Positions 1 to 64,000 of a stretch of DNA of 64,000 nt are shown here, piece after piece. A program made the translations under genes and the position numbers. The notes below the pieces were generated by a model, which was not told the origin of the DNA, did no database searches, and saw only the letters and a program-made list of their open reading frames with translations. Source of the stretch: Beta vulgaris subsp. vulgaris (Eukaryota > Streptophyta > Magnoliopsida > Caryophyllales > Amaranthaceae); the NCBI RefSeq assembly GCF_026745355.1, contig NC_079202.1, forward strand, positions 29,756,070 to 29,820,069. Reading direction: 5' to 3'. Numbering within the stretch: position 1 is the stretch's first letter; each line of letters begins with the position of its first letter.

Positions 1-600
1 TTCATTTTTTAATTTATGTACAGTTTGTTCCTTAAATCCTTTTCCCCCTTTGTCATCCTCAAAAAGAATAGACTCTGCATGAATTGATGAATTGATTTAA
101 CACCTTAAGACCAATATGCAAGCACCATTAGTGGTTAAGTTAGAAAATCAAAGAGTAAACTTGCTCAAACATCAATCACATAATACTAGCCATTCCAAGG
201 AAGAAATTATGCAAACATATAGAAACATAGACAATATAGCAAAAGTCATTATATAGCACTTGTTCCATAACAAAACAAAGAAAGAAAAGAAAAAAGAAGA
301 AACAAAAGTGGTGTTCCTTGATAAAAGAAACAGGAACAACAAAACAAAAAAAAACTAAGAAAGGGAAGGGGAATGGTGTTCCTCTACAACTTCTTCTTCA
401 ACCACATCCTCCAATTTTTCATCACCACCCCATGATTGAGTCAACCTGTTCCTTCAGCTCCTCCAAGGACGAGCCATAGGTCCATCTTCTTTTGCTGCGC
501 AACCACGGTATCACTCAATTCTTCATAAGACTTATCATAGTATCAGTTTTGGCATCCAAAGTCCAATGAAGATGATTGTAAAATTTTATCATATGTTGTG
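1..600. other. Sirevirus 1, 3' non-coding end
   Basis: No convincing frame is seen. The stretch lies between the env-like region and the expected 3' LTR. Bases 270-370 are an A/G-rich tract on the plus strand. The words GTTCC and GGAAC recur here (for example near 26, 313, 331, 377 and 441), as elsewhere in this element. Confidence 0.5.
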
Positions 601-2188
601 CAGGAAGGCAGACTTCATTAACCCAGTTAGTTCATCCGGATTTCCTGTTCCTTACCCTTGGAACTGAGGCAGATGGGGATTTGTGAAGGAACTGGAGGTT
701 TGAGTGGAAGGCTCATCTGTTCCAGGAATGGAAACAGAAGGTGAAGGGTGATAAATGGGAGGAAGAAATGGTGGTGTGGGTGGAAGAGTTGTGGAGGTGG
801 AAGCAAAAGGATTTGGCCTTTTATTTCATCCTTCAACTGCTCAAAACTGAAGGAACAGAGAAGGACGAAGGTGAAATGGAGGGTATTTTGTGAAAGGAAC
901 AGAGAGTTTGGGAGATGTGGTGGAGTAGGTTCCTTGAGAGGAGGGTACCTGTTCCTCATTATCCGAAAGGACTAAAGGAGAGTCCTCGTTGGAAGGAACA
1001 GGAACGGAGCAATTTTTCGACGAGTGCTCTTCTCTCTGACAGAGTTAGGCTTAGTGGCAATGTGTTTGCGCCTCTTAGGTTTTGGTTCCTCCGGCTTAGG
1101 AACAGGGTTATCCAAGATTACATCATTATCTTCTTCTAAGTCCAGTTTGGGCAGTTTTCTTTTTCCTGAGGAACTGGAAGCCATTCTTCCTTGAATGAGA
1201 ACACCTTCTTGGACAGACAAGCAAGTCCATTTAGGGTCTTCTCATTCAAGATGTTCCCTTGTTTGACCCTATGTGGTCCAACCTAAGTCTTACTTCAAAA
1301 TGATGAAGTAAGGAAGTTATCAAGGCACGTACCAATAACACAATTTTCTCAATACAGTGGGTTAAGTGTTGAATGAAGAGGGAAGGGAAATTGATTTGTA
1401 TGTGGTGGTCCAAGCAAAACATGTAACACATATCCAAGAGACCCACTTCATTCCTCTTTTCAGTTCGAGGAATGAGTGCTCTCCAAACCAAGTTAAACAG
1501 TACTTTGTGAAGGGGAGAGAGTAGGTTATGGTTAAGTTTGTTTTGGCCAGCTGTTCCTCCAAAATATTCTAAGATTTTGTCTTGAGGAAAATTCGGAAAG
1601 GAAACAGTTCCTTTCCTTTTAAAATACAAATCAGTTCCTTTGCAAGGAACTTCCCATACTTTGCTTAAAGTTGCTTGATTAAACCTTATTTTCTTTCCTC
1701 TAACTTCAGTTGTGCAAGTTCCATTAGTATTAACAAATTTGCACAAACTCATCCATAGCTAGAGGAACAAGAGCATTATTAAAGGCGAATTCAAACAAGA
1801 ATTCCATGCCTTGTTCCTTTAGAATGGAGGTTAATTCTAGAAATTCAATTTTATTGCCCATTCTAAATCGACGCAAAAACCCAAGACATACCTAGATTCA
1901 CTTCGTTCGACCCTTTTCTTGGAAGACGAAGAAACAGTTCCTTTGGAAGGAACAGGTGCAGTTTTCTTCTTCTTCCCCCTGAGATTGTTCCGGGGTTTCT
2001 TCTTCATCTCTTCCCCAATCAATTTTCTTCTCCATGCTCCTTCTAGGAGATTCTAATTGCTGTTCCTCTATGGGGTTTTCTTGAATTATGTCGGTTTCAA
2101 GGGTTTTAGTTGGAGATGAAGAAATTTCCATTTTTGAAGTGTCGGTTGTTTTTGTGTTGGAAAAGGAGTTTCTTGAAGTTTTTGCCAT
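600..2188 (-). pseudogene. Envelope-like / putative plant transposon domain protein of Sirevirus 1 (broken)
   Basis: On the minus strand a start at 2188 opens a Ser/Thr/Lys/Glu-rich N-terminus. A frameshift near 1980 leads to a Lys-rich stretch. A conserved-looking globular part follows at about 1860-1250, with words such as LSKVWEVPCKG, FNLVWRALIPRTEKR and GLLDMCYMF. This resembles the plant 'putative transposon protein' domain found in genes downstream of Sirevirus pol, the position called env-like in SIRE1-type elements. A Pro/Lys-rich tail follows (1220-627). At least three frame breaks are present. Function is unknown; an envelope role is only a historical label. The family match is from memory and not searched. 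Confidence 0.65.
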
Positions 2189-2738
2189 GATTTTGAAGGT
2201 TTGGAGGTTTTTATGGAGTATCAAAGGGTGTGATGAGGTTTCGGTTTGGTGAAGATGAAGCGTTTAGAGGAACACGGTTTCTTAGATGAATTAAGAAGGA
2301 AGTTTTGCATGTAATAGTAATTATGACACGCGGGAAAGAAATAAAGCAAAAAAAATAAAAAATAAAAATAAAAAGGAAGAAAACGAAAAGATAAAAAGAA
2401 CCAAGATTTAATTAAACTGGTTCCCCTTATTTTTGGGATTTTTCGGATTTTTCGGATTTTTATGAATTTTAATTTTTGAAAGAAAATAAATGCTAAGGAA
2501 CTTGTGCTATAGGAACAACTAATGCTACATATCAATTTCCTTCATACTATGCATGTTTCTTGACCTTAGGAACAGTAAGGGGAGTATTATGTGACATTTG
2601 TGATTGTTTATTTCTTTGATTCAGTTATGTTTTGCAACATTCCAATTTGCAATGGTCTTAGGCAATTAAACACAATTATTTTTAGCACACAAAGTCACTC
2701 AAATTGATTCAAACATGGGGGAATTGACATAGGAACAA

Positions 2739-4492
2739 TCACTTAATTTTTATTAAACCTAACTCAAGCCTTAATTTTTCATATCTATCTCTTTGCAAAG
2801 GCTTAGTTAGGATATCAGCAATCTGATAATCAGTTTGACAAAACTCAAGTTTAATCAAACCTTTTTCAACATTTTCTCTTAAAAAGTGATGTCTAATATG
2901 TATATGCTTTACTCTAGAATGATGCACTGGATCTTTAGATATACTATAGCACTTGTATTGTCACAATAAATAGGAACACATTCAAAGTTTATTCCATAGT
3001 CACTAAGTTGTTGTTTTATCCAAAGCATTTGAGAGCAACATGCAGCAGCAGCTACATATTCTGCTTCAGCAGTGGATAAAGCAACTGTGTTTTGTTTCTT
3101 GGTACTCCAAGAAACTAAACTATGACCAAGGAATTGTGCCATACCTGAGGTGCTTTTCCTATTACAAGATCTCCAGCATAATCTGCATCTGCATATCCTT
3201 TTAGTTCGAATGTATCACTTCTTGGATAGTAGAGTCCAAGATCATCTGTTCCTTTAAGATATCTAAGAATTCTCTTCACAGCAGTGAGGTGAGACTCCTT
3301 TGGATTTGCTTGAAATCTAGCACACAAACCAACACTGAAAGCTATGTCTGGACGACTAGCAGTTAGATACAAAAGTGAACCAATCATTCCTCTATATTTT
3401 GTTTGATCAACACTTGTTCCTATGGAGTCTTCATCTAATCTAGTTGAAGTTCCCATAGGAGTGTGATTTATCTTTGAATTTTCGAGGCCATATTTCTTTA
3501 ATAGTTCCTTTATGTATTTTTGTTGGTGAACAATTATACCTTTTTCAGTTTGTTTGATTTGTAGTCCAAGAAAGAAATTTAACTCACCCATCATACTCAT
3601 TTCAAATTCATTGCTCATGAGACTTGAGAATTCTTTGCACAATGTTTCATTAGTAGCTCCGAATATGATGTCATCAACATATATTTGAACAAGCAAAATA
3701 TCAGTTCCTTTAGATTTTAGGAACAAGGTTTTATCAACCTTTCCTCTTTTAAAGTTGTTTTCTAAAAGGAACTTGGATAATCTCTCATACCATGATCTAG
3801 GTGCTTGTTTTAACCCATAAAGAGCTTTATCAAGCTTGTAGACATGATTTGGGAGATTATTATTTTCAAACCAGGGGGTTGTTCAACATATACATCTTCG
3901 TTTAGATAGCCATTTAAAAATGCACACTTAACATCCATTTGATATAATTTGAATCCCATGTAAGCAGCAAATGCAATTAAATTCTAATGGCTTCTAATCT
4001 AGCTACAGGAGCAAAGGTTTCTTCATAATCAATTCCTTCTTGTTGGTTATAACCTTTTACTACAAGTCTAGCTTTGTTTCTTACAATGGTTCCATATTCA
4101 TCTAGTTTGTTTCTAAACACCCATTTTAAGCCAATTACTTTTTGTTGTTTAGATGAAGGAACTAGATGCCATACCTTGTTTCTTTCAAACTCATTTAATT
4201 CAGCTTGCATTGCAATAATCCAATCAGAGTCAGTTAAGGCTTCTTCATGATTTCTTGGTTCCATCATTGATAGGAACGCATGAAATGCACAAAAGTTCCT
4301 TAACTGAGATCTAGTTTGCGTACCTTTGGATATGTCGCTGATTATGAGTTCCACAGGATGTGACTTTTGTAATCTCCAAGGTTTTGGTTGAAACTCTCTT
4401 ATAGGAACATGTTGTTCCTCATGAGTTCCTTGAGGATGAGGAACTCTGCTCAGTTGTTCCTCTGTTAGCCTCGGTGGACTCAGTTCCTTCAT
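2739..4492 (-). pseudogene. pol: Reverse transcriptase and RNase H of Sirevirus 1 (frameshifted)
   Basis: The RT N-terminus is at 4270-3977 ([40 protein letters not shown]). A frame change near 3977-3890 leads into the palm, where the catalytic YVDD box is intact (IYVDDIIFGAT, about 3680). RT continues to ASRPDIAFSVGLC. RNase H follows with YADADYAGD (about 3190), ALSTAEAEYVAA (about 3070) and the terminal ADILTKPL (about 2810). Frame breaks lie near 3150 and 2930. Because the catalytic boxes are well kept, inactivation looks due to a few indels rather than long decay. Confidence 0.93.
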
Positions 4493-4574
4493 TTAGAGGA
4501 ACAGGAGCATCTTCTCCTCCTTGAGGAACAGGAATCATTGATCATTATTTTGAATTCCTCGTTCCTTTCCTCTT

Positions 4575-5638
4575 TCACTCTTCTTCTTCTTCTTGTGAAT
4601 CTGTGTTCCTTGTACTAGGTTGTGCTAACCCTATCTCATAGTCATCAACCTGTATGCTTGGATTATGTTTGTCAGATTCATCAAAGATTACATGAATGCT
4701 TTCTTCAACACACATAGTTCTCTTGTTATATACTCTATAAGCTTTACTATGTGAGGAGTATCCTAAAAATGTTGCTTCATCACTCCTTGCATCAAATTTT
4801 CCAAGATTATCTTTTCCATTATTATGCACATAACATTTGCACCAAATGTTCTAAAATAGGTGATGTTTGGTTTCTTTCCAAAGTAAAGTTCATAAGGAGT
4901 TTTATTAATGATAGGTCTCATCATGGCACGATTAATTATGTGACAAGCAGTATTAACAGCTTCAGCCCAAAAGTTCCTTGGAAGTTCACTAGCAATTAAC
5001 ATGGTTCTAGACATTTCCTCCAAAGTTCTATTTTTCCTTTCTACAACACCATTTTGTTGTGGTGTTCTAGGGGCAGAAAAATTATGATCTAGGCCATTAT
5101 CTCTGCTTAGGTCATCAAATTTATAATTTTCGAATTCCTTGCCATGATCTGATCTAATGTGCATTATTTTATGTCCACTTAGGTTTTGAACTCTTTTAGC
5201 AAAGACAAGGAACTCATCATAAGTTTCATCTTTACTAGAGAGAAAAATAACCCAAGTGTACCTAGAGTAGTCATCTACAATCACAAGTACATACCTCTTT
5301 CCACTTCTGCTTTGAATTCTCATGGGTCCACATAAGTCCATATGAATTAACTCTAATGGTTTAGTGGTACTTACAATCGTTTTAGATTTGAAAGAGGATC
5401 TTACTTGTTTACCTCGTGCACATGCATCACAAACTTGATCAATATGAAATTTTATGGATGGTAATCCTAAAACAAGGTCTTTTGATCTAAGTTTCTCAAG
5501 TAATGAAAAGCTAGCATGTCCTAGACGCTTGTGCCATAGAAGTGAATCATCTTCAATAACACTAAGACAAGTTAAATTGATTTGAGGAACAAGGTCTAGA
5601 TCCACAATGTATGTGTTCCCTTTCCTTGTTCCTTCCAA
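4575..5638 (-). pseudogene. pol: Integrase of Sirevirus 1
   Basis: The GAG-pre-integrase zinc region has LWHKRLGHAS and CDACARGKQ (5540-5400). The catalytic core carries the D,D-35-E triad: IHMDLCGP (first Asp), RSDHGKEFEN (second Asp, about 5150) and VVERKNRTLEEM (Glu, about 5030). FWAEAVNTACH follows. The C-terminal GKDNLGKFDARSDEA part continues in a second frame (4829-4575), so there is a frameshift near 4800. This enzyme would insert the cDNA into the genome. Confidence 0.93.
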
Positions 5639-5667
5639 AATAACCTTCTTAGTTTTAATGTTGATGA

Positions 5668-5958
5668 TTAAGCATTTTTCTTATCAAATTTTACAGTATT
5701 TCCTTTGTCACAGAATTGAGAAATGCTTAATAGATTATGTTTTAGACCTTCAACTAAAAATACATTTTCAATGGAGTGTAATGGTGACTTACCGACCTTA
5801 CCCATAGCAACAATGTTACCTTTCTTATTATCACCAAATGTTACACTGCCACCTTCATAGGTTGTGAGTGAGAGAAACTTCGTTTTGTCTCCTGTCATGT
5901 GCTTGGAACAACCACTATCGAGATACCAAGTGTTGTTCCCCCTCACTCCAACCTGCAA
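5668..5958 (-). pseudogene. pol: Aspartic protease segment of Sirevirus 1 pol
   Basis: The frame carries WYLDSGCSKHMTG with the catalytic Asp-Ser-Gly intact, followed by VTFGDNKKGNIVA and the GLKHNLLSISQFCD block that ends the copia protease. It processes Gag-Pol in the family. It is separated from gag and integrase by stops and frame changes. Confidence 0.9.
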
Positions 5959-6054
5959 AAATCAACTAGTTGTTAGTTGAAGGAACCCCATCTTTTGTGG
6001 GTTCCTGTTCTTGACTAGGATTTGTTTTGACAACCCATTTTTTCTTACTTATTG

Positions 6055-7790
6055 TCACATTTTCCCAATCATCTCAGATTTTAGTTGACATTGATTTATG
6101 TAATGACCTACCTTGCCACAATACATACAGAACTTATCACTAGGTAGATCAACATATTTCTTTGTCTTGTTCCTTTTCTTGTAGTTTTCAAAACCAAGAC
6201 CTTCCTTCCTTTTGGTCTGTGGTTTCTCAATCCACTTAGGAACTTTCATGATTTTGCCTCTGTTCCTTGCGACAACCAGTTCCTTTTTAAGATTACAGAT
6301 CTGTTCCTTTAAAATATTTTTCTCTTTATTATTTTTTCAATCTCAGATCTGTATCCTTTCAAAGGGGTTGATCTTATATCAAAGGAACTCAGAACAGGGA
6401 AATTACTCTTCAAGTGTGAAATCTCTAAATTAATTAGATAATTTTCATTTTTCAAACTTCATAACATTCTTTGATTTTAAGTTTTTATCAAACAAATCAA
6501 AAATCTAGTTTCGACATCAGTTCTCATTTTCTTAAGCCATTCTATGTGTTCCTTGCAAACCTTTAAGGCTTGTTCCGTTTGTTCACGTTTTTCACGTTCA
6601 TCTCTACATTCAAGAATTGCATCATAAAGAAGATCATATATTTCAGTCCTAGTTTTACCATCTAGTTCTGACTCAAGTCCATGTTGACTTACCTCAATTT
6701 TTCTTCATCTTCTTTTTCGTCAGTGTTTGCCATGAGGCAAAGGTTTGCTGTTTCTTCAGTTGGTTGTTCCTCTTCTTCTTCCGTCTCTGAATCTCCCCAA
6801 GCAGCTATCATAGCTTTGCGCACTTTGCCTTAGAGAAAGGAGCTTTTGATTCTTTGTTCCTTTCAGCAAAGCGTTCCTTGTTCCTTTCTTTGGTTTGTCA
6901 TTTTCCCAAAGAGGACATTCCTTGATGAAGTGATCTGTACTTCCACATTTATGACAAGCAGCTTTGTTAGAAAATTTCTTAGTTTTACCTTTGAAGTTTC
7001 CATTCTTCATGTTCCTGTACATCTTTCGAAATTTTCGAACCATGAGGGCTGCTTCTTCTTCTTCAGAGTCCGAATCATCTTCATCATCTGCTTTGAGAGC
7101 AATTGATTTTGATTTGGAGCTTTCACCATATTCAGTATCAAGGTGAAGCTCATGAGTCATAAGTGACCCTGCCAGCTGTTCTAAGTTGAACTTAGTGAAG
7201 TCTTTTGTTTCTTGAAGAGCAGTGACTTTAGCCATCCATCTGTCCTTAGGAAGACTCCTAAGAACCTTTCGAACCTGTTCCTCAGATGAAATAAACTTTC
7301 CAAGAGAAGCCAACTCATTTATAATGTTAGTAAAACGAGTAAACATGTCTCGGATGCTTTCTTTGGATTTCATGCAGAACAGTTCATATTGATTCATAAG
7401 TAAATCAATTTTCGATCTTTTAACTTCATTAGTTCCTTCGTGGGTTACTTCTAGTAAATCCCATATTTGCTTTGCGGATTTGCATCCCATGATCCTATTA
7501 TGTTCATGGGGTCCAAGTCCACAATGCAATAATTTAATAGCCATGGCATTTACTTCCATTTTTTCAAAATCAGATTTGTTATAATCAGAGAGGGGTTTAA
7601 GTGTTACCTCATTTTTGTCATTTGTAGTTGTGACTTCGAAATCACCAACTTCAATGACTCTCCATACCTGATAGTTTTCAGCCTTGATGAATATCTCCAT
7701 GCGGTTCTTCCAATAGTTGTAGTACTTCCCATTGAACATAGGAGGCCTTTGAGTGGAATAACCTTCTTCAAGTTTCTCGGTGGTATTCAT
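6055..7790 (-). pseudogene. gag: Gag of Sirevirus 1 (long, two zinc knuckles, frameshifted)
   Basis: The start at 7790 follows the primer binding site by about 50 bases. The N-terminal part has YSTQRPPMFNGKYYNYWKNR, then a UBN2-like capsid region (EIWDLLEVTHEGTNEVKRSK). A first CCHC knuckle, CHKCGSTDHFIKEC, is at about 6950-6910. A frameshift near 6840 breaks the reading. After a Glu-rich, coiled-coil-like stretch with few usable frames (6750-6250), a second knuckle, CMYCGKVGHYINQC, lies at about 6130. The region is collinear with gag of the second Sirevirus at 26398-28186. Confidence 0.88.
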
Positions 7791-7841
7791 TGTTCCTTGG
7801 ATCTTTTTCTCAATAGGGTTTCCTATCTTACGTGAGTTCTA

Positions 7842-7853
7842 GCTCTGATACCA
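7842..7853 (-). promoter_or_regulatory. Primer binding site (tRNA-Met type) of Sirevirus 1
   Basis: The minus strand reads TGGTATCAGAGC two bases inside the 5' LTR. This is the standard initiator-tRNA-Met complement of many plant LTR retrotransposons, and it fixes the LTR/internal junction at 7855/7856. Confidence 0.95.
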
Positions 7854-7855
7854 AT

Positions 7856-9209
7856 TGTTATTTCCCTAGGAACACTACAAGAGGGGGGGTGAATTGTAGG
7901 TGTAGAAATAAACGTAACTTTTTGCGGAAATTAAAACTTAAACGAATAAACAAGCTAAAGGAACACAAGGGATTTTTACGAGGAAAAACTTCTTGGGCCC
8001 AACAAGAAGAAACAACCTCGACCACTAGGGATTTTAAACTCAACACTTTCACTAATTAGGCCAAACAACTCTGTTACAACCTAATTCTAACTCGAGCCAC
8101 ACCTTGAGTTCCTAAACTCAAGTTCCTGAGACTGTTCCCTTAACAGCAGTTCCTCTCAACTTCACTCGAAGTTTTCTCACACATACAAGCTTACTCAAAG
8201 CCTCTCTTACAGAACTTCACTCAAAGTTCCCTTACCCCAAAAACCAAAATACAATTGATCGAAATAAGCTTAGTGGAATTAGAGTAAGAAGGCAAAGAAC
8301 AAATGGCTATTATGAGAGAATGAAGGCACTGACACTTAATAAGTTAAACTCACTTAATTACTTAGTCAGACACAATTTGGAACTTATCTAGACTTCTATA
8401 TTTATAGTGTTAATCATGAAGAACGTGGGATTAATGTTAGAGTACATGTTTAGTCCATTAACCCATGATGTTCCTTCCCCTAAGGAACACGTTTTACATC
8501 ATGTCCCATGATCCCATGAACTATAAATGAACGTGGATAATTGCAGCCATTACTCCTAAGAAATAGGAGTTCCTTGAGCTTATCCGAAAATCAGTTTTTA
8601 TAAAACTCTTTTTATCTTTAAAACTGAATTTTTAATCTTTAAGAAAATAATATCTTTGAAATAAAATCTTTCTAACAACCGGATATTTATTTTCTTATTT
8701 TCCGAAAAATAAAATCTTTTTCTAAAACAGATTTTCTTTTTAAAACTGATTTTATCATTTGAAATTAGAAATAACTAATTTCCTATAATCTAGGCATGAC
8801 TTACTCAATTATATTTTTAACCGTTACAATAATTACACGCCTAAGTCTAGTTCCTTTTATTAACTCAGTTCCTTTAACATATTCGCTAAGTGCCACTTAG
8901 TTTTTTTACAAAGGAACAAAGCTCATTCTCAAATGATGCCACATTCCTTACCATTCTTTCTTTGTTCCTTTACATTGGAACTAGAAAAAAAAGCCTAGCT
9001 TCTATTCTTCTTGATCCAATGCTTGCTCCAGTATCAACATAGAAACTTCTTTACTTAGCCTTTGAAATCCTCTCTTGACTTCTTCATTGACTTCGTATTC
9101 TCCCAGTTCCTTGCATTGATACCTTAAACACCATACACTTAAATAATTCATTAGTTCACTACTTAGTTTGTTCCTTTGTTTCTTTGTCATTATCAAAACA
9201 AAACCCATA
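7856..9209 (-). repeat. 5' LTR of Sirevirus 1
   Basis: The plus-strand sequence from 7856 (TGTTATTTCCC) matches the solo LTR at 57702-59057 over most of its length, including the AACGTAACTTTTTGCGG region and the TTCTTCTTGATCCAATGCTT end. The outer boundary is uncertain: CA dinucleotides at 9201-9202 or 9208-9209 are both possible because this copy diverges from the solo LTR there. GGAAC/GTTCC words are frequent. Confidence 0.85.
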
Positions 9210-10027
9210 TCTAGAGAAAAAAAAAACTGAAAATAACAATGAAAATAAAAAATCATAAATGAAATTATAAACATTAAAAAATATAAACCAAGATCTGGAA
9301 AAGGACGAAGCACGAAGAGTAATGAGAGGAGCGCGGACGCGACAAACTTGATGAAAGCGACGAGCAATGGACATGATGACAACGACGAGCGATGACCGAC
9401 AAAGAGAGACAACCTACGGAGAGAGACGACCGACAGAGAGAGACGAGATTTTTATTGATGAAATTTTGATGAGTGATGAGAGGAAAGACGAGATATGGGT
9501 TGATAAAAATGACGAATATTTGATGATGAAAATGGCGAACTTTTTATGGGAGATGATGAAAATGACGAATTTTTTATGAGAGGAGAAAGTGCCGTTTAGG
9601 TGGTAGTTTTAGGGTTTTAGAGCGAGAGTGAGTGAGAGGCCGCCGTTTTGGTGGTTATTTTAGCGTTAGAGGGTTATGAGAAAGAGAGGGAGAGGGTTAT
9701 GAGAGAGAGGGAGGGTTATTCGGTTATGAGAGAGTTATGTAGAGACTGGGCTGTGAGTCATGAGGCCACGGAAATTAGGCCATGAAAATTGGCCACGAAC
9801 ATGGGCTACACGAGTTTTTTAAAAAGTAGGAAAATCTGATGCGGTCCACCAACCAAATCAAATTTTTTAAAAAATCGCATAAGATTTTGTATTTTGATAC
9901 TGTCCCCTGTTGACCGCATCAAAGTGTCCTCCCATCTTTTCCTCATATTTTTATGTTGATTTTTGGATGCGGTTTTACTAAAATTGCATTTGTTCCGAAG
10001 GAAAATATAAGGTTTCTTCCACTAGTG
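9210..10027 (-). mobile_element. CACTA (En/Spm-type) transposon terminus, partial
   Basis: The minus strand begins at 10027 with CACTAGTGGAAGAAACC, a classical CACTA terminal inverted repeat. Subterminal copies of GATGCGGT or its complement ACCGCATC occur near 9839, 9913 and 9965; such clustered subterminal repeats are the transposase-binding arrays of this superfamily. Further in there is leader-like sequence (pyrimidine-rich, AAACCCTAAAAC) and a possible short first exon on the minus strand (9374-9159) without recognisable homology. The opposite end is not seen; Sirevirus 1 probably inserted inside this element. Confidence 0.75.
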
Positions 10028-10996
10028 GTGAGAGAAACTCTCCCCTCTCTCTATAATCTCAATGAAACCCCAGCATGAGCAGGAGCAATGGCGAAGGGTT
10101 CAAAGAAGGCTAATGGTGGTGCTAAGAATGTTAAGGAGAATAAGTAGAATGTTAATAAACCTCAGACATGTAATGCGAGGAAGGAGATGAATGTCAATGA
10201 CACTGTTGATGATGAAACGTTGAGTTGGTCGTCGTATTGGAGGAGGAATAATCACATATACCATATTCAGACAATCCCTAGTATGAGTCTCGATCAAATT
10301 ACAAGCATATTTGATCATTTCAACTCAACATCAACAAGTATAGCACATCTATTGTCAAGAGATTACTAGCTAAAGGCAACCAACTACAGCAACAAAGCGA
10401 AGATTAATTTGTCATAGCTCGATTACTATGGGGCGGTGAAAGAATAAACTAGGCACATAAAGAACCCACTCAAACTATAAAATTTGGACTTGCTCACACC
10501 ACTTTAGAAAAGGACCAAAAGAATCAAGAACAAAATCACAAGGGTCCACCCAATATTAGATCCAACCACAAGCCATAAGAAAACAATGCATCTTTCAAAG
10601 TGATGTAAAATGACACATCAGAGAGTTCTTAGAATATCATAATGCTAAAAGAGAAGAAAAGGAAAATGAATCATGATCTAGTTTGGAGGAGAGAGAATAT
10701 CAGAAGCCTAGCAACATAAGTAGTTATATACTTTATACCTTCACTACCCTCTTCTCCTGATCCTACCACCTCCCTTTCTTTATCTAGTATTCTAGTGAGT
10801 AGTGACTACTCAACACCAATGTTTCTGGCAAGGTGGTGATCGATACAAAGAGATCAAGAACTCACTGTGTAGCTGAAGCCATGACAGATATAACCGATAT
10901 CAGTAATGTCTATTGCAATAGAACAGGCCAGAGATTCTGACTCTAAGTGATTATGAATATGAGACTGAATACTTTCATAAGTAATTACCCTAGATT
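10028..10996. other. Unidentified, possibly degenerate coding sequence
   Basis: The sequence just outside the CACTA end contains a weak plus-strand reading from about 10089 (MAKGSKKANGGAKN), interrupted by a stop near 10146, then an open run to 10369. The basic, Gly/Asn/Lys-rich start resembles N-termini of plant retroelement or nucleic-acid-binding proteins, but I recognise no family. The rest (10370-10996) shows no convincing frame. Confidence 0.35.
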
Positions 10997-11284
10997 ATGA
11001 CAGTAAATGAACAATTTCCAGGACCAACGATCTATGCACACAAAGGAGACATAGTTATAGTCAAAATTGTCAACATAAGAAAATATAACATCACAATTCA
11101 CTGGTAAGATACCTTTCATATTAATCAGTTACTATTAGTTTATTTATAATTACTATAATAGCAGGACAAGAGAAGTAAAAGGACATGATAGCAGTTCCTT
11201 TTGCAGGCATGGAGTGAGACAACCAAGAAACTCGTGGTTTGATGGACCTGAGTACATAACTCAGTGTCCAATCAAACCAAGTGG
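10997..11284 (+). pseudogene. Laccase (multicopper oxidase) gene fragment with one intron
   Basis: The reading from 10997 to 11103 has [17 protein letters not shown] and YNITIHW. It continues after a 103-bp intron (11104-11206, GTAAG...TGCAG) with [19 protein letters not shown] and CPIKPS. These are the first two conserved blocks of the plant laccase cupredoxin-1 domain, including the copper-ligand His-Trp-His-Gly, which the splice reconstitutes across the junction. Homology ends after about 11284. The signal peptide, the upstream exon and the remaining roughly 500 residues are absent, so this is a remnant. Functional laccases are secreted and oxidise monolignols and flavonoids. Confidence 0.85.
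11104..11206 (+). other. Intron of the laccase fragment
   Basis: The donor CTG|GTAAGAT and acceptor TTTTGCAG|GCATGG are canonical. Splicing joins TG to G to make the Trp codon of the His-Trp-His-Gly copper motif, as in plant laccase genes. Its presence shows the fragment derives from genomic DNA and not from a processed mRNA. Confidence 0.85.
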
Positions 11285-11628
11285 GGTATTTACACAAACT
11301 ACGATTCTAGTAGAAGCATTGCTGGATATCTGCCAGGCATGGCTTCGAAATCAAAACTAAGAGTGTTGTATAACATTATCAGGGAGCACAAGAAAGCCTC
11401 ACAAAGCCTAGCTCTAAAAAAAAACCCTTTACGTATACACTCATCATCATGTAGCCACATTCAGAATTTTATTTTAAATCATAGAAAACTAAGTAATTAA
11501 ACAATATTCAGAATTAACTCTTTCAAGTTGATTGAATTTTATTTTAGTTTAGCTTGCTTAGTTGATTTTTCTTTTATTTTCTTTTTGATTGTGTTTGTTA
11601 TTTGCTAATCCTCTACTTAGCCTGTTAC
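11285..11628. other. Junction between laccase remnant and Athila element; 5' LTR missing
   Basis: No gene is recognised. Nothing here matches the 3' LTR at 23256-24420, and no tRNA-type primer site is seen, so the Athila element lacks its 5' LTR. The T-rich part from about 11510 looks like element leader sequence. The exact breakpoint cannot be placed. Confidence 0.5.
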
Positions 11629-13160
11629 ATGAGAAGAAGAGCTCACGGTTCACCCACATTTTGCCTTTAAATCCTGAAATTGACCATACATTGCGAAAGC
11701 TTCGGAAAAAGTTGGAAGATTTATCTTAGGTTTTCGAGCCATCTTCACTAGTCTCAAGTACAAGTGAAGTTGAATCAGAAATGGGTGAAGCAAATCCTCA
11801 ACTCTTTAGGGATTTCGAAAATCCGGATTCCTATGTTCTTCAAGGTGGTATTCGACTCCCCACCACCGCTACTTTCAACATTCATCCTCAGTATACTCGG
11901 ATGGTGAAAGCAGAGCAATTTTGTGACGGGTCAGATGAGGATCCTCTTAACCATCTTGACAAGTTTCTTGAGATATGTGCTATGATAACAACAAATGACG
12001 TTTTCCCAAACTTTATCAAGATGCAGTTGTTCCGATATGCTATTACCAGAAAGGTAAAATGATGGCTCAAGAGCTTACATGCTAATTTATCATCACTACA
12101 TGGGAAGAAGTGACAATGGCCTTTTTGAAGAAATACTTCCCGGAGTTGAAGACAACAGACATAAGGAGGAAGATCTCCTCATTTGAGCAAGAGAATGATG
12201 AGACACTTGCGGAAGCATGAGAGCGGTTCAAGGAGATGATCGATTCATGCCCTCACCATGAGTTCGACAAAAACCTCCTCATGCAGTTTTTCTATGGCCT
12301 TGATTCTATATCACATGCCAACCTTGATGCTGGAGCGGGAGGTTAACTTTCTAAGATCCCGCAAGGTAAACTTGAGGCCACTATTGAGGAAGTGATAAAG
12401 AATTATTCATGACGACAAAGAGGTGCTCAACCTATGAAGAGTGGGAAGTTTGAGTTAGATCCCATGGATCAAATTCAAGCTAAGATGGACCAACTTGACA
12501 AGAAGCTCTCAAAGATCAATCTCGCCTCATCTAATCCTTCACATGTCAATTCTTTTCTTGTGATTTGTGGTGGTACTAACCATGATACTTCTTATTATGG
12601 AGGTACCCATACGGAGCATGTGGCGGCGATAAACTCTGGAGGAGATGGTTATCAAGGGAACCAAGGTATAGAAGCAATCATCTAGGGGGTTGGAAATAAC
12701 CTCAACAAAACTACACCCAAGGCTTCAACCAACCTCAACAAGGATAGAATCAACCTCAACAAGGGTACAACCAAGCTCCACACCAAATGTATGTGCAAGG
12801 GTATAACCAAAATTACAATAAAGGTGGTTCATCCTCACATGGGTCCAACATTTACCAAGCTTCATATCAAAGAGCGAATACCCAAAAAGCTCACTCTAAT
12901 CCTCCATTCCCCAAACAAAATCTCGAACCCATTCTATCTCCAGATCCGACCTCTCTCCAAATTCTCCAACAACTCCAATCCATGAACTAAGTTCTCCAAA
13001 ACCATGAGCAAAGGTTTCAAGAGCTACAAGCCCATAACAAAATGCTTGAAACCATCGCCCAATTAGCGGAGAAAAATCACTCTACTCCCACAAATAAACT
13101 TTTGTGCCAACCCATCCCTAACCCCATCCTCCATCAAGCCAAAACCATCCATTTAGTAGT
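11629..13160 (+). pseudogene. gag: Gag of the Athila-type element
   Basis: The ATG at 11629 (MRRRAHG) is followed after an early frameshift by LPLNPEID and LRKLRKKLED. It runs into the capsid region with IHPQYTRMVKAEQFCDG, EDPLNHLDKFLEICA and MQLFRYAI, the standard Athila gag signature. Stops occur at about 11740 and 12060 and again near 12220-12410. The C-terminal part (12434-12990) has a degenerate knuckle (CGGTNHDTSYYGG) and Gln/Asn-rich repeats (GYNQNYNKGG, PQQ). Non-functional. Confidence 0.85.
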
Positions 13161-13183
13161 CGAGAACAAGTTATGAGGGTCCT

Positions 13184-14351
13184 ATGATGCCAAATGGGGA
13201 GTTAGAGAAGGAAGAAGAAGTTGAGGTTGTTGACAAGGAAGATGAAGTTGAGGAAATTGAGAAAGAAGAATATGTGGAAAGAGATAAACCACAAGTCCAA
13301 GTTGGTGATAAAACTCCATTGCCATCACCTCCACCAAAACAGGCCTATGTGCCTCCAGTTCCCTATCCTCAAAGGTTGGTAGAGAGAAAATTGAGTGACA
13401 AGTTCACTAAATTCCTTAATGTGATGAAGAGCTTGCAAATCAACATTCCTTTTCTTGAAGCTATGTCTCAAATGTCATCCTATGCTATGTTATTAAAGGA
13501 TATTCTCTCCAACAAACGCAAACTTGAAGATGAGCTTATCTTATCACCCTACCTTACCAATTGAGTGCTCTTGTCCAACGAACCATACCCAAGAAGCAAA
13601 GGGAACCTAGGAGTTTCACCGTTCCGGTGAAGATAGGTGATTTAGAGTCTAAGGGTGCATTGGCCGACTTAAGAGCGAGTGTCAATTTGATGCCACTATC
13701 CATTTATAAGAACCTCAATTTTCCTCTTCATCCTACGCAAAAAACGATTCAATTGTCGGACCGCATGTGAGAGTCCCCTATGGTGATGAGTTGGAAGATT
13801 TACCAATTCAAGTTGGGTATGTGTTTGTGCCATGTGATTTTGTGGTAATGGATATAAAAGAAGATATGGAGACTCCTCTTATTCTTGGAAGAGAGGCTCT
13901 AAGGACATTGGGTGCCATGATAAACGGCAAAAATGATACAATCACGGTTAAGATAGCCAATGAGCGGGTTGTATTTGAGTTCTCTAAGTCTTTGAAGAAG
14001 CCTATGATGGAGAGAATTTGTCGGGTAAGTCTAGTGGAGGATGAGATAGAGGACGTCGCGAGTGTGGTTCACACAAGAGATGAGTTGTATGCTTCTCTTA
14101 CCGACACCCTTTGCTTGGATATGGAAGAGGTGAAAGAATTCTCCACTCTTCTTGACAATACCATTGACGAAACACAAGATGGAGCATTTGAGATTATAGC
14201 TACATCCAATGACAAAGAGGAGTGTTCTAAGCCTCCTCCAAAGGTAGAGTTCAAACCCCTTCCCTCTTCTCTTAAATATGTTTTCCTTGATGATGCATGT
14301 ACTTATCCCATTATTGTCAATTCGAGTCTTGAAGACATCTCTATATCATAA
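13184..14351 (+). pseudogene. pol: Linker and aspartic protease of the Athila-type element
   Basis: The acidic linker 13184-13564 (EEEVEVVDKEDEVEE) leads to VPYPQRLVERK and FLNVMKSLQINIPF. The protease block at 13561-13770 has KIGDLESKGALADLRASVNL, where the family has Asp-Leu-Gly-Ala-Ser; the Gly is replaced by Arg, which should destroy the active site. A frame shift at about 13768 leads to ETPLILGREALRTLGA, the protease flap region. The linker to RT ends with PPPKVEFKPLPSSLKYVFL, typical of Athila. Confidence 0.88.
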
Positions 14352-14354
14352 TCG

Positions 14355-15840
14355 ATTGAGATAGTATAAAAATATAAATATGTCATTGGATATTCGATTG
14401 ATGACCTTAAGAGGATAAGCCCTTCTCTTGGTATGCATCGTATCCATCTCATCGATAGTAATGCCTCCTCCATAGAGCATCAGAGAAGGTTCAATCCTAA
14501 CATCAAGGAGGTTGTAAAAAAAGAGATCATGAAACTACGTGACGCTGGAATCATCTATGCTATGTCAAATAGCAAGTGAGTGAGCCCAATTCACCTGGTT
14601 CCAAAAAAAGGAGGCACGACTATAGTTTAGAATGAGAAAGGAGAAATAATTTTCACCAGGATTGTCATCGAGTGGAGAGTTTGTATTGATTATATGAAGT
14701 TGAACGAATCCACCCGCAAGGACCATTTCCCCTTCCCTTCATTGACCAAATGTTGGAGGGGCTTGCTCGTCATTCACACTTTTGCTTTCTCCATGGTTAT
14801 TTCGGATTCTTTAAATCCCTATTCATCCGGATGACCAAGAGAAAACCACCTTTACTTGTCCGTATGGAACATTCGCATACCAAAGGACGCCCTTTGGTTT
14901 GTGTAATGCCCCATCCACTTTTTAAAGGTGTATGATAGCAATCTTCTCTGACATGTTAGGAGATTCTATTAAGGTGTTCATGGACGATTTTAGTGTGTGT
15001 GGTTCCTCTTTTGACACATGTCTAGTTAATCTTGAATGTGTATTACTAAGGAGTCAAGAGATGAACCTCATCCTGAATTCGGGAGAAGTGTCACTTTATG
15101 GTGGAGGAAGGCATTGTCCTTGGGCATAAAGTGCCAAAGAAGGGCATTGAAGTGGATCTGGTAAAGGTTTTAGTTATTGAGAAGCTTCCGCCACCGAACT
15201 CGGTGACGGTAGTTTGTGCTTTGGTCATGCGGATTTTTACTGGCATTCATCAAGGATTTTTCTCAAATAGCCAAACCATTGACGAATCTGCTCCAAAAAT
15301 ATGAATATTTTAAGTTTGATGAGTCTTGTATTAAGGCTTTTGAAACTTTGAAAAAAATCCCTTACTTCTTCCCCCATTGTGCAAGCTCCGTATTGGAGCT
15401 TGCGTTTTGAACTAATGTGCAGTGCTAGTGATTTTGTTGTGGCGTTGTTCTTGGGCTAAGAAAGGAAGGAAGGCTACCTTGGATGACGCTCAAACGAATA
15501 ATGCAACTATGATGAAGGAGATGTTCCTCGTAGTCTTTGCATTTGACAAATTTCGATCTTACTTGACCTATAATAAGGTTGTTGTGTATACGAACCATTC
15601 TGTGGTCTGTTATTTGATGAGTAAGGAAGATGCAAAGCCTCGACTCATTAGGTGGGTGCTGCTTCTTTAAGAGTTTGATTTTGAGATGAAGGAGAAGGAG
15701 GGGACGAAAAATATGGTAGCTGACCATCTTTCCCACCTACCTCTTGATGAGAAGATCTTGGACCCTTACGAGGTCCCTATTGAAGAAGATTTGAGAGAAG
15801 AAGCACTATTCGCCATTCTAAATAACGAGATTCCATGATT
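14355..15840 (+). pseudogene. pol: Degenerate reverse transcriptase and RNase H of the Athila-type element
   Basis: RT words are scattered over three frames: RRFNPNIKEVVKKEIMKL and DAGIIYA (14490-14560), a degenerate LVPKKGG (about 14600), VCIDYMKLNESTRKDHFP (about 14690) and the palm VFMDDFSVCG (about 14980, Asp-Asp intact). A connection domain follows (GHKVPKKGIEVD, about 15125). RNase H remnants are [17 protein letters not shown] and [20 protein letters not shown] (15500-15640), then NMVADHLSHL (about 15720). At least eight stops or frame changes make this the most decayed pol in the window. Confidence 0.85.
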
Positions 15841-16410
15841 CGCGGACTACTTGGCTTGTTTGATTGAACCTCATGGTTTTAACTCCCAACAAAGGAAACG
15901 ATTTTCCAAAGAAGCTTCGAGGTTCTATCGGGATCACACTTCTTGTTTAAGAAGTGCGCCGATGGAATGTTTAGGAGGTGTGTCCCCAATCATGACATGA
16001 CCTCTGTGTTGAACCATTGCCATACCTTAGCATGTGAAGGACACGGTGGAGCAAGAAAATTGTTGCTAAGGTGCTCCAATGGGGTATGTTTTGGCCATCA
16101 TTACAAAAGGATGCTCTGGAGTTTGTTTTGTGTTGAGATAGATGTCAAAGGAGTAGTGGCATAAAAAAAAATACATGAGATGCCTCAACAAAACATTCTC
16201 GAGATTGATCCATTTGATGTTTGGGGAGTTTTCCTTCTTTGGGCAATATGTACATTCTTATTGCGATAGACTATATAACTAAATGGGTTGAAGCCATTGC
16301 TTCCCCCACCAATGACCATAAGGTTGTGACCAAGCTCCTTAAGAAGATCATCTTCCATTGGTTTGGAGGGCCCTGAGTATTGATAAGTGATGGCGGTTCA
16401 CACCTTGCCA
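15841..16410 (+). pseudogene. pol: Integrase N-terminal half of the Athila-type element, split by insertion
   Basis: Zinc-finger remnants lie at 16000-16070 (LNHCHTLACEGHGGARK). Part of the catalytic core follows: [19 protein letters not shown] (about 16255) and VLISDGGSHLA (about 16377). The reading stops at 16415, where the short element at 16416-18812 is inserted, and resumes at 18818. TSD AGAAG is at 16411-16415. Confidence 0.85.
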
Positions 16411-16415
16411 AGAAG

Positions 16416-17026
16416 TGATGTGATTCTTTATGTAAGAATTCACTAGGTTTGGGCTCTTGATGTAGTTTAGTGGCTTTATTTATGAAAGATTGGATTTTTA
16501 TGTGTTTATTTAATGTAACCTTGAGTACACTAGCGTATTTCGTCGCAATAACTCAATTAGTAACGAAGAAATGAAGAACTTAGGCGTATTTCGACTCAAA
16601 GTTCAACTGAGATTTTTGTGGATTCACTCCTGAAACTTTGTGGATTCTCTCCTGAAACTTTAATTCACAAGAATTAACTCAAAATCTCTTTAGTATTGTT
16701 GATGGCCGAAAAACCCATATATATAGTACAAGTTTTCGTAAACCTATTAGAACTAGTAAAGCTTAAAGATAACAACTAATAAACTTATCTATCTTTATCT
16801 TAAGGATCAAGATAAATAATATCCTATACTTATCACATGCCTATTCCTAATATAATTAGCAAAATAAAACTCCTAATTAGACTTTGATAAGGAATTAGAC
16901 TCCTAAGTATAATAGGATTCCTTTATCACTTAAACACTTATTAAAATAAAGCTGAAATTAAAACCCTAATTTACATAGAATCCTAACAGAACCAGAATTC
17001 TATATAACGACTTCCATTTCATATCA
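16416..17026 (-). repeat. 3' LTR of the short non-autonomous element
   Basis: 611 bp and nearly identical to 18202-18812; a few substitutions are seen by eye. Both carry the internal direct repeat TGGATTC(A/T)CTCCTGAAAC. On the minus strand it follows the purine run AAGAAGGGGAG. Confidence 0.92.
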
Positions 17027-17769
17027 AACTCCCCTTCTTGAAAAAAACTTGTCCACAAGTTTTGTTGTAGCCAAGCAATCATCCACGCGCGAAATCCATG
17101 ATCCATCAAAAGAAGTTCACGGCTGGACAACAACAGGAGAATATACAATACTGTTTGACATGTGTTACCAAGAATTATCATAGGATAACATAAATCAGTG
17201 GGAATAGCGGCATATGGTGGTACCCAACACCACTTTGGAGCCTTGGGCGAGTTAGGGGCAGCAATAGGCGTACATGGGGAAGTGAAGATCAGACCTTTGG
17301 GCGTGGGAAAAACCAAAGAAGCCATCGGTAAGTTAATTTGAACGTCCAAGGATGGAGCGTGGGGAGTGGAGCAAGTCAAAGTTTCCTGCTGGATTGGCGC
17401 TTGATCGGACGAAGGAACAATAATAACCAAAGCATCCGAATTTACGTTCTCGTCGGCAATCACTTGCTTGAAGAACAAGATATATTCTTCCTTAGTCACA
17501 TATTCGTCATTGGGACATTGATGTTCTTCATGACCAAGTCCTTGGCGCTTCAAACAATGAATCCATGTACGTCGGGGAGATTGGAACACTTGTCCATCAA
17601 AAGAAGGCAACCTTAGGTCATCTTCATGTGTAGGATATGGAGGTGGTTGAGCAAAATTTGAATCACAGTCAAAGGTAGGAACGTTCGTGGACATAGCAGC
17701 CACGAAGAGTTTGAATTGTGCTCGGGTAGCCTTAATCGTGTCGCGCAAGGATGTGATATCGGCAGGCAT
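16966..17769 (-). CDS. Hypothetical protein of the non-autonomous element, partly gypsy-derived
   Basis: An open frame of 267 residues starts at 17769 and ends inside the left LTR. The N-terminal part has a gag-like word, DDLRLPSFDGQ. The middle is Pro/Ser-rich without a recognised domain. The end (RAWMIAWLQQNLWTSFFQEG) resembles the tail that precedes the polypurine tract in gypsy elements. It probably preserves the two ends of an internally deleted gag-pol. No catalytic motif is seen. It is open over its full length, unlike its surroundings, which agrees with recent insertion. Confidence 0.5.
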   Translation of the reverse strand: MPADITSLRDTIKATRAQFKLFVAAMSTNVPTFDCDSNFAQPPPYPTHEDDLRLPSFDGQVFQSPRRTWIHCLKRQGLGHEEHQCPNDEYVTKEEYILFFKQVIADENVNSDALVIIVPSSDQAPIQQETLTCSTPHAPSLDVQINLPMASLVFPTPKGLIFTSPCTPIAAPNSPKAPKWCWVPPYAAIPTDLCYPMIILGNTCQTVLYILLLLSSRELLLMDHGFRAWMIAWLQQNLWTSFFQEGEFDMKWKSLYRILVLLGFYVN

Positions 17770-18201
17770 GGTGAACGAACGAAATAGGGCAGCAGCACGG
17801 ATGGAAGTTTAACGCTGCACAGAACGCAATACTTATGATAACACTATGAAATCTTGACACAACAAACTTCAATATGTTACGAGTCTAATTAGCCGAAAAT
17901 CACCGAATTCCGATGTAGCACGCTCTGGCACGCGCCGTCACAATATAGTCGTGTCAAACTGTTCTACAGAAATTTGACGCCGATGTATTTGGTTGCTGCG
18001 ACTTCGTCACTGGTCCAAATACGCTAATTTTTTAACACAATATAGATCTCTTTATTATCTTTCCAACGAACCAAGAAACTCTAAATTGCGACTTATAACG
18101 TGTGCAGACGAACAGTTTTACCGAACTGGTAGCAAAACTATATCAACTTCGGGGTAGTGGATCAGCAGTAGGCTTGGTGGTTAGGCAGCAGCCACACCAC
18201 T

Positions 18202-18812
18202 TGATGTGATTCTTGATGTAAGAATTCACTAGGTTTGGGCTCTTGATGTAGTTGAGTGGCTTTATTGATGAAATATTGGATTTTTATGTGTTTATTTAAT
18301 GTAACCTTGAGTATACTGGCGTATTTTGTCGCAATAACTCAATTAGTAACCAAGATATGAAGAACTTAGGCGTATTTCGACTCAAAGTTCAACTGGGATT
18401 TTTGTGGATTCACTCCTGAAACTTTGTGGATTCTCTCCTGAAACTTTAAGTCACAAGAACTAACTCAAAATCTCTTTAGTATTATTGATGGCCGAAAAAC
18501 CCATATATATAGTACAAGTTTTCCTAAACCTATTAGAACTAGTAAAGCTTAAAGATAACAACTAATAAACTTATCTATCTTTATCTTAAGGATCAAGATA
18601 AATAATATCCTATACTTATCACACGCCTATTCCTAATATAATTAGCAAAATAAAACTCCTAATTAGACTTTGATAAGGAATTAGACTCCTAAGTATAATA
18701 GGATTCCTTTATCGCTTAAACACTTATTAAAATAAAGCTGAAATTCAAACCCTAATTTACATAGAATCCTAACAGAACTAGAATTCTATATAACGACTTC
18801 CATTTCATATCA
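18202..18812 (-). repeat. 5' LTR of the short non-autonomous element
   Basis: 611 bp, the partner of 16416-17026. It is followed directly by the target duplication AGAAG at 18813-18817. The minus-strand sequence just inside it (left of 18202) does not match the usual plant primer-site sequences I know. Confidence 0.92.
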
Positions 18813-18817
18813 AGAAG

Positions 18818-19496
18818 CAACTAGAAGCACTTTTGAATAAGAACGGGGTACATCACAAAGTCAATCTTCCTTATCACCCCCGAACCCAAGGCCAAGTTGA
18901 AGTCTCAAATCGAGAAGTAAAGAACATCCTTGAGAGAGTTGTCAATAAGACAAGAAAGGATTGGTCGTTGAAGCTTATGACGCTCTTCAGGCTCTTCGCG
19001 CGGCTTTCAAGACACCTATATGAACCACTCCCTATCGCTTTGTGTATGGCAAAGCATGCCATTTGCCGGTTGAACTAGAGCACAAAGCGTGGTGGGCCAC
19101 CAAAGAGCTCAAAATGGATCTTCACTTGGCGGGAGACCCTCGAAACGAAAGATTACTTGAGATTGAGGAACTCCAATTTGACGCATATGAGAGCTCGAGA
19201 TTATACAAAGAGCAAGCAAAAAAATGGCATGATCACCGGATTCAACAAAGGGAATTTCGGGTTGGAGACAAGGTCTTGTTGTTTAACTGAAAACTAAAAC
19301 TCTTCCCCAGAAAATTAAAGTCCAAGTGGTCGGGGCCTTTTCAAGTGTTGAAGACTACACTTTAAGGAGCTTATGAGATTCTGGGGGAGAACGGTCCATT
19401 TTTGGTGAACGGTGAGAGATTAAAGCTTTATCTGGATAATCACGCCATTGGTTCCGTTGGTTGTTTGATCCTTCGCCCACCCGAGCGCATCTCGTG
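18818..19496 (+). pseudogene. pol: Integrase C-terminal half of the Athila-type element
   Basis: The core resumes with LEALLNKNGVHHKVNLPYHP and QGQVEVSNREVKNILERVV, including the catalytic Glu region. A frame change near 19040 gives [19 protein letters not shown], then [20 protein letters not shown] and [13 protein letters not shown]. After one stop near 19290 the tail reads KSKWSGPFQV and NGERLKLYLD. This ordered C-terminus is diagnostic of Athila integrase. GGGAGGCAACC follows at about 19550, a sequence commonly found downstream of pol in this group. Confidence 0.88.
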
Positions 19497-19499
19497 AAG

Positions 19500-19830
19500 A
19501 ACGTATCCTTTTTAGTCTAGCTAATGACTTAAAACAAACGTTATACGGGAGGCAACCTGTTTCTCTTTTCCCTTTTTTTTTTTAGTTGTTAGATTTATTT
19601 TTTCTATATCAGCTAGTCATGATAAGGCAAACGAGTTTGGTGCGCCCGCACTGTTCTAAAATTTTTCGGAAAATTACAACGGTACGCCCGCACCAAATTG
19701 AAAAACAAATGGAGAAAAACGGAAACCTTTGGTGCACCCGCACCACTTAGAGGTGCGCTAGCACCATCCCGCACCACTTGCAAGGTGCTCCCGCACAAAA
19801 TATGATAGGCAGAAAAACGGGGGTTTTCCT
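19500..19830 (+). repeat. Inter-ORF spacer with GGTGCGCCCGCACC palindromes
   Basis: Between pol and the env-like gene, variants of the inverted repeat GGTGCG-CC-CGCACC occur at about 19639, 19680, 19731, 19752 and 19770-19795. The same word recurs inside the 3' LTR at about 23550, 23570 and 23635. GC content jumps relative to the flanks. Confidence 0.7.
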
Positions 19831-20507
19831 CTTCTTTTTTCGGTCTTTCACTTCATACCTCCTCTCATAATTTCGATACCCCTCAACCTCACTCACTTTC
19901 TCTCTCTCCAGCTTTCTAGATCCGGCCACCCTCTCAAGTTTTCCGGCGCGATCTCTGACCACCTTCTTACCGGGATATTCATCACCTTCATCTCTACAAC
20001 ACTCAATAGCACAGATTTTGGGGATTTAGCAAGCTTTGGATTTCTACGGTTTGAAATTTTTGGATTTTAATCTCTATGTTGGTAATCTCTTTCTAATACT
20101 TGTTTTTCATCTATAATCTTATTCTTTAGAATTCTAGTTTGTTTTCTTTTTGATTACATGCTTGTTTTTCCTCTAACTTTTGATTATTAATGAAATTTGC
20201 CTAATTTTGTGCTTGATATAGTGATGAAATAGTAAGATTGTATGTTCTTTGTGAAAATTTCATAATCTTTGGAATTTATTTGAAGTACATTGCATTATTT
20301 GCTAAGTACGGTTGAGAAATTGTTACAGAACTTGTGCGTGGTTGGATTGTTGAATTCATGTTGTGAGAAATCTTGTGAGTGGTTGAAAATCTTAGAGTAG
20401 CTCTAATTCTTGCTTGTTAACAACTTTGTTGCTATTGATTGTGGGATTTTTAACTGGTAGATTTTAGGAAAGGTATTTGATAAAAACACCACCACGAAAA
20501 GGAACAG
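19831..20507 (+). other. Leader-like region upstream of the Athila env-like gene
   Basis: Pyrimidine-rich sequence (CTCACTCACTTTCTCTCTCT, about 19888) is followed by a T-rich stretch from a possible donor (TTG|GTAATCTC, about 20080) to a possible acceptor (TTTTTAACTGGTAG, about 20460). This resembles a plant 5' UTR with an intron, which would fit expression of the env-like gene from a spliced or separate transcript. Inference only. Confidence 0.4.
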
Positions 20508-21746
20508 TGGCGAGGGATCATCCTCTCGGTCCAAGAGAGCTAAGACAAGGTCCACTTCTAGCTCTAATGCCCTACCCATCTATCCTGTAGAATTCCCCAA
20601 TGCGGCTCACCGCCAAATCTTCACAAGACTTACCGATCGTACACTTCGTCCCACAAAGTTCTATGACTACATTACCTGCACTCACCTCAACATCAACTTG
20701 ATGATAAGGCATATGACAACTAATCTAAGGCTGTCGGAATTTCTCACCGTCCGTGAGCCCACTTATGATCAGCTTACTCTTGTGTTCTTGAATACGTTGA
20801 ACATAAGCCGGGAGCCACACGGGTGTTCTGACTATCTAATGTTGTCTTTTTAATCAAGTTATAACACTTTCATTTAACGAATTTGTTGAAGCTTTAGGGA
20901 TGGATTTCAGAGCCCCTTGTGATGCCACTTTAGGCACCATTTGGCAGGGGTGCAATGAACCTGAATGGTAGGCCAAGATTACCAATGTCACCACTCTGTT
21001 TCGAACGAACTCGTCCAACACATCGGAGATAATCCATACCGCTCTCTGTTACTTCCAAAGGATGTTGGTTTATACCATCTTTCCTAAGCAGGAAGTCAGA
21101 AAATTGAGAAAGGAAGAGCTCTTGGTTCTTTGGTTGGCTACTGATGGGGCCCACCTTGGAGCCCGAATTAATTTTGCCACTCTCTTCCTTAATCGATTGC
21201 ATAAGATTCGGGGGGTACTACGGTATCCAAGGAGATTTTTTGTGATGGAATGTTCACCCGGATAGCGTCTTACTCGCGTTGGACGGGAACCTGGATCGCT
21301 TGGAAGAAAGCGTGCCTTCTGTTGGTCAGTCCAACCTATTGAATGGTGCAGCCCTGCAGCAGATGAAATTTTTGTGTCATCACAGGAGACCTCGCTGCAT
21401 TTGGCTTGTGGGGGAGACACCATATTGTTACATGAACAACGAGTTCATATGGAACCCCCTCGTTAACTGTGATAACCATTGGCGGGTTCCCCCTGCCCCT
21501 AACGACCATCAGGAATACTCTGATAGGACCTACATTCAGTCCACTACTGTGAAAAGGGTAACACGGGCTCCTAGTGTTCCGAGGTCTGATAACTGCATTC
21601 CTGAGAGTGAGATGGCCGAACCTTCCTCCTCCCAGTCTTTAGATATGGGCTCAGTCATGGCGGCCATCGCCCAGATGCAGGCCTCTCAAGAGGCCAATAA
21701 CCGTGCAGTCACAGCTACCCTTGCTGGTATCCGCACTGTTCCTTGA
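20508..21746 (+). pseudogene. ATHILA ORF1-type (env-like) gene of the Athila-type element
   Basis: A basic Ser-rich start (GSSSRSKRAKTRS, about 20510) is followed by TLRPTKFYDYITCTHL and LRLSEFLTVREPTYDQLTL, the core of the ATHILA ORF-1 family. A stop at about 20850 and a frame change give EALGMDFRAP, WQGCNEPEW and IIHTALCYFQRML, then EVRKLRKEELLVLWLATDG and FLNRLHKIRG. A further frame change near 21260 leads to the tail (MAEPSSSQSLDMGS; 21279-21746), which is Gln/Ala-rich and may form a coiled coil. The family sits downstream of pol and is often called env-like, but its role is unproven. Confidence 0.82.
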
Positions 21747-23255
21747 TCATGTATCTCGGGTGGCTTCGCGAACTCACCTATCTTCTTGGTCTCCTTTCCC
21801 TCCACCACTGTTTCTTCTTTTTCACCTTTCTACAGCGTGTTTTTGGTAGTTTGCTTTGGTAGTCTTGCTTTGCATAAAAAAAATTCATTAAAAAAAAAAA
21901 ATCTTTTCTTCTTTTTCTTTTCTTTTTATTTTCATTTTTCTACATTTAGGATATCTTGGTTGCATCATGATTGGTGGCTAAAAGTGTTCATAACTTAATT
22001 TGATGGTTTTGGAAGCCTTGTTGTGGCTTTAAATAGTTTTTGAGAACGATAACTTTTGGTAGAATCTTTTTGAAATTAGGCGAGTTGGTTAATTGGATTG
22101 CCTTGCCCGTTGTGCGACGAACTCGAAGAAGGGCCAAGAAACTCGTAAGACTCATTCACAACCCTTACCATTATTCGCCTAACTTGTGACTTGCATTTTA
22201 GATCCCCAAGATTGCATAAAATCGAGCCTTTAGAAGAATGATTTAAGGCATTTCTTTTTGACAGAAATAGGAGCTCCAAAGCCAAAAGCTTTGATACCGA
22301 CATAATTATCTGCTTCTCAACCCATATGAGCCTTTCCATCCTATTTTTGCTTAACCCTCTTAATAAGTCATGGCCAAATTTTCCCCAAGGTAGAGTCCAT
22401 GTCTAGTTTGTGTTGAGTTGAGTTGTTTTGATACTAAGTCTTGGTTGAGAGTGAATTGTGCATGTATGATTGCAAAAGTTGAAGAAAATTGCGAAAAAAT
22501 AAAAGGAAAGGCAAAAGAAAAAAAGAAAGCTCTTAGTGTTTCATTTGGATTTCTATTGAAAGAAAAGAAAGAAACAGCAATTTGATGACAAAAATGAAAA
22601 AGTTCAAAAGCTAAAAAAGTTCAATAAAGTGAAAAAGTCAAAGTGAAAATCAAGGTTATGTGTGGGATTTCGAATTGAAATTGGTGTTAGGAGTAGCTTG
22701 GGGAGCTTTTACCCGTAGTTTGTACCCCTCTTACCCTTTTTGCACTACATTCCTAAATTATCATCCACACCTTTAACCTAGCCCTGATACAACCTTATCA
22801 AAGTCCCTTTTGACTTCTGAATTGGACTTGGTCGATTTAGTAGTGGTGGGTGAGATTTTGTGCAAGTCATGATGATGGTCATCAAAATGTGCTAGAGGCG
22901 AGCTATTATGGTTGAGCATCCCTAGGGATGAGTCAAACTCAGGACTTGGGAGTGGAGAAGAGTGAGAAATCACTCTTGGTAAGCCTTTTTTCAAGAAGAC
23001 TCGGTTAATCGGTGGATTGAGTCCTTAGAGTCACTCTTGTGCTTCCTAATCATCTTCCCTCTTGTGTTTTGTTGGTCTCCTGAATCTTGTTATGAAGTCA
23101 TTTAGCTTGCATGTCATGTTTGTAACTTTGTGTTTAGAGCATGTAGGTTAGTTTGTTGCGTGATTTTTCTTTTTACTATTTTTCTACTCTTCTTTTCCTT
23201 CCTCCTCACTCTTGGTTTACTTGAGGACAAGCAAAATGCTAAGCTTCGGGGAGTT
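21747..23255 (+). other. Athila 3' untranslated region and polypurine tract
   Basis: No coding frame is convincing. Bases 21880-21960 hold A- and T-runs; 22490-22660 is A/G-rich with repeated GAAAAAGT-like words. At the end, TTGAGGACAAGCAAAATGC and then CTTCGGGGAGTT form the purine-rich primer site for plus-strand DNA immediately before the LTR. A long 3' region of this kind is usual in Athila elements. Confidence 0.65.
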
Positions 23256-24420
23256 TGATAATTGTGTTTCTAACGCACTTTATGACCTCCTTTTGGTTTG
23301 GTTTGGTCCTCTTTATTCTCTATTCTCCCCTCTTTTCTCCTTATTTTCCTTTCTACTTCATTCATTTGATCATTGATTGATCATAGTGACATTTTGCTAG
23401 ATTTTGGATCAATTTTGATCGAATTTCAAGTACATATGCTTTCATCATGTTTTCTCGTGTTTTCATTGCAGGTATGACCCTTTTCGAGGTCGAGAATTGG
23501 GAGATATCGCTTAAGGGATGAGCTACAAAGACCGAGGGATGATTTTCTGCGCCCGCACTAAGCTTGAAGTGCCCGCACACACTGGTGGCCCGCACCATCA
23601 AGAGATTCATAATACACAAAAACAGCAGGGTATGGTGCGCCCGCACCAACCATAGATTTCATGTTTAATTGCTTAGAATCCATGATTAGTTAGTAGTTTC
23701 TTATCTAGGGTTACGGTGAAAGTATAGATTATGGTTTATATGTTTTGTTGATGTGATTTTGATGTTTTCAAGAAGTTTGTGTTTTGAGACCTTAGGATAG
23801 ATATTGATCACATTTATGCTTTGGTTTTTTGGATTCAAATGTTCTTAATTAAATTTTAAACTTTTTTATCGTCCCCAAGAATCAACTTAATTTCTAGGCC
23901 AAAATATTGGGTAGAAATTAAGGGGGATCCTTCATTAGGGGTTTTCCGAATTTATTGAATCTCTTAATCAATTGACTAAAGACCATTCGAGAGAGGATTT
24001 AGTTGATTGATGCAGTGGTTATTCTTGAGCACCATTCGAGAAAGGACTCGAGTATTTTTGAGGAAAACTAAACCTTGTATAATCATTTTCTTTGCTTCAC
24101 AATCCAATTAACAATCATTTTCTATTCTTATTCATACTAGTAACCTTAACGGTAGTGTCTTCTTATTTGATATTTTAACTCGTGTTATTTTTTATTCCTT
24201 GTTATTAACTACTCATAGTTGTTACCGATTCTTTTCAAACCCCCCAAAAACCCTTCAATTAAGTAATTTACACTTAATAGATTTTAATTAGTCCCATTTT
24301 TGCTGTGGATCGACCCTTGACTTGGATTTACTACGTTCTTAGTAATTGCTTGTTAGGTTTTATAAATATTATTTAAAAGTGATTTTTGGTGTCTTAACGA
24401 CACATAAAAACCTCTTATCA
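23256..24420 (+). repeat. 3' LTR of the Athila-type element
   Basis: It begins TGATAATTGTG just after the polypurine tract and ends CCTCTTATCA, so the terminal six bases form the inverted repeat TGATAA/TTATCA. Length is 1,165 bp. It contains the GTGCGCCCGCACC palindromes and the repeated phrase ACCATTCGAGA(G/A)AGGA near 23980 and 24030. No 5' partner is in the window. If it transposed normally, the target duplication would begin at 24421 (TCGGC). Confidence 0.85.
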
Positions 24421-25211
24421 TCGGCATGCAGCACCGGCGAATACCTCATCCAATCCCGTATTAAAGGAGTATCGTAAGGAGTTCATACCCATTAAGGGAC
24501 AACTGAGCCCTCCGGATTAACTGGCTAACACCTTTTTCGGCTAGGATCATGGAAGAGCCCCCCTTCCCAAAGGTTAAACTGCCAACCATAGAGTTGTTTG
24601 ATGGAACGATTGATCCTGATGATCATCTCTCCGCTTATAAGCATCATATGTATGTCCAAGCAGTAGATGATGCTACTTAGTGCAAGAACTTCACTGGCTA
24701 CTCTGAAGGGATTAGCTTACAGGTGGTTTAATAATCTCCCACTAAGTAAATCAACAATTTTACTAAAATCCATTATCTATTCACTATTCAATGTCGCCAA
24801 TCAACAAGAAATAAATACAAGCATCCACTTGGGTAAGGTCATCCAAGGACGAAAAGAATCCCTTCGAAGTTTTCTTAATATATGCAATCTAGAAGCCTTG
24901 GAGATTCGAGATCTCAATGCTTGGTAGCCTTTGACGCCCTCATCAAGAGGCTATGACTGGGAAGTTTAAAGTTTGATTCTATTAAGAAGAACATCACCAC
25001 TCTTAGAGAAGCCTTAAAGGAGGACGAAGCATTCATACATGCCACAGAAGTTTGTGCTAAGGCCAAACATCCTGAGTCCAATAAGCTTAAAGAGGTGTCT
25101 CACATAGAAAAGAGCAACCCTAAATAGGCCGAGACTTAGGCAACAACCTCTACAACTACTTATTTCAAGCGAGAAAAGAGAAAACAATTTGAATCTTTAG
25201 CTGATCCCATA
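24421..25211 (+). pseudogene. gag: Gag fragment of another gypsy element (Tat/Retand-like)
   Basis: A broken reading shows IMEEPPFPKVKLPTIELFDG and IDPDDHLSAYKHHM, then LKGLAYRWFNNLP (about 24710), then INTSIHLGKVIQGRKESLRS and FLNICNLEALEI. This is the retrotransposon gag domain typical of Tat-lineage elements. It is cut on the left by the Athila 3' LTR and on the right by the Sirevirus 2 LTR at 25212, so it is the older landing site of both. Confidence 0.8.
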
Positions 25212-26339
25212 TGTTGTTTCACTATTTTGATAATGACAAATAATTAACTTTGTTTAATTTAGTTTTGTTTCGTGTGTTATTAGATTTAGTAGTTCTTGTT
25301 TGGACTTCTTTTTTAAATTAGATTTATTCTTTTTAATTCATTAGTAATCACAAATAATATGTTAAATAACTTATGGAGAATTGATTAGGAGATTAAGCAA
25401 AAATTAAGTGGTTAAACTTTATTTGTGACAAAACCGTTTATATTATGGATATAAAAATTGTGATATTTTATGATTACATAATATTCTGTTGAGTTAGTTT
25501 GTGTACAACGTTTTAGATAAATTCCATAAAAAGGAGCCGTCAAAATCTAACCTAAATAAGCGCCTAAGAAGGATGAGTTGTGGTAGTTCCTAGATTTTAG
25601 GAACCACAACAACCCACCTACTAATAAGGCGTGGGAAAATGGGAATGCGTGTGTTAGTGGCTGAACTTGTGGAAAATAAACAACTAACTCCCAACGGATA
25701 TTTGCAACGGATAGATCATGGAGGAAGTGGCTGAATACAAAGCTTAATTTTGAGCATGGAGAAGATCGTGGAAAAGATCTTGGGAAGATTGTCCTCTACA
25801 AATAAGTTTTTTGTAACAATCTTTTTAAGTATGCTTTAAGAATTGTAAGTGTAATATCTTAGTGAAAGTGTATTCGGTTTTACTCTTCTTTTCATTACTT
25901 AGTGTATTGTAGATTGGGTTGAGAAAATCTAAGTCTGTAATCATTTTGAGAGAAAAAGAGAAAGAGAAGAGAGAAAGAGAAAAGACTTCGAGTGAAGTCA
26001 AGAGAGAAAGTCAACTGTTCAAGGGGAACAAGTTGACTGGGAACCAGTTCCTAGAGGAGACGAAGTAGGTCCGAGTTTAGGTTGTACAAAAGAGAGTCTT
26101 CTGGCCTAAAGTTATTAAAGAAAATTGAGTCAAAATCCCTCGTGGTCAAGGTTTTTCTTCCTATTGGGCCTAAGAAGTTTTTGTTGTAAAAATCTCGTGT
26201 TCTTATTTCTTTCTTGTCTATGTATTATTTCTTTCTTAGCAAATCATTCTTTTATTTCCGCAAAATGTTTGAAAATCTCTCCAACTACAATTCAACCCCC
26301 CCATTTTGTAGTTGCTTAAGTGTGTGTTCTCTACTAACA
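25212..26339 (+). repeat. 5' LTR of Sirevirus 2
   Basis: It starts TGTTGTTTCACTATTTTGA and ends TCTCTACTAACA, two bases before the primer site; length is 1,128 bp. The 3' part (about 26130-26220) is recognisably related to the Sirevirus 1 LTR (GTGGTCAAGGTTTTTCTTCC, GGGCC.AAGAAGTTTTT), while the 5' part has diverged. A purine-rich GAGAAAGAGAAGAGAG stretch lies near 25960. No second copy is present for dating. Confidence 0.88.
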
Positions 26340-26341
26340 AT

Positions 26342-26353
26342 TGGTATCAGAGC
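26342..26353 (+). promoter_or_regulatory. Primer binding site (tRNA-Met type) of Sirevirus 2
   Basis: TGGTATCAGAGC lies two bases after the LTR end, identical to the site of Sirevirus 1. Confidence 0.95.
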
Positions 26354-26397
26354 CTGGTTCCTCCAAAAATTTAACACTGAGGAGCTAGTTCCTGGAA

Positions 26398-28186
26398 ATG
26401 ATGAACACATCTGGAGAAAGATTGGAAGAAGGTTACTCAACTCAGCGTCCACCTATGTTTAATGCTAAGTATTATCCATACTGGAAGAACCGTATAGAAA
26501 TTTTCATTAAGGCTGAAAATTATCATGTTTGGAGAGTGATAGAGATTGGTTACTTCGAAGTCATAGAGAAAAATGAAAAGGGTGAAGACATCCCCAAACC
26601 CCTCTCCAAATATGATAAAGATGACTTGCATAAAATGGAGATGATCAACTTGACTAAAAAGATTTTCCACTGTGGCCTTGGTTCCCATGAACACAATCGT
26701 ATGATGGGATGCAAATCAGCCAAGCAAATGTGGGAACTTATTCAAGTTACTCACGAAGGAACTAACGAAGTCAAGAGATCAAAAATCGATATGCTCATGC
26801 ACAAATATGAGCTATTTCAAATGAAGCCTAAGGAGTCTGTCCAAGAAATGCTCACAAGGTTCTCCAACATCATAAATGAGCTTGAATCCCTAGGGAAGGT
26901 CATCACTCCAGAGGAACAAGTACGAAAAGTACTACGAAGTCTTCCTCAGGAGTAAAAATGGATGGCAAAGGTCACTTCTTTGCTTAAAACAAAAGATTTT
27001 ACCATTCAATATCGAGCAACTTTTCGGTTCCTTGTTGACTCATGAAATACATCTAGGAACTCATGAAGTTGACTCTAGTAGACCTAAAGCTTTGGCTCTC
27101 AAGTCTGATGACCAAGAGGATTCGGAAACTGATGATGAAGAAGTAGTATTGATCGTGAAAAGATTCAAGAAATTCTTCAACATGAACTACAAGGGAAAGA
27201 ACTTGAAAAAGCCAGGGAAGCTAAGCTGTCACAAATGTGGAAGTCCTCATCACTTCATAAAGGAATGTCCTCTATGGGAAAATGACAAAAGCAAAGGAAA
27301 ATACAAGGAGAAGGGAAAGGAACAACAAAAACCATTCTCAAAAGTTGATATGAGAAGAGCCATGGTTGCTGCCTTGGGAGAATCGGATTCAAACGAGGAG
27401 CAGGAACAACTAGAAGAGGAAACATCTCATTTGTGTCTCATGGCAAAGACAGACGAGGAAGAAGACTTGCCAAACAACAAGGTATGCATTAATGTTATTG
27501 AAGAAGAGTTAAAAGAACTTTCAAAGAATCAATGAATAAAACTTCTTTTGGAAACTTTGGATGACTACAAGGCCATTTGCGTTAGAGAAGAAAATCTTGA
27601 AAAAGCCTTAGAAGTCATCAAAAGACATTCAAATTGGTTTTAAAAAGTAAATTGCTAATATTGAGGAAAGATTCTTTGAAGTTTTTTATGAAAACCAACG
27701 TATTCGAGAAGCTTTTTTGAAAATGCTAAAAATGAAAATTACTTTTTGAATATGGAGATGGCTGAATTGAAACTATTTGTTCCTGAAGGAACAGGTTCCT
27801 CTATAAATACGAGATCCGAGTTCGAGAAATTAAAATTCGAACATGAAAAGGTTTTAAGTAAGTATCTGGTACTTAAAGAGAAAATGGAATCTTCAAGAAC
27901 GATACTTCCTGATCTAGTGAGTTGGATACAAAAGTATAAAAATGAAGGAAGAAGTGGGTTAGGTTTCAATCACAAGAAGAAAAACAAAATGAAAAAATAT
28001 GGTGATCTTCCAAGCAGCCAAATATGCTCTTACTGTGGGAACAGTGGACACTTAGTGTCTGACTTTTCCTCCAGGGTAGAACATATTGAAATGAACACTC
28101 GCTTAATTAAGCAAGTGTGGAAAGTTAAGAGAAATACTAGCCCAACACAGGAACCCAAGTCAGACTTGGAGCCTACCACTGACTGA
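26398..28186 (+). pseudogene. gag: Gag of Sirevirus 2 (two zinc knuckles, frameshifted)
   Basis: The start at 26398 (MMNTSGERLEEGYSTQRPP) matches Sirevirus 1 gag. The UBN2-like region has MWELIQVTHEGTNEVKRSK. A stop at 26953 and a frame change near 27000 precede LTHEIHLGTHEV, then the knuckle CHKCGSPHHFIKEC (about 27225) and an acidic segment (NEEQEQLEEETSHLCLMA). After a stop at 27533 a coiled-coil-like stretch continues (27540-27900, LKFEHEKVLSKYLVL), and a second knuckle, CSYCGNSGHLVSDF, lies at about 28026. The last Cys of the second knuckle is lost. Confidence 0.9.
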
Positions 28187-28204
28187 TTTCTTTGGATACA
28201 AGCT

Positions 28205-29760
28205 AAAGTGAGGGGGAACAACTTGTGGTACCTCGATAGTTGTTGTTCAAAACACATGACAGGAGATAAAAAAAAGTTTCTCGCGCTTTCAGCCTATGAT
28301 GGAGTAAATGTGACCTTCGGAGACAATCTTATCGGTAATATTGTAGCTATAGGTAAGGTAGGAAAGTCTAAGTCACATTCCATAGATAATGTATTTTTTG
28401 GTCGAGGGTTTGAAGCACAATCTACTTAGTATTTCTCAATTCTGCGACAAAGGGAACAATATTAATTTTACTGATGAATGTTGTGTAGTAAGTAATACAA
28501 GAACAAGTACCAAGATTCTGGAAGGAACTAGGAAAGGAAACACTTATGTTGTTGACCTCAACCTTGTTCCCAAGAACAACCTAACTTCTTTATTAAGTGA
28601 CATCGACAATGAACCACTTCTTTGGCATAAAAGATGTGGTCACACAAGTATGGTGCTGCTCCAGAAGCTAAGTGGTAAGGACTTAGTTGTTGGACTACCA
28701 ACAACAAAAGTCTCAAATCATGAAGTTTCTGGACCATGTGCAAAAGGAAAACCAGTTAGATTCTCGTTTAAACCGAAGAGAATGGTAAGCACACAAAGTC
28801 CTCTTGAGTTGATTCATATGGACTTATGTGGCCCTGTTCGAATCCAAAGCCGATCAGGTAAGAGATATGTACTTGTTATAGTTGATGATTTTTCAAGATA
28901 CACTTGAGTTTTTTTTCTTCATAGCAATGACGAGACATTTGATGAATTTGTAAACTTTGCAAAAAGAACTCAAAGAGTAAGTGGTTTCAGAATTAAGCAC
29001 TTGTGTTCTGATCATGGTAAGGAGTTTGAAAACTCCAAATTTGATGAGTTATGCAGAAATGAAGGACTTGATCACAACTTCTCAGCTCCTAGGACCCCAC
29101 AACAAAATGGCGTGGTGGAGAGGAAGAATCGCACATTGGAGGATATGGCAAGAACAATGATAATAGCCAGCAATCTTCCGAAGAATTTCTGGGCTGAAGC
29201 AGTAAACACGGCATGCTACATCATCAATAGAGTCATGCTAAGACCGGCCCATTGTCTTGAAAACCCCTGATGAGCTTCTCAAAGGAACAAAACCCAATAT
29301 CTCATACTTTAGAATCTTTGGTTGTAAATGCTTTGTACATAACAATGGTAAAGACAATTTAGGAAAGTTTGATGCTAGAAGTGATGAGGCTGTTTTTATT
29401 GGATATGCTTTAAATAGTAACGTATAAAAGTTTACAACAAAAGAACAATGTGTGTTGAGGAAAGTGTCCATATTATTTTCGATGAAACTAACTCCCTGCA
29501 GGAACTAAGTCATGAAAATGACTTTGAAATTGGACTGACTCGTTCTGAGGAGTCAGTGAACCATGATGAGCAACTAACACCTGCAGGAACCGACAAAAAG
29601 CATATTCCTAAGGAAGAGATAGATGTTCCTGATCCTGTCATACAGGAGGAACAAGCAGCAGAAATTCATCTAGAGAATGAAACGAATGAAGATCCTCAGC
29701 TGGAGGAACAGAGACAAGGAGATTTGAACCAAGACCATGGAAGCACCTGAAATCCCATCC
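28205..29760 (+). pseudogene. pol: Protease and integrase of Sirevirus 2
   Basis: The protease motif reads WYLDSCCSKHMTG (about 28226): the catalytic Asp-Ser-Gly is changed to Asp-Ser-Cys. A frameshift near 28390 leads to GLKHNLLSISQFCD. Integrase has LWHKRCGHTSM (about 28620) and IHMDLCGPVRI (first Asp). A TGA near 28905 interrupts SRYT, then SDHGKEFEN (about 29006) and VVERKNRTLEDMART follow. A frameshift near 29250 precedes the C-terminal part with CVEESVHIIFDE and the variable acidic linker (29448-29750). The whole is collinear with 5638-4575 in Sirevirus 1. Confidence 0.9.
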
Positions 29761-30331
29761 CTTGGATTTAATCGTAAGTGATATTGAAAAGGGAACTCAA
29801 ACAAGATCCCAACTTAAAAATTTATGTGCTTTCCAAGCCTTTCTATCTATGACAGAACCTCGAGATCACAATGATGCCCTTCTAGAGTCTGACTGGATAA
29901 ATGCCATGCAAGAGGAACTGAATTAGTTCTAGAGGAACAAGGTCTGACATCTTGAGACCAGGCCTAAAAACCAAAAGGTGATTGGGCTGAAATGGGTCTT
30001 CAGGAACAAGTTGGACGAACATGGAACAATCATAAGGAACAAAGCCAGACTCGTAGCCAAAGGGTATAATCAACAAGAAGGTATTGACTTCGATTAAAAT
30101 TTTGTTCCTGTAGCTAGAATAGAAGCAACAAGAATTTTGATTGCCTTTGCTGCATTCATGGGTTTTAGGTTGTACCAAATGGACGTCAAATGTGCCTTTT
30201 TGAATGGGTATTTAATTGAAGACGTCTATGTGGAACAACCCCCTGGATTTGAAAACCTGATCTTCATAACCATGTCTATAAGCTAGATAAAGCTCTTTAT
30301 GGGCTTAAGCAAGCTCCTAGATCATGGTAAG
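29761..30331 (+). pseudogene. pol: Reverse transcriptase, 5' half, of Sirevirus 2
   Basis: The reading shows [20 protein letters not shown] and [17 protein letters not shown] (about 29975-30090), then [18 protein letters not shown] (about 30170) and EQPPGFEN. It stops at the Tat insertion after the LKQAPRSW-type position. Several stops (about 29923-29950, 30095, 30285) are present. The remainder of RT resumes at 49043. Confidence 0.9.
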
Positions 30332-30964
30332 TGTTACGTAGTACGAAACTAGTAATGCAAAACAACAACTCCCAACTTCAGGTTCTTAATTTGGAGACTT
30401 GTGCAATAATGATTGGGCTCGAATCCCGATTCTGAACTCCGATCAGCAACCTGCAAAAAGGGACCCACCCTGGAGGTTTGGGTGGTATTTCCCCCTTCGA
30501 TGCTTAAGTCAGATATCAGGGATATGAAGGAACTTTTAGAGAGAGAAAGTAGAGAAAGAGAGAGAGATAATTTATGGCAGAATAACAGTACTATGCTCTG
30601 AAAAACGTACCTCTTCCCTGACATCAAGGACTATTTATACTGTTTAGAATGACTGCTGTGCCTTGATGTCACCCTAATTTGGGAGCATTTGATTGGCTAA
30701 GCAATTATATCAAGACACGTGGCAAATGCTGATTGGTCAATACAATTTACCCTTTAGCAGAATCAGGCTTTACTTGTATTGGGCCTAAGTACAATTTTAC
30801 GGCCACAAGGGAGCTTTTCAGTACACCTTTTCCTCAGAAAAGTGAACTTTAGCCCAAAGAACCTGCAGGCCTTTGTACTTTTCTTTGCCTAAGCGAATGC
30901 CACATGTAGTGCTGGAATAGTGCCACGTGTCATCAGAGTAGCCGCCGATTTTTAGGCTTCAACA
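30332..30964 (-). repeat. 3' LTR of the Tat-lineage element
   Basis: 633 bp, starting TGTTACGTAGTACG and ending GGCTTCAACA. It is matched to 48414-49042 with scattered differences. The adjoining interior reads AAGGGGCAAA on the minus strand (30965-30974), a short polypurine tract. Confidence 0.95.
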
Positions 30965-31384
30965 TTTGCCCCTTAAAAGAGGGAGTTACCTTTTAGGCAC
31001 CAAGACGGTTGATCTCCCTCTTTTAACTGACCTGGAACTGCCATTTTCTTTTTCAAAAAAGAGGCACCATTTTGCCGGTCTCCACAGGTCAACCCTCGAG
31101 AGCAATGGTTACTTTTACCGGATGAGGGGGTAACTTTCACCCCTCTATAAATATGAACCTTTGTCGCTTTTGGATCATTTTAACATCCTTGAGAGATTTT
31201 CTAGAGAGAGAGACTCTGTAATTTTTACTGAGTTTTAGAGAGAGAAATTACCCCCGTCCAAGCTGTTACAAACTGCTACTCCACTCGTCCGAAATTTCAA
31301 TTCGTCTTTGACATTCGTCCGAGCTTTCTTCTACAGGTATTTCCTTAATTCTTTTTCTTGTTCTTTCACGCATATTTTGAGAAA
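30965..31384 (+). promoter_or_regulatory. Promoter and 5' leader of the antisense accessory gene
   Basis: A good TATA box, TATAAATA, lies at 31146-31153 on the plus strand, about 240 bases before the ATG at 31385. The following leader (about 31180-31335) is rich in GAGAGAGA and in CGTCC words. A GTATTTCC after CTACAG (about 31337) could start a leader intron ending TTTTGAG before the ATG. The direction is opposite to gag-pol, so this would drive an independent transcript. Confidence 0.6.
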
Positions 31385-32607
31385 ATGAGTTCGTCCTCTT
31401 CATCGAATAAACCTGGCCGCTCAAAAGTTGGTACTAGCCCTAGAACAGAGGGCCTGTCTTCCTCGGCATCTTCTAGAGTTAGACCCATCTTGGCCGGACA
31501 TGCATTCTTTTTCTTTTGTCATGGATGGCAAAGTCAGACGACCCAGTCATTACTTGTGCAGGGTAATCTGGCGCGCGTCAAGCAAACAACTCGTGTTAGA
31601 CGAGGAGTTAACCTGCCGGCCTCCAGCTCAGAAATGGAGGCATCCACTGGACGGATTCCCGCTGAGGGAGAGCGCGCATTCCAAAGTGCTCGTCCAGCAA
31701 ACCCAAGCCCTTCCCCTGAACTCGTCCAGAAGGAATCAGAAGTTCGAGGCTATCCTGATCCCAGCCCGTCCAAACATAGGACGGTCTCTGATGAGTCGAA
31801 TAAATCTGGTTCTTTCAATCCGGCTAGCGATTCGGAGGTGCCGTCAACAACTTCTTTTGAAATAAGACGCCGGCTAGGTCCTCTTCTTGACCTAGACTCA
31901 TCTTGGCCGATAATTCTTGGTTGGGACGAGTAGGCTCTGACCTTAGACCTTTCTCTATGGCCATGCCTATGCCGGGTTACCGATTCGTCCTCCCTGGCCG
32001 AGAGGATACCATACTTAGTCCCCCCTCGGGCCATTTCGCTGTTTACCATCTGGCCTTAGATGCTGGCTTGCGCTTTCCTCTTCATCCCTTTATCAGCCAA
32101 CTCCTTCACTACTATAACATAGGGCACAATCAACTTGCCCCGAACTCCTGGCAAAACATCCTTACCTTCCTGGCTGTTTGCAATTTAAAAGGAGTGGACC
32201 CCTCTTTGGCCGTCTTCTCACAAATCCATTACGTTTCCAAAGTTCCCAAAACAATTGAAGGGAGCTGGCTGAGCGTATGCAACTGTCAGGGCTTCCTTAC
32301 GTATTGGGATAAAATGTCTAAGATGCACTCCTGGAAGGCAGAGTTCTTATTCGTCCAGGCGCCCAATGAAGTGGTTACTAGACGGCTTCGTTATTTTAGC
32401 CGGAGTAATACCAACACTGGACGGATGGCTTCTTACTTAGAGTAGAGAGTAACTCGGCTGAAGAGATGATGGAGTACTTCAGGATTTTGGAGTATTCCAT
32501 GGACGACGTCTCTTTTAAGGGCCCGTCCAATTGGATCCCTTTTAAGGAAATGTTCTATCATGATAACTTCCTGGTCGCTGCCGGCTTGCGGCAGGGCGAG
32601 GATAGAG

Positions 32608-32694
32608 GTATAATTATTTAAAAAAAAATTCCAAGTAGATATCCCGTCCTAATTATCATTCCTCTAACCTTTGTCTCCTCTTTCTTATTTGCAG
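32608..32694 (+). other. Intron 1 of the antisense accessory gene
   Basis: 87 bp, AGAG|GTATAATT to TTATTTGCAG|ACTC, with a pyrimidine-rich tract before the acceptor. Removing it joins GATAGAG to ACTCGGCC and keeps the frame open from exon 1 into exon 2. The intron can only be spliced from plus-strand RNA, not from the element's genomic RNA. Confidence 0.75.
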
Positions 32695-32863
32695 ACTCGG
32701 CCAGAGGTAAACTGAAGAAGTCTTGGATAGGAGACATGAGCTCATCCAGATTTGCAGATACTCTCTGGAAAGAATACAGCAAATCCGGTGCTGAAAAAAG
32801 GACGGATACCCTGGTATACTTAGAATATATGTATTATTTTTTTTTGCGCCTTCTTCCGAGGTA

Positions 32864-33141
32864 AATCGTCCAAACATATGTTTGGACGGACCCTCCTCTG
32901 AAGAGCAATACGTCCGAAAATAGCTGGACGAGCTCCCTCTTCGAAGAGCAATACGTCCGGAATTAACTGGACGAGCTCCCTCTTCGAAGAGCAATACGTC
33001 CGAAATTAGCTGGACGAGCTCCCTCTTCGAAGAGCAAAACGTCCGAAATAATTTTGGGACGGTTTCATGTTCCAATGGACGAGCTGCTTCTTTGAAGGCA
33101 AATCGTCCATAGCTGTTCCGGACGCCTTCCTTCTTCGAAGG
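32864..33141 (+). repeat. Tandem 43-bp repeats with internal dyads in intron 2
   Basis: About three good and three degenerate copies of a 43-bp unit, each holding ACGTCCG and GGACGAGCT as an inverted pair (CGTCC ... GGACG) and the palindrome CTCTTCGAAGAG. Intron 2 starts at 32814 (CTG|GTATAC). The chromovirus inserted in the last unit; its target site GAAGG is the end of this array. Confidence 0.8.
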
Positions 33142-35673
33142 TGTAACACCCCAAAACTTTGGTTCTAAAACTTTATAAAATATTCACTTTTCATTAAAAT
33201 ATCTGAACAAACCTTTAGGGTGTTACCGCCGCATCTATTGTTCAAAATAAATGCAAGGCTAATTATTAGAAATAAAAATTTTACTCACAAACCAAAGTAT
33301 CAAAATAAACCAAACTAAGTTGTCTACTTTATACTAAAACAAAACTAAACAATCTCAAATGGCAGTACTGTAGTGTTTATTAAACTAGGTGAACTTAAGA
33401 ACTATAAATTCACTCATTCCTGCAACGTAGTCCCTTTCACCAACCTGCACAATATAAATAGGAAAAGAGCAAAGAAAAACAAAAACACAAAAATTAGCGA
33501 AAGCTAAGTAATTACAACTCCATCCCGTAAAATAATAATAATAATAGTTATATTTTAAAAATAATTTTTATAGCATACTACAGACAAATATAACGTAATA
33601 CAGACAAGTATAACATAATACAAACAAGTATATAATATGATTAACCATTTCAGTTATCCAAGTTTATACGAGTCATACATAACAATTTTATTTATTAGAA
33701 GGGAATTGAACGTCAGTAGGCCGGGACTAATCCCAGCAACCACCTACTTCAACATGGGTCGTCACCCAGATAATTAATAGTAATGGCCAATATCGTTTTG
33801 CAGAACGTCCCTAGTGTGCACACCCCTCACTAATCTAATGGGTATCCGCAATGCGCACCAATAGTATTAGGAGGAAGACAATAAAGAGTTGTAACATAAT
33901 AAAATCAAGTACTGTTCATCACATATGGAGGATCCAAATCCACAGGATAATTCCCTCAATTTCCACTTTACGTGATTAATAGATTTTTAAAAGTTGTGAC
34001 ACATCAAACATCACATTAACATTAGCAGGAACATCTTTAGTTCAAATAATATTTTTCACAACTTAGCCACTTAATAAAATTATACTAATCAACGTCCATA
34101 ATTCATAGTAACCAATATATCCATCATTAGAGCCTCATAGAGTCACAATATATGTCAACTTATAATACCGTTCGCTACATCATTAACTTACTAGTTATAC
34201 CCATTAAGTACATTGCCAATATTAGCATAATTTTAATACGATTGTATAATTAGGTACATTAAAAAAGAAATCCACTTCCATAACAACAATACCAGTAGAT
34301 ACATATATATTATACGCAGGGATAATAGTACTATAGTAATAATAATAATAATAATTTTAGTCATAGAAAGTACTATACGATTCCTGTCACATAATATACA
34401 TCTAACATAAACATAGAATCACATAACCACATGTATTACACATAGCACATACAATTCCTAACGGGATTCTAGTTGTTGATGGACATTGTGAATTACCTCA
34501 AATGCTTCCCAAGTATAGCAATATCAACTAAAAGTCGTCTTCTACGAAGTTTCCGTCTACAACAAATAATATTACCTAAAGTTAGTCACTTAATGTAATA
34601 TCTCGAAAATAATTAACCACAGTTTACAAGATAAATAATTAACAAAAGGAAAGAAAGAAGAAAAAAAAAAAATTTGAGGAAAAGCGTGACAGGTGCAACA
34701 GGTGCACAAAATTCAATATATATAACACCCTGTGAGTTGTGGCAGCAAGTCACAACTCTCCGTGAACTTGCTGTCCACACTCATTAATTTGTTTTTTTTT
34801 TTTTTTTTCAAAACATCAAGCCTATAAAGGAACCTTTGTTCCTATTTAGCCATTATTCCACCAAAAACCAGAAGAACAGAAGAACAAAAGAAAGAATAAA
34901 GAAGACGGAAGAAGGAAGAAGAGAAGAAGAAGATCGGTCGCGGACTCCGGTCAAGTCGCCGGAGTCACGTCGGGTTTTAAAAATTTACATCATTTTTCTG
35001 TTTAAAACCTTCGAAAATAACAATGGTAATTCTAGATCTGAAATTTAGAACTTACCAAAGAGATGAAGAAAGTGAATTATGTGAGAATTTCTGGGTGTTT
35101 GGGGATATATATATGTATGTAAATCTAGGGTTTCACTAAAAGATAAGTATTTTAAAAAATTTGTGATACTAACTTTTTGTTTGCATATTAGTAGCGAACG
35201 ATAACGTTAAAGTTCGAGGACGAACTTTCTTTTAAGGGAGAGTAGATGTAATATCCCAAATTTTTGTAACTATTTTATAAATTTATTTTGTTATAATAAG
35301 ATTTTATAAATATAAAATTCTGAAAAATAAAGTAAAATCATAACAAATCAGATTTTTATGAAACTATTTTATTTATTAAATCAGATTTTTATGTTTAAAA
35401 AAAAAATTCGAAATGAGATTTTTTTTAAAAATCAGAATTTTCTTTTCTCGCTATCTTTCTCTTTGAACGAAAAAAAAAAATCTGATTTTTAAAAAAAATC
35501 TCATTTCGAATATTTTTTTTTTAGAACATAAAAATTTGATTTAATAAATAAAATAGTTTCATAAAAATCTGATTTGTTATGATTTTACTTTATTTTTCAG
35601 AATTTTATATTTATAAAATCTTATTATAACAAAATGAATTTATAAAATAGTTACAAAAATTTGGGATATTACA
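33142..35673 (-). repeat. 3' LTR of the nested chromovirus, with internal inverted duplication
   Basis: 2,532 bp against 2,263 bp for the partner at 41032-43294. The excess is an inverted copy of the LTR start plus adjacent interior, lying at about 35163-35433. Outside that block the two LTRs are nearly identical, including the T-run near 34790 and the (AAT)n at about 34340, so the insertion is fairly young. Confidence 0.93.
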
Positions 35674-35758
35674 TCTACTCTCCCTTAAAAGAAAGTTCGT
35701 CCTCGAACTTTAACGTTATCGTTCGCTACTAATATGCAAACAAAAAGTTAGTATCACA
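35162..35758. repeat. Large inverted repeat (fold-back) at the LTR/PPT junction
   Basis: Arms of about 275 bp, 35162-35436 and 35481-35758, are near-perfect reverse complements around a 44-bp spacer. The right arm is original: LTR end plus 85 bases of interior including TTCGAGGACGAACTTTC and the purine run AAGGGAGAG. The left arm is the extra copy. It includes interior sequence that an LTR should not contain. Confidence 0.92.
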
Positions 35759-35768
35759 TTCTACCCCC

Positions 35769-36044
35769 TTAAAGAGTTTCGTCCCCGAAACTCAAGCGTA
35801 CCTGCTGAAAAAGTTCGGGATATCGATTTTTCATATCATCTTCGGCTTCCCAAGTAGCCTCTTCAGAAGTTTGACTTGACCATAACACCTTGACTAATTT
35901 TACCGCCTTGTTTCGGGTACTTCTCGTTTTGGTATCAAGGATCCTAACTGGGCGTTGCTCAAAGGATAAGGTCTCATCTAGTTCAATGGTTTCAGGTTGA
36001 ATGATATGGGTAGGATCATGGACATATTTTCGAAGTTGAGACAC
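35769..36044 (-). pseudogene. pol: Chromodomain at the C-terminus of chromovirus pol
   Basis: The frame starts near HVSQLRKYVHDPTH and includes RPVRILDTKTRSTRNK, then VKVLWSSQ and ATWEAEDDMKNRYPELF. These hydrophobic and acidic positions are those of the retroelement chromodomain, which is thought to tether integration to marked histone tails. It ends at 35769 before the GGGGACGAAAC and purine-rich pre-LTR sequence. A frameshift separates it from integrase. Confidence 0.88.
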
Positions 36045-37414
36045 ATGAAAGACGTTATGGAATTAGCTAACTCCATTGGTAAGGCTAATCTATAGGCTAC
36101 TTCCCCAATTCGTTCCAAGATCTCATATGGTCCAATGTAACGTGGACTCAACTTTCCTTTCCTACCAAATCTCATGACACCCTTTGTTGGTGACACTTTT
36201 AGCAAAGCCTTCTCCCCAACCTCAAATTCCATCTCCCTTCTATTCTGATCTGCATAAGCCTTTTGTCGATCTTGAGCTGCCCTCATGTGCTCCTGAATAA
36301 GCCTAACTTGTTTCGTTGTTTCTTCAATCATCTCAGGCCCTAAAGTCATCGTCTCACTTATGTCACTCCAACACAAAGGACTCCTACATTTTCGCCCATA
36401 CAATGCTTCATACGGTGCCATCTTTATGCTTGAGTGATAACTGTTGTTATACGAAAACTCTATAGTTGGCAAATAATAAATCCCAAGATCCTCCAAAGTC
36501 TATCACACATGCTCTCAACATATCCTCCAATGTTTGAATTGTTCTCTCTGTCTGTCCATCTGTTGCGGGTGGAAAGCTGTACTAAATTTAGCAATGTCCC
36601 AAAGGCTTGTTGTAACCTCTCCCAAAACTTGGACAAAAATCTCGAGTCTCTATCTGAAACGATTCCTTTGGTACTCCATGCAGTCTAACAACCTCTCGCA
36701 CATATGCACTAGCCAACTGTTGCATACTCCATGTATCCTTCATTGCTATAAATCTGGCCGACTTTGTCAATCGATCCACTATAACCCATATGGCATTCTT
36801 AGCTGACTTAGTAAGTGGTAATCCCATCACAAAATCCATTGAAATAGACTCCCATTTCCAACTCGGCACTTCTAAAGGTTGCATCATTCACCAGGTCTCA
36901 TATGCTGAATCTTCACTTTCTGACACGTCAAACACTTTGCAACAAACTCTGCCACTTCACGTTTCATGTTTTTCCACCAAAAATGCTGCTTCAAATCCTT
37001 ATAAAATTTATCTCCTCCAGGATGCACAGAATATGGCGTATTATGAGCTTCTTCCAAAATCTTTCTTTTTAACTCCTCATCCTTAGGCACACACCATCTT
37101 CCCTTGTACTTCACAACACCATTCTCATCAATGTCAAACTCGATGACAACTCCATCTTCTTTCATTTTCTTTATCTTCACCATCCACTCATCACTACTTT
37201 GCTTCTCTCGAATCTCCTCGAATAAGGTGGGTTGCACACATAGTGCATTCAATTGAGCTTCCACTTGCCCTTGCTCCATGACTTCTAAACTCATGCTCCT
37301 GAAATCTTCACACAATCTCTCAGATAACACCATCATGTTCATCGAATGACTAGTCTTCCTACTCAATGCATCAGCAACTTTATTCGCTTTACCCTCATGA
37401 TACAATATCTCCAA
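35978..37414 (-). pseudogene. pol: Integrase of the nested chromovirus
   Basis: The zinc-binding part has AHNTPYSVHPGGDKFY and CLTCQKVKIQH (37050-36910). The core has WKWESISMDFVMGLP (first Asp, about 36850) and WVIVDRLTKSARF. The Glu region and beyond show [19 protein letters not shown] (about 36440), then EKALLKVSPTKGVMRFG and YIGPYEILERIGEVAYRL, the GPF/Y module of chromoviruses. Frame breaks lie near 36890, 36610 and 36050. Confidence 0.92.
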
Positions 37415-38643
37415 ATCATAATCCTTAATAAGTTCAAGCCATCTCCTTGTCTCATGTTCAACTCCTTCTGAGTAAATATATATATTTCAGACTTTTATGA
37501 TCAGTGAAAATCTTACATGACACACCATACAAATAATGCCTCCAAATCTTCAATGCGAATACTACAGCAGCTAACTCTAAATCATGAGTAGGGTAATTCT
37601 GTTCATAAGGCTTAAGTTGTCTCGAAGCATATGCTACCACCTTACCATGTTGCATCAATACACATCCTAACCCATTCTTAGAAGCGTCACTATACACCTC
37701 AAAACCTTCTAATCCAGATGGTAACGTCAAAACTGGTGCTGAAGTAAGTCTTTGCTTCAATTCCTGAAAAGCTTTCTCAACCTCTCATCCCACTGAAATC
37801 GAGTTGTTTTCTTCATCAAATTTGTCAAAGGTTGAGCTACTTTTGAGAAATCTTGCACAAACCTCCTATAGTAGCCAGCAAGTCCTAAGAAACTTCTAAT
37901 CTCAGTCACATTACTAGGTCTCACCCATTCTGTTACTGCTTGTATCTTTGATGGATCTACAGCAACACCTTCCTTCGAAATCACATGACCTAAAAATGCA
38001 ACTTTCTCAAGCCAAAACTCACATTTTGATAACTTAGCATACAACCTTTTCTCTCGAAGTATCTCCAAAACTTTCCTTAAATGACCTTCATGCTCTTCTT
38101 TTCCTTCGAATACACCAATATATCATCTATGAACACCACCACAAATCTATCTAAATACGGCTGAAATGTTCTATTCATAAGATCCATAAATGCTGCAGGT
38201 GCATTAGTAAGTCCAAATGGCATCACTGTGAACTCATAATGCCCATATCTCGTACGAAACGCTGTTTTTGGTATATCTTCCTCCGAAATTCTCAATTGGT
38301 GATACCCAGACCTCAAATCAATCTTAGAGAAAATTCCAGCACCCTTAAGTTGATCAAATAAATCCTCAATCCTAGGCAATGGGTACTTATTCTTTATTGT
38401 GACATTATTCAACTCTCTGTAATCAATACACAACCTCAAGGTTCCATCCTTCTTTCGAACAAATAACACTGGTGCTCCCCAAGGTGAAACACTTGGCCTA
38501 ATGTACCCTTTCTCCAATAATTCCTCCAATTGCACTTTCAACTCTTGCATCTCTGCAGGTGCCATCCTATATGGTGCCTTAGAAATAGCTCCAGTTCCAG
38601 GCACTAGGTCAATCTTAAAATCCATTTCTCTCACTGGCGGCAT
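37415..38643 (-). pseudogene. pol: Reverse transcriptase and RNase H of the nested chromovirus
   Basis: RT opens with [16 protein letters not shown] and [20 protein letters not shown]. The palm has [13 protein letters not shown] and the catalytic [10 protein letters not shown] (about 38110), intact. A frame break at 38075 leads to [20 protein letters not shown] and [19 protein letters not shown], then RNase H from about 37760 ([46 protein letters not shown]). A second break is near 37458. The rather intact RT supports recent activity. Confidence 0.95.
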
Positions 38644-39190
38644 CCCTGGAATTTCTTCTGGAAAAACATCTTGGAACTACTCACCACAGGTATTTGAGAT
38701 ATCTCTCCATCCTCCACACTCACATCCTTCACATGGCACAAATATATGGGTAGCCCTTCCTAATATAGGTTTTGAATGACATGGCTGACACAATACTGAC
38801 TCCAGGTTTAGAAACAATTCCTTGATAGGATATTCTATTTCCCTTTGGCCCCCTAAGAGACACCTTTTGAGTATGACACTCTATCCTAGCTCTATACTTA
38901 GCAAGCCAATCCATTCCCAATATTACATCAAAGTCGGGTAAGTAACGATAAGATCAGCAGGCAAATCAGATCCTAATATGGTAATGGGTATGTCTTGGTA
39001 ATGGAACTACAAGGAACTACTTCCCTGAAGGTATTGTAATGAAAGTTTGACACAAGATTGAGGGTTTTAGACCTAACTTTTCAACAAATGAACTAGCTAT
39101 GAAAGAATGAGACGCCCCAGAATCAAAAAGCAAGTAAGCAGGGTTAGAGTTTACGAGGAAAGTACCCGTCACAACATTGGCGTTGGTGTC
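38644..39190 (-). pseudogene. pol: Aspartic protease of the nested chromovirus
   Basis: The minus strand from about 39190 reads a VVTGTFLVN-type start, then a family-standard Asp-Ser-Gly-Ala active site near 39120, and later GMDWLAKYRARIECH (38920-38870) with VSLRGPKGNRI. Stops around 39010-38930 and 38740-38690 interrupt it. Confidence 0.85.
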
Positions 39191-40396
39191 TGCTTCATTT
39201 GGTTCATAACATAGATTCTTCCATTGTTGCCTCGAGCACCATTTCCATTGCCGTTCTGATTGTTGTTTCCTCCATTTGCTCGATTGTTATTCTGACCATT
39301 ATGCTGAGTATTGTTCCCCCTTGAGCATTCGAAGTCTGACCCTGGGAGTTGTTTGTTGTAGGGACGGTTATTGTTGTTCTGGTTCTGATTAGGCCCATGA
39401 CCATTCCTATTCCCCCATTTTTCCATTTTGTCCATTATTCTGACGCTTGGGACACTGTTTAGCCTTATGTCCTTTCTCTCCACAAGCATAACAAGTTATT
39501 GGGTCTCCTTGACAGGTAAATCCTGGGTGGCTTTTGTTACACTTCTACAAGTAGGGTTCTGGGTACGGGCCTTGCTGGTTTGATCTCCCCTGACCTTGGT
39601 AGTTGCTACGATTCCCTTGATAATTACCACCACCATTAGTGTGATTATTGCCCCATTATTATTGTTACCCCCATATCGAGGTTTCTTGTCATTTCCATGG
39701 TCATTTTGGTTGTTAGGTGGGTCTTTTCTCTTATTCCTCCCCATAACTTCCTCTTCACGCCTCAAAATCCTCTCAATATTAGAAGCCTTAGCATAAGCCT
39801 CCTGAAAAGTTGCAGAAGTTGCTCCCCCAAGTCTGGTCTGAATTCTAAATGCTAACCATCCTCAAACTTTTGAGCCTTAGCTCTCTCATCTGGCACAACA
39901 TTAGGGCAAAATCTAGCTAACTCATTGAACTTTTGGGCATACTCTTGCACAGACATAGTACCTCCCTGGTTAAATCTAGTAACTCATTGTATTTCTGCCT
40001 CCTAATATGTTCAGGGAAAAATCTATCCTTAATAGCAACCTTAAAAGCATTCCAATTAAAGTTTTCCTGAGCTCTAACAATAGGTCCTTGACTCTCCCAC
40101 CAAGTGTCTGCATCCTCCCTCAAATAAAAGGTAGCTTGGTCTACTTTTTGAGCTTCAGGTGTCCCAGTAGCAGTGAATAACTTATCAAAGTCTCTTAGCC
40201 AATTCTCTAAGAGTAAGGGGTCTTCCTTTCCTGCAAAGATTGGAGGTTCAAGGGTTGCTAACTTCTTTGCCATAGCAGCTTGTGGGTCATCTCCACCATT
40301 ATTTCCTAATTGGTTTTGTAACACTAAACCCATACGTTGCGAAAGTTGTTCAAGAGATCTCAGTCTCTCAAGCAGTTGTTCAGGGGTTTCAGCCAT
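39191..40396 (-). pseudogene. gag: Gag of the nested chromovirus
   Basis: The likely start at 40396 gives MAETPEQLLERLRSLEQLS. The capsid part has LEPPIFAGKEDPLLLENWL, TFYLREDADTWWES and NWNAFKVAIKDRFFPEHI. A frameshift near 39960 breaks the capsid end. The C-terminal part is Gly/Asn-rich (NGNGNGARGNNG) with a zinc knuckle split across frames near 39490. It packages the element RNA in the family. Confidence 0.9.
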
Positions 40397-40468
40397 TTGT
40401 TCAAAAGTCCTCCTACGAGATCTAGTGTATACTTGATCGGTTTGCATACAATTCCTGCACATCAGCAT

Positions 40469-41016
40469 TGGTATTACTACATCTATTCACCCATACATGG
40501 TCTTGCACATCATTTTATTTACTCAATACAACTTTCATCATAAGAAAATTACATGACTCAACCAAACTATATTTCATCATAACATTTCAAGACAACCTTT
40601 GCATGCTTCCACATAACATCAATTTGACAAGTAAGCAATAATTATAACAAGAACTTAAACTCTAATCAACTCAAATAGTCAAGTAATAAGATTCATAATT
40701 AAAACACATAATAGGAACTTAGAGAATTTCAATACTACTAAATAACTTCGTATACGACCTTAAATATAAATTCTAAATCCTATGGTCGGTCATCCGAGCA
40801 CAACATTTTCTTGTAGTTACAACATCTAAACATACAAGAACGAAAAGAAACAATTAATAAGCACCTGAAATAAGTGCTTTCACATTAAGGCACATAAACC
40901 CTTTTCGATCCCACTCTCACAATTTATTTTAATGTTTATTACTTTATTTAACCTTAGACTCGTAATTATTTATCAAATTTTATTAACTCCTAATTTATAT
41001 TTTATATATAACCTAA
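40469..41016 (-). other. Chromovirus 5' untranslated leader
   Basis: No frame is convincing. The stretch lies between the primer site and the gag start. It is AT-rich and contains CATAAG-like words; no further feature is seen. Confidence 0.5.
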
Positions 41017-41028
41017 GCTCTGATACCA
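41017..41028 (-). promoter_or_regulatory. Primer binding site (tRNA-Met type) of the nested chromovirus
   Basis: The minus strand reads TGGTATCAGAGC three bases inside the 5' LTR (41032-43294). Confidence 0.95.
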
Positions 41029-41031
41029 ATT

Positions 41032-43294
41032 TGTAACACCCCAAAACTTTGGTTCTAAAACTTTATAAAATATTCACTTTTCATTAAAATATCTAAACAA
41101 ACCTTTAGGGTGTTACCGCCGCATCTATTGTTCAAAAGAAATGCAAGGCTAATTATTAGAAATAAAAATTTTACTCACAAACCAAAGTATCAAAATAAAC
41201 CAAACTAAGTTGTCTACTTTATATAAAACAAAACTAAACAATCTCAAATGGAGTACTGTAGTGTTTTTAAACTAGGTGAACTTAAAACTATAAATTCACT
41301 CATTCCTGCAACGTAGTCCCTTTCACCAACCTGCACAATATAAATAGGAAAAGAGCAAAGAAAACAAAAACACAAAAAATTAGCGAAAGCTAAGTAATTA
41401 CAACTCCATCCCGTAAAATAATAATAATAATAGTTATATTTTAAAAATAATTTTTATAGCATATACAGACAAATATAACGTAATACAGACAAGTATAACA
41501 TAATAAACAAGTATATAATATGATTAACCATTTCAATTATCCAAGTTTATATGAGTCATACAAAACAATTTTATTTATTAGAAGGGAATTGAACGTCAGT
41601 AGGCCGGGACTAATCCCAGTAACCACCTACTTCAACATGGGTCGTCACCCAGATAATTAAGAGTAATGGCCAATATCGTTTTGCAGAACGTCCCTAGTGT
41701 GCACACCCCTCACTAATCTAATGGGTATCCGCAATGCGCACCAATAGTATTAGGAGGAAGACAATAAAGAGTTGTAATAATAAAATCAAGTACTGTTCAT
41801 CACCTATTGGAGGATCCAAATCCACAGGATAATTCCCTCAATTTCCACTTTACGTGATTAATAGATTTTTAAAAGTTGTGACACATCAAACATCACATTA
41901 ACATTAGCAGGAACATCTTTAGTTCAAATAATATTTTTCACAACTTAGCCACTTAATAAAATTATACTAATCAACGTCCATAATTCATAGTAACCAATAT
42001 ATCCATCATTAGAGCCTCATAGAGTTACAATATATGTCAACTTATAATACCGTTCGCTACATCATTAACTTACTAGTTATACCCATTAAGTACATTGCCA
42101 ATATTAGCATAATTTTAATACGATTGTATAATTAGGTACATTAAAAAAGAAATCCACTTCCATAACAACAATACCAGTAGATACATATATATTATACGCA
42201 GGGATAATAGTACTATAGTAATAATAATAATAATAATTTTAGTCATAGAAAGTACTATACGATTCCTGTCACATAATATACATCTAACATAAACATAGAA
42301 TCACATAACCACATGTATTACACATAGCACATAGAATTCCTAACGGGATTCTAGTTGTTGATGGACATTGTGAATTACCTCAAACGCTTCCCAAGTATAG
42401 CAATATCAATTAAAAGTCGTCTTCTACGAAGTTTCCGTCTACAACAAATAATATTACCTAAAGTTAGTCACTTAATGTAATATCTTGAAAATAATTAACC
42501 ACAGTTTACAAGATAAATAATTAACAAAAGGAAAGAAAGAAGAAAAAAAATAAAAAAAAAATTGAGGAAAAGCGTGACAGGTGCAACAGGTGCACAAAAT
42601 TCAATATATATAACACCCTGTGAGTTGTGGCAGCAAGTCACAACTCTCCGTGAACTTGCTGTCCACACTCATTAATTTGTTTGTTTTTTTTTTTTTTTCA
42701 AAACATCAAGCCTATAAAGGAACCTTTGTTCCTATTTAGCCATTATTCCACCAAAAACCAGAAGAACAGAAGAACAGAAGAAAGAATAAAGAAGACGGAA
42801 GAAGGAAGAAGAGAAGAAGAAGATCGGTCGCGGACTCCAGTCAAGTCGCCGGAGTCACGTCGGGTTTTAAAAATTTACATCATTTTTCTGTTTAAAACCT
42901 TCGAAAATAACAATGGTAATTCTAGATCTGAAATTTAGAACTTACCAAAGAGATGAAGAAAGTGAATTATGTGAGAATTTCTGGGTGTTTGGGGATATAT
43001 ATATGTATGTAAATCTAGGGTTTCACTAAAAGATAAGTATTTTAAAAAATTTCAGAATTTTCTTTTCTCTCTATCTTTCTCTTTGAACGAAAAAAAAAAT
43101 CTGATTTTTAAAAAAAATCTCATTTCGAATTTTTTTTTTTTTTTAAACATAAAAATCTGATTTAATAAATAAAATAGTTTCATAAAAATCTGATTTGTTA
43201 TGATTTTACTTTATTTTTCAGAATTTTATATTTATAAAATCTTATTAAAACAAAATAAATTTATAAAATAGTTACAAAAATTTGGGATATTACA
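41032..43294 (-). repeat. 5' LTR of the nested chromovirus
   Basis: 2,263 bp, TGTAACACC...GATATTACA on the plus strand. It lacks the extra inverted block present in the left LTR. Small indels (for example at the T-run near 42680) distinguish the two copies. The 70- to 85-codon open frames that appear in both LTRs (34836 and 42681) are not genes. Confidence 0.95.
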
Positions 43295-43299
43295 GAAGG

Positions 43300-44720
43300 A
43301 CAGGACGTCTCTTACTATTTTGCACGTCTCCTGGATTCTTCATTCCACTAACATTTTTCCAACTTTTTCAGAAAAATGCCCCAACGTCCAGGGCCCTGGC
43401 TGAGAAGGCGGCAGCCAAAAAGAGACCGGCCGGAACCAATGAAGCTCCTCCCCCTAAAAAGGCAAAGGGCTTCACGGCCAAGAAGAAAAAATCATCACGG
43501 CCTGTTCCCAAGGTCGTGATTGATCTTCCGGTCAAGGAGGAGCTTCCACAGGCCGGTGATCTAGCATTAGTGACCTATACCGGTCCTATCGACCAACCTG
43601 CTACAACTTAACCGGACACGGTTGTTGATCTAGACGACGCAGGTCAGGCTTCACAGCCGGATGCGGCTGTGCCTGGGTTAGCTTTCTGGTGAGTCTTATT
43701 ATTCAAACGTAGTTAGAACACTTTGGGTTGGCGGGCGTCCAATGAGTCCGTCCAACAAACAAGCCGTGGTTATTCCGATCAGAAATATTGACGAGTCTCA
43801 TCATTCAGATAAAGGGAAGGGACCAGCTACTGACGGCTCTCCCATCCTATTTAGACGATGAGTCTTCTTCTGCTTTTGGGAAGATGTCATCGGCTGACCG
43901 TGAGAAGCTCAAGTTGGAGCTTATGAAATGCTTCCCTGAACCTTACATCAAGTGGTTGAGGGGAGCATCATCAGGACATGTAGGCTACATGTCTCTACTT
44001 GCTGCCGAGGTACATCCTTTGTCTTCTTTGGACGCTTGGGGTTTATACTTGTTTGAATTTTATATATTTATACAACCGTCCTGACATATCTTCGTCTTTT
44101 TCCATTTTCAGCTCTTTGACTTGCAGCATGATAACTGAGGACTGGGGAGAGGGCTTAGCAAAGAGAACAAGCAGCTCGTCCAGGACGTTACTAAGGCTGC
44201 GGACCATGCTCAGTACTCGATGGCCGCGCAAAAGATGCTGCACCAACAGTCCAAGTTAGCTTGGGAAATGCGGTCAGCCGAGTTAGAGTCCCAAAACAAG
44301 ACCTATCTCCTTCGGCTGACCAAACTGCTGGACGAGAAGGCTGCCCTGGAACGTTCTCTTAAGGATGAGAGAAACTCAATCATGCTGATGGCTGCAGAGT
44401 TTTTCAGAGAAAATCTCGTCCTTAAAGTGAGAAACCAAGCCTTGAGAGCCGAAGTCACGACCATAGTGGAGGCGGCCAAGAAGGCCATGAATACAATCAT
44501 TGATACTTCGAAGGACTAGGTCGTGCAGGCCTTTGGAATGATGGCCGAGGAGGAGGACATCCCCAGGTATGCTCGCTGTCTAGAATTTCAAGAAAGCCTG
44601 CACGGAGCTAACATTAAAGGGGAGGAACCCCCCGTCTTCCAAGAGTCTTCAGAAGACGAAGAAAAAGAAGATGATGTTGAGGCCCAGGACGAAGAGAACA
44701 ACACTCCTCCGGACGCCTAA
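43300..44720 (+). pseudogene. Antisense accessory gene, 3' exons (exons 3 to 5)
   Basis: After the chromovirus the tail of intron 2 continues to the acceptor CTTTTTCAG at 43371. Exon 3 (43372-43688) encodes a basic Lys/Ala/Pro-rich stretch with PPPKKAKGFTAKKKKSSRP. A donor TCTG|GTGAGT lies at 43689; the acceptor of that intron is unclear. Exon 4 ends GCCGAG|GTACAT at 44009. Intron 4 (44010-44111) ends CATTTTCAG. Exon 5 is a heptad-like coiled coil (KLLDEKAALERSLKDER, RNQALRAEVTTIVEAAKKA) with the acidic end SSEDEEKEDDVEAQDEEN. One TGA and one TAG lie within this frame. Confidence 0.7.
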
Positions 44721-45703
44721 CTTCCCCATTTTCAATTTTGGCCGCGGGCCACTTGTAATTTTTGTACTTTTGCTTTAGAATAGCTTGTAATCTAGTTTTT
44801 AGATTAGCTTGTAATCCTCTTCTATCTATAAAAGTTACTTTTTCATTTCCAATGCTTTACTTTCATGCAAAGACGCCTTGTTTACAATCGAAATTATACT
44901 TAAGTACAAGGCAATTCGTCTTAAAACTTCGTCTGATCCAACAGCTCTTTTGGCCGAGTGTATCAAGACATTTATCAGTTGCCTAACTTAATGCTCAAGT
45001 ATGAAAACAATTCGTCATAATCCTACTTCGTCTGAACCAATAGCTCTTTTTGGACGAGTAGGTCAGGACGTTCACGCAGATGCCAAGCAAACTTGTGAGT
45101 TTAAAAACTGCTAAGTTAATAACTTGTCGGCCTGAACTGGACAATCATTCGTCATTGGACAAAGACTTAGTCATTTTTAATAAATAATGCCCCTATATGC
45201 CCCCCTTCTTGGACGATAAGGTTTTGATAACCTTCCTTTGTTCAAGAAGGAGAAAGGCCATAATTTTCTAAATAACTTGGACGTTTTTATGAAGGTGATT
45301 GCAACCCGTCCATCTTTGTTAATTATGAAATAACTTGTTCCTTTACTAAGGTTGTTATTTCTAATTTTGGCTTTTGGACGGAAGTAGGATACCTTTACTA
45401 AGGCGTCCTAATTCCAGCCGACCTTGTTTAGGAGATGTTTAACTCTTTAAGTAAACAAGCTGCCAATTTTATGTAATTATCCATTTTAGGATGATAACAT
45501 GTTGGCCGAACTCCTAATAGAAGGTGTGTTGACTTGCTGCTCTATTGTATTAGTTAGCTTTGGACGATAGTATATAACTTAAGCAAATAAATCAAACAGA
45601 GAGTCATAGAGAAGTAGAGCTGTATTATATGAATTTTGCTTGACGGATAGTCAAGGTACATGTATACATTCTACTTTTTTCATTGTAATGCATTAAGAGT
45701 AGA
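44721..45703. other. Spacer between accessory gene and Tat pol, rich in CGTCC words
   Basis: No coding frame is recognised. It holds the 3' ends of two convergent genes: the accessory gene (plus) and pol (minus). From 45050 to 45570 the word GGACG or CGTCC occurs about eight times by eye. An AATAAA-like CAAATAAATC at about 45590 could be a polyadenylation signal for the plus-strand gene. Confidence 0.5.
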
Positions 45704-48044
45704 TTACAATTTCTCAAGATCCCTAAACAAAGTATTTTTCAAAGTGTCAGGATTCCACGTCCTAAGAATAGAATGCCCGTCCATGCCTTCCACACGAAAG
45801 GTGCCATTCTGAACTACTTCTATTATTTTGTAGGGTCCTTCCAAATTAGGAGTGAGCTTTCCTAGCTCTTGCTCGGCCGACTGCTTCCATTTTCCTCAAG
45901 ACGAGGTCTCCAAGCTTCAATGGACGCCTTGCAACTCTTTTGTTAAACTCCCTTGCCATTCCTATAACTTGTAGAGTTGCATTCTCAGCAATGCATTGCC
46001 CCTGACTTCGGGAACTAAGTCCAAAGCCGTCCGAAGCTGCCCAGTTAGCATCTTCTGAGTACATCATCACCCTCAGGTTGGTTCTCTTAATTCTATAGGA
46101 AGGACGGCCTCAGAGCCATATATCAGCATGAATGGAGTTTCTCCTGTGGACTTCTTGGCCGTTATCCTTATTGACCATAAGACCAGCTGCAATTCTTCCA
46201 CCCATAGCCTCTTTCATTATCTAACCTCTTTTTAATCCCGGCCGACAAGATCTTGTTAAAAGCCTCGACTGCCCATTGGCTTGTGGATGAGCCACTGCAG
46301 CAAAGTGAGCTTTGATTCCTTGATCGGCCAACCATTGACGAAGCTTGGGTGTTTCAAATGGGTCCATTGTCAAAGACGATGACTGGGCATACCAAACCTT
46401 GTGATGAGGTTCTTCCAGATGAACCCTTTGACGTCATTGGTGGTAATGCCTCTTAATGCTTCAGCCACACCCATTTTGTAAAGTAGTCACGGCACTATAC
46501 AAATTTTTCTGCCGGCGCAATAGGAAACCAAGAATGTCCATTCCCCATTTAGCAAAGGAAGAGGAAAGAGGATTGGAGTTAAGTAATTGGACGGCTTCTG
46601 ATAGATATTGCCATGCTTTTGACAACTATCACATTTCTTAGTGTACAACAAAGCGTCCTCCTTCAAGGTCGGCCAAAAATAGCCGGTCCTTAGAGCTTTT
46701 CTCCAACGCCTCCCCAATGTGGAGCACAGCTCCTTCATGCAGCTCTTTTAAAATGTCTAATCCCTCTTTCCTGCTGATGCACTTAAGAAGACGCCGGTTG
46801 AAGGACTTTTTGTATAGAGTTTCATTCCACAACTCGAACCACTTGTCCCTAGCCTTCACATACTTAGCTTCTAAAGGATCAAGAGGTAAGCGGCCTATCT
46901 TCTTGTAATCAATAATGGGACTCATCCACTTGTCTTCTCCGCTGAGAATCAGAATTTCCTCGGCATCAATGCTATTGGCAGCCTTAACCTACCAGAAGAC
47001 TGTTCTAGGGACATCCCCTTCGGCCGAACTGGCCAGCTTAGAGAGGGCATCAGCCTGATGGTTTTCAGATCTAGGTACTTGATCTAGAATGAATCCTTTC
47101 AAAGACTTGGTCTCCTCCTTAATCAAGTTCATATACATACCCATGGACGCCTCCTTGCATTCGAAGTCCCCGTTCACTTGGCTGACTACCAACAGAGAAT
47201 CAGTTTTAGCTTCAATCTCCAGGGCCCCAGCCGCTTTACACATTTTAATGCCGGCTAAGAGAGCTTCATACTCTGCCTCATTGTTTGAGGCCTAGAATTG
47301 GAACTTCATTGCATACTCAAACTTGTCCCCTTCTGGTGATTGGAAAATGATCCCGGCACCACATCCATTAGCAGTGGATGATTCGTCCACCATTAGGGTC
47401 CAATGCCTCTTTCCCTCTGCTGGGTCTTGGACGTTTTCTACCATAGACCGGGTAAGCTCTACAATAAAATCTGCCGCTTGATTGCTTTTCGGGGTTCGAA
47501 CGGCAAGTCAAACATATTGAGCTCAATGGCCCATTTCAACATTCGGCCAGATGCGTCCATCTTATGCAATACCTGCCTCAGTGGCTGATCTGTATAAACA
47601 AGAATACTATGGGCTAGGCCTTAACTTCCGGCTGGCCATTAACAGCGCCAGGCCGAACTTCTCAATTAAAGAATACCTGCCTTCCGCGTCTTTTAGGACA
47701 TGGCTAACAAAATAGACGGGTATTTGCACTGAATCTCTCTCACCCAAGAGAACAACACTTATCGCGAATGGAGACACGGCCAGGTAAACGTATAGTTTTT
47801 CTCCTTCGGCCGGACTGATTAGCCTAACCAGCTGCCGAAGATGATCTTTAACTTGCTGAAGCGCAATCTCAGCTTTTTCCATCCATTCAAACTTTGCATT
47901 CTTTTTAATGGTTGCAAAGAAGTGATGACATTTGTCTCCTGATTTTGAAAGAAACCGTCCAAGGGCAGTCAGACATCCCGTCAGACGCTGAACTTCTTTG
48001 ACCTTAGACGGCGAGCTTCCAGTCCATCTTCCTCCTTGAGTCAC
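45704..48044 (-). pseudogene. pol: Pol of the Tat-lineage element: RT end, dual RNase H, integrase
   Basis: Reading down from 48044: RT connection (KVKEVQRLTGCLTALGRFLS), first RNase H (SPFAISVVLLGERD, IPVYFVSHVL), then an additional archaeal-type RNase H (about 47240: KTDSLLVVSQVNGDFECKEA, RSENHQADALSKLASSA), the Tat hallmark. The integrase zinc part has LHEGAVLHIGEALE and KKCDSCQKHG, then a decayed core (46480-46080), then RRPLKLGDLVLRK (about 45920) and a C-terminal tail ending at 45704. Protease and most of RT are missing: gag runs almost directly into the RT end near 48030, an internal deletion. Confidence 0.88.
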
Positions 48045-48384
48045 TAGCAGCTGGCTGCTTTCCTTTCGAAGGCGGCCTGGGCAGCTCTGGCCGAGGTGGC
48101 CGGCTGGTTCCTGGACGACCCTCCTGTGACCTCCCTTTGAACGGCTCTGCTGCCTCTCCTCCTGGACTTATCTGAAAGTCATTTAAGACATTCTCTAAGC
48201 GACCAGTTGTCACTGGACGATCAAGATTTTTCTGGATGACAGGGATCACTGTCCTTCCCTCAATATGAACGGCAGCATGATGCATGTCCCGTCCTCGGGG
48301 TGGCCTCTCGTCATCTACAGTATCTTCTACTTGAACCCTGAAACTTCTGTTCCTCGCCACGTTTGATGAGTGACAATCCGTCAT
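48004..48384 (-). pseudogene. gag: Gag N-terminus of the Tat-lineage element (truncated)
   Basis: ATG at 48384 follows the primer site by ten bases (MTDCHSSNVARNRSFRV). The frame encodes a basic, Pro/Arg-rich segment (RPPRGRDMHHAAVHIEGR, SRPPRPELPRPPSKGKQ) and ends at 48004 after running past the junction with pol. The capsid and nucleocapsid domains are absent, so the element could not make its own particles. Confidence 0.75.
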
Positions 48385-48394
48385 TGTTGTGTCT

Positions 48395-48411
48395 CCCCAC
48401 AGACGGCGCCA
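48395..48411 (-). promoter_or_regulatory. Primer binding site of the Tat-lineage element
   Basis: The minus strand reads TGGCGCCGTCTGTGGGG two bases inside the right LTR. This type of site is common in Tat and Athila elements and differs from the Met type of the other elements here. Confidence 0.93.
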
Positions 48412-48413
48412 AA

Positions 48414-49042
48414 TGTTACGTAGTACGAAACTAGTAATGCAAAACAACAACTCCCAACTTCAGGTTCTTAATTTGGAGACTTGTGCAACAATGATTGGGC
48501 TCGAATCCCGATTCTGAACTCCGATCAGCAACCTGCAAAAAGGGACCCACCCTGGAGGTTTGGGGGGTATTTTCCCCTCCGATGCTTAAGTCAGATATCA
48601 GGGATATGAAGGAACTTTTAGAGAGAGAAAGTAGAGAGAGAGAGAGAATTTATGGCAGAATAACAGTACTATGCTCTGAAAAACATACCTCTTCCCTGAA
48701 ATCAAGGACTATTTATACTGTTTAGAATGACTATTGTGCCTTGATGTCACCCTACTTTGGGAGCATTTGATTGGCTAAGCAATAATATCAGGACACGTGG
48801 TAAATGCTAATTGGTCAATACAATTTACCCTTTAGCTGAATCAGGCTCTACTTGTATTGGGCCTAAGTACAATTTGAGGGCTACAAGGGAGCTTTTCTGT
48901 ACACCTTTTCCTCATAAAAGTGTACTTTAGCCCAAAGAACCTGCAGGCCTTTGTACTTTTCTTTGCCTAAGCGAATGCCACATGTAGTGCTGGAATAGTG
49001 CCACGTGTCATCAGAGTAGCTGCCGATTTTTAGGCTACAACA
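48414..49042 (-). repeat. 5' LTR of the Tat-lineage element, with TATA box
   Basis: 629 bp, TGTTACGTAG...GGCTACAACA. On the minus strand TATAAATA lies at 48717-48710, a plausible promoter for the genomic RNA. The partner LTR has the same box near 30640-30650. CGTCC words are not seen in either LTR. Confidence 0.93.
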
Positions 49043-50095
49043 GTAAGAAAGACTCTCAAAATTCTTACTTTCTAATGATTTTATACGTGGAAAAGTTGAT
49101 AGGACCCTGTTCCTTAGACCCAAAGGAGCAAACATCCTAGTGGTTCATATTTAGGTAGATGATATAATTTTTGGTGCAACTAACAAATCTCTGTGTAAGG
49201 AATTTGCTGAGTTAATGCGTACTGAATTTGAAATGAGCATGATGGGAGAATTAAACTTCTTTCTCGGCTTGCAAATCAAGCAAACTAAAAAAGGAACAAT
49301 GATCCATCAACAAAAGTATGTAAAGGAGTTATTGAAAAAATATGGACTGGATCAAGCAAAAACCAACCATACTCCAATAGGAACAGGAACAAGGTTAGAT
49401 GAGGACCAAAATGGTAAGTCCTTAGATCAGAAACTCTACAGAGGTATGATTGGTTCCTTACTTTATCTAACTGCTAGTAGGCCTGATATCTCCTTTAGTG
49501 TTGGTTTATGTGCCAGATTCCAATCAAATCCTAAGGAATCTCACTTGACAGCTGTCAAACGGATCCTTAGATATTTGAAAGGAAGTGATGATCTTTGTTT
49601 GTTCTATCATCGAAGTGACATCTTTGATCTAGTAAGCTATTCTGATGCTGACTATGCTGGAGACTTGGTGAATCGTAAAAGCACCTTGGGTATTTCCCAG
49701 TTCCTAGGATCAAGCTTAGTTTCTTGGAGTTCAATGAAACAAAACACTGTTGCTCTTTCCACAGCCGAAGCTGAATACGTGGCTGCTGCTACTTGCTGCT
49801 CTCAGGTACTATGGATCAAGCAACAGGTACGTGACTTTGGCATAAAATTTAAGTGTGTTCCTATATTCTGTGACAATACTAATGCCATATGCATTTCCAA
49901 GGATCCAGTTCATCACTCTAGAGTCAAGCATATTCACATTCGTCATCATTTCCTAAAAGACAATGTAGAAAAGGGATTAGTCAAAGTTGAATTTTGTCCA
50001 ACAGATTATCAAATAGCTGACATATTGACTAAACCTCTATCAAGGAATAAGTTTGAAAAGATAAGCTTAGAACTAGGAATGATAAAAATTGTTTA
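49043..50095 (+). pseudogene. pol: Reverse transcriptase (3' half) and RNase H of Sirevirus 2
   Basis: After the target duplication GTAAG the RT continues. The catalytic box is changed: the Tyr codon of YVDD is TAG (about 49153), leaving VDDIIFGATNKSLCKEF. From 49215 the frame is open for 293 residues to the end: MSMMGELNFFLGLQIKQT, ASRPDISFSVGLCARFQ, RNase H with YSDADYAGD, ALSTAEAEYVAAATCC and the terminal [13 protein letters not shown]. It is collinear with 3726-2739 in Sirevirus 1. Confidence 0.94.
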
Positions 50096-50599
50096 AATGT
50101 ACAAATGATGTTAATTCCCAAAAAAATTGTTTCTTACTGAGCATGTCCAGCAACTTCAATGAATTAAAATTCATACACCTAGGGTCAAGTATAAGGACTC
50201 ACATATGTCTTTGAATATTACCCTTATTGTCCTTGGACATATTTGCTACGTATGTAGTTTGTACATTATGGACACATTTTATCATAAGCAAAAGTATTTT
50301 CTGTTTTTCCATTTTTTATTTTTTCCCTCCAAATTTCCTTGCTTATTTTTCTTTTCACACCTCCATTCCATAAATAAATGCGTGAACATGTATTATTGCC
50401 ACAATTACAAATTCGGTTAATCTGAGTTAAATGAAGAAACTTCATTAAATCTCTTCCAAAACCCAATAAACCGTTTCATTAAACATAACCCTCTACTTCT
50501 CTTTCATTGCTCATCTTCAACCTCTCGCCAAAAACCCTTTCACCATGTCTTCTCACAGTCTAAAAACCGGAGATCACGAGAATTTTCCCAGAGAAAAAA
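50096..50599 (+). pseudogene. Sirevirus 2 post-pol spacer and start of env-like gene, truncated
   Basis: A spacer of about 450 bases precedes an ATG at 50545 (MSSHSLKTGDHENFPREK), in a position equal to the env-like start at 2188 in Sirevirus 1. The sequence is cut after 18 codons by the gypsy LTR at 50600. The remainder and the 3' LTR should lie to the right of the window. Confidence 0.6.
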
Positions 50600-53133
50600 T
50601 GTAACCCCCCACAATTTTAAAGAATTTTTATAAATATATTTGAGTATTTATGTAGTTATATTTAAATCCAAATGAGTTTGGAAAATGGTTTGACTTTTAA
50701 AGAGGGTTGGCTATTTTAAAAGTCAAGTGCAATTATTTTTCATAGCTTAATAAAATTAGAAATATTTTAATTAAGCTTGTTTTAATAAAAGTTTTAAATA
50801 TTAAAAGTATATTGAAAAGGAAGTTTAATGGAATCGAAAGACGAAAAAGTGATAAAAAGGGAAAGAGTCCTTTGATGACTAAAGTATTAAATAGCCCATC
50901 TTGTTAGTCATCAAGTTTCATTAATTAAAATCTCTTTTCCTAATCCCACGAGTAAAAGCCTTTATATAAATATCCTAAAAACCTAATTATTTCACCCTAC
51001 ACACTTATTTTCTCCAAAATCACGTCACTCTTCTCCTCCCTTCCTTCCACTTTTCTATCTCCTCTTTGTTCGTGCGTCGTTCTTCATCTTTCTCCCTCGA
51101 AGTTCGTTTCTTCTTCTTCAAGTAACGTTTCTTGTTCAACAAGAAACGCCACAAACCTTGCTCAAAAATCTGAAAGTTGTTGTTGTTGTGTGCTGCTGCT
51201 GCCGGCGCCACTTTCCTTCCATTATTGTCGGTTGCTTTCTTTCTTCCTCTCTAAGATTCCATTAAAATACTAGTTTTTATGTTATTTTATTATTATTTAG
51301 CATGTTTGTGAATTAAATTATTGTTTTATTTATACAAACAATTCCGGCCATCATGATTTTTATTATTATAAATTTCAGATTAATTACGTTATGTTTATTT
51401 TTAGTTTTAATCATGAAAATAATAGTTTCTAGGGTTTTTGATTGCTAAAAACTAAATATATATATTATAAATCATGAACTTTATGTAGTACGTAATTTTA
51501 AATACGTTTTATATGTTTTAAGGATGGTTATTAAATTTAATAAGTGCTGTAATTTCAGAAAAGAATGATTTTATGGTGTTTTAAGGATTTTAATTGCTAG
51601 AATAGTTATACTATACTAGGAATTAAAAAGAACTTAAGTATGGAACTTAAAAACGATTTTTAAAACGTATTCATGGGGTTTTAATCGTTTTAAAGCTGTT
51701 CGAATTTTTAGTTCAAGTTGTTAATTTTTATTACGTTATTTTCTAGGCAGAGACTACGTTGTAGGGGACTTTTAACGACTTAAAAGTGGCCTACAGGCTA
51801 GTGTATTCAAGGTACGTACATTATATACGTGCTATATGATTTAGAAGCATGCTCTAAGAGTATTTCAATATTAGTATCATGTATAGGAACATGTTTGTTC
51901 ATATATGTGGATGTTGGAATTTATTTTACATGTTATGTACCTTTGTGCAGCATGTGATTTGGAAGTGATTATGTTATCAGATTATAAATGTTTGTATGGA
52001 ATGATTGATGCAGGCATGTTGAGTAGTTTATCTATTAATTCGTGAGTGAATGAATATAAGTTAAGGTGAATCATGTATCACATGTATTCTTTGAGTATTA
52101 TTTACTATCTTATAAGGATCGTGGACCTTATTTGGTAAGTTACAAGTTATACCTATATAAAGGTAAAGTTTATTGTTGGCTAGGTTCAACAAGTAAGTTA
52201 GCAAAGTATAAAAAGGAAGTTAAAGGCGTCTTGGTTGATAAGTTGTGATCACTTATTAATCCAAAGATAAAAAGAAACTCTGTTATGACTATTTGGTTAT
52301 TAATTATGGGTTACCTGCTTGTTTGTGTCAACACAAGTATTAAAATGTAATTAATGTAAAGTGCAACGAGAATAAGTTACAGTCTTTAGACTGGTGCATG
52401 TCTAGAGTTGGAGATAAGGGTTGGGGTTATGGTGAGCGTGCCATAGCTTTTCTAGGAATGGATTTATCACCATCCCTCTTTATTTCAAAGGTACCTCGAT
52501 ATCACAGGTCACTCTGAAATGCGGAGTCGCGCCCTCATTTCACATTAGTAGGGAAGACAACTCGTCCCAATAACTATTCCATTTAAGTGATAAAAAGTTG
52601 GTTTAAGTTTAGTTCAGTAAAAGTTGCCTGCAGATTATTATAGATTATGTTATTATTTATTCATGCATATTATTTTTGTAGTATCATGTTTAGGATTACT
52701 TATGTATGATATGTAGTACTCAGCTTTGCTGATTACGTGCTTGTTTGTGTGTGTGATCATGGCTTGCCAATTGATCCTGTGACGATCCTTCTGGTGAGCA
52801 GAGTCAGTATTACATTGACATTACAGGTTTGCATATGCATCTCATTGGGAACCTGGAATGGAGAGACTAATTATATTACTAGCGTGGTTTAAGTTATTGT
52901 GGTAGGAACATCTTTATTTCAGTTTGAGGTTTATTTAAGTTGGTGTGTTTTAGTTTCAGACATTTGTCATTTATTTAATAAGTTTTAATAAAGTTGGTTT
53001 TTAGTAAGTTGTTTTCCGCTACAAAATTCTGAGTAAGCCGATACGTTATCACACGGGCGATAATGCCTGGGTAATTCTCTAAGATTTATTATAAAAGTAT
53101 TTTCTAGAAAGAGAGAATTATCGGGGTGTTACA
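50600..53133 (+). repeat. 5' LTR of the second chromovirus
   Basis: 2,534 bp. A TATA box, TATATAAATA, at 50963-50972 is followed by pyrimidine-rich leader-like sequence (CTTCTCCTCCCTTCCTTCC), so transcription probably begins near 51000 and some 2.1 kb of the LTR would be leader RNA. The end ATCGGGGTGTTACA precedes the primer site. No partner LTR is present for dating. Confidence 0.9.
50963..50972 (+). promoter_or_regulatory. TATA box of the second chromovirus LTR
   Basis: TATATAAATA in the plus strand, about 360 bases into the LTR, followed by C/T-rich sequence. Supported by motif only. Confidence 0.55.
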
Positions 53134-53136
53134 AAG

Positions 53137-53148
53137 TGGAATCAGAGC
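53137..53148 (+). promoter_or_regulatory. Altered primer binding site of the second chromovirus
   Basis: TGGAATCAGAGC lies three bases after the LTR end. It differs at one base from the TGGTATCAGAGC of the other elements; the change would weaken pairing to tRNA-Met. Confidence 0.85.
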
Positions 53149-53940
53149 TTTAGGTTAGTTTAAGACTTATAGGCGCCTAACTAACTAGCTAGCTAGCTTA
53201 TTAAGTCACGTAGCTTACTAAGTGATTTAGCTTATTAGTTATGTGAAGGAAACCTTAGAATTGCTCCTACGTATTTATTTCGAAAACTTGGACGTAGAGT
53301 ACAATTTTTTTGAACCAGAAATTTTTTTTATTATACCGAAATTTTTTTTTCAGAAAGTTTAAGGTTCGAGAAATTTTTTTTTTCGAAGAATATTGGGTCC
53401 GAATTTTCCGAAAAATACACAGTTCGAATATTTTTTTTTCTTTTCTCAAATAGTAAGCCCGAATTGTTTTTTTTTAAGGGAGAGTCGAAATTTTTTTTCG
53501 AAAAATGCATAAGTTCGAATATTTTTTTTATTCGAAAATTCTTACAGGCACTTAGGTAATATTATTTTATAAAAAGTGTCTGCATTATTTTTCATGCCTT
53601 TAAGATTTATAGTATTGCATTGTGAGAATAGTTAGTATAGGAAGGGCATAGGATAGAAATATTATATGCCTGCATCAGGAAGAGAGTTCAGCATCATTAT
53701 CATTTTTCTTCCCTGCAAATATGCATATTATCATTTCTTTCTGTAATGATGCATTATATTATTATACTTTCCTGCTAATGATGTATCAATATTTTTCTTT
53801 CCTGCTAACTGTTTATACTTTTTTGTCTGCAAAGTTTTATATTTTTGCATGCCTTTGTTTTTGTTTACCCCTATTATTTTGTGGGAACACGTCAGATTGT
53901 GCTAAACCACTATGGTTTATTGTATTGTAGCTCTTCAACT
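53149..53940 (+). other. Leader with TTCGAA/poly-T repeats
   Basis: From 53275 to 53545 the phrase (A/T)TTCGAA(A/T) followed by runs of seven to ten T recurs about eight times at 30- to 50-base spacing. From 53720 to 53830 a looser repeat, TTTCCTGC(T/A)AA, occurs three or four times. No coding frame is seen. Confidence 0.6.
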
Positions 53941-54339
53941 ATGGCTGCTAACCTAGGAAGCTATTTTAACCCCATCGTTCGGAGCGACGACGAAGTCGAC
54001 AAGTTCCATGCACCTAACGACCATAAAGAGTATACAGATCTTCACTGGACGATGCGATGCATCTTAAGAAAAGATTTGCCTAGTGTTGATGAGATGATAT
54101 TAGAAATGGACCATGCTCGAGGCTCCACTAGGGATGATATTTACCATGCTTACTTCAGGATTGAATCGGAGACTGAACCTTAAGAGGATGAGGATACCAT
54201 ACCTATTAGAAGATCAAAGATACAGAGGGAATTAATTGATTATGATAAGATTGGGGAACAAGAGGATTCTGAGGATGCTACATTCCTACCTGAACAGTAT
54301 AAGGAAGATAAGGATAAAGATGGCAATGTAGTGCCATAG
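53941..54339 (+). pseudogene. Small extra reading frame upstream of gag in the second chromovirus
   Basis: ATG at 53941 (MAANLGSYFNPIVRSDDEV) opens a frame of 132 sense positions to the TAG at 54337, broken only by a TAA at codon 81 (54181). It is hydrophilic and acidic (DHKEYTDLHWTMRC, EQEDSEDATFLPEQYKED) with no recognised domain. It is well separated from gag (54835) and has ordinary codon use. It may be a captured host sequence or an element-specific accessory gene. I do not recognise it. Confidence 0.45.
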
Positions 54340-54834
54340 GTTATATATATACTTATATACTTTTTTTATATATATACAGATATACATAAGATATTAGTTA
54401 TAAGAATAATGTTGGATGTGTTCCAACAAGGACAAAGGTGTTTTAGAGAGTTATCATTTTAGGAAAAATATAGATACTATTATGTTATTTTTATTTCACG
54501 TTTTTTCTCCCTTTTATGGAAGAACAAAGATATTATTTATTTTATTGGAGTGAGTAAGAACTTATTTTGGGCACGTGATGGGAATATTATTTTTTAATTT
54601 TTTTTTCATTATGTGATCATATTTTTTTTACTTGCTCAATTCCATTTCATGTTGATATGTATATATTTACGTGAATAATTATATGATTATTAGAGAACAC
54701 TTCATGTTGAAACTTAGTGGAAATGTTTGTTGATGCGATCTTTAAAGATCAAACAAATGTTGCCTTATTAGATGACTATGTAAGTTATTCTAGAACCTAA
54801 GTAAAGTTATATTACTTTCATGTCCCGGAGTAGA
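54340..54834 (+). other. Non-coding spacer before gag
   Basis: AT-rich sequence with T-runs and TATATATA (about 54345-54380). Nothing coding is seen. Confidence 0.5.
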
Positions 54835-55990
54835 ATGGCTAACAGTACTGAGCTAGCTGACGCTATTCGTCTCTTGGCGGAGAAACTGAATCAGGACAAG
54901 GTCGAACGTCCTGAGACTGCTAGAGAGATGTTCGAAAGACTGGCCAAAGTGAAACCACCTTACTTTAAGGGACAATCTGACCCTACCTTCCTAGAAATTC
55001 GGATTAGGGAATTTGAAAAGCTATTTGAGGTAGTGAACTGCCCTGCTAATATGAGAGTGGGACAGGCTGTGTTATATCTAAAGGATGAGGCTGAGCTTTG
55101 GTGGCGAGAAAATGGTGCTAGATTGAGTGCTGCTGAGGGATTCAATTGGGAAGCCTTTGTGGTTGTTTTGAGGGGAAAGTTTTATCCTGCCTTCATGAGA
55201 AAACAAAAAGCTCAATAGTTCATCAACCTTAGGATGGGTAGTATGACCATTTCTGAGTACTATAGCAAATTCATAGCCCTGTCTAGGTTTGCACCTGAGG
55301 TTGTAGCTACTGAGGAGCTTAAGGCTCAGAGGTTCGAACAAGGGTTGAATGATGAAATCCAGTTGGGACTAGGAGGTGAGACCTTTACATCTTCAGATGT
55401 GGTGCATGGGAGAGCCTCTCATATCTATGGGTTGCAATCAAGGAGAGATAAGAATAATGGGATAGTTGGTGAGAAGAGGAAAGATGTTAGTGCTGGAGGT
55501 AACCAAGGGAGTTTCAAGAAAAACCGAAATGGTAATGGGAATTTCCAAGGGAGAAACAACCAGGATAACCGTAGTCAGGGTAAACCTGATAGGGTTTACC
55601 ATTGCAAGAGTGTGACAAAAACCATCCTGGGAGAGACTGCAAGGGAGATTTAGTGACCTGTAACTATTGCCAGAAGAAGGGTCATAGGGAGTATGAGTGC
55701 TTCTCCAAGCACGGGAAAGATCTAAAGACTCAAGGGAATGGTAATCAGGCTAGATCAGGGTCCAATCAGTCAGGGAACCTGGGTCCTAAGCCTGGAGGTC
55801 AGAATGACCAAGAAAACTATAGTAAGCCTGCAAATGAGAATCCTACCCAGAATAAGCCTGCAAGAAAAATGTTCGTGATGAGTCGTAACGAAGCTGAGAG
55901 GTCCACTGATGTGGTCACTGGTAATTTCTCTATTAATTCAGTTTTCGTTAAAACGCTTTTTGATTCGGGGCGACTTATTCTTTTATATCG
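54835..55990 (+). pseudogene. gag: Gag of the second chromovirus
   Basis: Start at 54835 (MANSTELADAIRLLAEKLN); an in-frame ATG at 54820 is an alternative. The capsid part has VKPPYFKGQSDPTFLEIRI, LYLKDEAELWWRENG and NWEAFVVVLRGKFYP. A TAG at 55216 interrupts; the frame continues with GSMTISEYYSKFIALSRF and APEVVATEELKAQRFEQGL. A frameshift near 55610 splits the first of the zinc-binding motifs; CNYCQKKGHREYEC is intact at about 55660. A Gly/Asn/Gln-rich tail follows. Confidence 0.92.
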
Positions 55991-57039
55991 TCTTCTGTCC
56001 TAAAGAGTCTGGGCTAGTAGAATTCGAATCAATTGACTTGTTTATTAGTATTCCTACTAGGGAAGTCATAAAGTGTACTAAGTTGTTCAAAAACCTGCCT
56101 TTGAAGATAGGAGGGAGCGTTTTTCCATCCGACTTAATTGAGTTTAACTTGGGAGACCTAGAAGTAATTCTTGGGATGAACTGGTTGAGTCTTTACAAGG
56201 CTAACATTGATTGTGAGGTTCAAAAGGTAGTGTTGAGAAATCCTTCGGGAAAATTGACCTCATATAGACAATTTGGGAAACCCGAGAAGTTTGGAGTTAT
56301 CTCAGCTATGCAAGTGCACAAGTGGACGAGAAAGGGGTGTGAGCTATTCTTCTATAGCGTGCAGGATGTGAGTAAGGAAGCTGAACTAAAATTTGAGGAT
56401 GTTCCAATAGTGAACGAGTTTATGGATATATTTCCGGGTGAGATTTCAGGTATGCCGCCTGCTAGAGCTGTTGAGTTCACCATAGATTTAGTTCCTGGAA
56501 CTGCACCTATATCTAAGGCACCCTATAGAATGGCACCTTCTGAGATGAGTGAGTTGAAGACGCAATTGCAAGAGCTTTTGGATAAGGGTTATATCAGGCC
56601 TAGTGCATCACCTTGGGGAGCTCTTGTGTTGTTTGTGAAGAAAAAGGATGGGAGTATGAGGTTATGTTTCGACTATAGGGAGTTGAACAATGTTACCATC
56701 AAGAACAAGTACCCTTTGCCTAGAATAGATGACCTATTCGATCAACTGAATGGAGCGAGTGTGTTCTCAAAGATTGACTTACATTCTAGGTATCATCAAT
56801 TGAGGGTAGCCGATAAGGATGTACCTAAGACTGCCTTTAGAACGCGTTATGGTCACTATGAGTTCACAGTAATGCCATTTGGGTTAACCAATGCTCCTGC
56901 TATATTTAGAAACTTGATGGATAGGATCTTTCATGAGTTTTTTGATAAGTTCGTAGTGGTTTTCATTGATGACGTTTTCATATACTCGAGGAATGAAATC
57001 GAACATGATGAACATTTAAGGTTATTTTGGAGACTTTGA
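55900..57039 (+). pseudogene. pol: Protease and reverse transcriptase of the second chromovirus
   Basis: Protease starts with [14 protein letters not shown] and Phe-Asp-Ser-Gly (about 55960); a frameshift directly after the Gly breaks it. The long frame 55909-57039 then has [38 protein letters not shown] and [20 protein letters not shown]. The palm has [13 protein letters not shown] and [12 protein letters not shown] (about 56960), with Asp-Asp retained. A frameshift at 57035 ends this part. Confidence 0.93.
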
Positions 57040-57701
57040 GGAAGAACCAGCTATATGCCAATTCTCTAAGTGTGAGTTTCGTTTGGAGAAAGTAGCATTT
57101 TTGGGTCATTTTGTGTCTAAGGAAGGAGTCTCAGTAGATCCTGCTAAGATTCAAGCTGTGAGTGAGTGGCCAACTCCAAAGAGTGTGTCAGACATTAGGA
57201 GTTTCTTGGGTCTAGCTGGCTATTATAGGAGATTTTGTGAGAGATTTCTCGAAGATAGCAAGACCTATGACTAATTTGATGAAAAAGGAGTCTAAGTTTG
57301 AGTGGAATGAAAGTGTGAGGAAGCTTTTCAATCTTGAAGGATGTTTAACCTCTGCACCTGTTTACCTGCCTGATGGAAATGAGGGTTTGAGGTCTATAGT
57401 GATGCTTGAAAAATGGTTTGGGTTGTGTGTTCAACAGAATGGTAAGGTAATAGCTTATGCGTCGCGTCAATTGAAACCTTATGAGGCTAATTACCCTACC
57501 CATGATTTAGAGTTAGCGGCCATAGTGTTCGCACTAAAAATTTGGAGACATTATCTTTATGGAGCAACTTGTAAGATATTTACAGATCATAAGAGTTTAA
57601 AGTACATCTTCACCCAAAAAGACTTGAATATGAGGCAGAGAAGATGGTTGGAGTTGATTAAGGATTATGACCTAGACATCTAGTGTCATGACGGGAAAGC
57701 C
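57036..57701 (+). pseudogene. pol: RT connection and RNase H (5' part) of the second chromovirus
   Basis: After the break: [34 protein letters not shown], a frame change near 57237, then [19 protein letters not shown]. The RNase H first Asp region is degenerate. [20 protein letters not shown] and [20 protein letters not shown] follow. A TAG lies at 57681, then CHDGKA, where the solo LTR begins at 57702. TSD AAGCC occupies 57697-57701. Confidence 0.93.
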
Positions 57702-59057
57702 TGTTATTTCTTGGGTGTAGAAATAAACGTAGCTTTTTGCGGAAATTAAAACTTAAACGAATAAACAAGCTAGAGGAACACAAGGGATTTTTACGAGGAA
57801 AAACTTCTTGGGCCCAACAAGAAGAAACAAACTCGACCACTAGGGATTTTAAACTCAACTCTTTCACTAATTAGGCCAAACAACTTTGTTACAACCTAAT
57901 TCTAACTCGAGCCACACCTTGAGTTCCTAAACTCAAGTTCCTGAGCCACTGTTCCCTTAACAGTAGTTCCTCTCAACTTCACTCGAAGTTTTCTCACTCA
58001 TACAAGCTTCACTCAAAGCCTCTCTCTTATAGAACTTCACTCAAAGTTCCCTTACCAAAAACCAAAATACAATTGATCGAAATAAGCTTAGTGGAATTAG
58101 AGTAAGAAAGCAAAGAACAAATGGCTATTATGAGAGAATGAAGGCACTGACACTTAATTAGTTAAACTCACTTAATTACTTAGTCAGACACACTTTGGAA
58201 CTCATTTAGACTTCAATATTTATAGTGATAATCATAAAGAACGTGGGAGTAAAACTTGATTACATGTTAAGTCCATTAACCCATGATGTTCCTTCCCCTA
58301 AGGAACACGTTTCTTATCATGTCCCATGATCCCATGATCTCAATATGAACGTGGATATATTTTAGCCAAAAGTCCTAAGTAATAGGAGTTCCTTGAGCTT
58401 TATCCGAAAATCAGTTAGTTATAAAAACAGCTTTATCATTAAAACTGAATTTTTAATCTTTTAAGAAAATAATATCTTTTAAACCAATTCTTTATAAAAC
58501 CGGATAATTATTTTCTTTGTATTTTCCGAAAAATAAAATCTTTTCCTTAAACAGATTTTCTTTTTAAAACTGATTTTATCATTTAAACTGATTTTAAATT
58601 AGTTAAAACTAATTTCGTATAATTTAGGCATGACTTACTCAATTGCGTAATTGTACCGTTATACTTTTGCACGCCTAAGTCTAGTTCCTTTTATAAACTA
58701 AGTTCCTTTAACAGATTCGTTTAGTGCCACTTAGTTTGTTCCTTAGAAAGGAACAAACTTTCATTCTCAAATAAAACTGCCACCGTTCCTTACCATCCTT
58801 ACTTTGTTCCTTTACACTGGAACTAGAAAAAAAAACGCCTAGCTTTTATTCTTCTTGATCCAATGCTTGCTCCAGTATCAACTTATAGAAACTTCTTTAC
58901 TTAGCCTTTGAAATCCTCTCTTGACTTCTTCCTTGACTTCGTATTCTCCCAGTTCCTTGCATTGATACCTTAATCATCATACACTTAAACAACTCATGAG
59001 TTCACTACTTAGTTTGCATCTTTGTTTCTTTGTCAGCATCAAAACTTGGGTTCAACA
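57702..59057 (-). repeat. Solo LTR of a Sirevirus inside RNase H
   Basis: 1,356 bp, starting TGTTATTTCTTGGG and ending GGTTCAACA. It is collinear with 7856-9209 with roughly 90% identity by eye. AAGCC is present immediately on both sides (57697-57701, 59058-59062) and the pol reading resumes directly afterwards, so a whole element inserted and was later reduced to one LTR by LTR-LTR recombination. About 18 GGAAC/GTTCC words are counted within it. Confidence 0.95.
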
Positions 59058-59062
59058 AAGCC

Positions 59063-59860
59063 AATGTGGTGGCTGACGCTTTGAGTAGGAAATCGAGCCA
59101 TAGTTTGAGTACTTTGATAGTCCCTGAGGAATTGTGTAGAGATATGCAAAGGTTGAGCCTAGAAATCTTAAATCCTGGGGAAAGTGAGGCTAGACTTAGT
59201 ACTCTTTCTTTGGGAGTGTCGGTTTTCGACGAAATCATTGAGGGTCAAGTTGGTGATGAGTACCTAGGCAAGATAAAGGTTAAAATGAGGCAAGGAAAGG
59301 AAGCTGACTTTAAAGTTCATGATGATGGGAGTCTAAGGTTTAAAGGGAGGTGGTGTGTACCACAGAAGTGCAATGACCTTAAGAGACGCCTTATGGATGA
59401 GGGGCATAATACTCCATACTCTGTGCACCATGGGGGTGACAAGTTGTATAAAGACCTTAAGGTTATCTATTGGTGGCCAAATATGAAGAGAGAGGTAGCT
59501 GAATATGTGTCTAAGTGCCTAACTTTTCAGAAGGTGAAGATAGACCATAAGAGACCCATGGGAAAGGTTCAATCATTAGAGGTTCCTGGATGGAAATGGG
59601 ATTCAATTTCTATGGACTTTGTGACTGCCTTACCTAAGACGAGAAGTGCAAATGACACCATTTGGGTTATTGTGGATAGACTGACCAAGTCCGCCGTGTT
59701 CATACCTATTAAGGAGACATGAAAAAAGAAGCAATATCAAGCATGTAGTGAGATTGCATGGAGTTCCGAAGGACATTATATCTGACCGTGACTCTAGATT
59801 TCTATCGAAGTTTTGGAAAAAGGTTCTGTTAAACCTTGGGACAACTTTGAAAATGAGTAC
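59063..59860 (+). pseudogene. pol: RNase H end and integrase of the second chromovirus, truncated
   Basis: The reading resumes with NVVADALSRKSSHS, then LRFKGRWCVPQ and EGHNTPYSVHHGGDKLYKDL (zinc-binding HxxxH), followed by CLTFQKVKIDHK, where the second Cys of the usual Cys-x2-Cys is Phe. The core has WKWDSISMDFVTALPKTRSA and WVIVDRLTKSAVF. A stop at 59720 and frame changes follow, with the SDRDSRF-type block near 59785. The LTR at 59861 cuts the core before the catalytic Glu. Confidence 0.92.
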
Positions 59861-60984
59861 TGTAACACCCCGAAATTTCTCTGAAATTTTCGCGTGTTAA
59901 TTAATATTATCTGATGTGACAAATTATATTTCTATCAAATTATTTTTGGGAATTATATATATTTATGTATATATATATTTTTACACCTACATTATTTTAA
60001 TTGACTTTGTGCAGAGGTTATAATGTACGTCTTATTTATGTGGCATTGTGTTAGTCGTATAATATAGTTGTCTGCGCTGTTTTTATGAAACGAACAATGT
60101 AGTACTTTTGCGTGTGCCGAGTGTATAATGTGATAGTATAATACGTGTATATTTATATTACGTTGGTAATAATAATTTTTAGTTTGGAAAACATATACTT
60201 ATACCTATTATTTTCGAACGTTTTACTTGGTGCCTAAAACGTACATTGTACTAGTGATAGCCTTCGTGCATTATGTTATTTGTTTAGGGAGGTCCGAAAA
60301 TTCTGATATTAGCCATGTTATATGAAGAGTTTGGATAGATTTTTAAGTTCCTCTTGTAACGTTGCAATATACAAAGGTCATCTCTTCATTGACCTTTCTT
60401 ATTGCCCTTTTAATCATCACCCTTTCACCTTCTTTTTCTGAAAATAAAAATCAGAAAAACTCTCCCTTTGCCATCCTCATTTCACACGCCATTTTCAAAG
60501 AAAAAGGGAGGGGAAAAGCTTTTGTTCTTCATCCACATTTCTCACACAAAAATCAGATTTTTGTTACTTGATTTCAAGCCATTTTTACACCGATTTCAAG
60601 CGCGTGTTGAGTTCGTTGCGATTGTGTTCATAGGAGGCGAAGGTGGTGATATTTCACAAGATTTCTAGAGTACTTGGAACCTTTCTTTTGTGAATCTTTC
60701 CAAGAAAAAGGTAACTAGCGTTTTTCTAGTTCGGTAGAGTATAGATATTGAACTTAGGTTGTTAGAAATGCGTTAGAGAACATAGTATCATGTTAGGTGG
60801 AACTTAGAAGATTGTATGGTTAAAGTTTCTTGTAATTTCATGGTTGTTGAAGTTGATCCGTGATTTGAATACCACTACAAACTTGTTGTTAGCATTTATC
60901 AAATTGTTGTTTCTCTTAGAATGTTGTGGTTGCGCTTTTGGGTTGAGTTGCTTGCTTGTGTCTTGGACTCTTAGTTGTTATTGT

Positions 60985-61185
60985 GGTGATTGATGGAGTT
61001 TGTTGTGGTTATTGTCGTTGTTGTCGGTGTTGGAGTAGGTTATTGTTGTTATTATTGCTGTTGTTGGTGTTGGAGTTGTGTGTTGTTGTTATTGTCGTTG
61101 TTGTTGGTGTTGGAGTAGGTAGTTGTAGTTTTTGTCATTGTTGTTGTTGTTGGAGTATGTTATTGTTGTTGTTGTTGGTGAGCCG
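60985..61185 (+). repeat. GTT-rich minisatellite in the third chromovirus LTR
   Basis: Irregular tandem copies of a 55- to 60-bp phrase built from TTGTTGTTATTGTCGTTG and GGTGTTGGAGTAGGT, about four copies. The long open frames here are an effect of the repeat. Confidence 0.75.
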
Positions 61186-61718
61186 TGGATGATACGAGGG
61201 TGTTTGGTGTGAGTGTGGGTGTAAAGGGAGGCTGGAGTAGGCGTAGATGGCTGGAGCAAGCCATGGAGGAGCCTTCGTGGGCAAGCGAACGAAGCTCGCA
61301 AGCCACGGCAGAAGGCTGCTCGCGACTCGCGACGGCTGCCACTCGCGACCCGCGATGCTCGTCGCACCTCGTGACGGGTGGTCTGTCCCGTGGGTCGTGC
61401 TGTTGTGTTTTTATTTCTCTTTTTGGCTTACAGCTGGTATGTCCTTGCTTGGTTGGTCTTAGGTAAGGATGCTAAGGATGTTTGGGTAATCTTTTGGTGG
61501 TTTAAGTATTACGTTAGGGGTATGTGTCCTTATGTGACGGGTAACTCTTGGTTTTGAGTTTCGAAACGTGACGGTTGATAGTGTGGGTTATGCAAACTCA
61601 TGTTGGAAGCTTGATAAATAAGATTGGTTGATTTACGCTCATAACTTGTTCATATTGACGGTTGGAACTGATTGATGTGTGCTTGTCTTGTATGATTGCG
61701 CGTTGTTGGATAGAGTAA

Positions 61719-62062
61719 CTCTCGGAACGGTATGGTTCTAGAGGTCTTCATTAGGAAATCCTATGAACGGTATGGTTCAAGGAGCTTGATTTGAATTCCT
61801 AAGAACGGTATTGTTCTAGGAACTTGAGTTGTTATCCTAAGGGCGGTATGGTCCTAGGATTTGGTTACTTAACCTTGGGCGGTATGGTCCATTGGTTCCC
61901 TACGGGTGGTAAGATCCGTAGTATATAGCTATTCGAAAAGGGCGGTATGGTTCCTCGAATATGCAGGCTATTCGAAAAGGGCGGTATGGTTCCTCGAATA
62001 TGCAACGTAGGCCTTGGGCGGCATGGTCCAATGAGTCTACTCACAGATGGTATGGTCTGTTG
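61719..62062 (+). repeat. Tandem array of ten hairpins with a conserved six-base loop
   Basis: Ten inverted repeats centred on GGTATG (variants GGTATT, GGTAAG, GGCATG) lie 27 to 40 bases apart: 61719-61743, 61759-61783, 61796-61822, 61834-61860, 61871-61897, 61900-61921, 61931-61960, 61970-61999, 62007-62040 and 62042-62062. Stem sequences differ but stay complementary, for example AGAAC/GTTCT, AGGGC/GTCCT and TGGGC/GTCCA. Several have a five-base upper stem, a single unpaired base on the 5' side and a four- to five-base lower stem. Function unknown. Confidence 0.85.
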
Positions 62063-62748
62063 TGTTTGAGCTCGTTGACCGCATTTGTTGCATGGTTGAC
62101 GGGGATTGGTTGCGTTAGCTGAGTGTCTAGGTTGACGTTATGATCGTTGTACTTCTTGGTAAGTGTGATGGTTGATATTGTATTTTTCTGATGTTGTTTC
62201 TAATTATTTAAGTTCTTATCTGTTTCTTTTTGAGCCGGGAGAACTGCTAGTTACTCCCCACTGATTGTGGAAATTGTTGTATCTTGTGCAGATGGTGACG
62301 CTGTTTAGAGTGGTCCTAGTTTGGATCGGGGTTGTGTGTTTCACCCGTGTGAGCAACGAAGTGGGGCTTGTCATAGTGGATGAGCATACCAAGGCCGGAC
62401 TTAGGACTAGTTATTTAGTTTGTTATAAGTAGCTACTTCTAGTTTGACTTATGTGTTGGAACTCCTTATTTCAGTTGTTTAGTTGTTTTACTCGGTTTCG
62501 AGTTTACTTTGGCGGTTTTATGACACTTTTGAGACTTGTTGAAGAATGAGGGTATGGGAACTCATCTTGCCTTTATATATATATATCTTGGAGTTGACTT
62601 TTACTTATGTTGGCTCGTCCTATTTATAGTTCAGATTCTACTCCTTAGACTAGCATCTCCGTCTCTTTGAATTTTCGTTGCCATTATCTATAACTATTTC
62701 CTTATCTTAAGGTTATGTTCTTTTTGGTTTTAGACGGGATGTTACAGT

Positions 62749-62760
62749 TGGTATCAGAGC
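62749..62760 (+). promoter_or_regulatory. Primer binding site (tRNA-Met type) of the third chromovirus
   Basis: TGGTATCAGAGC lies two bases after the LTR end at 62746. Confidence 0.95.
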
Positions 62761-62980
62761 AAAACGTTCCAGAAGCTCTGTTAAGTTGCTATTATCTTTC
62801 CGGAAGACGAGTAGACTTGTGACTAGGATTACTAGTGTCTTAGGTTTCAAGTCTAGAATGTATGAGTGTTACCTGGGTAGGAAAGTAAGCCTGGGGAAAC
62901 ATTTTGATTACTATGTTTGTCGATTTAATGTTTGCTTATGTGACTTTGATAGACTAATGTGACAGTTTCTGTTTTGTAGT

Positions 62981-64000
62981 ATGCCTCCACGACAACAGTT
63001 AGCCGCTAGAAAGGAAGCTGCGCGTCGTCGTCGCGTAAGTCTGGAAAATGCTTTCATCTCTTTAGCTAATAGGGCTGTTTCTTCGGGTAGTGGGCAGTCT
63101 GCTTTCGACCGGTTTGACCGTCACAGGCCCCCTACTTATGATGGTGTTGCTGATCCTGTGGCTCTGGAAATTTGGTTAAGGGAGATGGAGAAGCTCTTCA
63201 CGGCAACAAACTGCTCTGCTGCCGATTGGTACCTATTGGGACCTATTATTTGAAGAAAGAGGCGGATAATTGGTGGAGTACGGTAACGGATGTGTGTATG
63301 GCTACAACTGGTTTTGGGTGGACCCAGTTCTCCGCCAAGCTGAAAGAGAGATTTTACCTTGATGAGTTGCGCTGGCAAAAGCAGGAAGAATTTCTATCTC
63401 TGACTCAAGGGAGTATGGACATCCAGAAGTACACCGACCGCTTCACGGAGCTGTCTAAATTTGCTGGTACTGTCATTCCCACCGAAGCTGGGAGGGTTAA
63501 GAGATATATAAAGAAGATGAATCCGAGGGTAAGGACCCTGGTGCTGTGTTCGGGGGTTACTACTTTTCAAGCTGCTTATGAGATGGCCCTTAGTGTTCAT
63601 GCATCAGTGAGAGAGGAAGAAGCTGTTAAGGCCGCATCTGTAAGGAAGCCTTTTCCGTCTGTTGCTCCGGGTCCGGCTAAGAAGCCGAGGTTTGAGTCGA
63701 GTTTTCGTGGTGGATACCAAGGCTCCAGTTCCAGGCAGGGTTTCGATCTGTCTAAGTGTAGGAGGTGTGAGAAGCCCGTGCATCCGGGGAAGGATTGTGA
63801 GGGTGCTGCCATTGTTTGCTTCTATTGTAGGGAAGCGGGTCACAAGGGTTATGAGTGTCCCAAGAATCCGAGGGCTACGGCTAAGCCCCCTGTTCCTCCT
63901 AGTCACTATGCTCCGCCAAAGAATCGGGTTTACAGTATGACTCATTCTGACGCCGATGTTCATCCCGACGTCATCTCTGGTACCTTTCTTGTTAATTCTG
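62981..64000 (+). pseudogene. gag: Gag of the third chromovirus (frameshifted, incomplete)
   Basis: Start at 62981 (MPPRQQLAARKEAARRRR). The capsid has FDRHRPPTYDGVADPVALEI and WLREMEKLFTATNC. Near 63235 a frame change, possibly from a short local duplication of ACCTATT, leads to YYLKKEADNWWS, then FGWTQFSAKLKERFY, TEAGRVKRYIKKMNPRVRTL and a zinc knuckle region with CRRCEKPVHPGKDC and CFYCREAGHKGYEC (63755-63860). The window ends at the start of the protease (VISGTFLVNS). Apart from the one break the frame is open, so this copy looks relatively young. Confidence 0.9.

Follow-up and report, generated by a model that had tools for sequence, protein, structure and literature searches.

A tandem array of covarying GGYATG-loop hairpins in a predicted leader intron of a beet Ty3/gypsy LTR retrotransposon, possibly a signal of unspliced genomic RNA

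The long terminal repeat (LTR) of a retrotransposon in the window, by which we mean the whole 64-kb stretch of beet DNA that was analysed, carries an array of ten tandem inverted repeats that share a six-base GGYATG loop and whose arms covary, and we place this array, in a finding that is new here, inside a predicted leader intron of 1.58 kb. It is a serious possibility, although one that stops short of being probable, that the array serves as a multi-copy cis-acting signal of the unspliced genomic RNA, its function then probably lying in Gag binding, packaging or dimerisation. The element is compact, abundant and covarying, lies in a predicted intron and is common to a gag-less element, and it is thus directly testable; to our knowledge, little is known about how RNA for translation is separated from RNA for copying, or how gag-less partners are packaged, in plant LTR retrotransposons.

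All ten units lie on the plus strand at 61719-62064, where a scan of that strand of the window confirms the tandem hairpins with a common six-base loop that had been described in the initial annotation. The loop reads GGTATG in seven of the ten and a one-base variant (GGTATT, GGTAAG or GGCATG) in the other three; the rest of the 64 kb holds four single look-alikes on the plus strand and ten on the minus strand (loop within one base, four pairs). The units are the following.

61719..61743, plus strand: hairpin 1, loop GGTATG starting at 61729, 5' bulge C
61759..61783, plus strand: hairpin 2, loop GGTATG starting at 61769, 5' bulge A
61796..61822, plus strand: hairpin 3, loop GGTATT starting at 61807, 5' bulge A
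61834..61860, plus strand: hairpin 4, loop GGTATG starting at 61845, 5' bulge A
61871..61897, plus strand: hairpin 5, loop GGTATG starting at 61881, 1x2 internal loop
61900..61921, plus strand: hairpin 6, loop GGTAAG starting at 61908, 8 pairs, bulge-free
61930..61961, plus strand: hairpin 7, loop GGTATG starting at 61944, 3x1 internal loop, 7-pair lower stem
61969..62000, plus strand: hairpin 8, loop starting at 61983, identical to hairpin 7 at an offset of 39 bp
62007..62040, plus strand: hairpin 9, loop GGCATG starting at 62020
62038..62064, plus strand: hairpin 10, loop GGTATG starting at 62049, its outermost pairs sharing 3 nt with hairpin 9

The single unpaired base on the 5' side, five pairs under the loop, is indeed found in each of hairpins 1 to 4, as had been proposed, and hairpin 4 is the top match of model R1 (44.9 bits). 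The internal loops of hairpins 9 and 10 are of other kinds than those in hairpins 5 and 7-8.

The host is a Ty3/gypsy LTR retrotransposon, of which the following parts could be located.

59861..62746, plus strand: 5' LTR, 2886 bp, TGTAACACCCC...GATGTTACA, with BLAST ends recurring at both positions in many copies
60443..60448, plus strand: possible poly(A) signal AATAAA, present within 420 nt before the donor of the predicted intron in 31 of 40 donor rows
62749..62760, plus strand: primer binding site TGGTATCAGAGC, read directly, the motif also occurring in the type B loci L066 and L075 (see below)
62981..63999, plus strand: start of gag, with PF03732 and a sub-threshold zinc knuckle within 63175-63999

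The LTR tips, TGTAAC...GTTACA, were likewise read directly, and the primer binding site is one which we take to be of the initiator Met tRNA type. The gag piece also matches PF19259; the frame of the gag ATG (62981-63260) differs from the long gag frame (63172-63999), and the gag of this copy seems interrupted. The published Bongo3 LTR primer was absent from 80 loci. If the AATAAA at 60443, which does not occur in the type B rows, were used as poly(A) signal, R would be short and the array would fall in U5, where it probably sits. The earlier placement of the array in the leader of the genomic RNA is supported as probable, given a presumed transcription start near 60390; a TATA-like string near 60368 was rejected as the TATA box for this start, being private to the window copy and not conserved. 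The same LTR contains a GTT-rich 40-bp tandem repeat of 4.3 copies at 61003-61175, its least conserved part (identity 0.28-0.47, many gaps), and a G+C-rich and CpG-rich patch at 61200-61400 within T/G-rich sequence. Elsewhere in the window there are direct repeats at 33142-35673 and 41032-43294 (7.6-7.9 kb apart, possibly LTR pairs of nested elements), at 7899-9199 and 57714-59045 (49.8 kb apart) and at 30329-30841 and 48411-48919 (18.1 kb apart), the last two each possibly an LTR pair; these pairs are 92-100% alike, apart from one short pair at 81%. An inverted repeat with 245-nt arms, 98% complementary and 107 nt apart, lies at 35162-35758, at the end of the repeat 33142-35673.

The position of the array within an LTR is borne out on the scale of the genome (569 Mb, 20 contigs), in which it is amplified as an LTR family. 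A two-unit pattern, CGGTATGGN{20,34}CGGTATGG, gave 377 + 407 = 784 matches, with several matches per array, versus 2 + 2 in the reversed control, and BLAST with the array gave at least 42 matches, the best 40 of 316 candidates having been scored. Arrays with the same loop and other closing pairs were not detected (18 matches versus 30 in the reversed control). For comparison of copies, L001-L030 were chosen by likeness to the window array, L001 being the window itself, and L061-L080 are the first 20 listed C1 arrays; L071 and L074 (arrays the same as in L022 and L020) and L031-L060 (regions within L061-L070) were dropped. As the loci were chosen by their arrays, the conservation of the array itself is inflated. 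By loop likeness alone, 48 loci yielded 463 units, 7-12 per array, with one look-alike type removed and 14 of 150 private units skipped as lying more than three changes away; an earlier filter, which required at least two of four standard pairs and included a few look-alikes outside arrays, had yielded 476 units, 7-13 per array. Of the 463 units, 393 have T and 70 have C at the third loop position, and the other positions are nearly fixed, loop percentages being upper bounds since the units were selected by loop.

The predicted intron around the array, with the features that accompany it, is laid out as follows (a slash marks a splice site).

60390..60710, plus strand: predicted first leader exon, AUG-poor, its start assumed from the initial annotation
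60711..62291, plus strand: predicted intron 1, 1581 nt, AAAAAG/GTAACTAG ... CACTGATTGTGG...TTGTGCAG/
62237..62258, plus strand: small hairpin GGGAG-AACT-GCT-AGTT-A-CTCCC, conserved, just upstream of the predicted branch point
62885..62979, plus strand: possible intron 2, or alternative acceptor for intron 1, GGAAA/GTAAGC ... CTAATG...TTTTGTAG/T

Of 47 aligned copies, 42 have the donor GT and 44 the acceptor AG, and with a candidate branch point, CTGAT, recognised by eye about 27 nt before the acceptor, the three signals expected of a spliceosomal intron are conserved. In the 47-copy alignment, identity to the window is 0.86-0.88 at 60711-60810, which starts AAAAAG/GTAACTAG, and 0.89 at 62211-62310, which holds CTGATTGTGG...TTGTGCAG/ (62291); other windows of the LTR range from 0.28 to 0.82, mostly 0.6-0.79. 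The array and its flank to 62110 reach 0.77-0.94, a value biased by the choice of copies by their arrays, and the conservation of the donor and acceptor tracts is free of that bias. The second acceptor, TTCTGTTTTGTAG/T, stands directly ahead of the gag ATG, and GTAA (62885) and TAG are kept in all 12 rows that reach them, L001 included. With conserved donor and acceptors, splicing as predicted would remove the array from the mRNA and, if the second acceptor is taken, the primer site as well.

The distribution of start codons accords with such a layout in that the predicted first exon of the window has no ATG in 321 nt, versus 15.5 per kb expected, and across 39 rows a total of 48 ATG fall in the 320 nt ahead of the donor (3.85 per kb). 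Thirteen rows with full flanks have 3.4 ATG per kb before the donor, 25.9 in the 1000 nt after it and 16.7 upstream; in this row set L064 is counted twice, and two LTR pairs, L062/L063 and L065/L066, are included. The T content counts against an intron, being hardly richer in intron 1 (0.37) than in exon 1 (0.35). A search of the 569-Mb genome for spliced DNA copies of the 60710^62292 junction found none at up to 3 mismatches. The U5 of new copies derives from the 5' end of the reverse-transcribed RNA, and copying of RNA spliced at this junction would therefore yield intron-less LTRs; that no spliced copy was found means either that the intron is never removed or that spliced RNA is kept out. 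Zero spliced copies, with the 60710^62292 junction alone searched, fits no splicing at all equally well, and it is from the conserved signals that we infer splicing of 60711-62291.

Some further observations concern the 3' part of this region. The conserved hairpin at 62237-62258 was dismissed as an exceptional structure, its fold having a z of only -1.56, and a consensus fold of 62063-62165 gave no structure (0.0 kcal/mol). Inside the predicted intron, 62130-62195 resembles the C/D snoRNA snoR101 (E 0.058), a candidate set aside at 24.9 bits, below the threshold of 40. The ATG at the predicted acceptor opens a 46-codon frame (62292-62432) in the window copy, which is kept in some type A copies; the type B sequence differs there.

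Type B, a second LTR type that is otherwise dissimilar, consists of eight loci (L028, L061, L064, L065, L066, L068, L075 and L076), whose matches to the window LTR are confined to pieces within 60701-62291, plus the LTR end and primer binding site in L066; the donor piece is shared by seven of the eight. Identity is 0.37-0.40 in exon 1 and 0.56 at 60691-60700, rises to 0.89 at 60701-60710 and 0.79-0.84 up to 60830, and is 0.28-0.67 in mid-intron, where 61000-61333 is at background (0.28-0.40). It then stands at 0.71 and 0.85 in the two halves of the array, 0.57 at 62111-62200 and 0.91 at 62251-62291, and drops to 0.39 from 62292. The intron is conserved more strongly than the exons and its limits of similarity fall at the splice sites, which suggests that it is a unit. 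Recombination at the edges of the module could be a selection-free cause of the sharing between types A and B. Four loci (L029, L062, L063 and L079, two of which are the LTR pair of one element) carry a type B exon 1 end (60600-60710) on an otherwise type A sequence, which shows that exchange takes place near the donor as well.

On detailed examination, L066 and L065 proved to be one type B element, with LTRs 96.8% alike over 2795 columns, in which the array, primer binding site, a PPT-like tract and LTR tips are present and whose flanks, AAGCG and AAGTG, fit a target duplication with one change. Its internal region of 2176 nt (1390 + 786 nt) matched the window gag in neither blastn nor tblastn searches; forward open frames in the 1390-nt piece reach at most 76 aa, and the first 696 nt of that piece recur in L075 at 92.5%. 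This gag-less element of the genome thus carries the array, and type B could be mobilised in trans.

In the reading that we prefer, a row of some 7-12 short palindromes, whose GGYAUG loop hardly varies, would act in the sense transcript. RNA that retains the intron would keep the array, spliced mRNA with its AUG-poor first exon would lose it, and the array would mark the unspliced genomic RNA as the template for reverse transcription. Recognition might take the form of multivalent Gag binding via exposed loop guanines and/or pairing between units, in one or two RNAs. A recognition array borne on an intron would keep spliced RNA out of copying, and the gag-less type would use the same module in trans.

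Placement inside a predicted intron, in both element types, would also suit an export or intron-retention element, whose units recruit a host export factor for the intron-containing genomic RNA, and a multivalent adaptor would be well served by repeated binding sites. Retroviral CTE, RTE, MTE and RRE elements are known to recruit export machinery for intron-containing RNA. We nevertheless consider this rather unlikely, as the sequence offers nothing to tell export from packaging and no factor with binding to GGYAUG loops is known to us. For plant LTR-element RNA, a 2025 review states that export has yet to be studied directly (PMC12786077).

Similarly, the position between a conserved donor and acceptor, with conserved tracts also extending 100 nt past the donor and about 80 nt ahead of the acceptor, could be that of a splicing regulator, which would determine, through its structure or by binding a repressor, what share of the RNA is spliced, with no role in the particle. 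This is unlikely, however, since a nearly fixed loop repeated 7-12 times exceeds the needs of a structural spacer, and the distances from the array to the donor and the acceptor are about 1 kb and 230 nt.

The ATG density within the array, 37.5 per kb versus 20.5 expected, and the fact that the free loop letter (T or C) immediately precedes the AUG bring to mind a translation element, in which loop AUGs in strong context (G at -3, G at +4) would capture or divert scanning ribosomes on the unspliced RNA and keep it untranslated. An AUG in the loop, however, is a consequence of the loop being fixed and adds no independent evidence, and the leader contains many other AUGs, which makes such a role improbable.

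The fold of the array was computed for single units and for the whole. The nine distinct hairpins (hairpin 8 being a repeat of hairpin 7), each folded alone, give the inverted-repeat stem, the loop of hairpin 3 shrinking to four bases in the window copy, with z from -1.36 to -4.12 and 0 to 15 of 200 shuffles equally good. The whole array folds at -138.3 kcal/mol versus a shuffled mean of -112.1 (z -4.4, 0 of 100 shuffles as good), and the stability suggested earlier as a check against shuffled controls accordingly holds for the array. The opposite strand has a z of -4.8 and also beats 100 of 100 shuffles, so folding energy gives no choice of strand. Against the form as drawn, local hairpins arise in the whole-array model only from units 2, 6 and 10 (closing-pair probability 0.93-0.99), the probability being 0.35 for hairpins 4 and 5 and at most 0.04 for the other five, because the like arms of neighbours can pair together. 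When the alignment of 21 copies is folded, units are likewise joined to one another (-63.4 kcal/mol versus -16.3 for column shuffles), and both results weigh against the preferred reading. Covariation of the arms within units, across units that differ, indicates that the local hairpin form matters too.

A fuller and more tentative version of the same reading, which we would call possible but doubtful, is that a packaging-and-dimerisation signal arose by tandem amplification of a palindromic unit in the leader intron, that only unspliced RNA is selected, and that a gag-less parasite stays mobile by keeping the intron; the units may switch between local hairpin and unit-unit duplex, within or between RNAs. 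The YAUG at loop positions 3-6 could self-pair in trans with Y being U or C, which, as we read it, would fit the one free loop position.

The covarying arms noted in the initial annotation hold up, as both pairing and covariation score exceed all shuffles in the nine distinct window hairpins and in unit types shared between loci. In the window hairpins, 97.8% of upper-stem cells are paired within the unit versus 80.7% when shuffled (0 of 500), and the covariation score is 0.778 versus 0.407 (0 of 500); double changes occur at 4 of 5 pairs versus 2.1 (14 of 500), and there are 9 further pair types versus 7.1 (65 of 500). The shared set comprises 24 bulged unit types, each found in at least two loci, after one of 25 rows was dropped as a non-array unit. 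It has 87.9% of cells paired versus 80.9%, 24 double-change cells versus 9.5 and a covariation score of 0.355 versus 0.225 (each 0 of 500); double-change pairs (5 versus 3.8, 55 of 500) and pair types (10 versus 11.8, 498 of 500) are not in excess in these 24 types. When the partner was slid by one column, pairing fell to 52-60%. Shuffles of whole arms gave the same picture in 25 types (0.868 versus 0.775, 0 of 2000) and in 106 distinct units (0.826 versus 0.739, 0 of 2000), the units in both cases having already passed a weak pairing filter.

The kind of mismatch that is tolerated bears on the strand. Sense-strand RNA tolerates G.U and not A.C, antisense RNA does the opposite, and a DNA palindrome tolerates neither. 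At pairs 1-4 of 44 shared types picked by loop, 176 cells include 42 G.T, 1 A.C and 3 other non-pairs, whereas private units have 13 G.T and 11 A.C newly arisen from Watson-Crick pairs (Fisher p 2e-5 versus shared). With pair 5 included, G.T to A.C is 46:7 in shared versus 15:14 in private units (p 1e-3); these p-values are overstated because the shared types are kin. The earlier, pairing-filtered unit set gave 45:1 versus 13:14, and 51:7 versus 15:17 with pair 5. The G.T states are found at pairs 1, 2, 3 and 5 in differing stems; an A.C is fixed at the fifth pair of hairpin 7/8. That shared types are rich in G.T and poor in A.C while private decay is even points to selection on sense-strand RNA, and the view that the array is selected as an RNA structure of the sense strand is supported by these comparisons of copies.

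The earlier suggestion had been selection on RNA structure or on DNA palindromes, of which the first part stands on covariation and G.T bias and the second gives way to the G.T versus A.C asymmetry. Inverted-repeat arms are DNA palindromes too, and a DNA-level element would consist of protein-binding or cruciform sites in the LTR, but with shared types taking G.T and hardly A.C at pairs 1-4 of the sense strand, and private decay about equal, we find this very improbable. Non-functional tandem expansion of a chance palindrome, by unit duplication and passive copying, would fit the varying unit number (7-12) and the occurrence of unit-size duplications such as the exact 39-bp repeat, but it is highly improbable given compensatory double changes at several pairs, a near-fixed loop and strand asymmetry. 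A silencing precursor was set aside because Dicer would seem to need longer stems than the 8-12 pairs present here.

Regarding known systems, the geometry of the hairpins was said earlier to recall protein-binding RNA elements such as iron-responsive elements. The likeness holds for the geometry and ends there: no Rfam family matched 61700-62080 up to E = 10, and the iron-responsive element has a CAGUGN loop and a conserved C bulge, whereas the array has GGYAUG and a bulge of A or C. Among beet elements, the Bongo (Tekay) chromoviruses have mostly LTRs of 2.6-3.0 kb, of those listed, and a Met-tRNA primer binding site (PMC3605345), which the LTR of 2886 bp and the Met-tRNA-type site of the present element resemble; "hairpin", "stem-loop" and "tandem" have no occurrence in the text of that paper. 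The same applies to "packaging signal", "hairpin" and "dimeriz" in the 2025 review (PMC12786077), and among the titles and abstract starts listed from the open-licence literature no report of tandem hairpins in an LTR, or of an intron in an LTR, was found, nor was one in the passages on BARE, Ty1, Ogre and EVADE.

Partial splicing of LTR-element RNA is described for Ogre and EVADE, the Ogre intron lying between protein-coding parts (PMC12786077; PMC6317226). Unlike that of Ogre, the intron predicted here lies in the LTR and would have to persist in every replicated RNA. BARE elements belong to Ty1/copia. In barley, BARE1 and BARE2 keep the RNA that is translated apart from the RNA that is copied, the autonomous element packages its Gag-less partner, and there is an intron of 104 nt near the end of gag; the main text of the paper contains no instance of "hairpin" (PMC3735527). 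Separate RNA pools, here as a proposal, and a Gag-less partner are common to both cases, whereas the present element is Ty3/gypsy with its predicted intron in the LTR leader. In the Ty1 leader, hairpins present two complementary 7-nt apical motifs, for which pairing between RNAs is proposed and which are needed for retrotransposition (PMC5454406). In place of two differing motifs, the array repeats one short self-complementary core, UAUG or GUAU, whose pairing would be hypothetical.

The retroviral psi consists of leader hairpins downstream of the major splice donor, with exposed loop guanines, and is present in unspliced RNA only. The array differs from psi in its roughly ten tandem look-alike units, in its predicted leader intron and in its setting in a plant Ty3/gypsy LTR, with Gag binding as a proposal. 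It would resemble psi in being a set of structured leader hairpins with exposed loop guanines that lie beyond a predicted, conserved donor and are predicted to stay only in the unspliced RNA.
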